In this document: one piece after another, positions 1 to 64,000 of the stretch
How positions within the stretch are numbered: position 1 is the stretch's first letter
Layout of the letters: the number at the start of each line of letters is the position of its first letter
Source of the DNA: Kiloniellales bacterium
GTDB lineage: Bacteria; Pseudomonadota; Alphaproteobacteria; Kiloniellales; JAKSBE01
Direction: 5' to 3'
NCBI GenBank assembly: GCA_030066685.1
Contig: JASJBF010000038.1
Location: 1-64,000, forward strand
Length of the DNA: 64,000 nt
The notes under the pieces: model-generated
What the model was told of the DNA's origin: nothing
What the model saw: the letters and a program-made list of their open reading frames with translations, nothing else
The model's database searches: none
Made by a program: the position numbers and the translations under genes

Positions 1-1149
1 GTGGTCGAGACCGGCGACCACCACGCGACCATCCTGGACGGTGACCGCTTCGAGCCGCTGCACCGCTTCCCCACCCGCTACGCCCTACACGGCGGGCCCA
101 AGTTCACGCCGGACGGCCGCTACGTCTTCTTCATGTCGCGCGACGGCTGGGTGACCAAGTTCGACCTCTACGCCCTTTCGACCGTCGCCGAGGTCCGCGC
201 CGGGATCAACTCGCGCAACATCGCGATCTCGGAGGACGGCCGGCACATCGCGGTCGCCAACTACCTGCCGCAGACCCTGGTGCTGCTCAGCGCCGAGGAC
301 CTTTCCGTCGAGAAGGTCATCCCGGCGGTCGACCGCTGGGGCAATCCGTCGCGGGTCTCGGCGGTCTATCAGGCGCGGCCCCGCAAGAGCTTCGTCGCCG
401 CGCTCAAGGACGTGCCGGAGATCTGGGAGATCGCCACCGATCCCGAGGCACCGCCGGTCTTCACCGGCCTGGTCCATTCCCGCGAGGCCGGGATGCAGGA
501 GGCGCTGGCTGCGGAATCGGGGCTCTTCGCCCTGCGCCGCATCGAGGCGCCGGAGCCCCTGGACGACTTCTTCTTCACCCCGGACTACCGCAACCTCATC
601 GGCTCGGCCCGCGACGGGCAGAGCGCGGTGGTGGTCAACCTCAACGTCGGCCGCGACATCGCGCGGATCGATCTGCCCGGCCTGCCGCACCTGGGCTCGG
701 GCATCGCCTGGACCTATCGAGATCGGCAAGTGATGGCGACGCCGCACCTCAAGGAAGCGCGGCTCAGCGTCATCGACCTGGAAGATTGGTCGATCGTGAA
801 GACCGTCGAGACCAAGGGCCCGGGCTTCTTCCTGCGCAGCCACGAGAACACGCGCTACGCCTGGACCGACGTCTTCTTCGGGCCGCACCGCGACCTGGTC
901 CACGTGATCGACAAGGAAACCCTGGAGATCGCGCGCACTCTGCAACCGGCGCCGGGCAAGACCGCCGCCCACGTCGAGTTCGACCGCGACGGCAGCCACG
1001 CCCTCCTCTCCATCTGGGAAGACGACGGCGCGATCGTCGTCTACGACGCGGCGACCCTGGAGGAGGTCAAGCGCCTGCCGATGTCCAAGCCCTCGGGGAA
1101 GTACAATGTCTGGAACAAGATCACTTTCTCCGACGGCACCAGCCACTAG
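1..1149 (+). CDS. Heme-d1-type beta-propeller protein (NirS/NirN/NirF family), 5'-truncated
   Basis: The fragment (382 codons, running off the left edge) is a d1-type eight-bladed propeller related to the heme d1 domain of cytochrome cd1 nitrite reductase and to NirN/NirF. Blade repeats such as FTPDGRYVFFMSRDG and the C-terminal GKYNVWN (GKFNVYN in NirS) support this. His30 (RYALHGG) aligns with the proximal heme-d1 ligand of NirS. Of the two distal active-site His, one is kept (His230, GLPHLGSG). The other aligns with Asp188 (EPLDDFF), and the 42-residue spacing is conserved. It may therefore be a NirF/NirN-like assembly protein rather than a nitrite reductase. Any signal peptide or cytochrome c domain would lie outside the window. 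The next two genes, a CbiX chelatase and DUF4202, fit a tetrapyrrole context. The family is fairly sure; the exact member is not. Confidence 0.7.
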   Translation: MVETGDHHATILDGDRFEPLHRFPTRYALHGGPKFTPDGRYVFFMSRDGWVTKFDLYALSTVAEVRAGINSRNIAISEDGRHIAVANYLPQTLVLLSAEDLSVEKVIPAVDRWGNPSRVSAVYQARPRKSFVAALKDVPEIWEIATDPEAPPVFTGLVHSREAGMQEALAAESGLFALRRIEAPEPLDDFFFTPDYRNLIGSARDGQSAVVVNLNVGRDIARIDLPGLPHLGSGIAWTYRDRQVMATPHLKEARLSVIDLEDWSIVKTVETKGPGFFLRSHENTRYAWTDVFFGPHRDLVHVIDKETLEIARTLQPAPGKTAAHVEFDRDGSHALLSIWEDDGAIVVYDAATLEEVKRLPMSKPSGKYNVWNKITFSDGTSH

Positions 1150-1915
1150 GGTGCCGCCGGCCTCCACGGCGCTGCTGCTCTGCGCCCACGGCAGCCCCGG
1201 CAGCGGCGAAGACTTGGCCCGGCGCGCCGCCGCGCTCGGTCGCCGGCTGAGGTGCGCCGAGACGGCGGGCGCGCTGCTCTACGGCGACCCGCCCCTGGAA
1301 AAGGTGGTCGCCGGCCTGACCAGTGCGCGCATCTGCGTCGTCCCGCTGCTGCTCTCGGAGGGCACGACCTTCGCCGCGCTGCGCGACCGCCTGCAGGATC
1401 TCGGCGGGCCTGCGCGCTTCACCCTCTGCCGGCCCCTGGGAACGCATCCCTGGCTGGCGGCCGGGCTCCTGGCCGCCGCCGAGGCGGAGGCGCGCCGCGC
1501 GGGCTGGTCGACGAAGGACCTGGCCCTGGTGCTCGTCGGCCACGGCTCACGCCGCAATTCCGCCTCGCGCGAGGCGACCCAGCGCCTGGCGCGGCAGGTC
1601 GGCCGCGCCGCCGGGGGGCTCCGGGTCGACTGCGCCTTCCTGGAGGAGCCGCCGGCACTGGACGCCGTCCTGGCCGCGGCCCCGGAGCGGCGGCTCGTCG
1701 TCGCCGGCTGCTTTTCCGAACAGGGCCGCCACGCCCGCAAGGATGTTCCGGCCCTGATCGCGGCCTCGGGACGCGAGGTGCGTTACCTCGGGCCGATCGG
1801 CGCCGCCGACTGGACCGATACCTTGATCCTGGACTCGGCCGCGCGCGCCCTGGCCGAGACCGGCCAAACGATAACGCCGCAGCAAGAGGAGGACGCATGT
1901 CTGCTCAGCCGCTAG
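1106..1915 (+). CDS. CbiX/SirB-type sirohydrochlorin chelatase-like protein
   Basis: Enzymes of this family insert cobalt or ferrous iron into sirohydrochlorin in the cytoplasm. The protein has the duplicated class II chelatase fold. The first half carries LLLCAHGSPGSG (His28), the second LVLVGHGSRRNS (His146), and the signature GRHARKDVPALI lies near residue 208, so both metal-handling His are present. At 269 aa it is the long two-domain form. The ATG at 1106 follows a GGGGAAG ribosome site and overlaps the d1-propeller gene by 44 nt. An in-frame GTG at 1151, one base after that gene's stop, would give a 254-aa protein starting closer to the first beta strand and is a real alternative. The gene overlaps the DUF4202 gene by 19 nt, so the three are one operon. 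In this context it may supply siroheme for heme d1, which is inference. Confidence 0.8.
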   Translation: MSGTRSLSPTAPATRVPPASTALLLCAHGSPGSGEDLARRAAALGRRLRCAETAGALLYGDPPLEKVVAGLTSARICVVPLLLSEGTTFAALRDRLQDLGGPARFTLCRPLGTHPWLAAGLLAAAEAEARRAGWSTKDLALVLVGHGSRRNSASREATQRLARQVGRAAGGLRVDCAFLEEPPALDAVLAAAPERRLVVAGCFSEQGRHARKDVPALIAASGREVRYLGPIGAADWTDTLILDSAARALAETGQTITPQQEEDACLLSR

Positions 1916-2517
1916 CCCTCGATCCCTCGACGACGGCGCCCGACCTGACGGCGGCCCTTTCCGCCTTCGACCGGGCCAACGCCGCCGATCCGAACCTGGA
2001 AGACGGTTCCGAGGGACCGCAGCCGAAGGAGCTGATCTACGGCCGCCGGATGAGCGCCTGCCTCGCCCAGGTCTATCCCGAAGCTTCGGCGGAACTGCAG
2101 CTTGCAGCGCGGGCCCAGCACCTGGAACGCTGGCGGATTCCCCGGAACAGCTATCCCGAGGGCCGGGTCGGCTACCTGACCTGGCGCCGCGACCTCAAGG
2201 CCTTCCACGCCGAGCGCGCGGCCGAGATTCTGCGCGACCTGGGTTTCGAGGAGGCTCTGATCGCCCGGGTCGGCGCCCTGCTGCGCAAGGAGCGCCTGAA
2301 AAAGGACCCGGAGTCCCAGGCCTTGGAGGACGTCGCCTGTCTGGTCTTTTTGGCGCATCACTTCGCCGCCTTCGCCGAGGGCCAGGACGACGCCAAGCTG
2401 GTCGAGATCCTGCGCAAGACCTGGCGCAAGATGTCGGAGCGGGGGCACCGGGCAGCGCTCGCCCTGCCGTTGGAGGGCAGGCCGCTGCACCTCGTGCAGA
2501 CCGCCCTGGCCGGATAG
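1897..2517 (+). CDS. DUF4202 family protein
   Basis: This is a 206-aa soluble, mostly helical protein without signal peptide or membrane segment. It matches the DUF4202 family from memory: an N-terminal helix with FDRANAADPN, a conserved ELIYGRRMSACL around residue 50, QHLERWRIPRNSYPEGRVGY around 75, and a C-terminal DVACLVFLAHHF helix. The ATG at 1897 is set by an AGAGGAGG ribosome site at 1885-1892 and lies inside the end of the chelatase gene, so the two are translationally coupled. No reaction is established for the family. Conserved His, Arg and Tyr residues would suit a ligand-binding or enzymatic role. The neighbours suggest a part in siroheme or heme-d1 metabolism, by association only. 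Confidence 0.8.
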   Translation: MSAQPLALDPSTTAPDLTAALSAFDRANAADPNLEDGSEGPQPKELIYGRRMSACLAQVYPEASAELQLAARAQHLERWRIPRNSYPEGRVGYLTWRRDLKAFHAERAAEILRDLGFEEALIARVGALLRKERLKKDPESQALEDVACLVFLAHHFAAFAEGQDDAKLVEILRKTWRKMSERGHRAALALPLEGRPLHLVQTALAG

Positions 2518-2534
2518 GCTGCGCGCCCGGGCCG

Positions 2535-3881
2535 TCACCTTATGTAGTGCAGCGTCTGGAAGTCGTTCCGGAAGGCGATGACTTCCGGGACCAGGCTTCC
2601 CGGCGCCTCGCCCTTCGCAAGCACGCGGGCGATGAAGCGCGCGACGGTCGCCATCTCGGGCTCCTTCAGGCCCCAGCGGGTCACCTCCTGGGTGCCGAGG
2701 CGCAGGCCGTTCAGGTCGCCCGCCACCGGCGGCAGGGGCAGGCCGATGCCGCAGAGCAGGACCCCGGCCTTGGCCAGGTGCTTGGCCGCGGTCTGGCCGC
2801 CGCCGTAGGACGCCGCGGGCAGGGCGAGGTGGTGGCTTTCGGTATGGCCGCGGCCCTCGACGCCCTGCACCTCGACGCCTTCCGCGGCGAGCGCGGCGCC
2901 AAGGGCCTGAGCGTTGGCGACGCACTGCGCGGCGTAGGCCTCGCCGAACTCCAGCAGGTCGAGGATCGAGAGCGCCAGGGCGGCGGTCTTGCCGAGATCG
3001 AAGTTGGCGGTCATGCCGGGGAAGGCGATCTTGTCGAGCTTCTCGGCCAGATCCGCCTCGCTGGTGAGGACCAGGCCGGCGGGCGGGCCGCCGAAAGCCT
3101 TGTAAGTCGACATCGTCATGAGCTGAGCGCCCTCGGCCAGGGGGTACTGAAAGCGCCGGCCGGCGATCATGCCGGCCATGTGGGCGGCGTCGTAGAGCAC
3201 CAGCGCCCCGACCTCCTCGGCGATGGCCCGGACCTCGGCCACGGGATAGGGGAAGAGGCAAAGGCTGCCGGCCAGGGTGATCATCCTGGGCCGCAGGCGG
3301 TGCGCCTCGTCGCGCAGACGGTCGAGGTCGATCGTCATCCTTGCGCCGACGTAGGGGACCGGATGGATCTCCAGGCCGTAGAGCCCGGCGCAGCCGGCGG
3401 CGTGGTGGGTTACGTGGCCGCCCATCTCGCCGCTGAAGGCGAGGATCCGGTCGCCGGGCCGGCAGGTCGCCATGAAGGCGTAGAGGTTGGCAAGGGCGCC
3501 CGAGGGCACGCGGATCTCGGCATAGGGCGCGCTGAAAAGCCGCTTCGCCAGGCTTTCGGCCAGGACCTCGATCCGCTCGGCGTGTTCCATGCCCATCTCG
3601 TACTTGTCGCCGGGATAGCCCAGGCTCGGCCGGTTGCCGAGCGAGCGCCCAAGCAGGGCGGCGGCCCGCGGGTTCATGACGTTGGTGCCGGCGTTGAGCC
3701 CCAGGCTCTCGCGGTCCATCAGCCGCTCGTGGTCCTCGACCAAGTCGAAGAGCCGGGCCTCGATTTCCTCGCGGTCCTCCAGGTCCAGGCTTGATTCGAT
3801 CTCGGCAATGGTCGCGGCGCAGCCGGCCGGCAGCCAGGGCTTCTCGGCGATGGGATTGAGGGCGAAGGTCGGGCGGGTCAT
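2535..3881 (-). CDS. SHMT-like PLP-dependent enzyme (GlyA paralogue)
   Basis: This 448-aa fold-type I PLP enzyme belongs to the serine hydroxymethyltransferase superfamily. It keeps an LGYPGDKYEMG element near residue 87, the cofactor Asp231 and His234 in LYDAAHMAGMIAG, and the Schiff-base Lys261 in MSTYKAFGGPPAG. Housekeeping SHMT has THK at the lysine; here the His is Tyr260, and the surrounding loop differs from the usual TTTTHKTLRGPRGG. It is therefore probably a specialised paralogue acting on another beta-hydroxy or alpha-methyl amino acid rather than the one-carbon GlyA. The start was taken at 3881, where homology begins; an upstream in-frame start adds a basic, unconserved stretch. 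It is divergent from a GcvA-like LysR gene, which likely controls it. The real substrate cannot be told from sequence. Confidence 0.8.
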   Translation of the reverse strand: MTRPTFALNPIAEKPWLPAGCAATIAEIESSLDLEDREEIEARLFDLVEDHERLMDRESLGLNAGTNVMNPRAAALLGRSLGNRPSLGYPGDKYEMGMEHAERIEVLAESLAKRLFSAPYAEIRVPSGALANLYAFMATCRPGDRILAFSGEMGGHVTHHAAGCAGLYGLEIHPVPYVGARMTIDLDRLRDEAHRLRPRMITLAGSLCLFPYPVAEVRAIAEEVGALVLYDAAHMAGMIAGRRFQYPLAEGAQLMTMSTYKAFGGPPAGLVLTSEADLAEKLDKIAFPGMTANFDLGKTAALALSILDLLEFGEAYAAQCVANAQALGAALAAEGVEVQGVEGRGHTESHHLALPAASYGGGQTAAKHLAKAGVLLCGIGLPLPPVAGDLNGLRLGTQEVTRWGLKEPEMATVARFIARVLAKGEAPGSLVPEVIAFRNDFQTLHYIR

Positions 3882-3988
3882 GGATGCAGTCCTCGAAGGC
3901 GTCGATCTCGCGAGAAGATGCCTGGCTTGGCCCTTGAGCCGCAAACCAGATAGTCTGCGGTTCAGGCATAGAAATTCTAGGTCTCGCG

Positions 3989-4903
3989 ATGTCCCTCAAG
4001 GCACCCCGTCCCGGCTTGCCGGCCCTGAACACCCTGCGTGCCTTCGAGGCGGCGGCCCGGCACGAGAGCTTCGCCCGGGCCGCGGAAGAACTGAACGTGA
4101 CCCCCGGAGCCGTGGCGCAGCAGGTCAAGGCTCTCGAAGCCTGGCTCGGGACGCCGCTGTTCAGACGCCTGAACCAGGGCCTGCGCCTGACCGAGGGCGC
4201 GCGCGCGGCCTTGCCGGCCTTCGTCGACGCCTTCGATGCGCTGGGATCGGCGGTTCGCGCGCTGAGGGATGCCGTCGGTCCGGCTGAGCTGCGGGTCGCG
4301 GCCCTGCCCGCGTTGGCCCAGCTCTGGCTCTCGCCGCGCCGCGCCGCCCTGGCGGCGCTTGCCCCCGCCGGCGGCCTCTCGATCTCGGCCCTGGAGGCAC
4401 CGCCCGATTTCGGCCGAGAGCTCTACGACCTCGCGCTCTTCTACACCAAGGACCGCCTTCCGGGCGCGGAGGCGATCCCGATCGCCGAGGACCTGATCTT
4501 CCCGGTCTGCAGCCCGGACTTGCTGGACGCCGAGCCGCCGCTGCGCGGACCTGCGGATCTGGCGGGCCAGGTTCTGCTGCACGACGCCTCTTGGCGGGGC
4601 GACTGGCCGCTATGGTTGCGGAAGGCGGGGACCGAAGCGGTCGACGGCACGGTCGGACCGCGCTTCTCCCTCTACAGCCTGGCTCTCGAAGCCGCGGTCG
4701 AAGGCGCCGGGGTCCTGATGGGCCACGAGGCGCTGGTCGCCTCGGCCACCGCGCGGTGTGACCTGGTCATGCCCTTTCCCCTGAGAGTGCCGACGGGGAA
4801 GAACCTGAGCCTCATCCTGCCGAAGACCTCGAGGCAGGAGGCAAGACGCTCCGCGCTCGTCGCCTGGTTCCGCGCGCAGGCGGCCGGCGAAACCTCCGCC
4901 TGA
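3989..4903 (+). CDS. LysR-family transcriptional regulator (GcvA-like)
   Basis: This is a 304-aa LysR regulator. The winged HTH occupies residues 10-70 (LNTLRAFEAAARHESFARAA, then VTPGAVAQQVKALEAWLG), followed by a periplasmic-binding-protein-like effector domain to the C terminus. The start PALNTLRAFEAAARH and the 304-aa length are typical of the GcvA subgroup, which often senses amino acids or one-carbon metabolites. It is divergent from the SHMT-like gene with a 107-bp shared promoter region, the usual layout for a LysR regulator and its target, and the GcvA resemblance fits that target. The effector domain is full length with no sign of damage. Confidence 0.88.
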   Translation: MSLKAPRPGLPALNTLRAFEAAARHESFARAAEELNVTPGAVAQQVKALEAWLGTPLFRRLNQGLRLTEGARAALPAFVDAFDALGSAVRALRDAVGPAELRVAALPALAQLWLSPRRAALAALAPAGGLSISALEAPPDFGRELYDLALFYTKDRLPGAEAIPIAEDLIFPVCSPDLLDAEPPLRGPADLAGQVLLHDASWRGDWPLWLRKAGTEAVDGTVGPRFSLYSLALEAAVEGAGVLMGHEALVASATARCDLVMPFPLRVPTGKNLSLILPKTSRQEARRSALVAWFRAQAAGETSA

Positions 4904-5008
4904 CCGTGCTGGACTCCCGCCTGTCTTTGCCGTGGTACTATGGGGCGGTGGGGCTCCGATGGTAGCGTCGGCCCGTTACGGATGCTGCGGCAAAGGGAGG
5001 GCGGCAAG

Positions 5009-6040
5009 GTGAAGGTCTGTATCTACGGGGCCGGGGCGATCGGCGGTTACCTGGCGGTCGAGCTGGCGCAGGTCGACGGGGTCGAGGTCTCGGCCATCGC
5101 CCGCGGCGGGCATCTGGCGGCGATCCGCGAGAAGGGCCTGAAGCTGGTGATCGAGGAGGAGACCCGGGTCGGCCAGGTCCGGGCCAGCGACGATCCGGCC
5201 GAGCTCGGGCCCCAGGACTTCGTGATCATTGCCCTCAAGGCTCACCAGGCCTGGGAGGTCGCCGAGCAGATGGCGCCGCTGCTCGGCCCGGAAACGGCGG
5301 TGGTGACCTGCCAGAACGGGGTGCCCTGGTGGTACTTCCACGGCCTGGAGGGCCAGTACGCCGACCTGCGCCTGGCCAGCGTGGACCCGGAGGACCGGCA
5401 GTGGAACGCGATCGGGCCCGAGCGAGCGATCGGCTGCGTCGTCTACCCGGCCACCGAGATCGTCGAGCCGGGCGTGATCAAGCACATCTACGGCAACAAG
5501 TTCGCCCTCGGCGAGCCGGACGGCAGCACCTCGGCGCGCTGCCAGCGCCTGTCGGACGCGATTGAGGCGGGCGGGCTCAAGGCGCCGATCCTGCCGCACA
5601 TCCGCAACGAGATCTGGCTGAAGCTCTGGGGCAACCTCTGCTTCAACCCGATCTCGGCCCTGACCCGAGAGACCCTGGACGTGGTCGCCACCGATCCGGG
5701 CACCCGAGCGCTGTCGCGCGAGATGATGCTGGAGGCGCAGCGCATCGCCGTGCGTTTGGGCGTGCATTTCCGGGTCGACGTCGAGCGGCGGATCAACGGT
5801 GCCGCCAAGGTCGGCGCGCACCGGACCTCGATGCTGCAGGACTTGGAGCGTGGCCGGCCGCTTGAGATCGACGCCCTGCTGACCGTGGTCCAGGAGATGG
5901 GCCGCATGGTCGAGATGGAGACGCCGCACATCGACAGCGTGCTGGCCCTGGTGCAGCAGCTCGGACGGCGGCTGTCGCTCTACCCGACCTTTCCCGACCA
6001 CGGCCGCGAGGACCAGGACGCCGAGGTCGCGGTCGACTGA
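5009..6040 (+). CDS. 2-dehydropantoate 2-reductase (ApbA/PanE) family protein
   Basis: ApbA/PanE enzymes reduce ketopantoate with NADPH in pantothenate synthesis. Many paralogues act on other 2-oxo acids. The 343-aa protein starts with a Rossmann fold (VCIYGAGAIGGYLAVELA). It carries CQNGVPWW near residue 100 and the catalytic-lysine region EIWLKLWGNLCFNP (Lys about 202), followed by the all-helical C-terminal domain. The GTG at 5009 was chosen because AAAGGGAGGG lies just upstream and the encoded sequence goes straight into the dinucleotide fold; the alternative at 4940 adds an unlikely 23-residue tail. It stands alone, 105 bp after the LysR gene. No pan genes are nearby, so the pantothenate role is not certain. 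Confidence 0.85.
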   Translation: MKVCIYGAGAIGGYLAVELAQVDGVEVSAIARGGHLAAIREKGLKLVIEEETRVGQVRASDDPAELGPQDFVIIALKAHQAWEVAEQMAPLLGPETAVVTCQNGVPWWYFHGLEGQYADLRLASVDPEDRQWNAIGPERAIGCVVYPATEIVEPGVIKHIYGNKFALGEPDGSTSARCQRLSDAIEAGGLKAPILPHIRNEIWLKLWGNLCFNPISALTRETLDVVATDPGTRALSREMMLEAQRIAVRLGVHFRVDVERRINGAAKVGAHRTSMLQDLERGRPLEIDALLTVVQEMGRMVEMETPHIDSVLALVQQLGRRLSLYPTFPDHGREDQDAEVAVD

Positions 6041-6059
6041 CGCCGCCGATCCGGCGGCG
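6041..6059 (+). terminator. GC hairpin after the ApbA/PanE gene
   Basis: A perfect 8-bp inverted repeat (CGCCGCCG, ATC loop, CGGCGGCG) begins immediately after the stop codon. It lacks a clear T tract, so it is either a weak intrinsic terminator or an mRNA 3'-end stabiliser. Confidence 0.4.
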
Positions 6060-6098
6060 CAATTCGGGGTGGCGGTTCGGCCGCGCAGGGCGCATACC

Positions 6099-6150
6099 TA
6101 GAGCGGGACGATACGAGGTCGGATCGACCTCCTACCTGAATCTTGCTCTA
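6099..6150. repeat. Imperfect 52-bp intergenic palindrome
   Basis: Outer arms TAGAGC (6099-6104) and GCTCTA (6145-6150) flank a perfect inner stem GAGGTCG-GAT-CGACCTC (6115-6131). The layout resembles the TAGAGC...GCTCTA intergenic palindromes I recall as common in alphaproteobacterial genomes. Only one copy was noticed in this window. It lies in the promoter region of the RND operon, so it could also act on that transcript. Confidence 0.5.
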
Positions 6151-6207
6151 AACTGTTGAAGTCGGGCGGGCTTCGGCAGGCAATCCGTGGCAGGAGGCCA
6201 GAAGGCG

Positions 6208-7635
6208 ATGTCCGAGCCGCTGACGCAAAACGGCCAGCGCGACCCGCCTCGGCAGCGGCCATCGGGCCGGCTGCGCGCCCTCATGATCCTGCCGCCGATC
6301 CTGGTCGGAGTCCTGGTCCTGGTCTGGCAGATCGCCGGGCGCGAAGGGCCGCAGCAGGACCCGCCGCGCGAGGTGGCTCGTGCGGTCCGCGTCGTCGAGG
6401 TGCAAGCCACGAGCTTCGTGCCCCGGGCCTTGGGACACGGCTTCGTCCAGCCGGACCGGGTCTGGGACGCCGTGGCCCAGGTCGAGGGCCGGATCGCCAC
6501 GCGGCACCCGCTCCTGGAGCGCGGCCAGATCCTCGAGGCCGGCACCGAGCTGCTGCGGATCGACCCGACCGACTACGAGCTGGCGGTCGCGCGCGCCGAG
6601 GCCGACCTGGCCAGCATCCGCGCCCAGCTCGCCGAGCTGCAGGTGGAGGAGCAGAACCTCCGGGCTTCGCTGGCGATCGAGCGCCGCGCCCTGGAGATCG
6701 AGGAGCGGGAGCTGGCGCGGCAGAAGAAGCTGCGCACCAAGGGCAACGTCAGCCAGGCCAGGGTCGACGAGTTCGAGGGCGCCCTGCTGCTGCAGCGCCA
6801 GAGGGCGCAGGACCTCAGCAACCAGATCGGTCTCCTGCCGAGCCGCCGAGCGGTGCTCGAGGCCAGCGAACGACAGTCGGCCGCGGTGCTCTCCGAGGCC
6901 CAGGTCGACCTGGAGCGGACGGTGCTGCGCCTGCCCTTCGCCGCGCGCATCGCCGAGGTCGAGATCGAGACCGCCCAGTTCGTGCGCAGCGGCGACCGGC
7001 TGGTGGTCGCCGACTCGGTCGACTCGGCAGAGATCGCCGTCCAGATCCCGCTGGAGCGGATGCGGCCGCTGGTGCCGCAGGACCTCGACACCTCCGGGCT
7101 GTCCGCCGCGGAGCTCGGCAAGGTGGTGCGCAGGATGGGGATCCGGGCTCTGGTCCGCCTGCCGCAGGCCGACTTCACCTTGCCTTGGGAGGCGCGCTTC
7201 GACCGGACCTCCGACACCGTCGATCCCAAGACCCGGACCCTTGGCGTGATCGTGGTGGTCGAGGAGCCCTATCGCAGCGTCCTGCCCGGCCGGCGGCCGC
7301 CGCTGACCAAGAACATGTTCGTCCAGGTCGAGCTCAGCGGCCGGGTACGGGCGGAGACCATCGTGATCCCCCGGATCGCTTTGCACGACGCCGGCAGCGG
7401 GACGCCGGTCGTCTACCTGGCCGGACCCGATGACCGCCTGATTCGGCGCCGGGTCGCGCCGGGCCCGGCCCAGGGCGACCTGGTGGTGATCGAGGACGGC
7501 CTGGCGCCGGGCGAGCGGGTGGTGGTGACCGACCTGGTGCCCGCGGTCACGGGCATGCTGCTGGCACCGGCGCTCGACGAGGCCCTGATGAAGCAGGTCG
7601 CCTCGGCGGCGGCCGGGTCGGGGTCCGCGCAGTGA
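6208..7635 (+). CDS. RND efflux periplasmic adaptor (membrane fusion protein)
   Basis: This 475-aa HlyD/AcrA-family adaptor links an inner-membrane RND pump to an outer-membrane channel. The order is a short cytoplasmic tail, one anchor helix (LMILPPILVGVLVLVWQIAG, about 26-45), a first lipoyl/barrel segment (AQVEGRIATRHPLLERGQIL), a long coiled coil (about 120-225, rich in Glu, Arg, Gln and Leu), a returning lipoyl half (VLRLPFAARIAEV) and a C-terminal beta domain. It is anchored by a helix rather than being a lipoprotein. ATG 6208 follows AGGAGG with good spacing; a GTG at 6187 overlaps that ribosome site and was rejected. It overlaps the pump gene by 4 nt. No outer-membrane channel gene is present, so a TolC-type partner must be elsewhere. 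The substrate is unknown. Confidence 0.9.
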   Translation: MSEPLTQNGQRDPPRQRPSGRLRALMILPPILVGVLVLVWQIAGREGPQQDPPREVARAVRVVEVQATSFVPRALGHGFVQPDRVWDAVAQVEGRIATRHPLLERGQILEAGTELLRIDPTDYELAVARAEADLASIRAQLAELQVEEQNLRASLAIERRALEIEERELARQKKLRTKGNVSQARVDEFEGALLLQRQRAQDLSNQIGLLPSRRAVLEASERQSAAVLSEAQVDLERTVLRLPFAARIAEVEIETAQFVRSGDRLVVADSVDSAEIAVQIPLERMRPLVPQDLDTSGLSAAELGKVVRRMGIRALVRLPQADFTLPWEARFDRTSDTVDPKTRTLGVIVVVEEPYRSVLPGRRPPLTKNMFVQVELSGRVRAETIVIPRIALHDAGSGTPVVYLAGPDDRLIRRRVAPGPAQGDLVVIEDGLAPGERVVVTDLVPAVTGMLLAPALDEALMKQVASAAAGSGSAQ

Positions 7636-10600
7636 TCCGCTACTTCGCGAGTCATCCGACCGCGGCCAACCTACTCATGATCCTGCTGCTGGCCTTCGGC
7701 GTCCTGGCCCTGCCGCAGTTGCTTCGCGAGACCTTTCCCGACTTCACGGTCGACGCGGTCGAGGTTCGGGTGCCTTATCCGGGCGCGGCAGCCGAGACGG
7801 TCGAAGAGGCGATCTGCCAGCGCCTCGAGGACGCGGTCGACGGCCTCACCGACCGCGGCGAGTTGCGCTGCGACGCCCGCGAAAGCCTGGGCACGGCGAC
7901 CATCGAGATGCGCGAAGGCGGCGACCTCGACCGCTTCCTGCGCGAGGTCAAAGCGGAGGTCGACGCCATCGACGACTTCCCGGAGCAGACCGAGGACGCG
8001 GTGGTCCGGCAGATCAACCTGGCCGACCGGGTGGTCTCGATCGCGGTTACCGGCCCGATGTCGGCGCCGCATCTCAAGGTCTATGCCGAGGCCCTGAAGG
8101 CGCGGCTGCTCCGCCTGCCCGAGGTCAGCCTGATCGATATCAAGGGCTTCTCCCAGCGCCAGATCCGCATTGCCCTGGATACCGCCCTGCTACGCCAGTA
8201 CGAGCTCAGCGCTCAGGACATCGCGGACAAGATCGGCCTGCAGAGCGTCGACCTGCCGGCCGGGACCATCGAGACCGGCGAGCGCGACATCTTCATCCGC
8301 TTCGCCGACGAGCGGCGCCGGCCAGAGGCTTTCGAGTCCCTGGTGCTGATGGGCGGCGATGCCGGGGGCGAGGTGACCCTGGGCCAGGTGGCCCGGATCT
8401 ACGATACCTTCGAGCTGGAGGAGGACCGGGTTCTCTTCAACGGCCGCCGCGCCGCCCTGCTGGCGGTCAGCAAGACCAAGGACCAGGACGCCCTGGTGGT
8501 GCGCGACGCGGTCGAGCGCTTCCTGGAGGCGGAGCGGGGCCGGGTTCCGCCCGGGGTCGCGTTCGCGCTGACCCGCGACGTCTCGGACATCGTCCGCGAC
8601 CGCCTGACCATGCTGGTCCGCAACGGCCTGCAGGGGCTGGTCCTGGTCTTCCTGGTGCTCTGGCTGTTCTTCTCCTTGCGGCTGTCGTTCTGGTCTGCCT
8701 TGGGACTGCCGGTGTCCTTCCTGGGCTCCCTGATGGTCATGGTGCTGATCGGCTATTCGCTGAACATGCTGACCATGGTCGCCCTGCTGATCGCCATCGG
8801 CATCATCATGGACGATTCCATCGTCATCGCCGAGAACGTCGCCCGCCTGCGCCGCGCCGGCCGGCCGCCGCTGGAGGCCGCGATCGAGGGCACGCGGCAG
8901 GTCGCGCCCGGCGTGGTGGCCTCCTTCCTGACCTCGATCTGCGTCTTCGCGCCGCTCGCCTTCCTCGAGGGCGACATCGGCAAGGTCCTCAAGGTGGTAC
9001 CTGTGGTCCTGATCCTGACCCTTGCGGTGAGCCTGATCGAGGCCTTCCTGATCCTGCCGCACCACATCCGTCACACTCCGGCGGACCCCAGAGGGAGCCG
9101 CTTCGGTCGCGCCTTCGAGCGCGGCTTCGAAGCCCTGCGGCAGAAGGTCCTGGGCCGGCTGATCGACGCGGCCGTGCGTTGGCGCTACCTCACCGCCGGC
9201 CTCGTGGTTATGGTCTTCCTGGTCTCGCTCTCGGCGATGGCCGGCGGGCTGTTGAAGTTCCGCGCCTTCCCCGACCTGGACAGCGACGTGGTCGAGGCGC
9301 GCATCCTGCTGCCCCAGGGCACGCCGCTCAGCCGCACGGTGGCGGCGGGCGAGCGGATCACCGAGGCGCTCGAGCGGGTCAACGCGGCCTTCACGCCGGA
9401 TCAGCCGGATCGGATGCCGCTGGTCCGCAACGTCCTGGTCCAGTTCAATACCAACGTCGACGCCTACGAAAGCGGCCCGCACGTCGCCACGGTAACGGCC
9501 GACCTGCTGAAGAGCGACCGGCGCCGGACCCACAGCGACGCCATCCTCGACCGCTGGCGCCGCGAGGTCGGCACCCTCCCCGACGTCCTCAGCCTGACCT
9601 TCAAGGACCCGCAGATCGGCCCCGGCGGCTCACCCATCGAGATCCGGCTGCAGGGCCGGGACCTTGCCGAGCTCAAGGCGGCTTCTCGCGAGCTGCTCGA
9701 CTGGCTGGCGCGCTACCGCGGGGTCGCCGACCTCAACGACGATTTGCGGCCGGGCAAGCCGGAGGTCTGGATGACCCTGCGCGAGGGCGCGACCCAGCTG
9801 GGCCTCGACGCGCGCAGCGTCGGCGGCCAGCTGCGCAGCGCTTTCCACGGCACCACGGCCTCGGAGATCCAGGTCGGTGCAGAGGACTTCGAGATCGACG
9901 TCCAGCTCGCCGGCGTCGGCCAGGACAGCCTGGGCGACCTTGACAACTTCCACGTGACCCTGCCGACCGGGGAGCAGGTGCCGCTCTCCGCCGTGGCGCA
10001 GACCGAAATTGGCCGCGGGTTTTCGCGGATCGGCCGAATCGACGGCCGACGCACGGTGACGATCCGCGGGGACGTCGACACCGAGGTCGCCAACGTCAAC
10101 GAGATCCTGGGCGACACGATCGCGCGCTTCCTGCCGGAGTTGAGCCGCCGATTTCCCGGTGTCGAGGTTGGACTCGAAGGCGAAATCGCCGAGCAGGGCA
10201 AGACACAGGCCTCGATGCTGCGCGGCTTCCTGCTCGGCCTGATCGGGGTCTTCCTCCTGCTCAGCTTCCAGTTTCGCGACTACGTCGAGCCGGTGATCGT
10301 GATGCTCGCCATCCCCTTCGCCCTGATCGGCGTGATCTGGGGGCACATCGCCCTGGGCCTCGACCTGTCGATGCCCAGCATGCTCGGCTTCGCCTCCCTG
10401 GCCGGCATCGTGGTCAACGACTCGATCCTGCTGTTGGTCTTCATCAAGCTGCGTGCGGCGGAGGGGCGGAGCGTCGTCGAGGCGGCCCGACGCGCCAGCC
10501 GCGACCGCTTTCGGGCGGTGCTGCTGACTTCGCTCACCACTATCGCCGGGTTGGTGCCGCTTCTCTTCGAGCAGAGCCAGCAGGCCCAGGTTCTCAAGCC

Positions 10601-10724
10601 TCTGATCGTGTCGCTGGCCTTCGGCCTGATGGCCTCGACGGTGTTGGTGCTGGTCGTGGTGCCGACGCTCTACGCCATTCTCGACGATTTACGCCCCGCC
10701 CGGACGGTCGCGGCCGAGGCATAG
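7632..10724 (+). CDS. RND-family efflux pump permease
   Basis: This is a 1030-aa proton-driven inner-membrane exporter of the AcrB/HAE superfamily. It has an N-terminal helix (PTAANLLMILLLAFGVLALP), a periplasmic porter domain, six helices, a second porter domain and six more helices. The paired proton-relay aspartates of helix 4 are in GIIMDDSIVIAENV (about residues 395-398). The end of the second half has GIVVNDSILLLVFIKLR. The GTG start overlaps the adaptor's stop (GTGA), so the two are translationally coupled. The divergent sequence, unlike canonical multidrug AcrB, and the absence of a local regulator leave the substrate open. A strong hairpin follows at 10747-10786. Confidence 0.92.
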   Translation: MIRYFASHPTAANLLMILLLAFGVLALPQLLRETFPDFTVDAVEVRVPYPGAAAETVEEAICQRLEDAVDGLTDRGELRCDARESLGTATIEMREGGDLDRFLREVKAEVDAIDDFPEQTEDAVVRQINLADRVVSIAVTGPMSAPHLKVYAEALKARLLRLPEVSLIDIKGFSQRQIRIALDTALLRQYELSAQDIADKIGLQSVDLPAGTIETGERDIFIRFADERRRPEAFESLVLMGGDAGGEVTLGQVARIYDTFELEEDRVLFNGRRAALLAVSKTKDQDALVVRDAVERFLEAERGRVPPGVAFALTRDVSDIVRDRLTMLVRNGLQGLVLVFLVLWLFFSLRLSFWSALGLPVSFLGSLMVMVLIGYSLNMLTMVALLIAIGIIMDDSIVIAENVARLRRAGRPPLEAAIEGTRQVAPGVVASFLTSICVFAPLAFLEGDIGKVLKVVPVVLILTLAVSLIEAFLILPHHIRHTPADPRGSRFGRAFERGFEALRQKVLGRLIDAAVRWRYLTAGLVVMVFLVSLSAMAGGLLKFRAFPDLDSDVVEARILLPQGTPLSRTVAAGERITEALERVNAAFTPDQPDRMPLVRNVLVQFNTNVDAYESGPHVATVTADLLKSDRRRTHSDAILDRWRREVGTLPDVLSLTFKDPQIGPGGSPIEIRLQGRDLAELKAASRELLDWLARYRGVADLNDDLRPGKPEVWMTLREGATQLGLDARSVGGQLRSAFHGTTASEIQVGAEDFEIDVQLAGVGQDSLGDLDNFHVTLPTGEQVPLSAVAQTEIGRGFSRIGRIDGRRTVTIRGDVDTEVANVNEILGDTIARFLPELSRRFPGVEVGLEGEIAEQGKTQASMLRGFLLGLIGVFLLLSFQFRDYVEPVIVMLAIPFALIGVIWGHIALGLDLSMPSMLGFASLAGIVVNDSILLLVFIKLRAAEGRSVVEAARRASRDRFRAVLLTSLTTIAGLVPLLFEQSQQAQVLKPLIVSLAFGLMASTVLVLVVVPTLYAILDDLRPARTVAAEA

Positions 10725-10746
10725 GCTTCGCGCGGCGGTAAAATAG

Positions 10747-10786
10747 GCAGGGTGGGCGCCGCCCCTTTGCCATTCGGCGCCCCTGC
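10747..10786. terminator. Bidirectional terminator hairpin between convergent genes
   Basis: Arms GCAG-GGT-GGGCGCCG (10747-10761) and CGGCGCCC-CTGC (10775-10786) form an 8-bp plus 4-bp stem around a 13-nt loop. It lies between the RND permease stop and the stop of the convergent DUF4397 gene, where a shared terminator is expected. No long T tract follows in either direction. Confidence 0.5.
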
Positions 10787-10802
10787 GAACCTGGAAACAG
10801 CG

Positions 10803-11528
10803 TCAGGAAGATTCGTCGGCTGTGTCCTGGGCCAGGACGATGAGGTCGAAAGTGCCGTTTGCCAGCGAACCGACCGCGAAGGCCGTGTAGCTCACCTGCT
10901 CGTCCAGAGTGACATTGATCTTGGCGACCGACTTGAAGCTGGTGTCCGGCGAGATCCGCACTTGATAGTCGCCCGCTGCAGCGTCGCTGGGGAAGCTCTG
11001 CTCGCCGTTGGCCAAGCCGTCGATGAAGAGGCCGCTGCGGTAGGAGCCGCGCTTCGGCCGAACCAGGACGTCGACGGGCGGCGCAACGGCCGCGTGGACG
11101 ACGGCCAGACGGGTATCGTAGACGCCCAGGGTCGACACGTTGTTGCTGACCTTCGTCAAGGTCGGGGAGGCGCTCTGATTCAGGTGGGCGATGACGGAGG
11201 CGTTCTCGAAGGCCGACAGGTCGATCCGGCTGGTCAAGACTAGAAGTCCCTGGCAGGGCTTGTCCGTATCGGCCAGCGAAACCGCGATTTCGTAGCTGCC
11301 GGCCGGCAAGGCCACATCGCGGGCGATGTCGCCGAAGGACACGCCGGTCAGCGCGCAGTCGCCGTCGACCGATATGTCGACCGGCAAGGACTCTTCGAGG
11401 CCGAGATCGGTGCCGTTGATGCCGTGGATGACCTGGACGCTGGCATCCTGAGCCTGCGCCGGCTGCGCCCAGGCCTGCACGGCCACAAGACCGGCGGTGG
11501 CTATAACCAGGGTAGAAAGAGTCTTCAT
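10803..11528 (-). CDS. Secreted DUF4397-domain protein
   Basis: This 241-aa exported protein has a Sec signal peptide (hydrophobic LVIATAGLVAVQAWA, cleavage near AQAQ-D at about 27). The mature part contains a DUF4397 repeat: DASVQVIHGINGTDLG, then PVDISVDG, LPAGSYEIAVSL and later RLAVVHAAVAPPVDVLVRP. It is an all-beta domain found in cell-surface and secreted proteins and recalls an immunoglobulin-like or carbohydrate-binding fold. No catalytic motif is visible. It is monocistronic and convergent with the RND operon. The periplasm or exterior is its likely site; its function is unknown. Confidence 0.8.
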   Translation of the reverse strand: MKTLSTLVIATAGLVAVQAWAQPAQAQDASVQVIHGINGTDLGLEESLPVDISVDGDCALTGVSFGDIARDVALPAGSYEIAVSLADTDKPCQGLLVLTSRIDLSAFENASVIAHLNQSASPTLTKVSNNVSTLGVYDTRLAVVHAAVAPPVDVLVRPKRGSYRSGLFIDGLANGEQSFPSDAAAGDYQVRISPDTSFKSVAKINVTLDEQVSYTAFAVGSLANGTFDLIVLAQDTADESS

Positions 11529-11722
11529 GACGTACCTCCCATAGGTTAGGAATGCTTCTCCCTACGGTGCGGTCTTCGGATTGGATGTACGCCCCAGGTG
11601 ACGCTTTGTTGAAACCTCGCGCCGGGGCGGCCAAGCCGGTCTCCGATCGGCAAGTGCAGAAGCCCTTGACTCGCGGTGCGCGGTGCAGCAAAGTCCAGAA
11701 CGCTTAATCTGAACAAGATATC

Positions 11723-12310
11723 ATGCCCTGGGAAAAGTCCTTCGATCGCCAAGAGGCGCTGCATGAGGCGATGCTGCTGTTCTGGCGGCAGGGCTACGAG
11801 GACACCTCGATCAGCGATATCGCCGAGGTGACCGGGGCAAGCCGCTACGGCCTCTACGACGAGTTCGGCGACAAGCACGCGCTCTACCTCGAAGCCCTGG
11901 AACATTACGGCGAGATCCTGATCGCGCAGCTGATCGGGCCGCTCGAGCGCTCCGATGCCGCCTTGCCCGAGCTTCTGGGCTACCGGGATCGGCTCCTGGC
12001 CAGCGTCGATACCGAGATCGGGCGCCTGGGATGCTTCCTCTGCCTCTCCGGCGTGGATCTCGGCCCCAGCGACCCCGAGGTGTCGGCGCGAGTCGCCGCC
12101 ACCTTCCAGCGGGTCATCGCCGCCGTGACGCGGGCCTTCGAGAACGCCGAGGCCGAGGGCGACTGGCAGTCGCAGCTGAGCCCGCAGGAAGCCGCCGAGG
12201 TGATCGCTGCGGCGGTCCAGGGCGCGGCCGTTTTCCTGCGTTCGGGGCGCGACCCCGCCGCCGTTGCGCGCGGCCTCAAGAACAGCTTCGCGGCGGTGCT
12301 GAGGGGGTAA
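11723..12310 (+). CDS. TetR/AcrR-family transcriptional regulator
   Basis: This is a 195-aa TetR regulator. The N-terminal HTH (residues 9-55) reads ALHEAMLLFWRQGYEDTSIS followed by IAEVTGASRYGLYDEFGDKH, with the usual recognition-helix tyrosine. A helical ligand-binding C-terminal domain follows, in which GCFLCLSGVDLG recalls the TetR_C domain of the AcrR/ComR type. It starts with ATG after a weak ribosome site. The haloalkane dehalogenase gene begins 52 bp downstream on the same strand, with a near-palindrome between them, so this regulator probably represses the dehalogenase gene. That is inference from position. Confidence 0.9.
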   Translation: MPWEKSFDRQEALHEAMLLFWRQGYEDTSISDIAEVTGASRYGLYDEFGDKHALYLEALEHYGEILIAQLIGPLERSDAALPELLGYRDRLLASVDTEIGRLGCFLCLSGVDLGPSDPEVSARVAATFQRVIAAVTRAFENAEAEGDWQSQLSPQEAAEVIAAAVQGAAVFLRSGRDPAAVARGLKNSFAAVLRG

Positions 12311-12327
12311 AAATTTTTGTCCGGTCC

Positions 12328-12341
12328 AGACTGTACGTTCT
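12328..12341. promoter_or_regulatory. Candidate TetR operator before the dehalogenase gene
   Basis: AGACTGTACGTTCT is a near-perfect dyad around GTAC (10 of 14 positions symmetric), the form of many TetR-family operators. It lies between the regulator's stop and the ribosome site AAAGGAG (12347-12353) of the dehalogenase, where it could control a dehalogenase promoter. The preceding AAAAATTTTT run may be part of that promoter. Confidence 0.4.
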
Positions 12342-12362
12342 GAAGAAAGGAGCCGAGCTGCG

Positions 12363-13343
12363 ATGAAGCCGAGAATCCTCTTTCCGGGCCTGCTGGGCCT
12401 TTTGACCCTGGTTGCGGCGCCACTTGCGGCCCAGGACGCAAAGCCGAGCTACCGCCCGCCGCTTTCGGCCGACTTTCCATACGAATCCCGCTTCGTCGAA
12501 GTCCTCGGTTCGCGGATCTACTACATCGAAGCGGGCCAGGGGGCGCCCATCCTCCTGCTTCACGGCAACCCCACGTCCTCCTACCTCTGGCGCAACGTCA
12601 TCCCCTTCCTAGAGCCCCACGGCCGGGTCATCGCGCCCGACCTGATCGGCTTCGGCCGCTCGGACAAGCCGGACATCGGCTACACCTTCGTCGAGCATCG
12701 CGCCTACGTCGCCGGCTTCATCGCGGCCCTGGGCCTGGAGGGGCTGACCCTGGTTTTGCATGACTGGGGCTCGGCGCTGGGCTTCGACTACGCGATGCGC
12801 AGCAACGGCCGGGTCCGGGCCATTGCCTTCATGGAGGCCCTGGTGCCGCCGGTCTTTCCAATGGAGTCCTTTGCCGACATGGGCCCCTACGAGCAGTTGT
12901 TCCGTGACATGCGGGATCCGGCCAAGGGGCCCATCATGGTGATTCGGGACAACGCCTTCATCGAGCAGATCCTGCCCAGCGCGGTGCTGCGCGACCTGAC
13001 GCCGGAGGAGATGGCCGCCTACCGCGCACCCTTCGCCGAGGTCTCGGCGCGCAAGCCGATCCTGGTCTGGCCAAACCAGATTCCGATCGGCGGCGAGCCC
13101 GAGGAGGTCGCGGCCATCGTCGAGTCCTACGGCGCCTGGCTGCGCGAGACCGAGATCCCGCTACTGCACCTCTACGCCTCGCCGGGCGCGCTCAACCCGC
13201 CCGAGGTCGCAGCCTGGCTCGCCGGCAACCTCAGGAACATCGAGACCGCTTTCGTCGGCGGCGGGCTGCATTACATTCAGGAGGACCAGCCCGAAGCCAT
13301 CGGCCGCGCGCTCGCCGACTGGCTGCGGCGGACCGGCGGATGA
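12363..13343 (+). CDS. Haloalkane dehalogenase, exported form
   Basis: Haloalkane dehalogenases (EC 3.8.1.5) hydrolyse carbon-halogen bonds to alcohol and halide. The 326-aa alpha/beta hydrolase has the full subfamily II (LinB/DhaA-like) set. The nucleophile is Asp134 with halide-binding Trp135 (LVLHDWGSALG). The second halide ligand is Asn69 (LLLHGNPTSSYLWRN), the acid is Glu158 (AFMEAL), and the base is His303 (GLHYIQED). The Asp-to-Glu spacing of 24 equals that of LinB, and LYASPGALNPPE is also family-typical. The first 23 residues (LFPGLLGLLTLVAAPLAAQD) look like a cleavable signal peptide, so the enzyme is probably periplasmic, unlike the well-known cytoplasmic ones. It lies directly behind a TetR gene. 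The natural substrate is not predictable. Confidence 0.88.
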   Translation: MKPRILFPGLLGLLTLVAAPLAAQDAKPSYRPPLSADFPYESRFVEVLGSRIYYIEAGQGAPILLLHGNPTSSYLWRNVIPFLEPHGRVIAPDLIGFGRSDKPDIGYTFVEHRAYVAGFIAALGLEGLTLVLHDWGSALGFDYAMRSNGRVRAIAFMEALVPPVFPMESFADMGPYEQLFRDMRDPAKGPIMVIRDNAFIEQILPSAVLRDLTPEEMAAYRAPFAEVSARKPILVWPNQIPIGGEPEEVAAIVESYGAWLRETEIPLLHLYASPGALNPPEVAAWLAGNLRNIETAFVGGGLHYIQEDQPEAIGRALADWLRRTGG

Positions 13344-13371
13344 ACGCGCCGCGATCACCCGGGAGGCCGAG

Positions 13372-14058
13372 ATGACTCCGTTTCAGGATCTCTTCGATAT
13401 CGCCGCCCGGCGCAAGGGCGGGGCGGCGGCCCTGGAGGCGCTCTTGCCTTCGCCCGAAAGCCCGGAGGCCCTGGCCCGAATTCCCGACGACCGCTGGCTC
13501 GCCGGGATGACCAAGCGGATCTTCCAGGCCGGCTTCGTCTGGCGGGTGATCGAGGACAAGTGGCCGGGCTTCGAGGCCGCCTTCGAGGGCTTCGAGCCGC
13601 GGCGCTGGCAGATGATGTCCGACGAGGACCTGGATCGCCTGGTCGTGGACCAGCGCATCGTGCGCAACGCCAAGAAGATCCTGACCGTGCGCGACAACGC
13701 CAGGCTGCTCTGCGAGCTGGCGGCCGAGCGAGGCTCGGCCGCCAAGGCCTTCGCCGACTGGCCGAGCGAGGACTACATCGGCCTGCTCGATCTCCTGAAG
13801 ACCCGGGGCAGCCGCCTGGGCGGCTCGACCGCGCAGTACTTTCTGCGCTTCATGGGCAAGGACTCCTTCATGACCTCGGGCGACGTCGCCGTGGCCCTGA
13901 TCCGCGAGGGCGTGGTCGACAAGCCGCCGACCGGCAAAGGCGCGCTCAAGAAGGTGCAGAGCGCCTTCAACGTCTGGATGGAGGAGAGCGGCCGGCCGCT
14001 CACCCATATCAGCCGCGTCCTGGCCTTCACGGTGCCGGGCGAGGGCGAGGAGACCTGA
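13372..14058 (+). CDS. DNA-3-methyladenine glycosylase I (Tag)-family protein
   Basis: This 228-aa protein of the Tag/HhH glycosylase superfamily would excise alkylated adenines in base-excision repair. Family-like elements are IFQAGFVWRVIEDKWPGFEAAF near residue 50 (compare the ISW helix of Tag), RIVRNAKKILTVRDNA near 95, and the C-terminal SGDVAVALIREGVVDKPPTGK near 165. It is longer than E. coli Tag (187 aa) and lacks that enzyme's N-terminal zinc-binding Cys, so it is a divergent alphaproteobacterial subgroup and activity is not assured. It starts 28 bp after the dehalogenase gene on the same strand with GGGAGGCCGAG before the ATG, so co-transcription is possible. Confidence 0.72.
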   Translation: MTPFQDLFDIAARRKGGAAALEALLPSPESPEALARIPDDRWLAGMTKRIFQAGFVWRVIEDKWPGFEAAFEGFEPRRWQMMSDEDLDRLVVDQRIVRNAKKILTVRDNARLLCELAAERGSAAKAFADWPSEDYIGLLDLLKTRGSRLGGSTAQYFLRFMGKDSFMTSGDVAVALIREGVVDKPPTGKGALKKVQSAFNVWMEESGRPLTHISRVLAFTVPGEGEET

Positions 14059-14257
14059 GCCTCGACGCCGCGACCGCCGGATGCCCGCCGGCCTGGCCAT
14101 CGGCTGGGGTTTCCCGCCCCGGCAGGCGGCGATCGGACGTCTTGGTTGCGCCCGATCTGGCCTTTGCCTAAACCTGCTCATGATGCGAAGCGCCGTGGAG
14201 GGTCAAGCGCCCGAACGACAAGGGCCGGCCCGGCGCCGTCCAAGGAGGGAGGTGATC

Positions 14258-15322
14258 ATGGTCTTCATGGCGCGACGGGGCGCGGCAGGCCGGCTGCTCG
14301 GCGGTCTTTTCGGCCTGGCGTTGATCGCCCTGGGGCCGGCGACGGCCGCACGGGCCGCGGAAAAGGTGACGGTCGCCGCGTTGACCTTCGTCTCCTCCTC
14401 GCCGCTCTTCATCGCCTACGAGAAGGGCTACTTCGCCGAGGCCGGGCTGGAGGTCGAGTTCAAGTTCTTCCGGGCGGCGCAGCCGGTGGCGGTGGCCATC
14501 GCCGCGGGCGACGCCGACTTCGGGGTCACCGCCTTCACCGCCGGCTTCTTCAACCTGGCGGGCAAGGGCGCGCTCAAGGTGATCGGCGCCCAGCTGCACG
14601 AGCGTCCCGGCTACGACGGCTCGGCGATCCTGGTCTCCAACAAGGCGCACGCCGCGGGCTTCACCTCGGTCGACAAGTTCCCCGGGCATTCCTTCGCCAT
14701 GACCCAGGTCGGCTCCTCCTTCCACTACATGATCGGCCGGGTCTCGGAGGCGGCCGGTTTTCCGCTCGATCAGGTGACGCTCAAGCCGCTGCAGGCGGTG
14801 CCCAACATGATCGGCGCCCTGAAGAGCGGTCAGGTCGACGCCATGATCATCGTGCCGCACATCGCCAAGCCGCTTGAGGCGGCCGGCGCCGCCAAGATCA
14901 TCGGCTGGGTGCGCGACTACGCGCCCTACCAGGTCGGCGGGCTCTTCACATCGAGCCGCAACGTCGCCGAGCGGCCGGAGCTGGTGCGCGCCTTCGCAGA
15001 GGCCTACCGCCGGGGCGCCGGCGACTACGCCGAAGCCTTCCTGGCGCGCGATGCCGAGGGCAAGCCGGTCGCTGCGAAGTCGACCGAGGAGACGGTCGCG
15101 CTGATCCACCGCTACGTCTACAAGGACAACCCGCCGGAGAAGGCCTTCCCCAAGATCCGCAACGGCGCCATGTACATCGACGCCGAGGCCCGGCTCGACG
15201 TCGCCGACGTCCACGAGCAGGTGCGCTGGTACCAGGACAAGGGCCTGGTCGACTCCAGCGTCGATCCGGCGAAGATCATCGACACCGGCTTCCTGCCCGC
15301 CCTGCCGGGGACCGAGAGGTAG
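14258..15322 (+). CDS. ABC transporter substrate-binding protein (NitT/TauT type)
   Basis: This 354-aa periplasmic binding protein belongs to the NMT1/SsuA/TauA family. The signal peptide covers roughly residues 1-30 (GRLLGGLFGLALIALGPATA, then ARAAEK). The mature part starts with VTVAALTFVSSSPLFIAYEK and shows the family landmarks EKGYFAEAGLEVEF and GDADFGVTAFT. ATG 14258 has AAGGAGGGA eight bases upstream, and the signal peptide begins right there. It is first in a binding protein / ATPase / permease operon. Relatives bind sulfonates, nitrate, thiamine precursors and other small molecules; the ligand here cannot be assigned. Confidence 0.9.
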   Translation: MVFMARRGAAGRLLGGLFGLALIALGPATAARAAEKVTVAALTFVSSSPLFIAYEKGYFAEAGLEVEFKFFRAAQPVAVAIAAGDADFGVTAFTAGFFNLAGKGALKVIGAQLHERPGYDGSAILVSNKAHAAGFTSVDKFPGHSFAMTQVGSSFHYMIGRVSEAAGFPLDQVTLKPLQAVPNMIGALKSGQVDAMIIVPHIAKPLEAAGAAKIIGWVRDYAPYQVGGLFTSSRNVAERPELVRAFAEAYRRGAGDYAEAFLARDAEGKPVAAKSTEETVALIHRYVYKDNPPEKAFPKIRNGAMYIDAEARLDVADVHEQVRWYQDKGLVDSSVDPAKIIDTGFLPALPGTER

Positions 15323-15347
15323 CGGCCCGTACGCGGGTGCTCCGGCG

Positions 15348-16118
15348 ATGCGGCTGGAGGTCAGCCAGGTCGGCCACCATTACGACGACCTGACGGTCCT
15401 CGAGGGCATCGATCTCTCGGTCGAGGCCGGCGAGGTGCTGGCCCTGATCGGGCCCTCGGGCTGCGGCAAGTCGACCCTGCTGTCGATCCTGGGCGGGCTG
15501 CTGCGGCCCAGCAGCGGGGCGGTGTTCCGCGAGGGCGACCTGCCCGCGGGCTGCCTGGTGCCCATGACCTACGTCTTCCAGGACTTCGCCCTGCTGCCCT
15601 GGCGCAGCGTCGAGGGCAACGTCCGGCTGGTGCTGGAGGACCAGCCCCTGACCCCCGCCGAACGCGCCGAGCGCGTGACGGAGGTCCTGGCCCTGACCGG
15701 GCTCGCCGACTTTCGGAGCGCCTATCCCAAGCAGCTCTCCGGCGGCATGCGCCAGCGCCTGGGCATCGCCCGGGCCCTGGCGGTGCGGCCCGCGGTCCTG
15801 CTGATGGACGAGCCGCTCTCGGCCCTCGACGCCCAGACCCGCAGCCTTCTCCTCGAGGACTTCGCCGCGCTCTTCGCCCGGACCCGGGCGACCGCGGTCT
15901 ACGTGACCCACAACCTCGCCGAAGCCCTGCGCCTCGCCGACCGGGTGGCGGTGCTGTCGAGGCGGCCCGGGCGCCTCAAGGCGCTGCTGCCGATTCCCAT
16001 TGCGGTGGCGGATCGCAAGGCCGGCGACCCGGCCCTGGCCGAGATCGAGGGGCGGCTCTGGGACCTGATTCGCGAGGAGGCCGCAGCCGCCGACAAGGAG
16101 CTCGGCGATGTCGCCTGA
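15348..16118 (+). CDS. ABC transporter ATP-binding protein (NitT/TauT type)
   Basis: This 256-aa ATPase energises the importer. Visible motifs are Walker A GPSGCGKST (about 34-42), a Q loop in TYVFQDFALLPWRSV, the signature LSGGMRQRLGIARAL, Walker B VLLMDEPLSALD and the switch His in YVTHNLAEAL. The Q-loop phrase LLPWR is characteristic of the SsuB/TauB/NrtD group. It starts 25 bp after the binding-protein gene and overlaps the permease gene by 11 nt, so the three are co-translated. Confidence 0.93.
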   Translation: MRLEVSQVGHHYDDLTVLEGIDLSVEAGEVLALIGPSGCGKSTLLSILGGLLRPSSGAVFREGDLPAGCLVPMTYVFQDFALLPWRSVEGNVRLVLEDQPLTPAERAERVTEVLALTGLADFRSAYPKQLSGGMRQRLGIARALAVRPAVLLMDEPLSALDAQTRSLLLEDFAALFARTRATAVYVTHNLAEALRLADRVAVLSRRPGRLKALLPIPIAVADRKAGDPALAEIEGRLWDLIREEAAAADKELGDVA

Positions 16119-16914
16119 GCCGCGGCATCTCGACCGCGGGCCGGTGCCCTTCCGCGCCCGCGGCTTTGCGCCGCGCCTGGTGCCGCTCGCCGCCTGGGGC
16201 AGCTTCCTCGGAGTCATCCTGCTCTGGCAACTCGGCTCGGCGGGGGGCGTGATCCCGGCCCTGGTCCTGCCGAGCCCCTGGGAGGTTCTCCAGGCCCTCT
16301 GGGCCCTGGCGGTCTCGGGCGAGCTCTGGCGCCACTTCGCGGCCTCGCTGCAGCGGCTGCTGGCCGGCTGGACCCTGGGCACCCTGGCCGGCCTGCTGGT
16401 CGGCCTCGCGGTCGGGATGTTCACCTGGGCGCGCTCGCCCGGCATCGCCTTCGTCTCGGCGCTCTTCCCGATCCCGAAGATCGCCCTCTTGCCGCTGTTC
16501 ATCATCTGGTTCGGCATCGGCGAGCCCTCGAAAGTCGCGACCATCGCCTTCGGAGTCTTCTTTCCGACCGTGATCAACACCTTCGGCGGGGTCGACAACG
16601 TCTCGCGCAGCCTGATCCGCATGGGCCAGAGCTTCGACCTGCCGACCCGCTCGATCGTGCGCAAGATCGTCCTGCCGGGCGCCCTGCCGGCAATCCTGTC
16701 GGGCTTCCGGATCTCCGCCTCGATCGCGATCATCCTTCTGATCGCCGCCGAGATGATCGGCGCGGAGTACGGCGTCGGCGCCCTGGTGCTGGCGGCCGGC
16801 AACCTCTACCAGATCGACCAGCTCCTGGCCGGCGTGGTGGTCCTGTCGCTGCTCGGGCTCTGCGTCTCCGCCGTGCTGTCCCGGCTCGAAGCCTGGCTGC
16901 TGGCCTGGCGCTGA
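16108..16914 (+). CDS. ABC transporter permease (NitT/TauT type)
   Basis: This 268-aa inner-membrane permease has about six helices (first at 22-42, LVPLAAWGSFLGVILLWQLG). The EAA coupling loop, SLIRMGQSFDLPTRSIVRKI followed by VLPGALPAILSGFRIS, meets the ATPase. FPIPKIALLPLFIIWFGIGE is the typical SsuC/TauC stretch. It ends the operon and is followed immediately by a large inverted repeat. No fourth subunit is present. Confidence 0.93.
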   Translation: MSPEPRHLDRGPVPFRARGFAPRLVPLAAWGSFLGVILLWQLGSAGGVIPALVLPSPWEVLQALWALAVSGELWRHFAASLQRLLAGWTLGTLAGLLVGLAVGMFTWARSPGIAFVSALFPIPKIALLPLFIIWFGIGEPSKVATIAFGVFFPTVINTFGGVDNVSRSLIRMGQSFDLPTRSIVRKIVLPGALPAILSGFRISASIAIILLIAAEMIGAEYGVGALVLAAGNLYQIDQLLAGVVVLSLLGLCVSAVLSRLEAWLLAWR

Positions 16915-16989
16915 ATCCCGAGCGGCCGCAGACCTCCAAGCCGAGGCAGGCCGACAGGCCGGCGGAGGCGTGCTGCGGCCGGCCGGGAT
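16915..16989. terminator. Large interrupted palindrome at a convergent junction
   Basis: Arms ATCCCG-AG-CGGCCGCAG (16915-16931) and CTGCGGCCG-GC-CGGGAT (16973-16989) match except for one central 2-nt mismatch. The spacer holds a further CCTCC/GGAGG pair. It begins at the base after the permease stop and lies before the end of the convergent MarR gene, so a bidirectional terminator is the simplest reading. Confidence 0.5.
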
Positions 16990-17021
16990 CGAAGGCAGGT
17001 CGGGGGTGTGGCTTGGCCTGG

Positions 17022-17495
17022 CTAATAGTCGTCGGGGAGGCGCGTGGCGCTGACCGCCTGGGCTAGGAAGCCGCGCAGGTGCTCCCAGGTCTCCCCGCCG
17101 AAATGGCCGACGAAGCGGTTCTGGGCGTCATGCCACAGGGGGTAGCCCTGCTTCAGCATGGCCCGGCCTGCGGCGGTTAGCGACAGGTTGACGCTGCGCC
17201 GGCCCTCCCGGCTGAGCTTTTCGACCAGTCCCTGGCTTTCCAAAGGCCGCAGGTTCCGAGCCATGGTCGACGGATCCATGACCATCTCGCGGGCCAGGCG
17301 GGCGATGCTGGTGGGTTGCATCGCCCCGACCGCCACGAGGATCACGAACTGCGTCGAGCGTAGGCCCGTGGGCTCAAGACATTCATCGAAGAACTGCGTG
17401 ACGGCACGTGTTGCTTTCCGGAAGTTTCCGCAAGCGCATTGTGTCGCTACCTGCGCCAAGTCATCCGGACTTAACTGTTCCGGTATATCCAGCAT
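17022..17495 (-). CDS. MarR-family transcriptional regulator
   Basis: This is a 157-aa winged-helix regulator. The core reads LRSTQFVILVAVGAMQPTSI, followed by ARLAREMVMDPSTMARNLRP (recognition helix) and the wing GLVEKLSREGRRSVNLSLT (residues 45-110). Dimerisation helices lie at both ends. Cys20 and Cys22 (QCACGNF) near the N terminus could give redox sensing, which would suit the adjacent persulfide-dioxygenase-like gene. It lies 243 bp downstream of that gene on the same strand. The targets are unknown. Confidence 0.88.
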   Translation of the reverse strand: MLDIPEQLSPDDLAQVATQCACGNFRKATRAVTQFFDECLEPTGLRSTQFVILVAVGAMQPTSIARLAREMVMDPSTMARNLRPLESQGLVEKLSREGRRSVNLSLTAAGRAMLKQGYPLWHDAQNRFVGHFGGETWEHLRGFLAQAVSATRLPDDY

Positions 17496-17738
17496 GGTCT
17501 GATATGCCCCTCTCTGCGAGCAATCTGAACCACTGTGATGTCTTGAGGGTTGATCGCATTTTTTTGGAGGCCCGGAGCGTCTTGCTCCCGACCCGGTTCA
17601 GTTGTAGGCCCGCAGGATGAAGCTTAGCACCCATCCTGCTTTGAGACACAAGGCATTGTAGAATTCGGGGCCGATTGCGGCCGGCGCGTGACTTCTCTGC
17701 CACGGCACCTCCGCCTCGCAAGTTGCGGGCAAAGGGTT

Positions 17739-18602
17739 TCAGAGCGCGTTCAGCGGAATCCTGAGATAGGCGATGCCGTTGTCCTCCGGCGGCGGGAAAC
17801 GCCCGGCGCGCAGGTTCACCTGCACGGAGGGGAGGATCAGCGCCGGCATCTGAAGCGTCTTGTCACGCTCTTCGCGCAGCTTCACGAAGGCGTCCTCGTC
17901 GATGCCGTCGTGCAGATGAATGTTCTTGTCCCTTTGCTCCGCCACCGTGGTCTCCCAGGCGAAGTGATCGCGCCCGGGCGCCTTGTAGTCGTGGCAGAGG
18001 AACATATGGGTTTCGGGCGGCAGGGCAAAGAGCTTCCGGATCGAGCGGTAGAGGGTCGCCGCGTCGCCGCCTGGGAAGTCCGTGCGGGCGCTGCCGTAGT
18101 CGGGCATGAAGATTGTATCGCCGACGAAGGCCGCATCGCCGATCAGGTAGGTGACGCAGGCCGGTGTATGCCCCGGCGTCGCCAGGACCCGGGCCTCCAG
18201 CGCGCCGATCCGGAAGGTCTCGCCGTCGGCGAAGAGGTAGTCGAAGTCGGACCCGTCGGCCGCGAACTCCGGACCGAGGTTGTAGAGGGCCTTGAAGGTC
18301 GCCTGGACCTCGGTGATCCGCTTGCCGATCGCGCTGCGCCCGCCGACTTGCTGCTTCAGGTAGGAGGCCGCGGTCATGTGGTCGGCGTGCAGATGGGTCT
18401 CGAGGATCCAGTCGACGCGCAGCGACTGCGTCGCCAGGTGGTCGATGATGGCGTCGGCACTGCGGGTGCTGCTACGCGCGGACTTGGGATCGAAGTCGAG
18501 CACGCTGTCGATGATCGCGGCGTGCCCGCCCTCCGGCTCGGATACGACGTAGGACACGGTGAAGGTGTCCTCGTCGAAAAAGGCTTTGACCCGCGGGCCC
18601 AT
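17739..18602 (-). CDS. MBL-fold hydrolase, persulfide dioxygenase (ETHE1/Blh)-like
   Basis: This is a 287-aa metallo-beta-lactamase-fold protein. The metal-binding motif is THLHADHMTAA (about residues 69-75), with further ligands in ATPGHTPACVTYL and the Asp in FVGDTIFMPDYGSARTDFPG. The last phrase is typical of the ETHE1 / beta-lactamase-like hydrolase group, which oxidises glutathione persulfide in sulfide detoxification. The wide spacing and the C-terminal tail (LQMPALILPSVQVNLRAG) are typical of the bacterial Blh form. The ATG has GGGAGAGG just upstream. It is divergent from an FMN reductase gene. No rhodanese or BigR gene is adjacent. Glyoxalase II activity is the alternative reading. 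Confidence 0.83.
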   Translation of the reverse strand: MGPRVKAFFDEDTFTVSYVVSEPEGGHAAIIDSVLDFDPKSARSSTRSADAIIDHLATQSLRVDWILETHLHADHMTAASYLKQQVGGRSAIGKRITEVQATFKALYNLGPEFAADGSDFDYLFADGETFRIGALEARVLATPGHTPACVTYLIGDAAFVGDTIFMPDYGSARTDFPGGDAATLYRSIRKLFALPPETHMFLCHDYKAPGRDHFAWETTVAEQRDKNIHLHDGIDEDAFVKLREERDKTLQMPALILPSVQVNLRAGRFPPPEDNGIAYLRIPLNAL

Positions 18603-18700
18603 GTCCTCTCCCTTTTGGGGGCGGCACGCCGGCCCGACCGGCCGGACGTGACCTGATAGCAGATGGCCGGCCGGCCGGCAAAGCGGAGAGGGCGAGGATC

Positions 18701-19267
18701 ATGGCTTCGAATGACGGGATTCGGGTCTTCGGCTTTGCCGGAAGCTTGCGGCGCGGCTCTCTCAACAAGGCGCTGCTGGCGGCGGCGCAGGACCTGGCGC
18801 CGGACGGCATGGCGATCGAGGTCTTCGACCTTGCAGGGGTGCCGCTCTACGACGAGGACCTGCGCCAGGCCGGCCTTCCAGAGGCCGTCGCCGCGTTGCG
18901 GGCGGGCATCGCCGCTGCGGACGCGGTGCTGATCGCGACGCCGGAATACAACTTCTCCTTTTCGGGGGTGGTCAAGAACGCCATCGACTGGGCCTCCCGG
19001 CCGCCAGACCAGCCCTTCGCCGGTAAGCCGATCGCGATCCTGGGCGCCAGCCCGAGCCGTCTGGGCACGGCCCGCGCCCAGTACCAGCTGCGCCAATGCT
19101 TCATCTACCTGGATGGCCGGATCATGAACCGCCCCGAGATGATGCTGGGCGACGCCCGCCGCGCTTTCGACGAGGCCGGGCGGCTGGCCGAGCCGAAAGC
19201 GCGCGAGCACCTGGCCGCGTTCCTCGCGGCGCTGGCCGACTTCACGCGGGAGGGCCGCCGGCCGTGA
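18701..19267 (+). CDS. NADPH-dependent FMN reductase family protein
   Basis: This is a 188-aa flavodoxin-fold NAD(P)H:FMN or quinone/azo reductase. The phosphate-binding loop is GFAGSLRRGSLNKALL (about residues 9-24), and the FMN-binding phrase is TPEYNFSFSGVVKNAIDW (about 79-96), the hallmark of the FMN_red family. Length is normal. It shares a 98-bp divergent promoter region with the MBL hydrolase, so both may respond to the same stress. The physiological electron acceptor is unknown. Confidence 0.9.
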   Translation: MASNDGIRVFGFAGSLRRGSLNKALLAAAQDLAPDGMAIEVFDLAGVPLYDEDLRQAGLPEAVAALRAGIAAADAVLIATPEYNFSFSGVVKNAIDWASRPPDQPFAGKPIAILGASPSRLGTARAQYQLRQCFIYLDGRIMNRPEMMLGDARRAFDEAGRLAEPKAREHLAAFLAALADFTREGRRP

Positions 19268-19277
19268 CCCGGGCGCT

Positions 19278-19964
19278 TCAGGACTTGGCTTTGGGGAAGG
19301 GGCGCCAGCCGCGCAGGATCGCCTGGTCGTCACTGCAGAACATGCGCTCACCCCGGCTGGGATCGATGACGATGGCGTCGTAACCTTTGTCAGAGGGCAC
19401 GTAGAAGACCCGTTGGTCCTTCTCGTTGATGGTTCCCTTGATGACGCAGTACTGCGGATCCTCGGCCTCGCCGGGCAGGCGCACGCCGTCGCGCCAGGAC
19501 GCGGGCGCCACGAAATCGCCGCGCCAGATGCCGAACTTGGCCTCCTTGGCGCTGTTCTGGGCCGTCTGAAACGCCGAAGGCGCTTCGGGAAGCGCAACGG
19601 CGTAGCCCTGCTGGAGAAGCGCAACCGCCAGATCCTTGTCGTCGACGCTGCAACTTGCCTGGGCGCTCTGCGATTCCGGGTCCGCCGGTTCGCAAACGAC
19701 CTCGCCGAAGGCGATCAGTTTGCGCAGCGCCAAGGCGGCCTCCAGACCGCAACGCCAGGACTTGCTGTCGTTGAAGCAGCGCTGACCGAGTTCCGGCGCG
19801 TCGATTCCCGATAGCTGCACCAGGCGGCCCTCGACGACCAGGGTATCCCCATCGATCACCGGATTGGCCTCGTTCGCGCCCAGCGCGCCATCGCCGGGCG
19901 CCAGGCAAACCCAGGCCACAGCGGCGGCGACGGGAAGGAACATCTTGAGAACAGACCGTGTCAA
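19278..19964 (-). CDS. Secreted SNase-fold protein, catalytic residues apparently lost
   Basis: This 228-aa protein has a signal peptide (MFLPVAAAVAWVCLAPGDGA) and a staphylococcal-nuclease-like OB fold: VIDGDTLVVEGRLVQLSGID, then APELGQ, and later DKDLAVALLQQGYAVAL. In active thermonuclease the key residues are two arginines and a glutamate. The Glu of DAPE is kept. The first Arg is Gln (RLVQL where the family has VRL), and the second, normally in a YGR turn, is missing from the Cys-containing ASCSVDD segment. Extra Cys may form disulfides. A C-terminal extension (about 165-228) is not part of the fold. It may be a binding protein rather than a nuclease. Confidence 0.75.
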   Translation of the reverse strand: MTRSVLKMFLPVAAAVAWVCLAPGDGALGANEANPVIDGDTLVVEGRLVQLSGIDAPELGQRCFNDSKSWRCGLEAALALRKLIAFGEVVCEPADPESQSAQASCSVDDKDLAVALLQQGYAVALPEAPSAFQTAQNSAKEAKFGIWRGDFVAPASWRDGVRLPGEAEDPQYCVIKGTINEKDQRVFYVPSDKGYDAIVIDPSRGERMFCSDDQAILRGWRPFPKAKS

Positions 19965-20079
19965 CGCGCTTCCTCAACGGCTTTCGTTAACTACCTATAG
20001 CAGGTGGTACGGGCATAAAGGAAATATCGTGTTTCTTCTGTGATAACTGCTACTCCTTTTCCCTGGAGGCCGCCCTCGA

Positions 20080-20919
20080 ATGGACCTTGGCTATCTGGAG
20101 CACTTTCGAGATCAGGGATACGCCGTCGTTCGCGGTCTGTTCGACCCCGGCGACGTCGCCGCCCTGGCAGCCGCCTTCGAGCGGGTCTACGCCCAGGGCC
20201 TGACCCACCACGCCAGCTATCGGGACGGCAACGTGCTGTTTCGCGTCGGCCAGGATCCGCGGCTCGGCCGGATTCTGCGCCTGGTCCAGTGGCCATCCTA
20301 CTTCGATCCGGTTCTGGAAAGCTACCGACGCGATCCACGCATCCTGCGGGTGTTGGAGCCGCTGATCGGCGGCGATCTCAAGCAGATCATCAATCAGATG
20401 CACTGGAAGCCGCCCGGCGCTGCGACGACCGAGTTCAGCTACCACCAGGATATACATTTCCGGCGACCCCCCTCCGCCTACCGCGAGCCAGGCCGCTCCT
20501 ACATCCAGACGGTGATCGCGGTCGACCCGCACAGGACCGAGAACGGTGCCATCACGGTCTATCCGGGCAGCCACAAGCTGGGCAAGCTGACCTTTCCCGA
20601 ACGCGGCCGGATCATGGACGCCGCCCTCAGCGACAAGGATCTCAAGGCTCTGGGGCTGGACCCGCGACGCATCGTGCATCTGGAGCTCGACCCCGGCGAT
20701 CTCGCGTTCTGGGGCCTCTACATGATCCACGGCTCGGGTCCCAACGTCTCGTCCATGGATCGCCGCACCTACGTCAACGGCTACGTGATCGCCGCCAATT
20801 GCGACCGCGGCGAATGGGCCTTTCGCGGCGGCCAGGGCGTGCCCCTGGGGGAACCGGTGCTGGTGCACTACGAGGATCTCCACAACCGCCCCGGCCCTTT
20901 CTATCTGGACGAAGAATAG
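20080..20919 (+). CDS. PhyH-family 2-oxoglutarate/Fe(II) dioxygenase
   Basis: This 279-aa protein is a phytanoyl-CoA-dioxygenase-family oxygenase. The iron triad is visible as His122-x-Asp124 (FSYHQDIHFRR) and His217 (YMIHGSGPN). Arg229 (MDRRTYVNGY) is placed to bind the 2-oxoglutarate carboxylate. GAITVYPGSHKLG near residue 157 is typical. The family hydroxylates lipids, ectoine and diverse small metabolites, so the substrate is open. It is divergent from the SNase-like gene and convergent with the ScfR-like regulator, so it is probably expressed alone. Confidence 0.87.
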   Translation: MDLGYLEHFRDQGYAVVRGLFDPGDVAALAAAFERVYAQGLTHHASYRDGNVLFRVGQDPRLGRILRLVQWPSYFDPVLESYRRDPRILRVLEPLIGGDLKQIINQMHWKPPGAATTEFSYHQDIHFRRPPSAYREPGRSYIQTVIAVDPHRTENGAITVYPGSHKLGKLTFPERGRIMDAALSDKDLKALGLDPRRIVHLELDPGDLAFWGLYMIHGSGPNVSSMDRRTYVNGYVIAANCDRGEWAFRGGQGVPLGEPVLVHYEDLHNRPGPFYLDEE

Positions 20920-20942
20920 AAGGGCGCTGGCGCGCACTGGGC

Positions 20943-22514
20943 TCACGCCACGGGCGGGACCAGCGACGGCATGGCACGCTGGCGGCAATCGCTGCGCTCG
21001 CAGAGCCGGCAGTTGATTCCCACCGGGACCACCGTCTCGGGGTCGTCCCAGCTCAAACCCTCGCTGTAGACGAGCTCTTCCGCATATGAGAGGTCGCAGC
21101 CGATCCCGATCACATAACGGGTCTCGGGCTCCCCGTAGCCGCCACCTGGCTTTGTGATGCTGCGCGCCAGGCAGAAGAAGCGGCTGCCGCCCGGCATTTC
21201 GGCGACCTGGCGCAGGATCCGCCCGGGTGCGGCGCCGGCGGCGTGAAGGTTCCAACGCGGACAGACTCCGCCGTAGCGGGCAATCCGCAGCCCGGACCCG
21301 CCGAAGCGCTTGGAGACGTTGCCCGCGGGATCTATGCGGACGAAGTGGAAGGGAATGCCGCGCTGCCCCGGCCGTTGCAGGGTCGTCAGTCGATGGCAGA
21401 CTTGCTCGAAGCTGGCGCCGAAACGCTGCTGCAGGCGCTCCAGATCGTAGCGCAGCTCCCGCGCCGCAGTCACGAAGGGCTCGTACGGCAAGATCACCGC
21501 CCCCGCGAAGTAGGAGGTCAGGGCTTGGCGAAGCTTGGCGCCGGAGTCGCTGGCCGAAAGCGTCGTGCCTTCGATCAGCGGATCGAAGATGTGCCCGCAG
21601 CGCAGGGCGCCGATGCAGCGCGCCGTGTGGAAGGCCCGGCTGCTGGCCGGCAGGGCCTCGGAGAGGACGAGCCTGCCGCGAGCCTCGTCGAAAGCGGCCA
21701 CGCCGCCGGCGAGGTCCCGGTCGGCGCCGATCTCCACCGCGACGCCGCAGGCCGTCTCGAGATAGGCCGCGAGGGCAAACTCGAGCGGCCGGCCGGCGAG
21801 CTCCGCCTGGTCCCAGAGGGCCTCGGCCGCAGCTTCCAGTTCCGGGAAGTGATTGTTGTGGTTCTGGATGAAGTCCATCACATCGTCGACCGCCGAGGCC
21901 AGGCCGCCGAGGCCGGTGAGGTCTTCGCCCTTGGCGAAATCGACCATGCGGTCGACGGCCTGGTCCAGACGGCCGGTCTCCTTGACCAGAATCTCCAGGA
22001 ACCGCTGTCGCTGCGCCGCGTCCAGGTCGTCGTAGTCGCGCAGAATCTCCGAGAAGGAGCGGATCGAGGTGAGAACGGTCCTCAACTCGTGGGTCGAGGC
22101 CGAGATCAAGGCATCGTCGCTGAGTCTTTCGCTGACCGCGTCGAGGTCCGCGCGCAGATTGCGGTAGCCCTGGTAGAGCGCGATCATGGCCTGGCCCAGC
22201 ACCGGCGCCGCGCCGACCGCGTCGCTCAGATCCTTGGGCGCGAGTTCGAAGGAGGCGAAGAGCGGATCGCGGAGGATCTCGACGAGGTCGGTGACGATGC
22301 GCGCGTCCTCGTCCTCGGCAAAGACCTGCAGATCGACGTCGTAGCCCTCGGCCAGCTTCATCTGCAGCGAGCGGGTCAGGGGCCTCTGGTTGTGCTCGAT
22401 CAGATTGAGGTAGCTGGGCGAGATGCCCAGCCGCTTGGCCATGTCGACCTGAGTCACGCCCTGCGCACGGCGCAGCCGTCTGACCTTGCTCCCAAGATGT
22501 GTGCGATCGCTCAT
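20943..22514 (-). CDS. ScfR/RamB-type short-chain acyl regulator with an inserted HisKA segment
   Basis: This is a 523-aa XRE-type transcription factor. Residues 8-63 are an HTH (GVTQVDMAKRLGISPSYLNL). From about 215 on it follows the short-chain fatty acyl regulator family (RamB, PccR, MccR), ending with GINCRLCERSDCRQRA. The M78 peptidase-like middle lacks an HExxH motif (RAFHTARCIG). Family members are about 470 aa. Here residues 134-198 form a histidine-kinase dimerisation/phosphoacceptor helix pair with His142 in STHELRTVLTSIRSFSEIL, followed by ETGRLDQAVDRMVDFAKGE. No ATPase domain follows. By eye about 33 of 62 positions are identical, ungapped, to the HisKA of the symporter kinase at 29489-32251. 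It is divergent from a symporter gene with a 512-bp intergenic region. It likely controls acetate or short-chain acid uptake, and the insertion suggests phospho-input or hetero-dimerisation with the kinase. Confidence 0.85.
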   Translation of the reverse strand: MSDRTHLGSKVRRLRRAQGVTQVDMAKRLGISPSYLNLIEHNQRPLTRSLQMKLAEGYDVDLQVFAEDEDARIVTDLVEILRDPLFASFELAPKDLSDAVGAAPVLGQAMIALYQGYRNLRADLDAVSERLSDDALISASTHELRTVLTSIRSFSEILRDYDDLDAAQRQRFLEILVKETGRLDQAVDRMVDFAKGEDLTGLGGLASAVDDVMDFIQNHNNHFPELEAAAEALWDQAELAGRPLEFALAAYLETACGVAVEIGADRDLAGGVAAFDEARGRLVLSEALPASSRAFHTARCIGALRCGHIFDPLIEGTTLSASDSGAKLRQALTSYFAGAVILPYEPFVTAARELRYDLERLQQRFGASFEQVCHRLTTLQRPGQRGIPFHFVRIDPAGNVSKRFGGSGLRIARYGGVCPRWNLHAAGAAPGRILRQVAEMPGGSRFFCLARSITKPGGGYGEPETRYVIGIGCDLSYAEELVYSEGLSWDDPETVVPVGINCRLCERSDCRQRAMPSLVPPVA

Positions 22515-23026
22515 AGCCCGCGCCCACGGCCCCGGATTTTTACGAGATTTACAATTTGGCCATGGTTTCTCAGGGTCAATTTACACACCGAAAGGCTGAA
22601 AACCAAGGGTCTTGTTGACTGGGTTAACGAATTGTGGGATTTTTACAAGCAAGACCAAAAAGGATGCAGCCCGCTCTAAGGGCGATCTCTACCGGGGGGA
22701 GGCGACGCGCAAGGGAGACAGGAAGCTCCCCCGCGTCACGGGTGAAGGGCGGCGCTCACCAAGCTTGGCGGCGCCCATCGGATCACCCGGGCCATTCCCC
22801 CGATTCGCTGGAGCCGGCTGGCCGGTGTCACGGAGGCGTGACGCCGGCGGTCAAGGCTTGGACCCCTCCTTTCTGGTCGGCCCCGGAGGCGCGGCGCGTC
22901 GGCAGGTTCTGCCTTGCGTTGCCCGGCCGGGCGAACACTTGGGGAAGACCGCTGCGGCCCGGCACCTCTCGCCGGCCTCTCTGCGGTCAATGCTAGTCCG
23001 GACCCAATGGAGGGGAGACGGCAAAG
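22515..23026. promoter_or_regulatory. 512-bp regulatory intergenic region between regulator and symporter
   Basis: No gene is visible. The first 135 bp are unusually AT-rich and hold four same-direction TTTAC-type motifs: TTTTTACG 22537, ATTTACA 22547, ATTTACA 22579 and TTTTTACA 22640. GGATTTTTAC occurs twice, exactly 103 bp apart (22534 and 22637). TTGACT at 22615, with 17 bp to GATTTT, is a weak candidate symporter promoter that would leave a long leader containing the palindrome at 22822-22847. These are plausible operators of the ScfR-like regulator. Confidence 0.45.
22822..22847. promoter_or_regulatory. Inverted repeat upstream of the symporter gene
   Basis: CCGGTGTCACG-GAGG-CGTGACGCCGG has 11-bp arms with one mismatch. 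It lies 180 bp before the symporter start and could be an operator or a stable leader hairpin. Confidence 0.4.
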
Positions 23027-25018
23027 ATGGAAGCAAAAGTTGTTTGGTTGTTTGCCTTCGTCGGCATGTACTGGGCGTACTGCATCTTCTGGGGTGTCAA
23101 GGGCGCCCTGCAGGCCAAGACGGCGAGCGACTACTTCATCGCCGGGCGCCGCATGTCGATGTGGGTGTTCGTCCTGGCGGCGACGGCGACGTCGTTCTCG
23201 GGATGGACCTTCATGGGCCATCCGGGGCTCGTCTATCGAGACGGGTTCCAGTACGCCTACGCGTCCTTCTACACCATCACGATTCCCTTCACGGGGGTCA
23301 TGTTCCTGAAGCGGCAGTGGATCATCGGCAAGCGCTTCGGCTACGTCACGCCGGGCGAGATGCTGTCCGACTACTTCCGCGGCGACGCGATCCGGATTCT
23401 GACGGTGATCGTGGCCCTGCTGTTCTCGATCCCTTACCTGGGCGTGCAGCTCGGAGCCTCGGGCTTCCTGTTCAACGTGCTGACCATCACCGAAGGCAGC
23501 CCCGACGGCATCGTTTCCGCGACCGCGGGCATGTGGATCCTGTCCCTGGTGGTGCTGATCTACGTCGCCTCGGGCGGCCTGCGGGCAGTGGCCTACGTCG
23601 ACACCCTGCAGTGCATTCTGCTGGCGCTCGGCATCATTGTCACCGGTATCATCGCGCTCAACCTGATCGGCGGTTGGGGGGCCATCAACGAGGGCTTCGC
23701 AACCCTCGCGGCCAGCGACGTCGGCAAGTGGGGGGTCACCGAAGACGGCCACAACGCCTACTTCGCGATCCCGGGCGTGATCCAGTTCACCGCGGGACTG
23801 GGCAAGGAGACGCCCGTCGGCGGCCTCTGGACCGGCATCATGGTGCTGACCTACATGTTCGCCCTGATGGGCATCCAGTCGGCGCCGGCCTTCTCGATGT
23901 GGTCCTTCTCCAACACCGACCCGCGGCCCTTCGCGCCGCAGCAGGTCTGGGCCTCGTCCTTCGCGATCGGCTTGATCCTGTTCTTCTTCACCGCCTTCCA
24001 GGGCATGGGCGCGCATCTCCTTGGCGCCAACCCGGCGGTGAACGAGGCGGGATTAGCGATTTCGCAGATCCTCGACGGTGAGGCGATCGCCGCCAAACCA
24101 GACTCGCTGGTGCCCTTCTACTTCAACCAGATCGCGGACAGCCTGCCCTGGTTGGTGGGCCTGCTGGCGGTCTGTGCCCTGGCCGCGATGCAGTCCACGG
24201 GTGCCGCTTATATGTCGACGGCGGGCGCAATGCTCACCCGCGACCTCTACAAGCGCTACCTGAACCCGGGTGCCTCGCACACCACCCAGAAGCTCTTCGG
24301 TCGCTTGGGCGTGGCCTTCATCGTCCTCTCGGCGCTGATCGTCGCGACCTTCTCGCGGGACGCCCTGGTTCTCCTGGGCGGTCTGGCGGTGGCCTTCGGC
24401 TTCCAGATGTGGCCGTCTCTGGCCGCCGTGTGCTGGTTCCCCTGGATCACCCGTCAGGGTGCCACCTGGGGTCTGGCCGCGGGCCTGATCGCGGTCATCG
24501 CGACCGAGAAGATTGCCGTCGACCTGACCGGCGGGGCTCTGCCCTGGGGCCGCTGGCCTTGGACGATCCACTCGGCGGGTTGGGGCATCATCTTCAACCT
24601 GGGCGTCTGCGTCATCGTCTCGGGGATGACCCAGAACTCGGCCGACCGCGAGCATCGCATGAAGTTCCACAACTTCCTGCGCGAGCACGCGAGCCTGCCG
24701 GCTTCCAAGAAGGGCCTGGTTCCGGTGGCCTGGATCATCACCCTCGCGTGGCTGTTCTTCGGCATCGGCCCCGGTGCGGTGATCGGCAACACGATCTTCG
24801 GCGTCCCGGGCGACTCCTCGACCTGGACCTTCGGCATGCCGTCGATCTGGGTCTGGCAGATCCTGTTCTGGATCCTTGGCGTCGGCATGATGTGGTTCCT
24901 GGCCTACAAGATGGAGATGTCGACCGTTCCGGAACGGGAGATCGAGGCCTTGACCGAGGATATCGGCGATGTCCACGCGCCGGCCGAGCAGGCCGGTGCC
25001 GGAGGCGCCGCCGACTGA
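23027..25018 (+). CDS. Sodium:solute symporter (SSS family)
   Basis: This 663-aa inner-membrane transporter of the SSS family (related to ActP/PutP) has about 13-14 helices. Family landmarks are TASDYFIAGRRMSMW near residue 30, ATATSFSGWTFMGHPGLVYR around 50, LGVQLGASGF, and the sodium-site region CALAAMQSTGAAYMSTAGAM near 390. At 663 aa it is longer than ActP (about 550), with an acidic, Ala-rich C-terminal tail. GGAGGGGAGACGGC precedes the ATG. The neighbouring ScfR-type regulator and acetate-switch genes make a monocarboxylate such as acetate or propionate the likely substrate, which is inference. A strong terminator follows at 25051, so most transcripts are monocistronic. Confidence 0.93.
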   Translation: MEAKVVWLFAFVGMYWAYCIFWGVKGALQAKTASDYFIAGRRMSMWVFVLAATATSFSGWTFMGHPGLVYRDGFQYAYASFYTITIPFTGVMFLKRQWIIGKRFGYVTPGEMLSDYFRGDAIRILTVIVALLFSIPYLGVQLGASGFLFNVLTITEGSPDGIVSATAGMWILSLVVLIYVASGGLRAVAYVDTLQCILLALGIIVTGIIALNLIGGWGAINEGFATLAASDVGKWGVTEDGHNAYFAIPGVIQFTAGLGKETPVGGLWTGIMVLTYMFALMGIQSAPAFSMWSFSNTDPRPFAPQQVWASSFAIGLILFFFTAFQGMGAHLLGANPAVNEAGLAISQILDGEAIAAKPDSLVPFYFNQIADSLPWLVGLLAVCALAAMQSTGAAYMSTAGAMLTRDLYKRYLNPGASHTTQKLFGRLGVAFIVLSALIVATFSRDALVLLGGLAVAFGFQMWPSLAAVCWFPWITRQGATWGLAAGLIAVIATEKIAVDLTGGALPWGRWPWTIHSAGWGIIFNLGVCVIVSGMTQNSADREHRMKFHNFLREHASLPASKKGLVPVAWIITLAWLFFGIGPGAVIGNTIFGVPGDSSTWTFGMPSIWVWQILFWILGVGMMWFLAYKMEMSTVPEREIEALTEDIGDVHAPAEQAGAGGAAD

Positions 25019-25050
25019 TCCCGTTGCGTAGACATCGGGCAATCGAGACT

Positions 25051-25082
25051 GGGGGAGGGGCTTGTCCCTCCCCCTTTTCTTT
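25051..25082 (+). terminator. Strong intrinsic terminator after the symporter gene
   Basis: GGGGGAGGG (25051-25059) and CCCTCCCCC (25066-25074) form a perfect 9-bp stem with a 6-nt loop, followed directly by TTTTCTTT. This is the clearest rho-independent terminator in the window. Confidence 0.9.
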
Positions 25083-25196
25083 GGATAAGACAGGGCCCGC
25101 GGGCGCGCGGTAACATTCCGGAGCCTGCGGTCCGCTTACACGGGCCCTGGCGTGCGGCCTCCCGGCCAGCGGCGCGGAGAGGCGAGGGATCTGAGG

Positions 25197-25439
25197 GTGG
25201 CGGAGCTCTTCACCGAGAAGTATGCCCTGCTTTGGGTTCTGGCGTTGAGCTTGGCGCTGTTCCACTTCGTGCGGAACTTCGTCTGGGTGCTCGCCGTGCG
25301 ACGCGCCGAGCGCGACGGCAATCAGGACGAGGAACGCCGGATCCGGCTGCGCCGGCGCGCCGGCGCGACCTCCGCCCTGCTATCCTTCGTGTTCTCCTAC
25401 TTCTTCGTAATGCACGTGCTCTTCGGTGACGGATCATGA
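25197..25439 (+). CDS. Small membrane protein with two helices, unknown
   Basis: This 80-aa protein has a helix at about 8-27 (YALLWVLALSLALFHFVRNF), a highly charged middle (RRAERDGNQDEERRIRLRRR) and a second helix at about 57-74 (LLSFVFSYFFVMHVLFG). The GTG at 25197 starts it just before the first helix. Its last codons overlap the TPR gene (ATGA at 25436), so both are made together. I recognise no family. Position behind the symporter suggests, but does not show, a role in the same island. Confidence 0.65.
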   Translation: MAELFTEKYALLWVLALSLALFHFVRNFVWVLAVRRAERDGNQDEERRIRLRRRAGATSALLSFVFSYFFVMHVLFGDGS

Positions 25440-26044
25440 ACGAAAGAGTGCTCAAGCGCTTCGTGGTGCTGATGGGGCTGCTGCTCCTGGTGACGGTCAT
25501 CGCCTGGCCCTTCATGGAGAACTTCCTGCGCCAGGAGCCGGGCGACTACCACACCAAGCAGGGGGACCAGCAGCTGACCTCCGGCGAATTCGACCTGGCT
25601 CTGAAGAGCTTCGACCTGGCGTTGCAGGAGATGCCCGACCATCGCGGCGCCCTGATGGGCCGGGCCCTGGTCTTCATCCAGACCGAACGCTACGCCGAGG
25701 CCGTCGAGGAGCTAACCTACCTGATCGGCCGCCTGGAGGAGACTCTGGAGCCTGACGACACCACGGGTCGCGGCGCGCTCGCGGCCGCCTACGCCAACCG
25801 CGGCGTGGTCCACGACCGGGAAGCTCGCTACGAGGAGGCCCTGTTCGACTACGTCAGGTCATTGCAGGTCGACGAGGGCGTCACCGAGGGGCCGGGCATC
25901 TTCGACCAGATCCTCTACGGCTATCGGCCCTCGACGGTTCGGGACCGTGCCATCTATCTGCAAGAACAGCTCAGATTGCCGGAGGACCAGCGGGTCATGC
26001 GCGTTCCGGAGAAGGACGAGCTGCAGCGCATGCACAAGCCCTGA
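25436..26044 (+). CDS. Membrane-anchored TPR protein
   Basis: This 202-aa protein has one N-terminal anchor helix (about 8-27, RFVVLMGLLLLVTVIAWPF). The rest is a periplasmic-side domain of about three tetratricopeptide repeats: GDQQLTSGEFDLALKSFDLA, then GALMGRALVFIQTERYAEAV and AAAYANRGVVHDREARYEEA, residues 40-145. Such domains bind protein partners. It overlaps the preceding small membrane gene by 4 nt. No specific partner can be named. Confidence 0.78.
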   Translation: MNERVLKRFVVLMGLLLLVTVIAWPFMENFLRQEPGDYHTKQGDQQLTSGEFDLALKSFDLALQEMPDHRGALMGRALVFIQTERYAEAVEELTYLIGRLEETLEPDDTTGRGALAAAYANRGVVHDREARYEEALFDYVRSLQVDEGVTEGPGIFDQILYGYRPSTVRDRAIYLQEQLRLPEDQRVMRVPEKDELQRMHKP

Positions 26045-26064
26045 GACCCGGCCCGGCGGGGCCG

Positions 26065-26277
26065 TCAGGGACCCGGCGCGAACCTGACCACGCCGAGGAC
26101 GTCCTGCAGCAGCACCATGATGAAGAAGACGGCCGCGATGCAGCCGAAGAGCAGCCGGACGAAGTCGGTCTTGCCCTCTTCGTCGCGGTAGCGGATGCCG
26201 TTGACGGCGATGAAGCCGGTCACCGCGAGGAAGACGATGTTGATGGGCATTTCCCATGCCCCGGCGAACTCGAACAT
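26065..26277 (-). CDS. Small two-helix membrane protein, unknown
   Basis: This 70-aa protein has hydrophobic helices at about 10-26 (MPINIVFLAVTGFIAVNG) and 42-60 (LLFGCIAAVFFIMVLLQDVL), joined by a charged loop (RYRDEEGKTDFVR). It is convergent with the TPR gene (20-nt gap). I do not recognise the family. Coding is supported by the membrane pattern rather than by known homology. Confidence 0.55.
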   Translation of the reverse strand: MFEFAGAWEMPINIVFLAVTGFIAVNGIRYRDEEGKTDFVRLLFGCIAAVFFIMVLLQDVLGVVRFAPGP

Positions 26278-26354
26278 GGCGGCAACCTAAACGGCCGGCG
26301 TGCCCGGCTCAAGCCGCCAGCGCGACGCTCGCCGCCCTCACCCGGGGCCGGGCG

Positions 26355-26897
26355 TCAGGATCCGCGCAAGTCGGTTCGCGGCGTTGGGCGCAGTTCCTCT
26401 TCCGAGAAGAAGGGCGGCGTGACCGACGTGGCCGGCGCGCTCGGCTTGGCGGTGTCGACGGGCGCCGCCCGGGTCGCTGTCGCAGCGGTTCCATGGGTCG
26501 CGAAGTGGCTCACCAGGATGCCGCCGCCGACTGCCAGCATGATGACGCACAGCGCGATCGCCAGGCGCCGGCTGCCCAGCGCCGCGGCACGGTGGTACTC
26601 GCTGTCGTAGCGGTGGAAATAGGGATGCCGCGCATTCAGCTCGTCGCGTTCCTCGTGCTCCAGGACGCGGCGCGCGAAGTGCTTGGCCCAATGCGGAACC
26701 CGGTTCTGCATCATGAAGCCGTGGAAGATCGTATCGGTCTGGGCCTCCGGCATGTCGCAGCCGTGCCACTCGTAGTAGGCGAGCTGGAGCAACTGAAATT
26801 CGCCGATCTCAAGGATGTTCGCCGCATGGGCGATCAGCGCACGGTCTTCGTTTTCGTCCTGGTCCGGGCGGATCAAGGTCTGCAGGAAGTTGGGCAT
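26355..26897 (-). CDS. Single-pass membrane protein of unknown function
   Basis: This 180-aa protein has a helical N-terminal cytoplasmic domain (about 15-100, with ANILEIGEFQLLQLAYYEWH and ARRVLEHEERDELNARHP). One membrane helix follows at about 111-131 (RLAIALCVIMLAVGGGILVS), then a Thr/Ala/Pro-rich exterior tail. The ATG at 26897 has GGAGGG just upstream; a longer upstream reading frame was rejected. It is divergent from the CBS-DUF294 gene. I recognise no family. The His/Trp/Glu-rich cytoplasmic part (EYHRAAAL, QNRVPHWAKHFARR) looks conserved rather than random. Confidence 0.62.
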   Translation of the reverse strand: MPNFLQTLIRPDQDENEDRALIAHAANILEIGEFQLLQLAYYEWHGCDMPEAQTDTIFHGFMMQNRVPHWAKHFARRVLEHEERDELNARHPYFHRYDSEYHRAAALGSRRLAIALCVIMLAVGGGILVSHFATHGTAATATRAAPVDTAKPSAPATSVTPPFFSEEELRPTPRTDLRGS

Positions 26898-27119
26898 TTT
26901 CCCTCCGGTTCGTCGTGCAGGCCGCGCTTCCTCCAAAGGGTCCGATCCGGGCTCACAGATCCAGACCAAGGTTTTATCTGAACAACCCTTACAATTAGTA
27001 TAGTGCCCGGCGCGCCGAATCCCAGAGGCCTTGGGATCGGACTCTTTTCAAGTTCTCGGGAGCCGCCGCCGGCTTTGCGGCCGGGCCTCCGGAGCAGATC
27101 TTCGCGGGGAAGGGCCGGC

Positions 27120-28580
27120 ATGCAGTCGCAGACCAAGATCTTCTCTCAACTTGTTCGCGACTACATGCGCAAGGGGGGCCTCGTGCTGCCTGCGGAGACC
27201 ACCGTGGCCCAGCTGATCGCCGAGATGGTCCGGCGCAAGCGCACCAGCGCCCTGGTCACCGACCGCGAGGGCCGGCTCAGCGGCATCATCACCGAGCAGG
27301 ACATCACTCGCCGGATCGCCCTGCGGTGCAGCGGCGAAGAGCCGGCGACCGCGGTCATGACCGCGCCGGTCGAGAGCGTCAGCCGCGACGACTACCTCTA
27401 CGTGGCGATCGCGCGCATGCGGCGCTTCGGTTGGCGGCACATGCCGGTCACCGATCCGGAGGAGCGCCCGGTCGGAATCATCGATCTGAACGCGGCCCTG
27501 GCGGTCGCCGCGGAGCAGATCCTCCGTCAGATCGACCGGATCGTTCACGAGAACAGCCTGGACGGCCTGCGCGAGGTCAAGGCGGCCCAGGTCGAGGTCG
27601 CCGACGAACTGTTCCGCGACCGGGTCCCGGCACCGGAGATCCAGGCGGTGCTGAGCGACATCAACCGCGGCATCCATCGCCGCGTGATCCGGCGCAACCT
27701 GGCGGCGATGCGCGACACCGGCTGGGGCGAGCCGCCGGTGCCCTTCGCGCTGCTGATCATGGGCTCGGGCGGCCGCGGCGAGAGCTTCCTCTATCCGGAC
27801 CAGGACAACGGCTTCATCCTGGACGACTATCCCGACTCCGAGCACGAGCGGATCGACGGCTTTTTCATCGAGCTGGCCGAACGCATGACCCTGGAGCTCG
27901 ACCAGATCGGCTTTCCCTACTGCAACGGCTACGTCATGGCGACAAACCCGCTGTGGCGCAAGAGCCGCAGCCAGTGGGCCGCGCAGCTGCGCTACTGGGG
28001 CCGGAAGCGCAGCGAGATCGCGGTCCAGCTCTCGGACATCTTCTTCGACTTCACCTGCGGCTACGGCGACGCGAACATGGTCCGCGAGCTGCGCACCCGG
28101 GTCACCGAGATGCTGCGAGCGAGTCCCGGGTTCCTGCAGGAGATGCAGGCCGAGGTGCGTAACCAAGGCGTCGCCCTCGGCTGGTTCGGGCGCCTGCAGA
28201 CCGAGACCGAGAAAAAGGAGTTCAAGGGCAAAATCAACCTCAAGCATCGCGGCACCCTTCCGCTGGTGTCCTGCGTCCGGCTGCTGGCGTTGCGCGAAGG
28301 GGTGGAGGCGACCTCGACCCTGGGGCGGATCGGCGCCCTGCACGACAAGGGGGTCTTCGACCGCGATACCCAGGACTACCTCAAAGGCGCTTTCCGCCAC
28401 ATTACCGGCCTGTTGCTGCGCCAGCAGATCGCCGACTTCAAGGCCGGCGAGAGCGTCAGCAACTACACCCACCCCGACGATCTCTCCGAACGTGAAAAGG
28501 ACATCCTGATCGATTCCTTCCGGGCGATCGAAGGGCTGCGCGACCGGGTCTACGCGGAGTTCACCGGCGACGTCTTCTGA
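27120..28580 (+). CDS. CBS-domain DUF294 nucleotidyltransferase
   Basis: This is a 486-aa protein. Residues 12-130 hold two CBS domains (AETTVAQLIAEMVRRKRTSA, then RLSGIITEQDITRRIA; MTAPVESVSRDDYLYVAIAR), which usually bind adenine nucleotides. Residues 150-340 are a DUF294 nucleotidyltransferase domain of the GlnD/GlnE type. The active-site loop is GSGGRGESFLYPDQDNGFIL, with Gly215-Ser216 and metal ligands Asp227 and Asp229. A helical substrate-binding domain (to 486) follows. It may transfer a nucleotidyl group to a protein in response to energy status; the target is unknown. DUF294-CBS genes next to acetate-type symporters and DnaQ-like exonucleases occur in other proteobacteria, as here. 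GGGGAAGGG precedes the ATG. Confidence 0.88.
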   Translation: MQSQTKIFSQLVRDYMRKGGLVLPAETTVAQLIAEMVRRKRTSALVTDREGRLSGIITEQDITRRIALRCSGEEPATAVMTAPVESVSRDDYLYVAIARMRRFGWRHMPVTDPEERPVGIIDLNAALAVAAEQILRQIDRIVHENSLDGLREVKAAQVEVADELFRDRVPAPEIQAVLSDINRGIHRRVIRRNLAAMRDTGWGEPPVPFALLIMGSGGRGESFLYPDQDNGFILDDYPDSEHERIDGFFIELAERMTLELDQIGFPYCNGYVMATNPLWRKSRSQWAAQLRYWGRKRSEIAVQLSDIFFDFTCGYGDANMVRELRTRVTEMLRASPGFLQEMQAEVRNQGVALGWFGRLQTETEKKEFKGKINLKHRGTLPLVSCVRLLALREGVEATSTLGRIGALHDKGVFDRDTQDYLKGAFRHITGLLLRQQIADFKAGESVSNYTHPDDLSEREKDILIDSFRAIEGLRDRVYAEFTGDVF

Positions 28581-28589
28581 GCCCTCGGC

Positions 28590-29381
28590 TCAGCGGCCCT
28601 TGAAGGCGGGAGGGCGGCGTTCCTTCCAGGCGGCCAAGCCTTCGCCGAGGTCGTGGCTGCCCGTAACCCGGGCGAACTGTTCGGCCTCCACCTGCAGGCC
28701 CTCGCCGATGGTCGCGTTGAGCCCGCGGGTCACCGCCCTCAGGATGCTGGCGACCGCCAGAGGTGAATGGCGCAGGATTCGTCCTGCCAGCGCGCGGGCG
28801 GCGGGCAGCAGCTCGACCTGCGGAACAACCGCGTTCACCAGGCCCAGGTCCAGCGCCTTGGAGGCCGGGAAGCTTTCGCCGGTCAGCAGCAGCTCGAGCG
28901 CCCGCTTGCGGCCCGCCAGACGCGGCAGGCGCTGGGTGCCGCCGAAAGTCGGCGGCATCCCCAGGCGGATTTCCGGCTTGGCGAAGACCGCGGCTTCGCT
29001 GGCGATGGCCAGGGGCACGGCCTCCGTGATCTCGCAGCCGCCGCCGAAGGCCAGGCCGTTGACCGCGGCGATGATCGGCTTCTCGAAGGCCTCCAGGCGC
29101 GCGGTCATGGCCTGGCCGCGGCGGACGAAGTTCCGCAGCGCGGCGTCTGCTCCCTGGCGCAGGCTCTCGGAGAACTCGTGGATGTCGGCGCCGGCCGAGA
29201 AGGCCGTTTCGCCCGCGCCGGTCAGGATAATCGCCCGCACGTCGGCGTCCGCCTCGAGGGCGTCGAGCCGGTCTAGGAGGGCGTCGGCCATCGCGTAGCT
29301 GATGGCGTTCAGCTTCTCCGGCCGGTTGAGGGTCAGCGTGGCGATGCCCTCGGCGATCTCGCAGATGATCGGGCTCGGCAT
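28590..29381 (-). CDS. Enoyl-CoA hydratase/isomerase family protein
   Basis: This 263-aa crotonase-fold enzyme acts on acyl-CoA thioesters. The oxyanion-hole segments are present: AFSAGADIHEF near residue 65 and AAVNGLAFGGGCEI near 105. Both hydratase positions look acidic: the Glu of FGGGCEITEA and the Glu of FAKPEIRLGMPPTFGGTQRL. Start ATG 29381 has GAAGGAGCG upstream. It is the last gene of the minus-strand receiver / exonuclease / small protein / kinase run, 107 bp after the kinase, so it may be co-expressed. This ties the signalling island to acyl-CoA metabolism. Confidence 0.9.
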   Translation of the reverse strand: MPSPIICEIAEGIATLTLNRPEKLNAISYAMADALLDRLDALEADADVRAIILTGAGETAFSAGADIHEFSESLRQGADAALRNFVRRGQAMTARLEAFEKPIIAAVNGLAFGGGCEITEAVPLAIASEAAVFAKPEIRLGMPPTFGGTQRLPRLAGRKRALELLLTGESFPASKALDLGLVNAVVPQVELLPAARALAGRILRHSPLAVASILRAVTRGLNATIGEGLQVEAEQFARVTGSHDLGEGLAAWKERRPPAFKGR

Positions 29382-29488
29382 GACGGGCGCTCCTTCGATC
29401 TCGGGAGGCGCCACTGTCCGATCCGCGCTCCGGCCCGGCAAACGAGTTGTCTGCAGCCGGACTTGAAGCTTTTTCAGGTCCCGCCCAG

Positions 29489-32251
29489 CTACTTCGCGGC
29501 GGTCCCGAAGGCGGCCCGAGCGGCTTCGGGATAGGGCAGGGTGAAGGCGAAGCGGGCGCCCGCGCCGGGCTCGCTCTCGACCCAGATCCGGCCACCGAAG
29601 TGCTCGACGATCTGCCGGCAGATCGGCAAGCCCAGGCCGGTGCCCTGGAGGTTGTGCGCCAGGTCTTCGCGCAGGGCCTGGAACTTCTCGAAGGCGCGGC
29701 GCTGCTCCTCGCGGGACAGGCCGGCGCCGTTGTCGGCGACCACCACCAGGAGATCCGCCGCGCGCGGCTGCGCCTCGACCGTCACCCGGCCGGCCTCGGG
29801 ATCGCAGAACTTCACCGCGTTGGACAGCAGGTTCACTGTGACCTGAACCAGCCGGTCCCGGTCGGCGTGGACCTCGGGGAGACGGTTCGGCAGGCCCACC
29901 TCCAGCTCGACCCCGCGCTCCCGGAACAGGGCGTGGGTTGCGGCGATCGCCTCCTCGATCGCCGCTCCCGGTTCGAAGTCGGCCATGTTCCACTCCATGC
30001 TGCCGGCCTCCATCTTGGCCAGGTCGAGGATCTGGTTGATCAGCCGGGTCAGGCGCTCGCTCTCCTTGATGATGACGTTAAGGAACTCGCCACGCTGGGC
30101 CAGGTCGAGCGAGGGATTGTCGTAGAGAATCTCGCTGAACGAGCGGATCGAGGTCAGCGGCGTGCGCAGCTCGTGGCTGACCGTCGAGATGAAGTCGTCC
30201 TTCAAGCGGTCCAGTTCGGTCAGGCGCCGGTTGGCGGCGCGCAGCTCGGAGTAGGCGTGCTCCAGCTCGCTCGACTTCTGCTCCAGGCGGTGGCTGTACT
30301 CGATCACCTGTGAGGTCTCGTCGAGGATCTTCATGACCTCGTCGATCCGGATCATCTCGCCCTTGACGACGGAGGCGAGCATGACCCTCGCCGAGGCCGC
30401 CCCGATCGCGCCCGCCAGCAGTCGCTCGGTGAAGTGCAGCAGCCTGGAATCAGCCTCCTCCAGCTTGTCCAGGTTGAAGTTGCGCTCCGCGGCATAGCGG
30501 GCGAAGGCGCGGTCGGCGGGCTGCTTGCCGAGAAAGCGCACGACCACGTCGTAGACGTCGGCGAAGGTCGCGGTGCCGCGCCAAAGGCCCGAGCCGCGCT
30601 GGCTCTCGCTGTGGCGGAAGACGTCGACGAAGATCGCCGCCTGGATCCGCTCCAGGGCGGTCTCCCGGCCGAAGAGCGAGCCGACGATGTAGCCGCCGAT
30701 ATTGCCGAGCAGGCTCCAGAAAAGGGCGTGGGTGACGTGGTCCAGGCCCTCCAGGCCAAAGAGCCGGTAGGGATGCAGGAGCTCGATCCCGAAGGGCCCG
30801 AGCTCGACAAAGGTGATGCTGAGCCAGCCGGAGCGGGCCATGGACGGCAGGAAGAGGGTGTAGGCCCAGAGCGCGAAGCCGAGGCTGAGGCCGATCAGGG
30901 CGCCGGTCCGGGTGCCGCCTTTCCAGAAGATGCCGCCGATGATGGCCGGGGCGAACTGGGCCGCGGCGGCGAAGGAGACCAGGCCGATGGTGACCAGGGC
31001 GTAGGACTCGCCGATGTAGCGGTAGTAGATGTAGCTCATCGCGAGAATCACGATGATGCTGCCGCGCCGGATCGCCAGCAGCAGGCCGGTCAGGTCGCGT
31101 TCCTCGGACAGGCGCAGCCAGGGCATGCGCAGCAGGGTCGGCATGACCAGGTCGTTGCAGACCATGGTGCTCAGCGCGATGGTCGCGACGATCACCATGC
31201 CGGTGGCCGCGGAGAGGCCGCCGATGAAGACCAGGAGCGCCAGGCCGTCCCGCTCGGCGGCAAGCGGCAGGGTGAGCACGAAGGTATCGGCATCGACGCT
31301 GCCGTCTGGGAACTGCATCAGGCCGGCCAGCGCGATCGGCAGCACGAAGATGTTGATCACCAGCAGGTAGAGCGGGAAGAGCCAGACCGCCTTGTGCAGG
31401 TGCCGCTCGTCGACGTTCTCGACCACGGTCACTTGGAACTGCCGCGGCAGGCAGATGATCGCGGCCATCGACAGCAGGGTCAGCGTCACCCACTGGCTGT
31501 AGCCGCCGTCGCTGTCCACGCTGAAGAGGCGGGCGATCTGGGGCTCGGCGCCGGCCACGGCGAAGAGGTCCGCGAAGCCGCCGTAGAGGCCGAAGGTGAC
31601 GAAGATCCCGACTGCGAGGAAGGCGAGCAACTTGACGATGGATTCGAAGGCGATCGCCGCGACCATGCCCTCGTGATGCTCGGCCGCGTCGATCTGGCGG
31701 GTCCCGAAGAGGATCGTGAAGATCGCCAGGGCGGTGGTCACCAGGAAGGCGGTATCGGCGGGGAAGGGCACCTCGAAGATGGGTGGCGTGGCTTCGAGGT
31801 TGGGATAGTGCAGCAGCAGGTTGAAGCTGGTCGAGACGGCTTTCAACTGCAGCGCGATGTACGGCATGATCCCGACCACGGCGATCACGGTGACCAGGCC
31901 CGAGATCATCGTGCTCTTGCCGTAGCGTGAGGAGATGAAGTCGGCGATCGAGGTGATCCGATTGACCTTGCTGATCCGCAGGATCTTCGCCAGCACGAAC
32001 CACCAGAGCACGAAGGTCAGGGTCGGGCCGAGGTAGATCGGCAGGAAGGCGACCCCGTCCTGGGCCGCCCGGCCGACGCTGCCGTAGAAGGTCCAGGAGG
32101 TGCAGTAGACCGCGATCGACAGCGTATAGATGTAGGGGTTGGCGATCAGGCTGCGGCCCTCTTGGGCGCGCTTGTCGCCGTAATACGCGATCGCGAAGAG
32201 CAGGCAGAGGTAGGCGCAGGCGACGGGCAGGACAACCCAGCCGGACAGCAT
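29489..32251 (-). CDS. Symporter-histidine kinase fusion (CrbS-like)
   Basis: This is a 920-aa sensor kinase. Residues 1-520 are a full SSS-family symporter domain with about 13 helices (start GWVVLPVACAYLCLLFAIAY). Around 560-640 is a STAC-like segment (FADVYDVVVRFLGKQPADRA). A coiled coil leads to HisKA with the phospho-accepting His693 (STVSHELRTPLTSIRSFSEI) and a complete HATPase: N box NLLSNAVKF (about 805), DNGAG (about 837), GTGLGLPICRQ (about 868). This is the architecture of CrbS, which with CrbR controls acetyl-CoA synthetase and acetate use in Vibrio and Pseudomonas. No PAS domain is evident. The upstream small membrane gene ends 3 nt before this start. The nearest partner is the receiver-only protein at 34765-35142, not a LuxR-type CrbR. 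Confidence 0.92.
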   Translation of the reverse strand: MLSGWVVLPVACAYLCLLFAIAYYGDKRAQEGRSLIANPYIYTLSIAVYCTSWTFYGSVGRAAQDGVAFLPIYLGPTLTFVLWWFVLAKILRISKVNRITSIADFISSRYGKSTMISGLVTVIAVVGIMPYIALQLKAVSTSFNLLLHYPNLEATPPIFEVPFPADTAFLVTTALAIFTILFGTRQIDAAEHHEGMVAAIAFESIVKLLAFLAVGIFVTFGLYGGFADLFAVAGAEPQIARLFSVDSDGGYSQWVTLTLLSMAAIICLPRQFQVTVVENVDERHLHKAVWLFPLYLLVINIFVLPIALAGLMQFPDGSVDADTFVLTLPLAAERDGLALLVFIGGLSAATGMVIVATIALSTMVCNDLVMPTLLRMPWLRLSEERDLTGLLLAIRRGSIIVILAMSYIYYRYIGESYALVTIGLVSFAAAAQFAPAIIGGIFWKGGTRTGALIGLSLGFALWAYTLFLPSMARSGWLSITFVELGPFGIELLHPYRLFGLEGLDHVTHALFWSLLGNIGGYIVGSLFGRETALERIQAAIFVDVFRHSESQRGSGLWRGTATFADVYDVVVRFLGKQPADRAFARYAAERNFNLDKLEEADSRLLHFTERLLAGAIGAASARVMLASVVKGEMIRIDEVMKILDETSQVIEYSHRLEQKSSELEHAYSELRAANRRLTELDRLKDDFISTVSHELRTPLTSIRSFSEILYDNPSLDLAQRGEFLNVIIKESERLTRLINQILDLAKMEAGSMEWNMADFEPGAAIEEAIAATHALFRERGVELEVGLPNRLPEVHADRDRLVQVTVNLLSNAVKFCDPEAGRVTVEAQPRAADLLVVVADNGAGLSREEQRRAFEKFQALREDLAHNLQGTGLGLPICRQIVEHFGGRIWVESEPGAGARFAFTLPYPEAARAAFGTAAK

Positions 32252-32254
32252 GGC

Positions 32255-32527
32255 TCAGCCCCCGTCTCGGGCCACGGATTCCTGCCTGGCCGAGTCCGGC
32301 CGTCCGGCCAGGGGACGGTGGCCGGGGACCCGCCGCCAGCGTTCCGAGGTCAGGGCGGTCAAGCCGATCAGCGCGGCCCAGGCCGCGAAGAGATAGATGT
32401 AGAGCAGCGGGATGCCGAAGAGCGAGCCCGGCCCGTCGAAGATCGACAGCAGGGGTGGGCTCAGCAGGACCAGGCCCAGAAGAAACAGGGCCAGGTGGCG
32501 TTCGCCTCTGGTTCCGCGCCTCGGCAT
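32255..32527 (-). CDS. Small two-helix membrane protein coupled to the symporter kinase
   Basis: This 90-aa protein has helices at about 11-28 (LALFLLGLVLLSPPLLSIF) and 36-59 (LFGIPLLYIYLFAAWAALIG), followed by a basic, soluble tail. Its stop lies 3 nt before the start of the symporter kinase. In layout it resembles the small subunits (YjcH/DUF485, DUF4212) encoded ahead of SSS symporters, and I recall similar small proteins ahead of CrbS-type kinases. It is probably an accessory subunit of the kinase's transport domain; this is inference. Confidence 0.75.
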   Translation of the reverse strand: MPRRGTRGERHLALFLLGLVLLSPPLLSIFDGPGSLFGIPLLYIYLFAAWAALIGLTALTSERWRRVPGHRPLAGRPDSARQESVARDGG

Positions 32528-32624
32528 GCGCTTGGTCCTCGATGGTCCATCGCACTTGGGTCTGACCGGCCAAGTCTACACCTGCCGGCGAAGCTTGGCA
32601 CTGGGGAGGAAATGGTTGGAATCA

Positions 32625-34736
32625 CTAAAATTCCTCCTGCCGCCGCCGGATCTCGACCATCTCCTCGGAGGCATGGAAGGCGGCACCCAGGGTGGTGATG
32701 CCGCGCGCCTCGAGCAGCTTGAGCATGGCCAGGAAGACCTCGGCGGTGACCATTGTGTCCCCCATCGCGGTATGCCGGCCCCAGACCTCGACACCCAGAC
32801 GCTCGGCGATCGCGTCCAGGGTGTGGTTCTGCTCCTCCGGATGCAGCCAGACCGAAAGCAGCAGGGTGTCCAGCACCGGATTGTCGAAGACGACGTTGCA
32901 GGCGCTTTCCTTGAGCCGAAGGAACTTCATGTCGAAGGCGGCGTTGTGGGCGATCAGCACCGCGTCGGCGGCGAAGAGGTGGAACTGGGGCAGGACCGTC
33001 TGTGCGGCGGGCACGTCCTGCACCATCTCGTCGGTGATCCCATGAAAGCGGATCGAGGCCTTGGGAATCGGCTTGCCCGGGTTGACGAGGCGTTCGAAGG
33101 TCTCGCCGCTAAGGACTCGTCCGTTCACGATGCGCACCCCGGCGATCTGGATGATCTCGTCGCCGCCGGAGGGGTTGAGGCCCGTGGTCTCGGTATCGAA
33201 GACGACGTAGGACAGCTCGGAGAGCACGCGGTCTCCGGCCGCCGCCAGCGGGGCCTGCCGCTGGAACAGGTCGAAGTCGTAGAACTCCGGCCGCGGCGGC
33301 AGAGCGCCTGGCGCCTCGGGGCCGCCCGGCGGCACGCCCGACGGCAGGGCGAGACGCAGGCCCGGCTTGGCCCCTCGATCGCCCAGGGACCACACCTCGG
33401 CACCGTGCTGCTCGAGGACCTCCTGGAGCGAGCCTGCGGTCGCCGAATCCTCGAGCCGCTCTTGGAGCCAGCGATCCAGCTCGCGCTGGGCCAGCGGTCC
33501 GCTCGGCCAACGCAGGTCGAGGGCGCTGTGGTTGTCGAGTTGGACCGCCTCCAGGGTGAAGCTCTTCGGCTTCAAGGACGCCGACAGCTTCAGGATCAAG
33601 CGGTTCAGGACCCATTGCAGGGCGAGGCTGTCGCCCCGAAGCCAGACCGCGCCGCCGCCGACCTCAAGGCGTGGGCCGGCCTCGGCCTCGAGCTCATCCT
33701 TCAGGGAGTCGAAAAGATCCTGAGCCAAGACGTTGCCCAGCAGCAGGGCTTCGGACTTGAGCGCTTCGTAGGACTCGGTCAGCGTCTCCAGCTGATCGCT
33801 GAGCCGCAAGCTCTCCTCGGCGACCACGCGGTCGAAGGCGCGCCGGCGCGCGCTGTCCAGCTCCGGGTGCTCGATCAACATCTCGACCGCCGCCCTCAGG
33901 TTGGCGAGGGGGGCGCGAAAGCCCTCCGTGGCCCGGCGCAGCAGAAGGTCCCGTCTGGCAAAGCGGGCCCGCTCCCGTCCGGCCTCGGAAAAGACCACCA
34001 CGTAGCCCCGCGCCGCGCCCTGGGAATCGAAGATCAAGGTCATCCGGCCATGCAGGAGATTGCTGGTCGTCTTGGCCAGGCACAGCAGCTCGGCGGTCTC
34101 GGGATGCTGCGCCGAAGCCTCGCCCGTGGCGCGCCGGCGCAGGCGGCTCAGGGCGTGGCAAACCGCCTCCTCTCCGACCAGCTCGAGCACCGAGCGGCCC
34201 AGGCCCGTCGTCTCGGGGGCCTCCAGGGCCAGCTGCGCGGCCTTGTTGTAGAGCAGGATCTTGTGATCGAGGTTGCAGACCACGACCGCCTCGCTGAGGT
34301 CGCGCAGGATCGCTTCCAGCCAGCCGCGCTGCTCTTCGCTGCGGGCGCTGGCGCCCGCCATGGCTTTGACCACCTCGCTGCGCGCCGTCCTCAGCTCGCG
34401 GCTGACTTCCTTGATGGCCTCGTGCAGCGGGCCCAGGGTATGGGCCTCGGCGATCTCTACGCCCGCCTCGGCGCCGGCCCGGCTGACCGTATGGAGCCGG
34501 CTGGTCAGCCGCGACAGCGGACGCACCAGACGTTGTTCGACGATCACCCAGGCCACCGCCGTGGCGGCGACCAGGCCGAGCGCCAGAACGACGCCAAACA
34601 GCAGGACCATCCCGGGTAGGTGAGACTCGCTACCGCTCAGGGTCACGAAGGCGAAGCTGGCAAGCCCCAGGACCGCACTCAGCCCCAAGATGCCGAGGGC
34701 GAGGAAAATCAGGACAAAAAAGCGCCGTGTCGTCAT
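32625..34736 (-). CDS. Membrane HAMP-PAS-kinase-like-DnaQ exonuclease fusion
   Basis: This 703-aa protein has an unusual domain order. Two helices (about 5-30, 43-66) enclose a very short periplasmic loop. A HAMP-like linker (67-120) leads to a PAS-like domain (about 138-250, [20 protein letters not shown]). A degenerate HisKA helix pair (262-325) has Glu271 where the phospho-His belongs ([18 protein letters not shown]). A wasted ATPase-like region (340-465, [15 protein letters not shown]) lacks the G boxes. The C-terminal 505-675 is a complete DEDDh 3'-5' exonuclease of the DnaQ type: Asp514 and Glu516 ([20 protein letters not shown]), Asp602 ([10 protein letters not shown]), His655 and Asp660 ([16 protein letters not shown]). 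It is thus a membrane-tethered exonuclease with a pseudo-kinase input. The ATG at 34736 starts the first helix. It lies between the receiver and the symporter kinase in one operon. Confidence 0.88.
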
Positions 34737-34764
34737 TCCCCGGTGAGCTCCAGAGCCTTGGTCC

Positions 34765-35142
34765 TCAGCTCTCCCGGTCCTCCAGGAAGGTCTTGACGCG
34801 CTCCACAAGCTCGCGGGTCGAGAAGGGCTTGGTCACGTAGTCGTCAGCACCCAGGGCCATGCCCTTCTCCCGCTCCACTTCGCGGCCCTTGGCGGTCAGC
34901 ATGATGATCCGGACATCCTTCCACTCGGGCTTGGCGCGGATGATCTGGCAGAGGTCGTAGCCGTCGCGCTTCGGCATCATGACGTCGAGCAGGACGAGAT
35001 CCGGGACCTTGTCTGCCATGGCCTTGAGCGCAGCTTCGCCGTCGGCCGCGACGCGGACCTCGAACCCTGCCTGTTCCATCAGGAACTCCAGGGACATCAC
35101 GATGTTGGGCTCGTCGTCCACGACCAGGACGGAATGCGACAT
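34765..35142 (-). CDS. Receiver-only response regulator
   Basis: This is a 125-aa single CheY-like receiver domain. The acidic pocket is LVVDDEPN (Asp9, Asp10), the phospho-accepting site is Asp53 ([16 protein letters not shown]), the switch is Thr83 (MLTAKGRE), and Lys105 is in [13 protein letters not shown]. There is no output domain. It is the first gene of the minus-strand run with the exonuclease fusion and symporter kinase, 28 bp ahead of the former, so it is the natural partner of that kinase. A phospho-shuttle, binding to the HisKA-bearing ScfR-like regulator or the exonuclease fusion, is possible; that is inference. Confidence 0.92.
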
Positions 35143-35301
35143 CCGGCCAGCCTCCCTAAGCCACCGGCACCCCTCTTATCCGCTGCGCGGGGGTGTCCTT
35201 CTTCGGCCGACTCAAGACTAGCCTCCTGCGGCGGGCATTGCCAGCGCCTGGGCACTGGGATAGAACCCCGCCCGGTTCCCAGCCTCATTCCGGAGACGAG
35301 C

Positions 35302-36981
<1,680 letters not shown>

Positions 36982-36986
36982 ACTTG

Positions 36987-37004
36987 GGCCGGATCAATCC
37001 GGCC
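36987..37004. terminator. Hairpin between convergent ettA and mlaC
   Basis: GGCCGGA-TCAA-TCCGGCC is a perfect 7-bp stem with a tetraloop, just after the ettA stop and before the convergent mlaC stop. The lack of a T tract makes it a weak terminator candidate. Confidence 0.4.
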
Positions 37005-37034
37005 TCCCGAGGGCGTCTGCCGCGGTCTGGGCCT

Positions 37035-37676
37035 TCATTCCGTCTTTGGCGCGAAGCTGCCGTTGGCAAGCTTCGCGCGCAATTGGGCTGTGAGACCGGG
37101 CAGGTCGCCGCCGGAGCGCTTCAGGACCGCGGCGTACTCGGACCTGAAGGTGATTGCCAGGCTAACGCCCTCGGCGACGACGTCGAAGATCTTGAAGCCG
37201 CTTTTGGTTCTGCGGACGCGCCAGCCCACGGGGAGGGTCTTGCCGTCGGTCAGGATGATGTCGGATATCACCAGGCTGAGCTTGGGATTGGTCGGGTCGG
37301 GCCGGACTTTCTTGACGGTAAAGGCCTCGCCGCGATAGTCCCGGAAGTAGGGCAGGAAGCGCTGGATCAGGACCTCTTCGAAGGCGGCCAGGAAAGCGGC
37401 CTGAGCCTCGGGGTCGGCTCTGCGCGCGTAGGCCCCCAAGACGAAGCGGGCGATCGCACGCATCTCGAAGTTGGCCCGCAGAAGCTCTCGGAAGCGCTTT
37501 TGCCGCTCGGCCTCGCCGATCGATTGATCGCTCAGCTCGGCGATTGCCCGCTGGCTGAGAGCGATCAGAAAGTCGCCGGGGTCCTCGTTTTCCGCTGCCG
37601 CCGTTCCGGCCGCCGCCAGAACGAGGAAGATCACCGTCGCGACCGTTGCGGCAGGCCGCCGTCTCCCCGTGAACAC
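37035..37676 (-). CDS. mlaC: MlaC-type periplasmic phospholipid-binding protein
   Basis: This 213-aa periplasmic protein carries phospholipids between the outer-membrane MlaA complex and the inner-membrane MlaFEDB transporter. A signal peptide covers about 1-28 (ATVATVIFLVLAAAGTAAAE). The mature protein shows the MlaC/Ttg2D pattern: RFRELLRANFEMRAIARFVL, LIQRFLPYFRDY near 115, and GWRVRRTKSGFKIFDVVAEG near 160. The GTG at 37676 is preferred because it starts the signal peptide; an upstream GTG at 37727 adds 17 unlikely residues. It follows mlaA with a 67-nt gap and ends the pair. mlaFEDB are not in this window. Confidence 0.88.
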   Translation of the reverse strand: MFTGRRRPAATVATVIFLVLAAAGTAAAENEDPGDFLIALSQRAIAELSDQSIGEAERQKRFRELLRANFEMRAIARFVLGAYARRADPEAQAAFLAAFEEVLIQRFLPYFRDYRGEAFTVKKVRPDPTNPKLSLVISDIILTDGKTLPVGWRVRRTKSGFKIFDVVAEGVSLAITFRSEYAAVLKRSGGDLPGLTAQLRAKLANGSFAPKTE

Positions 37677-37743
37677 CGTCTCTTGGCTCCCTATCTCTCC
37701 GGCAAGAAACTCCCCCTTCCTGCCCACACGGGTTCAGACCCGG

Positions 37744-38613
37744 CTACGACGGCGGGCTTTCGGCTGCCCCATCCGGCGGATCGGCATCCAAGTTTTCGTC
37801 CTCGTCTTCCAGGTCTTCCAGGAACTCGTCGGGGAACTCCGGCAAGGGGGCATCCCCGGGCGTCGCTTCGCGAATCTCGGCCTGCCGGTTCTGGTACCAG
37901 AGGCTGCGCACGCGGGCGTAGAAGTCCACCGAATCGCGGCGCAAGTCGTCGACGGCTTCGATATTTCGCGCTCTGACGTCGATGCCGTTGGCGATGGTCT
38001 TGGCGAGGCTGGCGGTCCGGGCCGCGTCGTACTTGCCTTCGATGCCGGCGAGCTCGAAGCCGCCGAGGTAGGTCAGCGGGTCGAAGAAGATGTCGACGAA
38101 CTTGCCGGTGGCATCCCGGGCGCTGCTGGGGCCGAGGATCGGAAGCACGAGGTAGAAGCCCGGGTCGACTCCCCAAACGCCGAGGGTCTGGCCGAAATCC
38201 TTGCTGCGATAGGGATAACCGCTGTCGGCCGCGATGTCGAAGAGCCCGCCGACACCGACGGTCAGGTTGATCAGCAGGCGCGCCGTGATGTTCTCCATCG
38301 CGTCGACATCGCCCTGAAGGATCGCGTTCGCCATGTTGACCGGCGTGTCGGCCAGGCGAATGATGTTGCGGATGATGTCCTGGATGAAGACCGGCATCAG
38401 TTCGCGATAGGGCTCGGCGATCGGCCGGATGAGCAGATCGTCGAGCAGGAGATTGATGTCGAAGACCGTCCTGTTCAGGGGCTCGAGCGGGTCGGAAACC
38501 TCCTCGAACCCCGGTTCCGGATCCGCCTCGTTGGGCTGGGACGCGCAAGCGCCCAGCGAAGCTGCGAGGATCGCAGCGACCAGCAAGATTCGCCAGATTG
38601 GAATGAAGCGCAT
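37744..38613 (-). CDS. mlaA: MlaA (VacJ) outer-membrane lipoprotein
   Basis: This 289-aa lipoprotein of the Mla system removes misplaced phospholipids from the outer leaflet of the outer membrane. The lipobox is LGAC, with Cys near residue 23. Family phrases are DPLEPLNRTVFDINLLLDDL, VNMANAILQGDVDAMENITA, DFGQTLGVWGVDPGFYLVLP and FVDIFFDPLTYL. An acidic C-terminal tail (EFLEDLEDEDENLDADPP) is lineage-specific. The ATG at 38613 has GAGGAGG upstream; a longer frame to 38817 lacks a signal and was rejected. It is followed by mlaC, a common alphaproteobacterial pairing. Confidence 0.92.
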   Translation of the reverse strand: MRFIPIWRILLVAAILAASLGACASQPNEADPEPGFEEVSDPLEPLNRTVFDINLLLDDLLIRPIAEPYRELMPVFIQDIIRNIIRLADTPVNMANAILQGDVDAMENITARLLINLTVGVGGLFDIAADSGYPYRSKDFGQTLGVWGVDPGFYLVLPILGPSSARDATGKFVDIFFDPLTYLGGFELAGIEGKYDAARTASLAKTIANGIDVRARNIEAVDDLRRDSVDFYARVRSLWYQNRQAEIREATPGDAPLPEFPDEFLEDLEDEDENLDADPPDGAAESPPS

Positions 38614-38954
38614 GGGCCTCCTCAAGTCCTTGTCATCTCTTTTTTTGCCCGCCCCAAGGCCCCAATGGGCAGATCCTTTCCGGGCGATCCCAGGCAAGCC
38701 TGCCGCCCCGGCCCCGCCGGTCTCCCTTCCTCGCGGAAAGCCTGCCCCTTCCGTCTTGCCCTTGGCAGGCTGCCCGACCGCCCCTGGAGACCCGGCAGCG
38801 CGCCATCGCCTTATCATAGTGGCGCGCGAAAGGCTAGATGGGGCTCGATTGATGGAAAAGAGACAGAGAATTGCCCTCGTGCGGCAATTCCCGGCGGACT
38901 TCCGCCCGGATTGGGCTCCGACCGGGGCGATCGGCGGCGACTTCGGGCCGGTCC
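38614..38954. other. 341-bp gene-free stretch upstream of mlaA
   Basis: No convincing gene is seen on either strand. It must hold the mlaA promoter; on the minus strand TATGAT followed by AAGG near 38810-38822 could be a -10 box, without a good -35. The rest is GC-rich with no repeat or strong hairpin that I noticed. Confidence 0.4.
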
Positions 38955-39899
38955 TCAGGCCCCCGGCGCCGGCCCTGCCGTGGCCCGGCGATAGAGCGGC
39001 GACAGCGCCGCCGGCAGCATGTACATGGGCAGCTGCGCCAGGGCGAAGAACAGGAAGACGTCGAAATCGCTGTCCGGCGGCAGGGCGGCCATCAGCAAGC
39101 CCATGTTGCAGTTGCCGGAGGCCAGGCCGATGGTCAGGGCGGCGCGACGCCCGAGCCAGAGGAAAATCAGAGCGCCCAGGGCCTGGAGCAGGGGGTTGGC
39201 GACGAAGGCGGCGGCGACCCAGAGGGCGACGATGCCGGGCCGGGCCAGCAGGGTATCGGTGACCCCGGCCATGATCGCGACGGCGAAGACGACCATGACG
39301 ACCACGACCAGGCCGTCAATGTGACGGGCACGGCTGGCCAGCCAGGCCGGCGAGGTCAGGCGGCGCAGAACCAGCGCGCCGGCGAAGGCGAGAAAGACCA
39401 CGGCCGAGAGCCGTAAGGTGAACTCCAGGACCGAGACCTCCAGCTCCAGGCCGAGGAGCGCCAGGGCCAGCGGCGGAATGGTCAGCGGCGCCAGCAGGCT
39501 GGCAAAGAGCGTCACGACCATGATCAGCGCGCCGTCCAGGCCGAGGATGATCGCGATCGAGGTGGCGCCCAGGATCGGCGGCGCGGCGGCCATCAGCACC
39601 AGGGCGGTGGCGAGCGCCGGCGGTAGCAGGCCGAGGGGCACCACCAGGACCCAGATCAAGACCGGCGAGGCGATCAGCAGCCAGGTCGTGGCCAGGACGG
39701 CGAGGCCGGGACGCCGGGCGTAGTGCCGCAGTCCCTCCCAGTCGACCCGAAGCAGCGTGGCCAGCAGCAGGATCACGACGCAGGGGCCGAGAAGCGGGCG
39801 GGCCAGGGCGGCGAGATCGGGCAGCAGCAGGCCGAGGAAGACGCCCAGGAAGAGCGCCGGGATCGCGTTGCCGCCGAGGAACTCGAGGACCCTGACCAT
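38955..39899 (-). CDS. BASS/SBF-family sodium-dependent transporter-like protein
   Basis: This is a 314-aa integral membrane protein with about nine or ten helices. It resembles the bile acid:sodium symporter (SBF) superfamily. Evidence is the start AIPALFLGVFLGLLLPDLAA, the ALVLMAAAPPILGATSIAI crossover-like stretch near residue 100, and the second-half ALTIGLASGNCNMGLLMAAL near 265, equivalent to the conserved sodium-site segment of the family. It is likely a small organic-anion transporter; the substrate is not inferable. It stands alone, divergent from a thioesterase gene. Confidence 0.75.
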   Translation of the reverse strand: MVRVLEFLGGNAIPALFLGVFLGLLLPDLAALARPLLGPCVVILLLATLLRVDWEGLRHYARRPGLAVLATTWLLIASPVLIWVLVVPLGLLPPALATALVLMAAAPPILGATSIAIILGLDGALIMVVTLFASLLAPLTIPPLALALLGLELEVSVLEFTLRLSAVVFLAFAGALVLRRLTSPAWLASRARHIDGLVVVVMVVFAVAIMAGVTDTLLARPGIVALWVAAAFVANPLLQALGALIFLWLGRRAALTIGLASGNCNMGLLMAALPPDSDFDVFLFFALAQLPMYMLPAALSPLYRRATAGPAPGA

Positions 39900-40061
39900 C
39901 GTCCCGCCGCCTGCCTTCCGCCCTGATATCGATGCCCCGCGCGAAGGCGGCGCCCGCGGGCGCTGACGCTAGCCGCTTTGCCGCTTCCGGCCAATGGACT
40001 ATGTTTCGCGGCGGCGCTTTCCTGAAGCCCACCTGGAGCCGTCCCCAGTCACGGAGATGTC

Positions 40062-40559
40062 ATGACCATCCCGGCGCCGCTCGAGATCTACCGCGCCGTC
40101 GTCGAGTCCGATTGGATCGACTACAACGGCCACATGAACGTGGCCTACTACGTCCTGGTCTTCGACTGGGCGACCGACGCTTTCCTGGACTTCCTCGGGC
40201 TCGACGAGGCCCTGCGCGCGGCGGCGGGGTCCTCGACCTTCTCGGTCGAGGCGCACATCACCTATCAGCGCGAGGTCGTCGAGGGCGATCCCCTGCGCTT
40301 CACGACCCAGCTGCTCGGCTACGACGAAAAACGGATCCACTATCTGCATCGGATGTATCACGCCGAGGCGGGCTTCCTGGCCTCGACGATCGAATGGATG
40401 ACCTTGCACGTCGACCTCAAGGCCCGCAAGGTCGGGCCGATGCCGGCGCAGATCCAGGCGCGGCTGGCCCAGGTCATGGCGAGCCATGCTGCCTTGCCCT
40501 GGCCCGAGGAGGCGGGACGGATGATCCGCCGTCCGACCGCTCTGGTTCCGGGCGCCTGA
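40062..40559 (+). CDS. Hotdog-fold acyl-CoA thioesterase
   Basis: This is a 165-aa single-hotdog thioesterase of the 4HBT/FcbC type. The active-site region is SDWIDYNGHMNVAYYVLVFD (about residues 16-35), where family members have DxxGHxNxxxY. HITYQREVVEGDPLRFTTQL near 65 and HRMYHAEAGFLASTIEWMTL near 95 complete the fold. The sequence resembles the group that includes betainyl-CoA thioesterase of carnitine breakdown, but no carnitine genes are nearby. It is 25 bp upstream of a ClC channel gene on the same strand. Confidence 0.85.
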   Translation: MTIPAPLEIYRAVVESDWIDYNGHMNVAYYVLVFDWATDAFLDFLGLDEALRAAAGSSTFSVEAHITYQREVVEGDPLRFTTQLLGYDEKRIHYLHRMYHAEAGFLASTIEWMTLHVDLKARKVGPMPAQIQARLAQVMASHAALPWPEEAGRMIRRPTALVPGA

Positions 40560-40584
40560 CCGGCGGCGCGCAGGGCGGCGTGGC

Positions 40585-42378
40585 ATGTCCGAAGCCTCCA
40601 AGCCGGGCCGGCCGTCCTGGAAGTCGATCTTCCGCGGGCTCAAGCGCTTCGGGCGCAACGACCTCGTCGTGCTCTCCACCCTGGCGGTGGTCGTCGGCGC
40701 GGCCGGCGGCGGCGCGGCGATCGTGTTCCGGCTCGGAATCGATTTCTTCCAGCGCGTCTTCTTCGGCGTCGATCCCGATTTCCTCACCCGGCTGGCGCCG
40801 GAACTGCCGTTCTGGCACCTCCTGCTGGTGCCGAGCCTCGGCGGACTGGCGATCGGCCTTCTCGTCTACTACGTCATGCCCGGGCGCCGGCCCTTGGGGG
40901 TCGCCCAGGTGATCGAGGCCAGCGCGCTGCGCGGCGGCCGGATGTCGTTGAAGAACGGGCTCAGCGCGGCCTTCGTCAGCGCCGCCTCGATCGGAGTCGG
41001 GGCCTCGGTCGGCCGCGAGGGCCCGGTCGTCCATCTCGGGGCCTGCCTGGGCGGCTGGCTCGCCAGGCGGCTGCAGCTCGGCCGGGTGCTTTCGCGCACG
41101 CTTCTGGGTTGCGGCGTCGCCGCAGCGGTGGCGGCCTCGTTCAACGCGCCCATCGCCGGCGTCTTCTTCGCCCTCGAGGTCGTCATCGGCCACTACGCGC
41201 TTTCGGCCTTCGCGCCCATCGTCATCGCCGGGGTCACGGGAACCATCGTCAGCCGCATGTACTTCGGCGACTTTCCGGCCTTCATCCTGCCGGAATCGCG
41301 GGAGATCGCGTCCTTCCTGGAGTTCCCGGCCTTCGCCATGCTCGGCGTCGCCAGTGCCGTCGCCGCCATCGTGCTGATGCGCTCCGTCATGCTGACCGAG
41401 GACATCTGGTCCCGGGTCCCGGTCCCGTCCTGGGCGCGGCCCGCCCTCGCCGGGCTTCTCCTCGGCCTGATCGCGCTCGGCTTCCCGCAAGTCCTGGGCG
41501 TCGGCTACGAGACCACCGACGCCGCGCTCTCGGAGCGGCTCGATCTGCAGATCCTGATCGCCCTCATGGTGGTCAAGGGCGCGGCCACGGCGCTCTGCCT
41601 GGGCAGCGGATTCGGCGGCGGCATCTTCTCGCCGTCCCTCTACATAGGGGCCATGCTAGGCGGCGCCTTCGGCATCGTCGCGACCTCGGTCTTCCCCCAG
41701 CTGTCCTCGGGGCACGGCGCCTACACCGTGGTCGGCATGGGCGCGGTCGCCGGGGCGGTCCTGGGCGCGCCCATCTCGACCATCCTGATCGTCTTCGAGA
41801 TGACCGGCGACTATTCCCTGACCATCGCGGTGATGATCGCGACGGTCATCGCCAGCGTGATCACCCAGCAGGTTCACGGCCGCTCCTTCTTCGTCTGGCA
41901 GCTGGAGCGGCGGGGGATCACGATCAAGGGCGGGCAGGAGATCAGCCTGCTGCGCACCATCACCATCGACGGCTTCACCGACAAGCGTTTCGAGACCGTC
42001 GCGGCGCAGGCCCCTCTGGCCCAGGTCCGCGAGCGCCTGTCCAGGGCGCCCTGGGGCGAGCTCTTCGTCGTCGACCCCGAAGGGCACCTGGTCGGCACCA
42101 TCACCTTTTCGGACCTGGCCGACGCCGCCTTCGACACCAGCCGCGACGAGGCCTTGGTCGCCCTCGACGTCGCCCGGCAGCATCCGACGGTGCTGCAGGT
42201 CGGCGACGATCTGGAAGCGGCCATCAAGGTCTACGGCGCCTCGGGCGAGGTCCACGTGCCGGTGGTCGATTCGATCGAGGAGATGAAGCTTCTCGGGGTG
42301 GTGCACGAGCATGAGGTCATGCTCGCCTACCACCGGGCCCTGCAGCAGGCCCGGGCCGAGGAGCGCGGCGAGCTCTAG
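40585..42378 (+). CDS. ClC-family chloride channel/antiporter with CBS domains
   Basis: This is a 597-aa inner-membrane ClC protein with about ten visible hydrophobic segments. The gating-glutamate motif is GREGPVVHLGA (about residue 147). Other family phrases are AASFNAPIAGVFFALEVVIG near 180 and GGGIFSPSLYIGAMLGGAFG near 350. Residues about 460-590 form two CBS domains (APLAQVRERLSRAPWGELFV and HPTVLQVGDDLEAAIKVYG) that can bind adenine nucleotides. The anion-site GSGIP motif is not clear at its usual place (MPGRRPLGVAQ), so selectivity is uncertain. It is probably co-transcribed with the thioesterase. Confidence 0.92.
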   Translation: MSEASKPGRPSWKSIFRGLKRFGRNDLVVLSTLAVVVGAAGGGAAIVFRLGIDFFQRVFFGVDPDFLTRLAPELPFWHLLLVPSLGGLAIGLLVYYVMPGRRPLGVAQVIEASALRGGRMSLKNGLSAAFVSAASIGVGASVGREGPVVHLGACLGGWLARRLQLGRVLSRTLLGCGVAAAVAASFNAPIAGVFFALEVVIGHYALSAFAPIVIAGVTGTIVSRMYFGDFPAFILPESREIASFLEFPAFAMLGVASAVAAIVLMRSVMLTEDIWSRVPVPSWARPALAGLLLGLIALGFPQVLGVGYETTDAALSERLDLQILIALMVVKGAATALCLGSGFGGGIFSPSLYIGAMLGGAFGIVATSVFPQLSSGHGAYTVVGMGAVAGAVLGAPISTILIVFEMTGDYSLTIAVMIATVIASVITQQVHGRSFFVWQLERRGITIKGGQEISLLRTITIDGFTDKRFETVAAQAPLAQVRERLSRAPWGELFVVDPEGHLVGTITFSDLADAAFDTSRDEALVALDVARQHPTVLQVGDDLEAAIKVYGASGEVHVPVVDSIEEMKLLGVVHEHEVMLAYHRALQQARAEERGEL

Positions 42379-42385
42379 TGGTGCT

Positions 42386-43417
42386 TCAGTAAGTCGGCGC
42401 CAGCTTCAGCCAGTCGTAGCGGTCGCCGGAGGTGACGGTGACCGGCCGGATGCCGCCCGGGCTGACCAGGGTCAGGGGCACCTTTGCGCCGGCATTCCCC
42501 AGCGCCCAGATGGCACGGTAGAACTCGGCCAGGGTGGCCACCGGCTCGCCGGCAACCTCTGCGATCACGTCGTTCGCCTTGACCCCGGCCTGCGAGGCCG
42601 GACCGCCCGGCGCAACCCGGGTGACGATGACGTGGCCCCGGAACTCTTCGCTGTAGACCCCCAGCCAGGGCCGCGATGTGGCCAGGCCGCGGCCTTTCTC
42701 AAGCAGGTCGGTGTAGATCGGCCGCAGGGCGTCGATGGGCACGAACATGTTGCCCGGCCGCGCCTCGTCCTCCACGGCCTCGCCGACGATCAGCGAGCCG
42801 ATTCCGACCAGGTTGCCCTCGCGGGTGATCAAGGCGGCCCCGCCGAAGCTGGGATGCGGCGGCGCGGTGAAGATGGCCTCCGGCAGGAGGTATTCCCAAT
42901 AGCCGGCGAAGGTCCGCCGCGAGACGACCTTGGCGGGCACGATCTGCGGCGGGCTCCCGTAGCCGACAGCGAGCACCTGGGCCTCTTCCCGCAGCTCAGC
43001 GGACTCGCCCAGCTCGATGGGCGGCACTCCGAGAGGCGAAAGCGCCCGCAGAAGGCCGAAGCCGGTCTCGTAGTCGTAGGCCACGATGTCGGCCGGCACC
43101 CGTCTGTCGCCGGGCAGCAGAACCTCCACCTGGTCGGCTTCCATGATCAGATAGCCGATGGTCAGCACCAGGTCGCCGTCGCCGATCACGACGCCGGAGC
43201 CCTCCCGTTCGGTGCCGAGGTGCTCCGCGGTCCGGGCGTCCGCCGGCACCCTCGCGGCGACGCCGACGACCGCATCGATCGGACTGGACTGCGAAGCCTC
43301 CTCGGCGCTCGCGTCCGCGATCGCAAAGGGCAGGAGCCCAACCGCAAGGACGACGACGGCGAAGGCCGCTACCACCGCGCGCGAGAGTCCTGCCCTGGCT
43401 CTGAAAGACTCGGTCAT
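42386..43417 (-). CDS. HtrA-like PDZ protein with all catalytic residues lost (pseudoprotease)
   Basis: This 343-aa exported protein has a signal or anchor helix (about 13-34), a trypsin-like domain (about 60-235) and one PDZ domain (about 250-330, RVAPGGPASQAGVKANDVIA). In active HtrA/Deg proteins the triad lies in TNNHVV, D..TDLALL and GNSGGPL. Here the aligned stretches are LTIGYLI (Tyr89 for His), DYETGFGLL (Gly119 for Asp) and PSFGGAAL (Phe191 for Ser). The framework is otherwise intact, for example GSGVVIGDGDLVLT and GNLVGIGSLIVGEAV. It should be a non-catalytic periplasmic or membrane scaffold or sensor. A near-consensus promoter lies so close that the mRNA may be leaderless. Confidence 0.85.
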   Translation of the reverse strand: MTESFRARAGLSRAVVAAFAVVVLAVGLLPFAIADASAEEASQSSPIDAVVGVAARVPADARTAEHLGTEREGSGVVIGDGDLVLTIGYLIMEADQVEVLLPGDRRVPADIVAYDYETGFGLLRALSPLGVPPIELGESAELREEAQVLAVGYGSPPQIVPAKVVSRRTFAGYWEYLLPEAIFTAPPHPSFGGAALITREGNLVGIGSLIVGEAVEDEARPGNMFVPIDALRPIYTDLLEKGRGLATSRPWLGVYSEEFRGHVIVTRVAPGGPASQAGVKANDVIAEVAGEPVATLAEFYRAIWALGNAGAKVPLTLVSPGGIRPVTVTSGDRYDWLKLAPTY

Positions 43418-43423
43418 AATAAA

Positions 43424-43452
43424 GATATAATTCTAGCATGCTTCGTGTGCAA
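43424..43452 (-). promoter_or_regulatory. Candidate sigma-70 promoter giving a leaderless HtrA-like mRNA
   Basis: Read on the minus strand: TTGCAC (43452-43447), exactly 17 bp, TATATC (43429-43424). Transcription would begin about 7 bases on, at or next to the ATG at 43417. No ribosome site precedes that ATG. An alternative -10, TAGAAT (43435-43430), would leave only a few leader bases. Confidence 0.5.
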
Positions 43453-43495
43453 ATGACATCGAAGATGCCCCGTGGCCCTTGGATTCCGCGGGGTT

Positions 43496-44656
43496 TCAGT
43501 CTTCGAGCAGGTTACCGTCGCTTCGGTGCGGCAGGGGTTTGGTGCCGACGACCTTCGCGATCGAGGTGCCGGGCGTGACGTAGAACTGGACGTGGCGGGA
43601 CAGCACCAGGCCATCGGTGTGGGCCACGACCGGGGTCCGCGCCGCCTCGGGCTCGGCCGCCGGATCGATCACCTCCGCGACGACATCGCCCTCCCTGACG
43701 CGCTCGCCCAGGGCGACCTTGTAGGCCAGGACGCCGGGCGCCGGGGCGCGCAGCACGTCGACGGCCTCCAGGGGGCTCGCCTCGCAGAGCGGCTCCGGCA
43801 GGGGGCCGGGATCGCCGGCGAGGAAGCCGCGGCGCTGCAGGATGCGGAAAAGCGCCGCCGCGTCGGCCGCCGCCAGCTCGTCCGAAACGTCGCCGCGCCC
43901 ACGCAGCTCGACCGTGGCGGAGAGGCAGGCCGCCGGGATGGGATGCTCCGGGAAACGTCCGGCGAGCTTGGTCCAGGGCGTGGAGAAAGCCTCGTCGAAG
44001 GAGCCGCCGCCGGAATCCGCCGCCAGCAACGCGGCCCGGCAGCCCAGCTCGGCGACGATATCCCGCGCCGCCGGCCAGTGCGCCGGGATCAGGAAGATGT
44101 GCATCAGGGCTTCCAGGTCGCAATGCAGGTCCAGCACCAGGTCGGAATCGGCCGCCTCCTGGGCCAGGCGCAGCCGGTGGTCGATCAGCTCGGCGCCGAG
44201 CTGATCCGGCGGCAGGGCCTCGCGCCGGCCGGCGACGATGGCCCGCAGGGCGGCGCGGATCGCTTCGACGTTCTTCTCCGGGTCCGGCCCGAGTCCCTTG
44301 GCGACGGCCTCGGCGACCGGCTCGCTGACGTCGAGCCAGTTGCGGTTGAAGTTGCCGCCGCCGCCCAGGTGTTGGCGGCCGAGGTGATAGCCGTTCACGT
44401 TCTGATCCAGGCCGATCGGGTTGGCGTAAGGCAGGATCACGATCTGGCCGGTGATCTCGCCCCGGGCGGCGGCCGCGTCCAGAAGCCGGATCAGGTGATG
44501 CAGGACCAGGAGGCCCGGCGTCTCGTCGGCGTGCAGGGCGGCCTGGAGATAGGCCTTGGGCCGCGTCTCAGGCGCGCCGTAGCGGTGCAGGGTCAGCGTG
44601 CGCTGGGTGCCCGTGGCGCCGGGCAGCAGCGCCTGGCGTTCGGTCGTCCTGGTCAC
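43496..44656 (-). CDS. Succinylglutamate desuccinylase/aspartoacylase-family zinc hydrolase
   Basis: This 386-aa M14-type zinc amidohydrolase belongs to the AstE/AspA family, which deacylates N-acyl amino acids or similar compounds. Zinc ligands are His42 and Glu45 (ALHADETPG) and the His of LVLDLHCDLEALMH (about 177). PYANPIGLDQNVNGYHLGRQ and GNFNRNWLD are family-typical. The C-terminal third (about 300-386, APAPGVLAYKVALGERVREG) is a biotinyl-lipoyl-like beta domain seen in this subgroup. The GTG start lies one base after the stop of the aminopeptidase gene, so both form one operon. Substrate unknown; a peptide- or amino-acid-derived compound fits. Confidence 0.87.
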   Translation of the reverse strand: MTRTTERQALLPGATGTQRTLTLHRYGAPETRPKAYLQAALHADETPGLLVLHHLIRLLDAAAARGEITGQIVILPYANPIGLDQNVNGYHLGRQHLGGGGNFNRNWLDVSEPVAEAVAKGLGPDPEKNVEAIRAALRAIVAGRREALPPDQLGAELIDHRLRLAQEAADSDLVLDLHCDLEALMHIFLIPAHWPAARDIVAELGCRAALLAADSGGGSFDEAFSTPWTKLAGRFPEHPIPAACLSATVELRGRGDVSDELAAADAAALFRILQRRGFLAGDPGPLPEPLCEASPLEAVDVLRAPAPGVLAYKVALGERVREGDVVAEVIDPAAEPEAARTPVVAHTDGLVLSRHVQFYVTPGTSIAKVVGTKPLPHRSDGNLLED

Positions 44657-44657
44657 G

Positions 44658-46715
44658 TCAACGCGCTCCGGCGAGGGGAGCCGTCGCGGCCGCCAGCCAG
44701 GCTGCGGTTTCCGGCTCGAGCTGCGGGGTCAGGGCCTCCCGGACGCGGGTGTGGTAGGCGTCCAGCCAGGCGACCTCGGCATCGTCGAGAAGCCGTCCGT
44801 CGATCAGGTTCCGGTCGATGGGGGCGAGGGTCAGGGTCTCGAAGCCCAGGATCTCCCGCTCGCTCTCCGGTGGCGCGCTCAGCGGCACCACCGTCACCAG
44901 GTTCTCGATGCGGATGCCGTAGGCGCCTTCCTTGTAGTAGCCGGGCTCGTTGGAGACGATCATCCCGGGTTCCAGCGGCACCGGGTTCGGCGCCTTGGAG
45001 ATCCGCTGCGGGCCTTCGTGGACCGAAAGATAGCTGCCGACACCGTGGCCGGTGCCGTGGTCGAAGTCGAGCCCGGCCTCCCAGAGGGGCCGCCGCGCCA
45101 GGGTGTCGAGCTGGCTCCCGGTGGTGCCCTTGGGAAAGCGCGCCGTGGCGATGGCGATGTGGCCCTTGAGCACGCGGGTGAAGCGCTCGCGCATCTCCTC
45201 GCTCGGCGCGCCGACCGCCAGGGTGCGCGTGACGTCGGTCGTGCCGTCCGGGTATTGGGCGCCGGAATCGACCAGGTAGAGCTCGCCGGCGCCGAGGGCC
45301 CGGTTGCTCGTCTCGTCGACCCGGTAGTGCACGATGGCGCCGTTGGGGCCCGCCCCGGAGATGGTGTCGAAGGACAGATCGCGGAACTCCTCGTTCCGGC
45401 GCCGGAAGGCGGCCAGGCGCTCGGCCGCCTCGGTCTCGGTCACCGGGTCCCTGCCGGCCCGGGCCGGTGCCTCGGCCGCCAGCCAGGCGAGAAACCGGGT
45501 CACGGCGGCCCCGTCGCGCAGGTGGGCGGCGCGGGCGCCGGCGATCTCGACCTCGTTCTTGCGCGCCTTGGGCAGCAGGCAGGGGTCGGGACCGGGGATC
45601 ACCTTCGCGCCGCTCGACCTGAGGCGCTCGAAGGCCCAGTCCGGGGCCGAGGCCGGGTCGAGGGTGACCTTGGCGCCGGCCTTGCCCAAGGCCTCCAGGG
45701 CCGGGCCGAAGACCTCTGGGGGCTCGACGGCCACCGTATTGCCCAGATGCCGGCGCGTCGCGGTGGTCAGCTTGCGGTCGTCGATGTACCAGGCCGTGCC
45801 GCCGTCGGCCCGCAGGATCGCGAAGGACAGGGCAAAAGGGGTGTGGGTGACGTCGCCGCCGCGGACGTTGAGCAGCCAGGCGATGGAGTCCGGCAGGGTC
45901 AGGACCGCCGCCTCGGCGCCGCGGCCTTCGATCTCGGCGCCGATCTGCGCCCGCTTCTCGGCCGTGGCCTGCCCGGCGTAGGCCAGGTCGTGGGGCCGGA
46001 CGGGGGCCAGCGGCGGGGCCGGCTGGCCGCGCCAGACCGCGTCCAGGGGATTGCCGTCGCAGGGCACCAGGCTGGCGCCGGCCTTCTCGGCGGCGGCCCG
46101 CAGGCCCTTGACCTGGGACTCGCTGTGCAGCCAGGGATCGTAGCCGAGCTTCTCGCCGGCCTTCAGGTTCTCGGCGATCCAGTCGGCGGGCGACTGTTCG
46201 GCCAGGTGAACCGGGTCGAAAAGCGCGGTGTCGACCTGCTGGCGGACCTGCAGGGTGTAGCGGCCGTCGACGAAAACCGCGGCCTTCTCGGCCAGGACCA
46301 GCGCGGCGCCGGCCGAGCCGGTGAAGCCGGTCAGCCAGGCAAGCCGCTGGGCGCGGGCCGGCACGTATTCGCCCTGGTGCTCGTCGCTGCGCGGCACCAG
46401 GAAGCCCTGCAGGCCGCGGTGCGCGAGCTCCGCCCTGAGGTCCGCCAGGCGGGCGGCGTGGTCCGCCCCCGCGCCCAGGCCGTCGTTAAGGCCGGCGGCC
46501 AGGTCCCGCTTCAGGGCCGCCAGCTGGCGCGCGAGCTCGGGACTGCGCCCTTCCGCCACAAGGTCCATCCAGGCTTCGGGGTTTTCGGCCTCGGGGGCGG
46601 CCAGGACCCCGGCGAGGAGGCTGCGGACGGCGGCCGCGTCCCGGTCGGCGCCGGCGGCGGTCAGCAGGCGATCGAGCTCGGCGTCTCCGGCGTAGGTCGG
46701 GGCTGAATCCGGCAC
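44658..46715 (-). CDS. Xaa-Pro aminopeptidase (M24B)
   Basis: This 685-aa cytoplasmic metallopeptidase removes N-terminal residues before proline. It has two creatinase-like N-terminal domains (FLVPRSDEHQGEYVPARAQR near 105) and a pita-bread catalytic domain. Metal ligands are two Asp (LVDSGAQYPDGTTDVTRT), the His of DHGTGHGVGSYLSVHEG and two Glu (SNEPGYYKEGAYGIRIENL). Common bacterial forms are about 600 aa. Here about 85 extra N-terminal residues (helical, Ala/Asp/Glu-rich) precede the first domain. An in-frame internal start may exist, but no ribosome site there is convincing. It is coupled to the M14 hydrolase gene. Confidence 0.92.
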   Translation of the reverse strand: MPDSAPTYAGDAELDRLLTAAGADRDAAAVRSLLAGVLAAPEAENPEAWMDLVAEGRSPELARQLAALKRDLAAGLNDGLGAGADHAARLADLRAELAHRGLQGFLVPRSDEHQGEYVPARAQRLAWLTGFTGSAGAALVLAEKAAVFVDGRYTLQVRQQVDTALFDPVHLAEQSPADWIAENLKAGEKLGYDPWLHSESQVKGLRAAAEKAGASLVPCDGNPLDAVWRGQPAPPLAPVRPHDLAYAGQATAEKRAQIGAEIEGRGAEAAVLTLPDSIAWLLNVRGGDVTHTPFALSFAILRADGGTAWYIDDRKLTTATRRHLGNTVAVEPPEVFGPALEALGKAGAKVTLDPASAPDWAFERLRSSGAKVIPGPDPCLLPKARKNEVEIAGARAAHLRDGAAVTRFLAWLAAEAPARAGRDPVTETEAAERLAAFRRRNEEFRDLSFDTISGAGPNGAIVHYRVDETSNRALGAGELYLVDSGAQYPDGTTDVTRTLAVGAPSEEMRERFTRVLKGHIAIATARFPKGTTGSQLDTLARRPLWEAGLDFDHGTGHGVGSYLSVHEGPQRISKAPNPVPLEPGMIVSNEPGYYKEGAYGIRIENLVTVVPLSAPPESEREILGFETLTLAPIDRNLIDGRLLDDAEVAWLDAYHTRVREALTPQLEPETAAWLAAATAPLAGAR

Positions 46716-46954
46716 TTCGGGCCTCCGGCTGAGGTGGTCTGAACCGGCAAGCTAAGGCGCCCTCGCGAAGCAGGCAAGATCGCTGCCGGAAGCCATGCAG
46801 GCCCGGCAATGCTGCAGTGCAAAACGACCGCTCGGCCGGCTCCGGGGGCGTTCGTATATTCCACGCAACAAGAAGAAGAAACCCTCCTACCGGGTGTCTC
46901 GGGGAGCTCCTTCCAAGCTGGGATTTTTGGCTAGAGACAAGGAGTCATCCAATC

Positions 46955-47587
46955 ATGTCCCGCCTGTCAGAGACCGAACGCGCGGAAATCCTGAGGTCCA
47001 AGGCCCAGGCGACGTTCGTCGACCCCACGGAGGTCGACCGCTTCCTCTTGGAAGCGCGGCGCCGACGCGCGATCTACATCAACCGTGGCCTGGCCAAGCT
47101 GTGGCGCGCCTCGGGGCTTGCCGCCCTGGTCTGCGCCGTTCGGCGCGGCATCGCCCGCCGGCGCACCCTTGCGGCGCTTGCAGACCTCGACGACCGTCTG
47201 CTGCGCGACATCGGCGTCGAGCGCGGCGATATCGGCCGCATCGCCACTGAAAGGAGCCAGGCCGCGCACCCCCATCCCGCCGGCTGGCTGCAGCGGCTCA
47301 AGGCCGAATTGAAGCGCGCCGCGATCCGGCGCCAGACCATCGGCCAGCTGGCCGCTCTGGACGACCGGCTGCTGCGCGACATCGGCGTCGAACGGGCGGC
47401 CATTCCCGAGGTGGTCGACGCGCGGCTCGAGGGCCGGAGCCCGACCTGGCGCCTGGAAACCCCGCTGACCGACCCGCGGCCGGGCCTCACGGTCAAGTTG
47501 AGCGCCGCCCTGTTGCTGCCCTTCTATCTGATGGTCCAGGGCCCGGCCAACGCCAACGAGCCCACGGTGACGCGCAAGGCGGCCTGA
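46955..47587 (+). CDS. Protein with tandem DUF1127 motifs and a C-terminal membrane-like helix
   Basis: This is a 210-aa basic protein. The DUF1127 (YjiS-like) motif occurs twice: LAALADLDDRLLRDIGVERG (about 70-89) and IGQLAALDDRLLRDIGVERA (about 129-148), each preceded by an Arg-rich helix. DUF1127 proteins are usually 50-100 aa with one motif, bind RNA in some cases and affect phosphate, carbon or stress responses. Near the C terminus (about 180-200, LSAALLLPFYLMVQGPANAN) is a hydrophobic stretch. ATG 46955 has AAGGAG ten bases upstream. A strong hairpin terminator follows at 47617. The duplication probably arose by internal repeat of one gene. Confidence 0.8.
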   Translation: MSRLSETERAEILRSKAQATFVDPTEVDRFLLEARRRRAIYINRGLAKLWRASGLAALVCAVRRGIARRRTLAALADLDDRLLRDIGVERGDIGRIATERSQAAHPHPAGWLQRLKAELKRAAIRRQTIGQLAALDDRLLRDIGVERAAIPEVVDARLEGRSPTWRLETPLTDPRPGLTVKLSAALLLPFYLMVQGPANANEPTVTRKAA

Positions 47588-47616
47588 TCCACGCCGATTG
47601 CCCCGATGGAGAAGCG

Positions 47617-47647
47617 AAGAGGGCGGTCCTGCAGGACCGTCCTCTTT
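47617..47647. terminator. Bidirectional intrinsic terminator between DUF1127 and prmA genes
   Basis: The 13-bp stem AAGAGGGCGGTCC / GGACCGTCCTCTT (one G-T pair) with a TGCA loop lies 30 bp after the DUF1127 stop and 12 bp before the convergent prmA stop. A and T runs at the stem base suit both directions. Confidence 0.75.
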
Positions 47648-47658
47648 CCTATCCGCGA

Positions 47659-48534
47659 TCAGCGGCGCAGGACCAGGGTCGACCACTCGGCAAGGCGCAA
47701 CCGTCGGACGAGGCGTAGCTTCTGGGCCCGGTGCGGGTTCAGCACCAAGCGCTCCTGCTTGACCAGCAGCCCCGAAAGGACGGCCCGTCCGCCCGGTGCC
47801 AGATGGGCGCGCAGCTCGACCGCCATCCGGGCCAGGGGCTCGGCCAGGATGTTGGCGGCGATCAGGTCGAAAGGCCCGGCCGCCCGTAGCGAAGGGTGCC
47901 GGTAGCCCTCCGAGACCAAGGGCCGAACCCACCTGCCGCACCGGTTGATCCGGGCGTTGACCCGGGCAACCGCCACGGCGGCCGGATCGTTGTCCGCCGC
48001 CAGGACCGGGCGCCGCCAGAGCCGTGCCATGGCCAGGGCCAGGATGCCCGAGCCGCAGCCCAGGTCGAGCAGGCGGCGCGGTCGGAAGCCGGCCTTGGCG
48101 AGGCCCTCCAGGGCCAGGAGGCAGCCGCGGGTGGTCTCGTGGCGGCCGGTGCCGAAGGCGACGTTGGCGTCGATCAGCAGCGGGATCGAGGCCGGCGGCG
48201 GCGGCCCGGTGACGTGGCTGCCGTGGAGGTAGAAGCGCCCGGCGCGGATCGCCGGCAGGTTGCTCTGGCTCTCCGCCACCCAGTCGGTGTCGGCCAGCGC
48301 CGCGATCCGGGTCTCCGGAACTTCCGTGCCGACGGCCTCTGCGGCGTCCACCAGACAGGCGCGCAGAACCCCCCGGTCGGGCGGCTCCTGCAGATAGACC
48401 TGAAATGGCACCAGGCCGTCGGCGCCCGGCAGACCGATCGCGAGAGCACCGCCGACCGGCTCCAGGGCGGCCTCGAAGACCGCCTGGGCCGCCGCGGGCA
48501 CCGTCAGGTCGATGCGCCAGCCGGAGCCTGCCAT
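47659..48534 (-). CDS. prmA: Ribosomal protein L11 methyltransferase
   Basis: This 291-aa AdoMet-dependent methyltransferase trimethylates ribosomal protein L11. The N-terminal substrate-binding domain (about 1-90) leads to the PrmA signature ANVAFGTGRHETTRGCLLAL near 120. The Rossmann motif follows (LLDLGCGSGILALAMARL near 155), then the catalytic DLIAANILAEPLARMA near 225, the NxLxxPL element unique to PrmA. It is 14 bp downstream of the helicase gene on the same strand, so both are likely co-transcribed. Confidence 0.93.
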   Translation of the reverse strand: MAGSGWRIDLTVPAAAQAVFEAALEPVGGALAIGLPGADGLVPFQVYLQEPPDRGVLRACLVDAAEAVGTEVPETRIAALADTDWVAESQSNLPAIRAGRFYLHGSHVTGPPPPASIPLLIDANVAFGTGRHETTRGCLLALEGLAKAGFRPRRLLDLGCGSGILALAMARLWRRPVLAADNDPAAVAVARVNARINRCGRWVRPLVSEGYRHPSLRAAGPFDLIAANILAEPLARMAVELRAHLAPGGRAVLSGLLVKQERLVLNPHRAQKLRLVRRLRLAEWSTLVLRR

Positions 48535-48548
48535 GATCCGACGGCGGG

Positions 48549-50822
<2,274 letters not shown>

Positions 50823-50900
50823 GATCGCTTTCGACTCTCGCGTCGGCGGGCCCGAACGGCGGAGCCAGCCTCTGCCTATAGTGTAGGGCGAGTCGCCCGG

Positions 50901-51887
50901 TTATGCGATCCCGTCGGTGCCGGCGCCGCAGACCAGGGCGCCGACCCGGGCGTCTTGCGGCAGGGCGAAGCGGCCCTTCTGGATCGCGGCCAGGGCGGCG
51001 GCGCCCGAGAGCTCGGCGGCGATGCCGAGCTCGAACCAGAGGCTGCGGGCGGCCGCGGCCATCTCCCCGTCGCTGACCAGGACGATCTCGTCGACCGTCC
51101 GGCCGATGATCTCCAGGTTGAGCGCCGCCGAGCGGCGCGGCGCCAGGGTGCCGGCCGCGGTGGTGATCTCCGGCAGGGTGACCAGCTCTTTCGCCGCGAG
51201 GCTCTCCTTGAGGGTCGGCGCGCCCGTCGGCTCGACCCCGATCACGGTGATCGAGGGCTTCAGCGCCTTGACCGCCGTCGCCACGCCGGAGATCAGGCCG
51301 CCGCCGCCGATCGCGACGAAGAGGTAGTCCAGGCCCGGGTCGTCCTCCAGGATCTCGATCCCGACCGTGCCCTGGCCGGCGACGACCCGCGGATCGTCGA
51401 AGGGATGGATGAACGTCAGGCCTTCCGCCTCGGCGGTCGTCAAGGCGGCGTCCTTGGCGTCGTCCCAGACCGCGCCCTCGACCACCACCTCGGCACCCCA
51501 GGCCCTGAGCTTCTCGACCTTGGCTTCCGGGGTGGAGGCGGGCAGGTAGATCACCGCCCGGGTCTCGGCGCGCCAGCCGGCGTAGGCGACGGCCAGGCCG
51601 TGGTTGCCGCCCGAGGCGGTGATGATGCCGCGCCGGACCTCGTCCTCGGGCAGGCTGAACAGCGTGTTGCTGGCGCCGCGCGCCTTGAACGAGCCGGTCA
51701 CCTGCAGGTTCTCGAGCTTCAGGACCAGCTCGCCGAGCGGCAGGGAGTCCTTCAACGGCTCTGCCGCGAGGTTCGGGGTGCGCCGCACCGCGCCGCGGAT
51801 CCGCTCCGCCGCCGCCTCGATATCGGCCAGGGCGACCGGGGAGTGGGGCTCGGCGGAGTCGGCTTGCGTGCTTTTCGCGTCACTCAT
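50901..51887 (-). CDS. Threonine/serine dehydratase-like PLP enzyme
   Basis: This is a 328-aa fold-type II PLP enzyme. The cofactor lysine is in LQVTGSFKARGASNTL (about residue 68) and the phosphate cup in AIGGGGLISGV (about 190). ASGGNHGLAVAYAG is the substrate-binding loop. It lacks the C-terminal ACT domain of biosynthetic IlvA, so it resembles catabolic threonine dehydratase or serine racemase. The start at 51887 was chosen because upstream sequence belongs to a palindromic repeat at 51911-52008; an extended frame runs into that repeat. Confidence 0.9.
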   Translation of the reverse strand: MSDAKSTQADSAEPHSPVALADIEAAAERIRGAVRRTPNLAAEPLKDSLPLGELVLKLENLQVTGSFKARGASNTLFSLPEDEVRRGIITASGGNHGLAVAYAGWRAETRAVIYLPASTPEAKVEKLRAWGAEVVVEGAVWDDAKDAALTTAEAEGLTFIHPFDDPRVVAGQGTVGIEILEDDPGLDYLFVAIGGGGLISGVATAVKALKPSITVIGVEPTGAPTLKESLAAKELVTLPEITTAAGTLAPRRSAALNLEIIGRTVDEIVLVSDGEMAAAARSLWFELGIAAELSGAAALAAIQKGRFALPQDARVGALVCGAGTDGIA

Positions 51888-51910
51888 CTCGGGCTTCCCA
51901 AATCGCAAGC

Positions 51911-52008
51911 TGTCATGCCCGGAGCGCGTACGCGCGGCGCTTCGCGCGATCCGGGCATCCATCCAACAAGCGCCACGATGGATCGCCGAATCAAGTCCGG
52001 CGATGACA
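51911..52008. repeat. 98-bp intergenic element with two hairpins and inverted ends
   Basis: The ends are inverted (TGTCAT at 51911-51916 and ATGACA at 52003-52008). The first half folds as ATGCCCGGA (51914-51922) with TCCGGGCAT (51950-51958). The second half folds as ATCGCCG (51982-51988) with CGGCGAT (51998-52004). Sequences of this type (TGTCATGCCCGG...CATCCATC...GTCCGGCGATGACA) occur as dispersed intergenic repeats in alphaproteobacteria, from memory. It lies between ligA and the dehydratase gene. No coding content. Confidence 0.75.
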
Positions 52009-52039
52009 GATGAGAGGTTGTGGCATCAAGCCATAAACA

Positions 52040-55886
<3,847 letters not shown>

Positions 55887-55954
55887 GGGCGTCTCGCTCG
55901 GGGCGTCTCAGTGGTCGAAAGGTGCCGGAGAGGCGGCGCCGGGACCTCGCTGCG

Positions 55955-56755
55955 CTACTGACCTGCGATGCCGGCGGCCGTCAGAAGACCATAGCTGTCC
56001 TGGTACCATTCGCTTCCCGGATAGTTGTAGCCCAGGACGGCGGCGGTCTCTTGGGCCTCGTTCAGGATGCCAAGGGCCAGGTAGCACTCGACCAGGCGGT
56101 GCAGGGCCTCCGGCGTATGCGAGGTGGTCTCATACTGGTCGACGACCCTTCGGAAACGGTTAATGGCCGAGAGATAATGGCCTCGCTTCTGATAGAAGCG
56201 GCCGACGTCCATCTCCTTGCCCGCCAGATGGTCTCGGGTCAGGTCGACCTTCAGGTTGGCGTCGCGGGTATACTTGCTCTCCGGGAAGCGGCGGGTCAAT
56301 TCCTCCAGGGATTCCAAGGCCAGGCGGGTCATGCTCTGGTCGCGGCCGATGTCGGAGATCTGCTCGTAGTAGGACAGCGCCTTGAGGTAGTAGGCATAGG
56401 CGACGTCGGGATTGCCCGGATGCAGCTGAATGAAGCGGTCCAGGCCGGCAATGGCGTCGGCGTACTCGTTCTCGAGATAGTAGGCGTAGGCCGACATCAG
56501 CTGGGCCTTCGCCGCCCAGGGCGAGTAGGGGTGCTGGCGGTCGACCTCGTCGAAGAGCTTGGCCGCCTTGATGTTGCTCCCGCTCTGCAGGGTGTCCATG
56601 GCCTCGTTGTAGAGGTCGTCGACCGGCCGCTCAACGTAGTTGAACTCCTCCTCTTCGGAGGCGCAGGCACCGATCAGGAGCAGCATCGCGGCTGCGCCCA
56701 GGGCACGCAGGCCAAGGCTCTTGGACCCCTGGGATCTTGCTGGCGAACTGGACAT
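55955..56755 (-). CDS. bamD: BamD outer-membrane assembly lipoprotein
   Basis: This is a 266-aa lipoprotein of the BAM complex, which folds outer-membrane beta-barrels. The lipobox is LIGAC (Cys about residue 30). The mature part is a set of about five TPR-like repeats: LYNEAMDTLQSGSNIKAAKL, RQHPYSPWAAKAQLMSAYAY, QLHPGNPDVAYAYYLKALSY and TPEALHRLVECYLALGILNE. The start at 56755 was chosen for GGGAGA upstream and proximity to the signal; an upstream frame adds 27 poor residues. In this group lpxC normally precedes it after ftsZ; here only 218 bp and a terminator separate the two. Confidence 0.94.
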   Translation of the reverse strand: MSSSPARSQGSKSLGLRALGAAAMLLLIGACASEEEEFNYVERPVDDLYNEAMDTLQSGSNIKAAKLFDEVDRQHPYSPWAAKAQLMSAYAYYLENEYADAIAGLDRFIQLHPGNPDVAYAYYLKALSYYEQISDIGRDQSMTRLALESLEELTRRFPESKYTRDANLKVDLTRDHLAGKEMDVGRFYQKRGHYLSAINRFRRVVDQYETTSHTPEALHRLVECYLALGILNEAQETAAVLGYNYPGSEWYQDSYGLLTAAGIAGQ

Positions 56756-56904
56756 GCGATCCGATCTCCCGATGGCGGCTTCGGCCGCCCCGCTACGCCT
56801 GGGACTATAGGTTGACTGCTCTTCGCCCTCAAGCATCGGGCGGCTTCGTGAGAATGGGCGGAGAAAGCCCCGGAAACCGCATCGCTCGCCGCCGTTCCGA
56901 AGAA

Positions 56905-56939
56905 CTTCCGGGAGGAGCAGGGGGTACTCCTCCCGGAAG
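56905..56939 (-). terminator. Intrinsic terminator after ftsZ
   Basis: The perfect 13-bp inverted repeat CTTCCGGGAGGAG / CTCCTCCCGGAAG with a 9-nt loop lies 35 bp past the ftsZ stop. On the minus strand it is followed by TTCTTC. It separates the fts cluster from bamD. Confidence 0.75.
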
Positions 56940-56973
56940 CCTAGGGCCGGATCTCCCTGCCGACAGTCGGAGG

Positions 56974-58812
56974 CTAATTGGCCTGCCGGCGAAGGAAGGC
57001 CGGGATATCAAGGAGATCGTCGTCGACCGGGCTGTTCGACGGGCGATCGGCCGGGTCCAATCCGGTCAGACGGGGCTGGCCCTCGCCCGAGGATGGCGCC
57101 GGCTGGTGTTCCTCGACCCGCGCTTCGAGCTTCGGGGCTTCGTGGGCCGTCGCCTGGGGCCGGGCCACGAACTGGGGCTGGACCTGCGGCTGGGCCTGGA
57201 CTTGCGGCTGCGGCGCAGCCTCGACCTTGGGCTGTGCCGGGCGGGACTCGGCCGTGTCGTGGCCCTGGGCGGCGGCTTGCAGCGCGCGGGCGGCGCCGCT
57301 CATGCGGGCCAGGATCGCCTGGGCCCGGCTCCGGGTCGCCGGAGACACGGGATCGCCGACGGTCCGGCTCTCGGCCAGGGCGCCCTGAGCGGCCGCGCTC
57401 TGCGCCTGCGGTACGGCGGGCGCTTCGCTCGGCGGCGCGGCCGGCGGGGCGTTGACCACGTCGGCCGCGGCGAAGGGGTTGGCCTGGACCATGGGCGCCG
57501 ACGCCTCCTGGCCGGGGTCCATGGGCTGGGGCGCGATGAAGGTCTCCCCGGCCGGCGGCTCGCTCGATACCGCTTGCGCGGTCTCACGGACCTCTTCGAC
57601 CAGCGGCTCGGTCAGCTCCAGGGGCGCTTCGCCGGCCTGATCCGGAGCCGCCGAGGGCTGCGGCTCGCTGACGATGGACTGGGCGGCGGGCTGCGCCATG
57701 GGTTGGGCCGGCACCTCGGCGGCGGCTTGCGCCGTGATCTGGTCGCCGCCTTCGGCGGCGTTGCCGGCCGGCGCGGCCTGGGCGCCGCCTGCCGCCGGGT
57801 TGGCGACCAGGCTGAGCGTGACCGGACGCGGCTTGGCACCCTCGGCGATATCGATGCCGGTGGCCACGACCGAGACCCGCATCTGGTTCTCCATCTTGTC
57901 GTCGTAGGTCGAGCCGAAGATGATGTTGGCCTCGGGGTCGACCTCGTCGCGGATCCGGTTGGCCGCTTCGTCGACCTCGAAGAGCGTCAGGTCGGGGCCG
58001 CCGGTGATGTTGATCAGCACCCCGCGCGCGCCCTTCATCGACACGTCCTCGAGCAGCGGGTTGGAGATCGCCGCCTCGGCCGCCGCGATGGCGCGGTTGT
58101 CGCCGTCGGCCTCGCCGGTGCCCATCATGGCCTTGCCCATCTCGGTCATGACCGTGCGGATGTCGGCGAAGTCGAGGTTGATCAGGCCCGGCATGACCAT
58201 CAGGTCGGTGACGCCGCGGACGCCGGCATGCAGGACGTCGTCGGCCATCTTGAAGGCGTCCGCGAAGGTCGTCTTCTCGTTGGCGATGCGGAAAAGGTTC
58301 TGGTTCGGGATGATGATCAGGGTGTCGACGAACTGGGTCAGCTCCTGGATCCCGGACTCGGCGATGCGCATGCGGTGCACGCCCTCGAAGTGGAAGGGCT
58401 TGGTCACCACGCCGACGGTCAGGATTCCCTGCTCGCGGGCGGCGCGGGCGATGACGGGCGCCGCGCCGGTGCCGGTGCCGCCGCCCATTCCGGCGGTGAT
58501 GAAGACCATGTGGGCGCCTTCGAGGTCGGCGAGGATCTCGTCCAGGGCCTCCTCGGCGGCGGCCTTGCCGATGTCCGGGCGCGAGCCGGAGCCCAGCCCT
58601 TGGGTGATGTTGCGGCCGAGCTGCAGGGTCCGGCTGCAGAGCGACTGCGCGATCGCCTGGGCGTCGGTGTTCGCGACCACGAACTCGACGCCTTCCAGGT
58701 TGGACTGGATCATGTTGTTGACGGCGTTGCCGCCGGCGCCCCCCACGCCGATGACGGTGATTCTTGGCTTCAACTGGGCTTCGCTGGTTGGAACGTTGAG
58801 GTTCAAGGACAT
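56974..58812 (-). CDS. ftsZ: Cell division protein FtsZ
   Basis: This 612-aa tubulin-like GTPase forms the division ring. The GTPase core (about 15-325) has [14 protein letters not shown], the tubulin signature [14 protein letters not shown] (about 107-120) and [12 protein letters not shown] linker of about 265 residues, very rich in Ala, Pro and Gln with low complexity ([14 protein letters not shown]), leads to the conserved tail [16 protein letters not shown] that binds FtsA and others. E. coli FtsZ is 383 aa; the long linker is an alphaproteobacterial trait, here near the upper end. ATG 58812 has TGGAGGCAG upstream. It is 95 bp after ftsA. Confidence 0.97.
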
Positions 58813-58907
58813 GTCTGCCTCCACTTGCCCCCTAAGGCGGGCGGTACGGCCGGTCCTACCGGCAAGTTGCGGATCCCGGACCGGCCGGGACCTCGAAGAT
58901 CCTGCTC

Positions 58908-60179
58908 TCACAGGTGCTCACGGAACCAATGACCCAGGCGGCCCATCAGGCCGTCGGGCTCCCCACGTTTCGTCCGGGTCTCGGCCGCCAGCGGCAGGTT
59001 CGCGGCGATCGCATAGGCGATCAGCCCGCTGCAGGTGGCGAAGGCGGGACCGGACGTTGCCTCGGCCAGGCCCTGGATCCTGAGCGGGCGGCCGAGACGA
59101 ACCTGTTTGTCGAGCACCAGCGCCGCCAGGTCGCGGACGCCGGGCAGCTGGCAGGCGCCGCCGGTCAGGACGACCCGCCGGCCCGCCAGCTTGTCCAGGC
59201 CGCTGGCTTCCAGGTGCGAGCGCACGAGCTCGAAGGTCTCTTCCAGGCGCGGCTGGATGATGCCGGTGAGGTAGGAGCGCGCGATCTGCTGGGTCGCGCC
59301 GCTGTCCTCTTCCCCGACCGGAAGTACCTCGATCACCTCCCGGTCGTCGACCTCGGCTGCCATGGCGTGGCCGTAGAGCGTCTTCAGGCGCTCGGCCTGC
59401 TGCCGGGTCGTCGAAAGGCCGCGGGCGACGTCGCTGGTGACGTGGCTGCCGCCGACCGGGATGGAATCGGTGAAGATCACCTGGCCTTCGAGGAAGACCG
59501 CGATGGTCGTCGTGCCGCCGCCCATGTCGACCAGGGTCACGCCCAGCTCCCGCTCGTCCTCGACCAGGACCGAGAGGCCCGAGGCGTAGGGCGAGACGAC
59601 GAAGCCGCCGACATCGAGGTGGCAGCGCTCGACGCAGGTGCTGAGGTTGCGCACCGAGCTGCTGCGCGCCGTGACCAGATGCATGTCGACGCCCAGCAGG
59701 TCGCCGATCATGCCCCGCGGGTTGCGGATGCCGCGGTTGCCGTCGAGGGTGAAGCCGACCGGGATCGAATGGATCAGCTGCGGCGCGGCGGCGGGATCGA
59801 GCCGGCCGCAGGTGGCCTGCTGGCCCTCCTCCAGGGCGCGGCGCAGGTCGAGCTCGCCGACCTCCTGTCCAACGATCGGGATCTCGACCCGGACCTGGCG
59901 CGAGGCCGGATAGCCGCCCGAGAGGTTGACCGCGACCTCGTTCACCGTCTCGCTGGCCATCTCCTCGGCGGCGTAGACGGCGCTGCGGATGGCCGCCTCG
60001 GCGGCCTCCATGTCGATGATGCTGCCGGCCTTGACGCCCTGGCTGGCCTGCTGGCCGATCCCGATGACCCGCGGATGCTTGATGCCGTCGGTCTCCGCGA
60101 TGAAGCAGCAGACCTTGCTCGAGCCGACGTCGAGCGCGGCGATCAGGCCATTGCTGTTCTTGCCGGGCACCCGCTTCAT
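58908..60179 (-). CDS. ftsA: Cell division protein FtsA
   Basis: This 423-aa actin-fold protein anchors FtsZ to the membrane. It has ATP-site phrases [18 protein letters not shown] at the N terminus, the SHS2/1C domain near 80-160 ([20 protein letters not shown]), [20 protein letters not shown] near 205 and [20 protein letters not shown] near 335. The C-terminal amphipathic membrane helix is present ([13 protein letters not shown]). The ATG at 60179 is preferred; an adjacent GTG at 60182 is equally possible. It follows ftsQ after 45 bp. Confidence 0.96.
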
Positions 60180-60224
60180 CACGTCGTCATCCGTTCCCCG
60201 TTCCGATCCCTTCCGGGACCCCCC

Positions 60225-61082
60225 TCACGTGTCCTTGCCGGGCCCGGTGGCGGCGCGCCCCGGCGCCAGGTCGGGCGCCATGCGCAGCACCATCCGGTCG
60301 GACAGGCGCAGGTCGATGGCCAGGATCTCCCGCTGCAGCAGGCCGTGCTCGCGCTGAAGCCGTGCCAGCTCGGCCCAGGCCTCGGCGACCTCGTCCTCGG
60401 GCAGCCGCACGTCGATGCCGCCGCGCAGCCGCAGGTTCCAGCGCCGCTCGCCGACCCGCACCGCGGCGACCACCAGGGGCCGAAGCTGCGGTTCGCGCGC
60501 CAGCACGGTGAGCAGGGCCGCCGTGTGCTTCGGGGCGCCTTGGCCGACCACCAGGGGCAAAGCGGCGAAGCGCTCCGGCCGCGCCGCCGAGATCACCTCG
60601 CCGGCGCGGTCGATCACCAACTTGCGGCCGCGGTTCTGCCAGAGTGCCAAGGGCTGGCGCTCGGTGATCTCGATCAGCAGGACATCGGGCAGGCGGCGCT
60701 CGACCATTGCCGTTGCGACCCAAGGCAGGGCTTCGATGCGTTCCTTGGTCGCCTGCGGGTCGATCGCAAGCATGGGCGTGCCGCGCTGGACGCCGATGCT
60801 GTCGAGCAGCGCCTGCTTGGAGGTCCGGTTGCGGCCGACCAGAAGCACCTCCTCGACCGCCAGTCCGGCTTCCGCCGTGCCCTCCAGCCAGGCCGCGGCG
60901 ATACGCTCAGCGCTGCGGGCGAACCAACCGGACCAGGCGAGGCCGAGCACCAAGAGGCCAAGCAGCCCGGCTGCGCCCAGGATCAGGCGCCCGCGCGTCA
61001 CCAGCGGCGCCTTGCGAGGGCGGGCCTTGGCCCTGTTCATGCTCGGGGCGCGGGGCTCCACGCGCAGGCTCAGGTCTCGCAT
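60225..61082 (-). CDS. ftsQ: Cell division protein FtsQ
   Basis: This 285-aa bitopic divisome protein has a basic cytoplasmic tail (RAKARPRKAPLVTRGR) and a membrane helix at about 32-52 (LILGAAGLLGLLVLGLAWSG). The POTRA domain is at about 75-145 (VLLVGRNRTSKQALLDSIGV, then ALPWVATAMVERRLPDVLLI), followed by the FtsQ beta domain (ITERQPLALWQNRGRKLVID). The ATG at 61082 overlaps the ddl stop by 13 nt, and its GGAG ribosome site is inside ddl. Confidence 0.94.
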   Translation of the reverse strand: MRDLSLRVEPRAPSMNRAKARPRKAPLVTRGRLILGAAGLLGLLVLGLAWSGWFARSAERIAAAWLEGTAEAGLAVEEVLLVGRNRTSKQALLDSIGVQRGTPMLAIDPQATKERIEALPWVATAMVERRLPDVLLIEITERQPLALWQNRGRKLVIDRAGEVISAARPERFAALPLVVGQGAPKHTAALLTVLAREPQLRPLVVAAVRVGERRWNLRLRGGIDVRLPEDEVAEAWAELARLQREHGLLQREILAIDLRLSDRMVLRMAPDLAPGRAATGPGKDT

Positions 61083-61993
61083 GTCGCGTTCTCCACCAAC
61101 CAGGCACAGAGTTCGGGAAAGCCGATGCCGAGATGCGCCGCCTGCTCGGGCACCAGGCTCAAGGGCGTCATGCCCGGCTGGGTGTTGACCTCCAGCAGGT
61201 AGATCTTGTCGTCGCCGCCTTCGGTGTCGTCGTAGCGGAAGTCGGCCCGGCTCACGCCGCGGCAGCCCAGGGCCCGGTGCGCCTCGAGCGCGCTTTCCAG
61301 GCACTCCTCGTAGATCGCCTCGGGCAGCCTGGCCGGCACCTCGTGGACCGTCTTGCCCTCGGTGTACTTGGCCTCGTAGTCGTAGAAGCCCTGCTTGGGC
61401 TTCAGCTCGGTCACCGCCAGCGCCCGCTCGCCCATGACCGAGACGGTCAGCTCGCGGCCCGGGATGAAGCGCTCGACCATGATCTGATCGCCGGACTGCC
61501 AGGCTTCCTCGGCGCCCAGGGGCGGTTCGTTGTCGCCGTCCTCGACGATGCGCACGCCGACGCTGGAGCCCTCGGCCACCGGCTTGACCACGTAGGGCCG
61601 GGGCAGGACGTCGGCGGCCAGGATCTGCTCGCGGCTGGCGACGACGCTCTCGGCGCAGCGCAGCCCGTTGGCGCGGAACACCCGCTTGGCCATCTCCTTG
61701 TCCATGGCCAGGGCCGAGGCCATGACCCCGGAATGGGTATAGGGGATGTGCAGCAGCTCGAGCAGGCCCTGGACGCAGCCGTCCTCGCCCCAGCGCCCGT
61801 GCAGGGCGTTGAAGACCGCGTCCGGCGCCGGGGTCAGCGCCTTGATCAGGGCGCCGACGTCGTCGGTGACGTCGACCATCTCGACCGCGAAGCCGGCCTC
61901 GCCAAGGGCCTTGCCGCAGTCGCGGCCGCTGACCAGGGAGACCTCGCGCTCGGCCGAGATGCCGCCGTAGAGGACTGCGACGCGCCTGCTCAT
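61070..61993 (-). CDS. ddl: D-alanine--D-alanine ligase
   Basis: This 307-aa ATP-grasp ligase makes the D-Ala-D-Ala dipeptide of peptidoglycan. It starts RRVAVLYGGISAEREVSLVS. Other family phrases are FNALHGRWGEDGCVQGLLEL near 62, the ATP-grasp LPRPYVVKPVAEGSSVGVRI near 130, GRELTVSVMGE and the metal-binding end IYLLEVNTQPGMTPLSL near 265. The length matches DdlB. The start overlaps the murB stop (ATGA), with GGGGGGAGG upstream. Confidence 0.96.
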   Translation of the reverse strand: MSRRVAVLYGGISAEREVSLVSGRDCGKALGEAGFAVEMVDVTDDVGALIKALTPAPDAVFNALHGRWGEDGCVQGLLELLHIPYTHSGVMASALAMDKEMAKRVFRANGLRCAESVVASREQILAADVLPRPYVVKPVAEGSSVGVRIVEDGDNEPPLGAEEAWQSGDQIMVERFIPGRELTVSVMGERALAVTELKPKQGFYDYEAKYTEGKTVHEVPARLPEAIYEECLESALEAHRALGCRGVSRADFRYDDTEGGDDKIYLLEVNTQPGMTPLSLVPEQAAHLGIGFPELCAWLVENATCET

Positions 61994-62937
61994 GCCGCCT
62001 CCCCCCGGTCGCCGTCCCCGGCGATCCCGATCCGGCGGATCTCCCACTGCAGCTCGATCCCGCTGTCGTCCCGCACCCGCCGGCGGACCTCCTCGCCCAG
62101 CGCCTCGATGTCGGCGGCGGTGGCGTTGCCGGTGTTGATCAGGAAGTTGCAGTGCTTCTCCGAGACCATGGCGCCGCCGCGCTTGAGCCCGCGGCAGCCC
62201 GCGTTGTCGATCAGCTCCCAGGCCTTGGCGCCTTCGGGGTTCTTGAAGGTGCTGCCGCCGGTGCGGGTGCGGACCGGCTGGCTTTCGGCGCGGGCGGTCT
62301 GGATTTCGGTCATGCGCCGGGCGATCACCTTGGGATCGTCGGCCTCGCCGCGTAGGCGGGCGGACAGGAAGATCCAGTCCTCGGGGATCGCGCTGCCGCG
62401 GTAGCGGAAGCCGAAGTCCTCCGGTGCCAGGCGGTGCAGGTTGCCGTAGCCGTCGACGGCCTCGGCCTCGATCAGCACGTCCTTGAGCTCGCGGCCGTAG
62501 GCGCCGGCGTTCATGCGCAGCGCCCCGCCCAGGGTGCCGGGCACGCCGCAGAGGAACTCCAGGCCGCCGGTCCCGGCGATGCGGGCGGCGGTGGCGATGT
62601 TGAAGTCGAGCGCGCCGGCGCCGGCGAAGACCTCTTCGCCCTCGGCACGGATCTCGGCGAAGCCGCGTCCCAGGCGCAGGACCACGCCCGGCACGCCGCC
62701 GTCGCGAACCAGCAGGTTGGAGGCGACCCCGATCACCGTGACCGGCAGGTCGCGCGGCTTCTGGCGCAGGAACTCGATCAGGTCGTCGCGGTTGGCCGGC
62801 CGGAACATGACCTCGGCGGTGCCGCCGACGCGGAACCAGGTGATGCCGGCCAGGGGCGCCTCGGCCGTCAGGCGGCCCCTTACACTTGGCAGTCGGTCGA
62901 TCAGGGGAGTCTTGCTGTGCTTCGTCATGGCGATCAT
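61990..62937 (-). CDS. murB: UDP-N-acetylenolpyruvoylglucosamine reductase
   Basis: This 315-aa FAD enzyme makes UDP-MurNAc, the second step of peptidoglycan precursor synthesis. FAD-binding phrases are [20 protein letters not shown] near 35, [14 protein letters not shown] near 68 and [20 protein letters not shown] near 135. The catalytic-proton-donor region is [12 protein letters not shown] near 225, which also holds the catalytic Ser, and the C-terminal [19 protein letters not shown] holds the type I Glu region. It overlaps both murC and ddl by 4 nt. Confidence 0.96.
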
Positions 62938-64000
62938 AGCCCCGCTCCTGCAGGTTTCGGGTTGTCGCCTCCCCTCCTAAGACCTTCCAGTTCCTCGGGC
63001 AGCTTGTTCGCCCAGGCGGTGATGTTGCCGGCCCCCAGGCAGACCACGAAATCGCCCCTCCCGGCGATCTCGCTGACCTTGGGGGCCAGTTGCTCGGGCC
63101 CCGACAGCGGCACCGCGTGGCGGTGGCCGCGGGCGCGCAGGCCCTCGACGAGGGCGTCGCGGTCGACCCCCTCGATCGGCTCTTCTCCGGCGGCGAAGAC
63201 CTCGGCCACGAGGACGTGGTCGGCGTCGTTGAAGCAGCCGCAGAATTCCTCGAACAGGCTGGCCAGCCGCGAAAAGCGGTGCGGCTGGACCACGGCGATG
63301 ACCTTGTCGCCGGTCGCCGCCCGCGCGGCCTTCAGGACCGCGGAGATCTCGACCGGGTGATGGCCGTAGTCGTCGATGATGGTGATGCCGTCGACCTCGC
63401 CGGTCTTCGTGAAGCGGCGCTTCACCCCGCGGAAGCCGCCCAGCGCTTCACGCAGGACCTCGTCGGTGATCTTCAGCTCCTGGGCGACGGCGACCGCGGC
63501 CAGCGCGTTGACGGCGTTGTGCTGGCCGAGCATCGGCAACTTGAGCCTGCTGACGGTCCGGCTGCTGCCGGCCTTGCGGTCGGCGATGACCGCGTCGAAG
63601 ATCGTGCCGTCGCGATCGTTCACGAGATTGACGCCGCGCACGTCGGCTTGCGGGCTGAGGCCGTAGGTGACAACGCGGCGGTCGGAGATCTGGCCGATCA
63701 GGCTCTGCACCGCCGGGTGATCGATGCAGAGGATCGCGACCCCGTAGAAAGGGATGTTCTCCAGGAAGCTGCGGAAGGCGTCGTGCAGCGCCTCGACGCT
63801 GCCGTAGAAGTCGAGGTGCTCGGGGTCGACGTTGGTGACGACGGCCAGGGTCGCCGGCAGGCGTACGAAGGAGCCGTCGCTCTCGTCGGCTTCGACCACC
63901 ATCCAGTCGCCGGCGCCAAGGCGGGCGTTGGTGCCGTAGGCGTTGATGATGCCGCCGTTGATCACCGTGGGATCGAAGTGGCCGGCGTCCAGCACCGCGG
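62934..64000 (-). CDS. murC: UDP-N-acetylmuramate--L-alanine ligase, cut by the window edge
   Basis: About the C-terminal 355 residues of MurC (usually about 470) are present. The frame stays open to the right edge, so the start and the GTGKT ATP loop lie outside. Visible are the ATPase middle domain ([20 protein letters not shown], then [14 protein letters not shown]) and the MurC-specific [20 protein letters not shown] (DDYGHHP). The C-terminal [18 protein letters not shown] is also seen. It adds L-Ala to UDP-MurNAc and overlaps murB by 4 nt. Confidence 0.95.

Follow-up and report, generated by a model that had tools for sequence, protein, structure and literature searches.

The window analysed here is a stretch of 64,000 nucleotides (64 kb) of a Kiloniellales contig. 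An ORF at 20943..22514 on the minus strand encodes a 523-aa protein with an XRE-type helix-turn-helix (HTH), a HisKA/DHp segment, an M78-like domain and a ScfRs domain, which we named DHp-ScfR. It is the sole ScfRs-domain protein of this genome. An SSF solute symporter gene (23027..25018, plus strand) is divergent from it. A CBS-DUF294 nucleotidyltransferase-like protein (27003..28580, plus strand) is a member of the neighbourhood kept in closer relatives. The 920-aa SSF (SLC5)–HisKA–HATPase sensor kinase (SSF-kinase; 29489..32251, minus strand) is the putative signal source, and Pfam detected no REC domain in it, the C-terminal receiver being absent. The single-domain receiver RR1 (34765..35142, minus strand; 125 aa, no output domain) is the putative carrier from the kinase to DHp-ScfR. 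The distance from RR1 is 2.5 kb to the kinase and 12 kb to DHp-ScfR, and all three genes fall within 15 kb. The genome contained no closer RR1 paralogue, the next best match having 43% identity.

Two other proteins of the neighbourhood were recorded. The 735-aa ORF at 32412–34619 (plus strand), between the SSF-kinase and RR1, had no Pfam match; L120, L121 and L123 keep it in the same gene setting. The 204-aa protein at 26355–26969 (minus strand) had no significant Pfam match and was kept with the SSF symporter and a TPR protein in many relatives.

In DHp-ScfR, the HTH spans residues 6–64 (22323..22499, minus strand), with HTH_31 (residues 6–63) and HTH_3 both above the Pfam cut-off. The M78-like domain (Peptidase_M78, residues 277–377) and the ScfRs C-terminal domain (PF09856, residues 378–518) were assigned by Pfam to 20961..21686 on the minus strand, the latter scoring 197.9 bits against a cut-off of 24. 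The DHp (HisKA) segment, identified by Pfam, the structural model and structure matches, occupies residues 134–198 (21921..22115, minus strand). The codon of His142 is at 22089–22091 (minus strand), and Thr146 is at H+4. An earlier note made from the sequence had proposed a HisKA helix pair with His142 in this regulator, and the analysis bore this out. Pfam HisKA matched residues 136–197 (E 8.7e-11, 42.2 bits versus a cut-off of 26.9), and a HisKA scan of the whole genome independently recovered the same segment with 46.2 bits. AlphaFold 2 modeled it with moderate confidence as a two-helix hairpin (helices 135–160 and 166–194), and it resembled solved HisKA structures, such as that of T. maritima HK853 (3dge, E 8.6e-6). 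No HATPase_c domain was found by Pfam after the DHp of DHp-ScfR, as the note had also read; the M78-like/ScfRs half comes next. The match to the HisKA of the neighbouring SSF-kinase, counted by eye as about 33 of 62 positions, was 34 of 65 on alignment.

The C-terminal part of DHp-ScfR folds like M. tuberculosis PrpR (6cyy/6cz6/6cyj), with TM-scores of 0.86–0.87 by target length and 39–40% identity. The RamB equivalog NF038139 gave 393.9 bits, below its curated cut-off of 700, and the match was in two stretches split by the insert. DHp-ScfR is a ScfR regulator, presumably of acetate-type metabolism, that carries a genuine kinase-derived phosphoacceptor (DHp) segment. Similar to the family members RamB, PrpR/MccR and PccR, it has an N-terminal XRE-type HTH, an M78-like/ScfRs C-terminal half and the PrpR fold. 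A difference is that it contains about 65 extra residues as the DHp, and that it keeps company with RR1 and the SSF-kinase. Our searches of open-access papers turned up no account of a DHp in ScfRs; an earlier mention elsewhere may exist.

The protein and an alignment served as queries against relatives in the order and the class, and a species-wide genome set was also scanned. We collected 78 DHp-ScfR sequences from many families across Alphaproteobacteria, counting identical proteins once and keeping near-duplicates. Named carriers were Novispirillum itersonii (L047 and L050), Paracoccus ferrooxidans, Paracoccus pantotrophus and a Neorhizobium; a Bauldia metagenome-assembled genome also had one (L067). 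ScfRs were of two sharply distinct kinds, with a DHp at about residues 133–193 or with nothing there. None of the 70 ordinary ScfR loci from the species-wide set had a DHp, in agreement with the earlier suggestion that known ScfRs lack such a segment, and their proteins offered nothing to align at that place. Chance similarity and an ordinary ScfR linker were rejected as explanations by the HisKA score, the structure matches and these 70 loci.

A tree was built from 47 distinct ScfR DHps, the DHps of 50 SSF-kinases and those of 24 other kinases of the window's genome. All 47 ScfR DHps formed one clade (100/99) among the SSF/SLC5-type kinase DHps and apart from the 24 other kinases. The clade sat among SSF-kinases with a helix 1 like TSIRSFSEIL; with only 65 columns, many other forks of this tree were unresolved. 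A ScfR tree built without the DHp separated DHp-ScfRs from ordinary ScfRs by one branch (SH-aLRT 99). The simplest reading of these sequence comparisons is that a DHp was captured once, anciently, from the SSF-kinase lineage. Because the ScfR DHps are nested among kinases and ordinary ScfRs have no such domain, we infer that the capture went from kinase to regulator. The earlier note had the phosphoacceptor copied from the neighbouring kinase. A relationship to DHps of the SSF-kinase type, encoded 7 kb away, was confirmed; a recent local copy was rejected, as the ScfR DHps form one clade spanning many families. Nor was the window's DHp nearer to the kinase in its neighbourhood than to the other SSF-kinases. 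When the tree was rooted on ordinary ScfRs, H-E-L-R-T proteins of the window type came near the base of the DHp-ScfRs, and therefore loss of the acid looks secondary.

The sequence H-E-[LV]-R-T-P was invariant in the 50 SSF-kinases. His142 had been expected to be conserved among orthologues, and the His was kept in 71 of the 78 DHp-ScfRs; 75 had T or S at +4, and 74 had E at +14. The acid at +1 (E) was present in just 11, the window's E143 among them; elsewhere the position held R (28), Q (21), K (7), A (6), S (4) or G (1). The proline of HELRTP at +5 was found in 0/78. R+40, R+43 and L+44 of helix 2, invariant in the 50 kinases, were not kept, while the hydrophobic positions of both helices were. 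Of the two activities of HisKA domains, only that of the kinase needs the acid next to His, and only that of the phosphatase needs T/N at +4 (Willett and Kirby, PMC3510030).

The His was replaced in 7/78 proteins, in about five lineages. The replacements were F (L259 and L277), Q (L264 and L278), Y (L046 and L039) and N (L067). The idea that His was lost only where kinase and receiver were gone found no support: SSF-kinase and RR1-like genes were present elsewhere in the genomes of F and Q variants that were checked (G322, G226, G100, G176 and G280). Since these partners persist in the checked genomes despite the replaced His, a phosphate on this residue cannot be required in every member.

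In EnvZ, helix-1 positions +7, +8, +11, +12, +14 and +15 coevolve with receivers (PMC2991266). At these six positions, the ScfR and the kinase of the same locus were 75% identical, compared with 36% at all other positions. An identity this high was reached by 0.2% of random position sets; within helix 1 alone the contrast was modest, with 3.8% of sets as high. The residue pattern fits a domain that may no longer autophosphorylate yet would still meet a receiver.

RR1 (about 125 aa) adjoined DHp-ScfR in most loci, and the usual gene order was ScfR–RR1–SSF-kinase. All 51 receivers in the search interval beside DHp-ScfR were on the same strand and just downstream, mostly at 16–192 bp; negative gaps arose where an ORF had been extended to its earliest possible start. 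The ScfR–RR1 pair also occurred at kinase-less loci (L130, L131, L141, L159, L160, L162 and L163), and every one of their genomes that was searched had an SSF-kinase elsewhere. The tightest partner of DHp-ScfR is the stand-alone receiver RR1.

The SSF-kinase gene was linked to DHp-ScfR in many loci. An SSF-kinase was present in 45 of 46 genomes with DHp-ScfR versus 7 of 32 without it (Fisher 4e-13, overstated because genomes were treated as independent); the one DHp-ScfR genome without it was an 82% complete assembly. In a wider set, all 22 near-complete genomes with DHp-ScfR had an SSF-kinase. Neither RR1 nor an SSF-kinase was found in the flanks of ordinary ScfRs (0/70 loci), and the difference from DHp-ScfR loci gave Fisher values of 4e-11 for the kinase and 4e-8 for RR1, with the same overstatement. 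Several SSF-kinase/RR1 pairs occurred without DHp-ScfR, and therefore RR1 must have further outputs.

Two particular arrangements were observed. In G013, G019 and G023 (L120–L122), each locus had two RR1-type receivers of different receiver subgroups, one after ScfR and one after DUF294. In Paracoccus ferrooxidans (L280, CP038202.1), the three-gene unit comes after another histidine kinase/response regulator pair, and its SSF-kinase is annotated merely as a sodium:solute symporter.

The receivers beside DHp-ScfR were compared with kinase-only receivers. They differed at helix-1 positions 14 and 17, on the DHp-binding side; shared ancestry could also yield these differences. E/D at one helix-1 position was found in 51 of 52 receivers beside DHp-ScfR versus 9 of 27 kinase-only receivers. 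The correlation between the receiver and the ScfR DHp was positive, and the rest of the receiver showed it too (rho 0.69 versus 0.78), so that much of it can be put down to shared ancestry. Receiver–DHp coevolution was dropped as a signal of its own, the correlation being inseparable from phylogeny.

TGTAAA boxes, a candidate ScfR operator, lie in the intergenic region between DHp-ScfR and the symporter (22515..22648, minus strand), as a tandem at 22538–22554 and further boxes at 22578–22586 and 22640–22648. The density of such boxes upstream of DHp-ScfR genes was about 35 times that of the remaining parts of the loci; they had a strong orientation bias and lay mostly 20–70 bp ahead of the start. 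Similar to this, about half of the ordinary ScfRs sampled (36 of 68) had them upstream of their own gene; the ScfRs of these bacteria therefore probably share TGTAAA as a general operator. The strict form KTGTAAAWW occurred twice in the 64-kb window, against 0.06 expected. The tandem TTGTAAAW...GTAAAW occurred once in the 6-Mb genome, in the DHp-ScfR promoter and before the divergent SSF symporter. The classical TTTGCAAA box was not found in the window. A regulon prediction with TGTAAA pairs gave just three genome sites beyond the ScfR promoter, none of them beside an obvious target. Judged from these boxes, DHp-ScfR likely regulates its own gene and the divergent SSF symporter from the shared intergenic region. 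In the upstream regions of the Azospirillum ScfRs L069, L097, L101 and L111, very long ORFs were seen, which are probably open antisense frames of a divergent gene.

ScfRs have been described as one-component acyl-CoA sensors (PMC6765138, PMC10370305). The SLC5/STAC kinases CrbS, CbrA and RpuS signal via DNA-binding response regulators, and CrbS controls acetate use (PMC5715377, PMC9100948). The window resembles CrbS/CrbR, CbrA/CbrB and RpuS/RpuR in having SSF fused to HisKA–HATPase near a symporter gene. CrbS and RpuS differ in being hybrid kinases that carry the REC at their C-terminus, whereas in the window the REC is a separate 125-aa protein; and where the CrbS/CrbR type uses a DNA-binding response regulator, the output proposed here is a ScfR with a DHp. 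Spo0F–Spo0B, CckA–ChpT and SdrG–PhyT also have a DHp-type protein without kinase activity that takes its signal from a receiver, which for DHp-ScfR is proposed. The architecture of DHp-ScfR, a DHp with no ATPase domain, would suit a phosphotransferase of the Spo0B, ChpT and PhyT type; the His of such proteins is kept in 71 of 78 members and replaced in 7. A difference is that those proteins hand phosphate to a second receiver, whereas the DHp here sits inside the transcription factor itself. In Paracoccus denitrificans, the ScfR-network gene Pden_1785 clusters with two-component system genes (PMC10370305). From the paper's description, Pden_1785 is very probably a member of the DHp-ScfR group; the DHp segment and its mechanism are not mentioned there.

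We propose a three-part path from the SSF-kinase through RR1~P to DHp-ScfR and its promoter, combined with acyl-CoA sensing, and consider it somewhat favoured. By analogy with CrbS, CbrA and RpuS, the SSF-type membrane kinase would sense or transport a small carboxylate-like substrate and would phosphorylate the stand-alone receiver RR1. RR1~P would then bind the kinase-derived DHp hairpin of DHp-ScfR, with or without passing phosphate to His142, and this may alter the oligomeric state or the DNA binding of the regulator. As in PrpR and RamB, the C-terminal part would also sense acyl-CoA. Seven DHp-ScfRs lack the His, and docking of RR1~P is therefore the minimal common denominator. A precedent is the single-domain receiver SdrG, which hands phosphate to the phosphotransferase PhyT (PMC5898713). 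CoA esters convert the Paracoccus RamB tetramer into a dimer (PMC10370305); since a ScfR ligand can shift the oligomeric state, RR1~P on the DHp dimer could use the same switch.

The earlier note had proposed a direct kinase-to-promoter route, in which the SSF-kinase and DHp-ScfR would form a mixed DHp bundle or the kinase's ATPase domain would phosphorylate His142 in trans, with no response regulator. The kinase-derived phosphoacceptor segment behind this proposal stood. Descent of the ScfR DHp from the same kinase lineage and the linkage of the kinase gene in many loci agree with direct contact, as do the window protein and L042, L123, L124, L125 and L256, which keep H-E-L-R/L-T and have no receiver adjoining the ScfR. 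The route itself fared less well. The +1 acid is absent in 67/78 proteins, the +5 proline is lost in all, the kinase-invariant helix-2 residues are not kept, and RR1 is the tightest partner. ScfR–RR1 pairs persist at kinase-less loci, and the SSF-kinase is membrane-bound. We consider direct contact improbable. The window is a less typical form of the group: H-E-L-R-T is kept and no receiver adjoins. With E143 intact and RR1 12 kb away, direct contact is less unlikely there than in the rest of the group.

The loss of the kinase acid with T/S kept at +4, a K-minus, P-plus signature, could instead indicate a phosphatase or sink that strips phosphate from RR1 and so reports the metabolic state back to the kinase pathway, rather than receiving a signal from it. 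HisKA E-to-A/Q mutants indeed retain phosphatase activity (PMC3510030). On that reading RR1, for which no output is known, would be left with no target, and an output role accounts better for a DHp stably fused to a DNA-binding domain. The His may also be kept more strictly than phosphatase activity alone needs, and we regard this role as quite improbable. The conserved hydrophobic positions and the loss of His in several lineages would also suit a hairpin captured simply as a four-helix-bundle dimerisation module with no signalling partner. Such a module leaves the conservation of exposed receiver-facing positions and of Thr+4, the RR1 linkage and the kinase co-occurrence unexplained, and ordinary ScfRs work without a DHp; dimerisation alone seems very unlikely to us. 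On the preferred path through RR1~P, a class-wide alphaproteobacterial design can be formulated, which we judge evenly balanced: a one-component metabolite-sensing transcription factor would have taken a kinase DHp once, for a stand-alone receiver to land on or relay through, and the two-component output would be a DNA-binding protein that carries a kinase-dead DHp in place of a receiver.

Two-component systems ordinarily have the receiver joined to an output domain. Here the arrangement appears inverted, with the receiver free and a kinase-type DHp fused to the DNA-binding protein. A HisKA domain in a protein that is not a kinase is a trap for automatic annotation. The culturable carriers Novispirillum itersonii, Paracoccus ferrooxidans and Paracoccus pantotrophus make the idea directly testable. 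If true, it would give a plausible target to many output-less single-domain receivers beside SLC5-type kinases, and one regulator would receive both a carboxylate-like signal from outside and an acyl-CoA signal from inside. The DHp-ScfR/RR1 architecture suggests an unrecognised route that joins outside nutrient and inside metabolite signals.

Follow-up and report, generated by a model that had tools for sequence, protein, structure and literature searches.

A predicted family of HtrA-derived pseudoproteases in Alphaproteobacteria, with a lost catalytic triad and exported and apparently non-exported branches

The gene described here lies in a window of 64,000 nucleotides (the whole stretch of DNA that was analysed) from a Kiloniellales bacterium. 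Sequence comparison indicates that its product belongs to a family of stable pseudoproteases, descended from HtrA proteases through an ancient loss of the cutting machinery. The gene, its parts and its neighbours are listed in Table 1; an earlier note, made from the letters of the window, had placed the open reading frame exactly.

Table 1. Positions of the pseudoprotease gene, its domains and sites, and the surrounding genes in the window.
Feature	Position	Strand	Basis or remark
HtrA-derived pseudoprotease gene	42386..43417	minus	ATG start, 343 aa; Pfam and AlphaFold2
Signal-peptide-like N-terminus, residues 1-38	43304..43417	minus	Hydrophobicity scan; helix 4-26 in the model
Pseudoprotease domain, residues ~47-241	42695..43279	minus	Trypsin_2 match 73-206; structure model
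Tyr89 at the catalytic His position	43151..43153	minus	hhalign; Tyr in 173/176 distinct members, Phe in 3
Gly119 at the catalytic Asp position	43061..43063	minus	hhalign; Gly in 176/176
FAGYWEY, residues 170-176	42890..42910	minus	Trp174, Glu175 and Tyr176 in 176/176
Ser190 (oxyanion-hole Gly position), Phe191 (Asn position), Gly192 (nucleophile Ser position)	42842..42850	minus	hhalign
PDZ domain, residues ~249-332, with carboxylate-binding loop RPWLG 249-253	42422..42673	minus	PDZ_2; loop conservation
Promoter-like site	43430..43459	minus	Consensus scan only; just upstream of the pseudoprotease gene
CLC channel gene	40585-42378	plus	Converges with the pseudoprotease gene
AstE/aspartoacylase-type M14 gene	43496-44656	minus	Upstream neighbour of the pseudoprotease gene
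M24 aminopeptidase-P-type gene	44658-46715	minus	Upstream of the AstE-type gene
MlaA lipoprotein gene	37744-38817	minus	
SBF-family transporter gene	38955-39899	minus	
4HBT thioesterase gene	40062-40559	plus	
PrmA methyltransferase gene	47659-48534	minus	

Pfam matches on the 343-aa protein are Trypsin_2 (E 1.9e-18, residues 73-206) and PDZ_2 (E 7.5e-10), with no Pfam domain beyond these two, and the chain stops just past the PDZ domain, at residue 343. The NCBIfam HtrA models match far below their cut-off (TIGR02037, 85.1 vs. 416.2 bits); among sequences with a solved structure, DegQ comes closest (4a8a, E 2.1e-15). An AlphaFold2 model made with the window protein and 55 relatives has a pLDDT of 88.1 and a pTM of 0.82, and its top Foldseek matches are DegP, DegQ and Deg1 (best E 6.4e-22, to DegP 3mh6). 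VIA-align against HtrA chains gives Z scores of 22-25 at rmsd 3.6-9.4, with the best Z of 25.0 to Deg1 3qo6_B (rmsd 5.9 over 283 residues); the high rmsd probably reflects a different angle between the two domains. Based on the model, we are confident that the HtrA fold, a trypsin-like double beta-barrel, is kept. The preserved fold and PDZ domain that the earlier note had read from the sequence are thus borne out by the model confidence, the structural alignments and the PDZ_2 match.

The genome to which the window belongs also encodes five triad-intact HtrAs, and the former catalytic positions were mapped by profile-profile alignment of the family against these five (hhalign, probability 99.9). 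The nucleophile region reads GNSGG in the true HtrAs vs. SFGGA in the window protein. Replacement of the entire triad, as first proposed, holds in that all three residues are absent, with Tyr89 for His and Gly119 for Asp; the serine, which had been equated with Phe191, instead corresponds to Gly192, the residue at which hhalign fixes that column. The oxyanion-hole glycine is lost as well (Ser190), one catalytic feature more than had been listed. We considered whether the triad might be intact under another alignment and rejected this, as MAFFT, phmmer against DegQ and hhalign all give Tyr89 and Gly119.

For the family-wide comparison, 66 relatives were fetched first, by patterns that included DYETGFGL, a pattern that covers Gly119 and biases this set at that position; profile searches of whole genomes are free of the bias. 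The enlarged set has 184 rows, with 141 clusters at 90% identity and 176 members that are distinct over residues 47-338 (the count without identical cores and without the fragment L051; another fragment, L066, was dropped earlier). Among the 34 loci added late, one gene is entered twice (as L159 and L180) and several loci resemble repeats of earlier ones, and the genome-profile matches from the phylum and order searches were fetched into the set in part.

Not one of the 176 distinct members has His at position 89 or Asp at position 119, where Tyr (rarely Phe) and Gly, respectively, are found (Table 1). Position 191 is Trp in 134 members, Phe in 32, Tyr in 7 and His in 3, position 192 is Gly in 126, Ser in 33, Ala in 11 and another residue in 6, and Gly occurs at position 190 in only 7. 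Gly193 is invariant in all 176, as are Trp174, Glu175 and Tyr176. The 33 members that keep Ser192, mostly as W-S-G and without His or Asp, include L021, L023, L026, L030, L031, L034, L045, L047 and L062.

The matched stretch has no internal stops in any of the first 66 relatives. Against the two closest orthologues, the window gene has dN/dS values of 0.22 and 0.19; values are higher against farther relatives (0.28 to L003, 0.475 to L007), where synonymous changes approach saturation. Recent decay is ruled out by the lack of internal stops, dN/dS values of ~0.2 and triad loss across the 176 members, and no orthologue with an intact triad was found among the family members or, as a close relative, in the 115 class genomes searched. 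The earlier view of a stable pseudo-enzyme under selection therefore stands, neither alternative alignments nor orthologues having yielded a triad. A partial family match in the same order (G578:C122:7696-8490) carries two internal TAG codons and is either a broken copy or a sequence error.

When the family profile is run against the window's own genome, the window gene scores E 2.5e-135 vs. 3.4e-25 for the best true HtrA. Across 115 Alphaproteobacteria genomes (E 1e-26), no match falls between 2.4e-98 and 1.4e-29 with one exception, a partial match at E 1.8e-38 (G064:C230:4182-4532, profile positions 16-132). These scores indicate a family that is sharply separated from the true HtrAs and forms an isolated clade. 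At E 1e-40, it is present in 65 of 289 genomes of the class Alphaproteobacteria, in 30 of 58 genomes of the window's order and in 28 of 299 genomes of the phylum, 27 of the latter from the window's class and one from outside it. Relatives were also recovered from MAGs labelled Gammaproteobacteria and from one labelled Desulfobacterales (L018), whose label places it outside the Pseudomonadota and for which transfer, contamination or mislabelling may account. The members in two MAG records titled Klebsiella pneumoniae (L041) and Asaia bogorensis (L010) group with those of uncultured proteobacterial MAGs, and the titles of the two records look doubtful.

Family members differ in their N-termini. 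Signal-peptide-like starts were labelled by a stretch of 10 residues without charge and a mean hydrophobicity of at least 2.1, with start codons chosen by rule. The N-terminus of the window protein is hydrophobic by this simple scan, and a putative cleavage site, Ala-Ser-Ala before Glu39, was read by eye; the sister branch has no such stretch. Of the 84 copies in the class sample, 34 start in a signal-peptide-like manner: 33 satisfy the hydrophobicity rule, and L152, which lies under the cut-off (1.95), was counted as exported on its twin-arginine-like N-terminus, RRPVLGG. The other copies begin with a soluble stretch, often WEIP...P or NGHKP, and an N-terminal motif of the NGH[KR] type occurs in many non-exported members (L012, L016, L021, L026, L116, L117 and L145 among them). 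The non-exported branch, which is apparently cytosolic, is the larger of the two and has the same dead site.

Export labels follow the phylogeny closely, with 8 changes on the tree vs. a mean of 43.4 for shuffled labels (0 of 200 shuffles as low); in this labelling, L152 and L009 still count as non-exported, and for L009 the chosen start codon probably lies too far downstream. The phylogeny was built rapidly (LG+G4, with SH-aLRT as the sole branch support and a long-branch warning for the outgroup), and 20 rows were left out of it (19 near-copies and the fragment L051). All 20 class genomes with two full copies are mixed, pairing an exported with a non-exported copy (19 by rule and one by the twin-arginine-like N-terminus), and the order search adds three more mixed two-copy genomes (G565, G572 and G582), for 23 of 23 overall; these counts exclude G138, whose two matches are pieces of a single gene, and G578, which has one full copy and two partial matches. 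Random pairing at the observed share would give 0.48 of pairs mixed, a figure that is not a proper probability since the genomes are related. The 23 of 23 pattern suggests that the gene was duplicated early and that the copies divided the compartments between them; at E 1e-40, the window's own genome has the exported form only. Taken further, and with slightly less than even confidence, the family may be a compartment-paired one in the Alphaproteobacteria, with exported and cytosolic branches that split early, stayed paired in many genomes and have in common one rebuilt dead cleft as well as a PDZ domain with its ligand loop, serving as matched, non-cutting peptide-recognition modules on both sides of the inner membrane.

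In the window, the stop codons of the CLC and pseudoprotease genes are 7 bases apart, and the genes between 42386 and 46715 run on one strand (minus) in the order M24 aminopeptidase-P-like, AstE/aspartoacylase-like, pseudoprotease. The neighbourhood survey covered 137 of 150 loci, the family gene having been missed by gene picking in the remaining 13. An AstE-type gene stands immediately 5' on the same strand in 6 of these 137 loci (the window, L001, L002, L007, L008 and L131), separated from the family gene by 18-170 bases, and is also upstream, farther away, in L006 and L141; this neighbour is a feature of close relatives only and is not family-wide. Since none of the 137 loci reveals a family-wide conserved neighbour or operon, gene order being shared at clade level only, the neighbourhood offers no hint of a pathway. 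One promoter-like site was found in the scanned region upstream of the pseudoprotease gene (shuffle mean, 0.1), and because it lies directly 5', the gene may be transcribed alone.

Conservation within the family is concentrated at the former active site. The cleft segments average 3.18 bits per column, vs. 1.95 elsewhere in the pseudoprotease domain and 2.06 in the PDZ domain, and residues 170-176, at 4.4 bits, are the sole stretch above the cleft segments. Shifting the cleft mask circularly never brought the mean up to the observed value (0 of 193 shifts), the mask consisting of the segments homologous to the catalytic loops and having been drawn after the alignment was seen. Peak conservation at the catalytic loops would be expected of true HtrAs, too. 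The cleft residues in the family are new yet fixed, as would be expected if the site were reused and not a relic. In the PDZ domain, the [RK]PWLG loop is kept, position 249 being Arg or Lys in 179 of the 184 rows and position 253 Gly in all of them, and this retained carboxylate-binding loop leads us to prefer peptide sensing or chaperoning.

We accordingly put at about even odds the reading that the family is a stable, non-proteolytic descendant of HtrA, acting as an adaptor or holdase through the binding of peptides or partners. The pseudoprotease would be exported to the periplasm, its PDZ domain would capture the exposed C-termini of clients or partners, and a ligand, a partner or a strand would be held uncut in the rebuilt cleft (Tyr89, Gly119, the aromatic residue at 191 and FAGYWEY); the sister branch would perform an equivalent job in the cytosol. 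The exported/cytosolic pairing suggests a shared role that is independent of a periplasmic protease. Of the non-enzymatic roles raised in the earlier note, peptide sensing and chaperoning are possible in view of the kept PDZ loop, and the role for which the stable pseudo-enzyme is kept is presumably non-enzymatic, as proposed. Regulation of a DegP-type protease finds no support as a general role, as the larger branch of the family, apparently cytosolic, has no signal peptide and shows the same dead site. DegP-type HtrAs are periplasmic, and the regulator idea would suit the exported copy alone.

A related explanation is that the pseudoprotease assembles with or docks onto an active periplasmic HtrA and tunes its activity as a regulatory or dominant-negative partner. 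HtrAs form trimers, and the five triad-intact HtrAs in the same genome speak for such an arrangement, as does MamO, which promotes MamE-dependent processing without a triad of its own (in the portions of PMC4794232 used here). We nevertheless think it unlikely, as the larger branch without signal peptide would have a periplasmic HtrA out of reach and the recurrent neighbours include no active HtrA gene. Somewhat harder to uphold is a structural role in which the fold is a mere building block of a larger assembly. PflC, a triad-less HtrA homologue, serves as a lattice (according to the portions of PMC12222027 used here), and the conserved aromatic FAGYWEY could be an interface; however, no recurrent neighbour encodes an assembly, and conservation is focused on the former cleft and the ligand loop of the PDZ domain instead of extending over the whole surface.

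Two further explanations would retain catalysis. Invariant polar residues such as Asp115, Glu175, Tyr176, Asn223 and Arg333 would be available if the rebuilt cleft catalysed some other chemistry through an invariant Glu, Tyr, Trp or Arg, but we recognise no known catalytic arrangement among them and no His or Cys column is conserved at 90% or more, making a different enzyme improbable. Residual protease activity through some substitute mechanism, in the 33 of 176 members with Ser192 if not more widely, deserves very little credence: His and Asp are absent from all members, the oxyanion position has Gly in only 7 of 176, and the window protein itself has Gly192.

The family matches Trypsin_2 and, below cut-off, the NCBIfam HtrA models, and its members are easily misread as HtrA proteases, although they cannot be conventional ones. 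Like HtrA, DegP, DegQ and DegS (S1C; TIGR02037, TIGR02038), they can have a signal-peptide-like start, and they have a double barrel and a C-terminal PDZ domain with a carboxylate-binding loop; unlike them, they lack the triad and the oxyanion glycine, score below the NCBIfam cut-offs and form an isolated clade. A pseudoprotease family that is widespread and carries a new, invariant signature would clearly exemplify the reuse of an enzyme fold for another task.

Inactive homologues of serine proteases have been recorded before. A 2008 survey of 91 genomes counted 966 serine proteases, 42 of them putative inactive homologues (PMC2605481); these 42 may include members of the present family, although the portions of that paper used here describe no family like it. 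Our search of the open-licence PMC literature, in which absence is unproven, found no paper on this pseudoprotease family, and the motif GYWEYL gave no match there. MamO of magnetotactic bacteria is an HtrA pseudoprotease needed for MamE-dependent proteolysis and, in the portions of PMC4794232 used here, has a di-histidine metal site and a C-terminal transporter domain, whereas the window protein ends just after its PDZ domain and the family has no conserved His pair. No His column reaches 90% conservation and His188 alone exceeds 70%, and a MamO-like metal site was rejected for lack of such a pair. PflC of Campylobacter jejuni, a periplasmic protein of the flagellar medial disk, is likewise an HtrA homologue lacking the triad; as described in the portions of PMC12222027 used here, it has two PDZ-like domains rather than the single PDZ of the family, which, judged by gene neighbourhood alone, has no recurrent flagellar neighbours. 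HtrA pseudoproteases are thus known as a type from MamO and PflC, and what is distinctive here is a signature of the family's own together with an unusual pairing of exported and non-exported forms.
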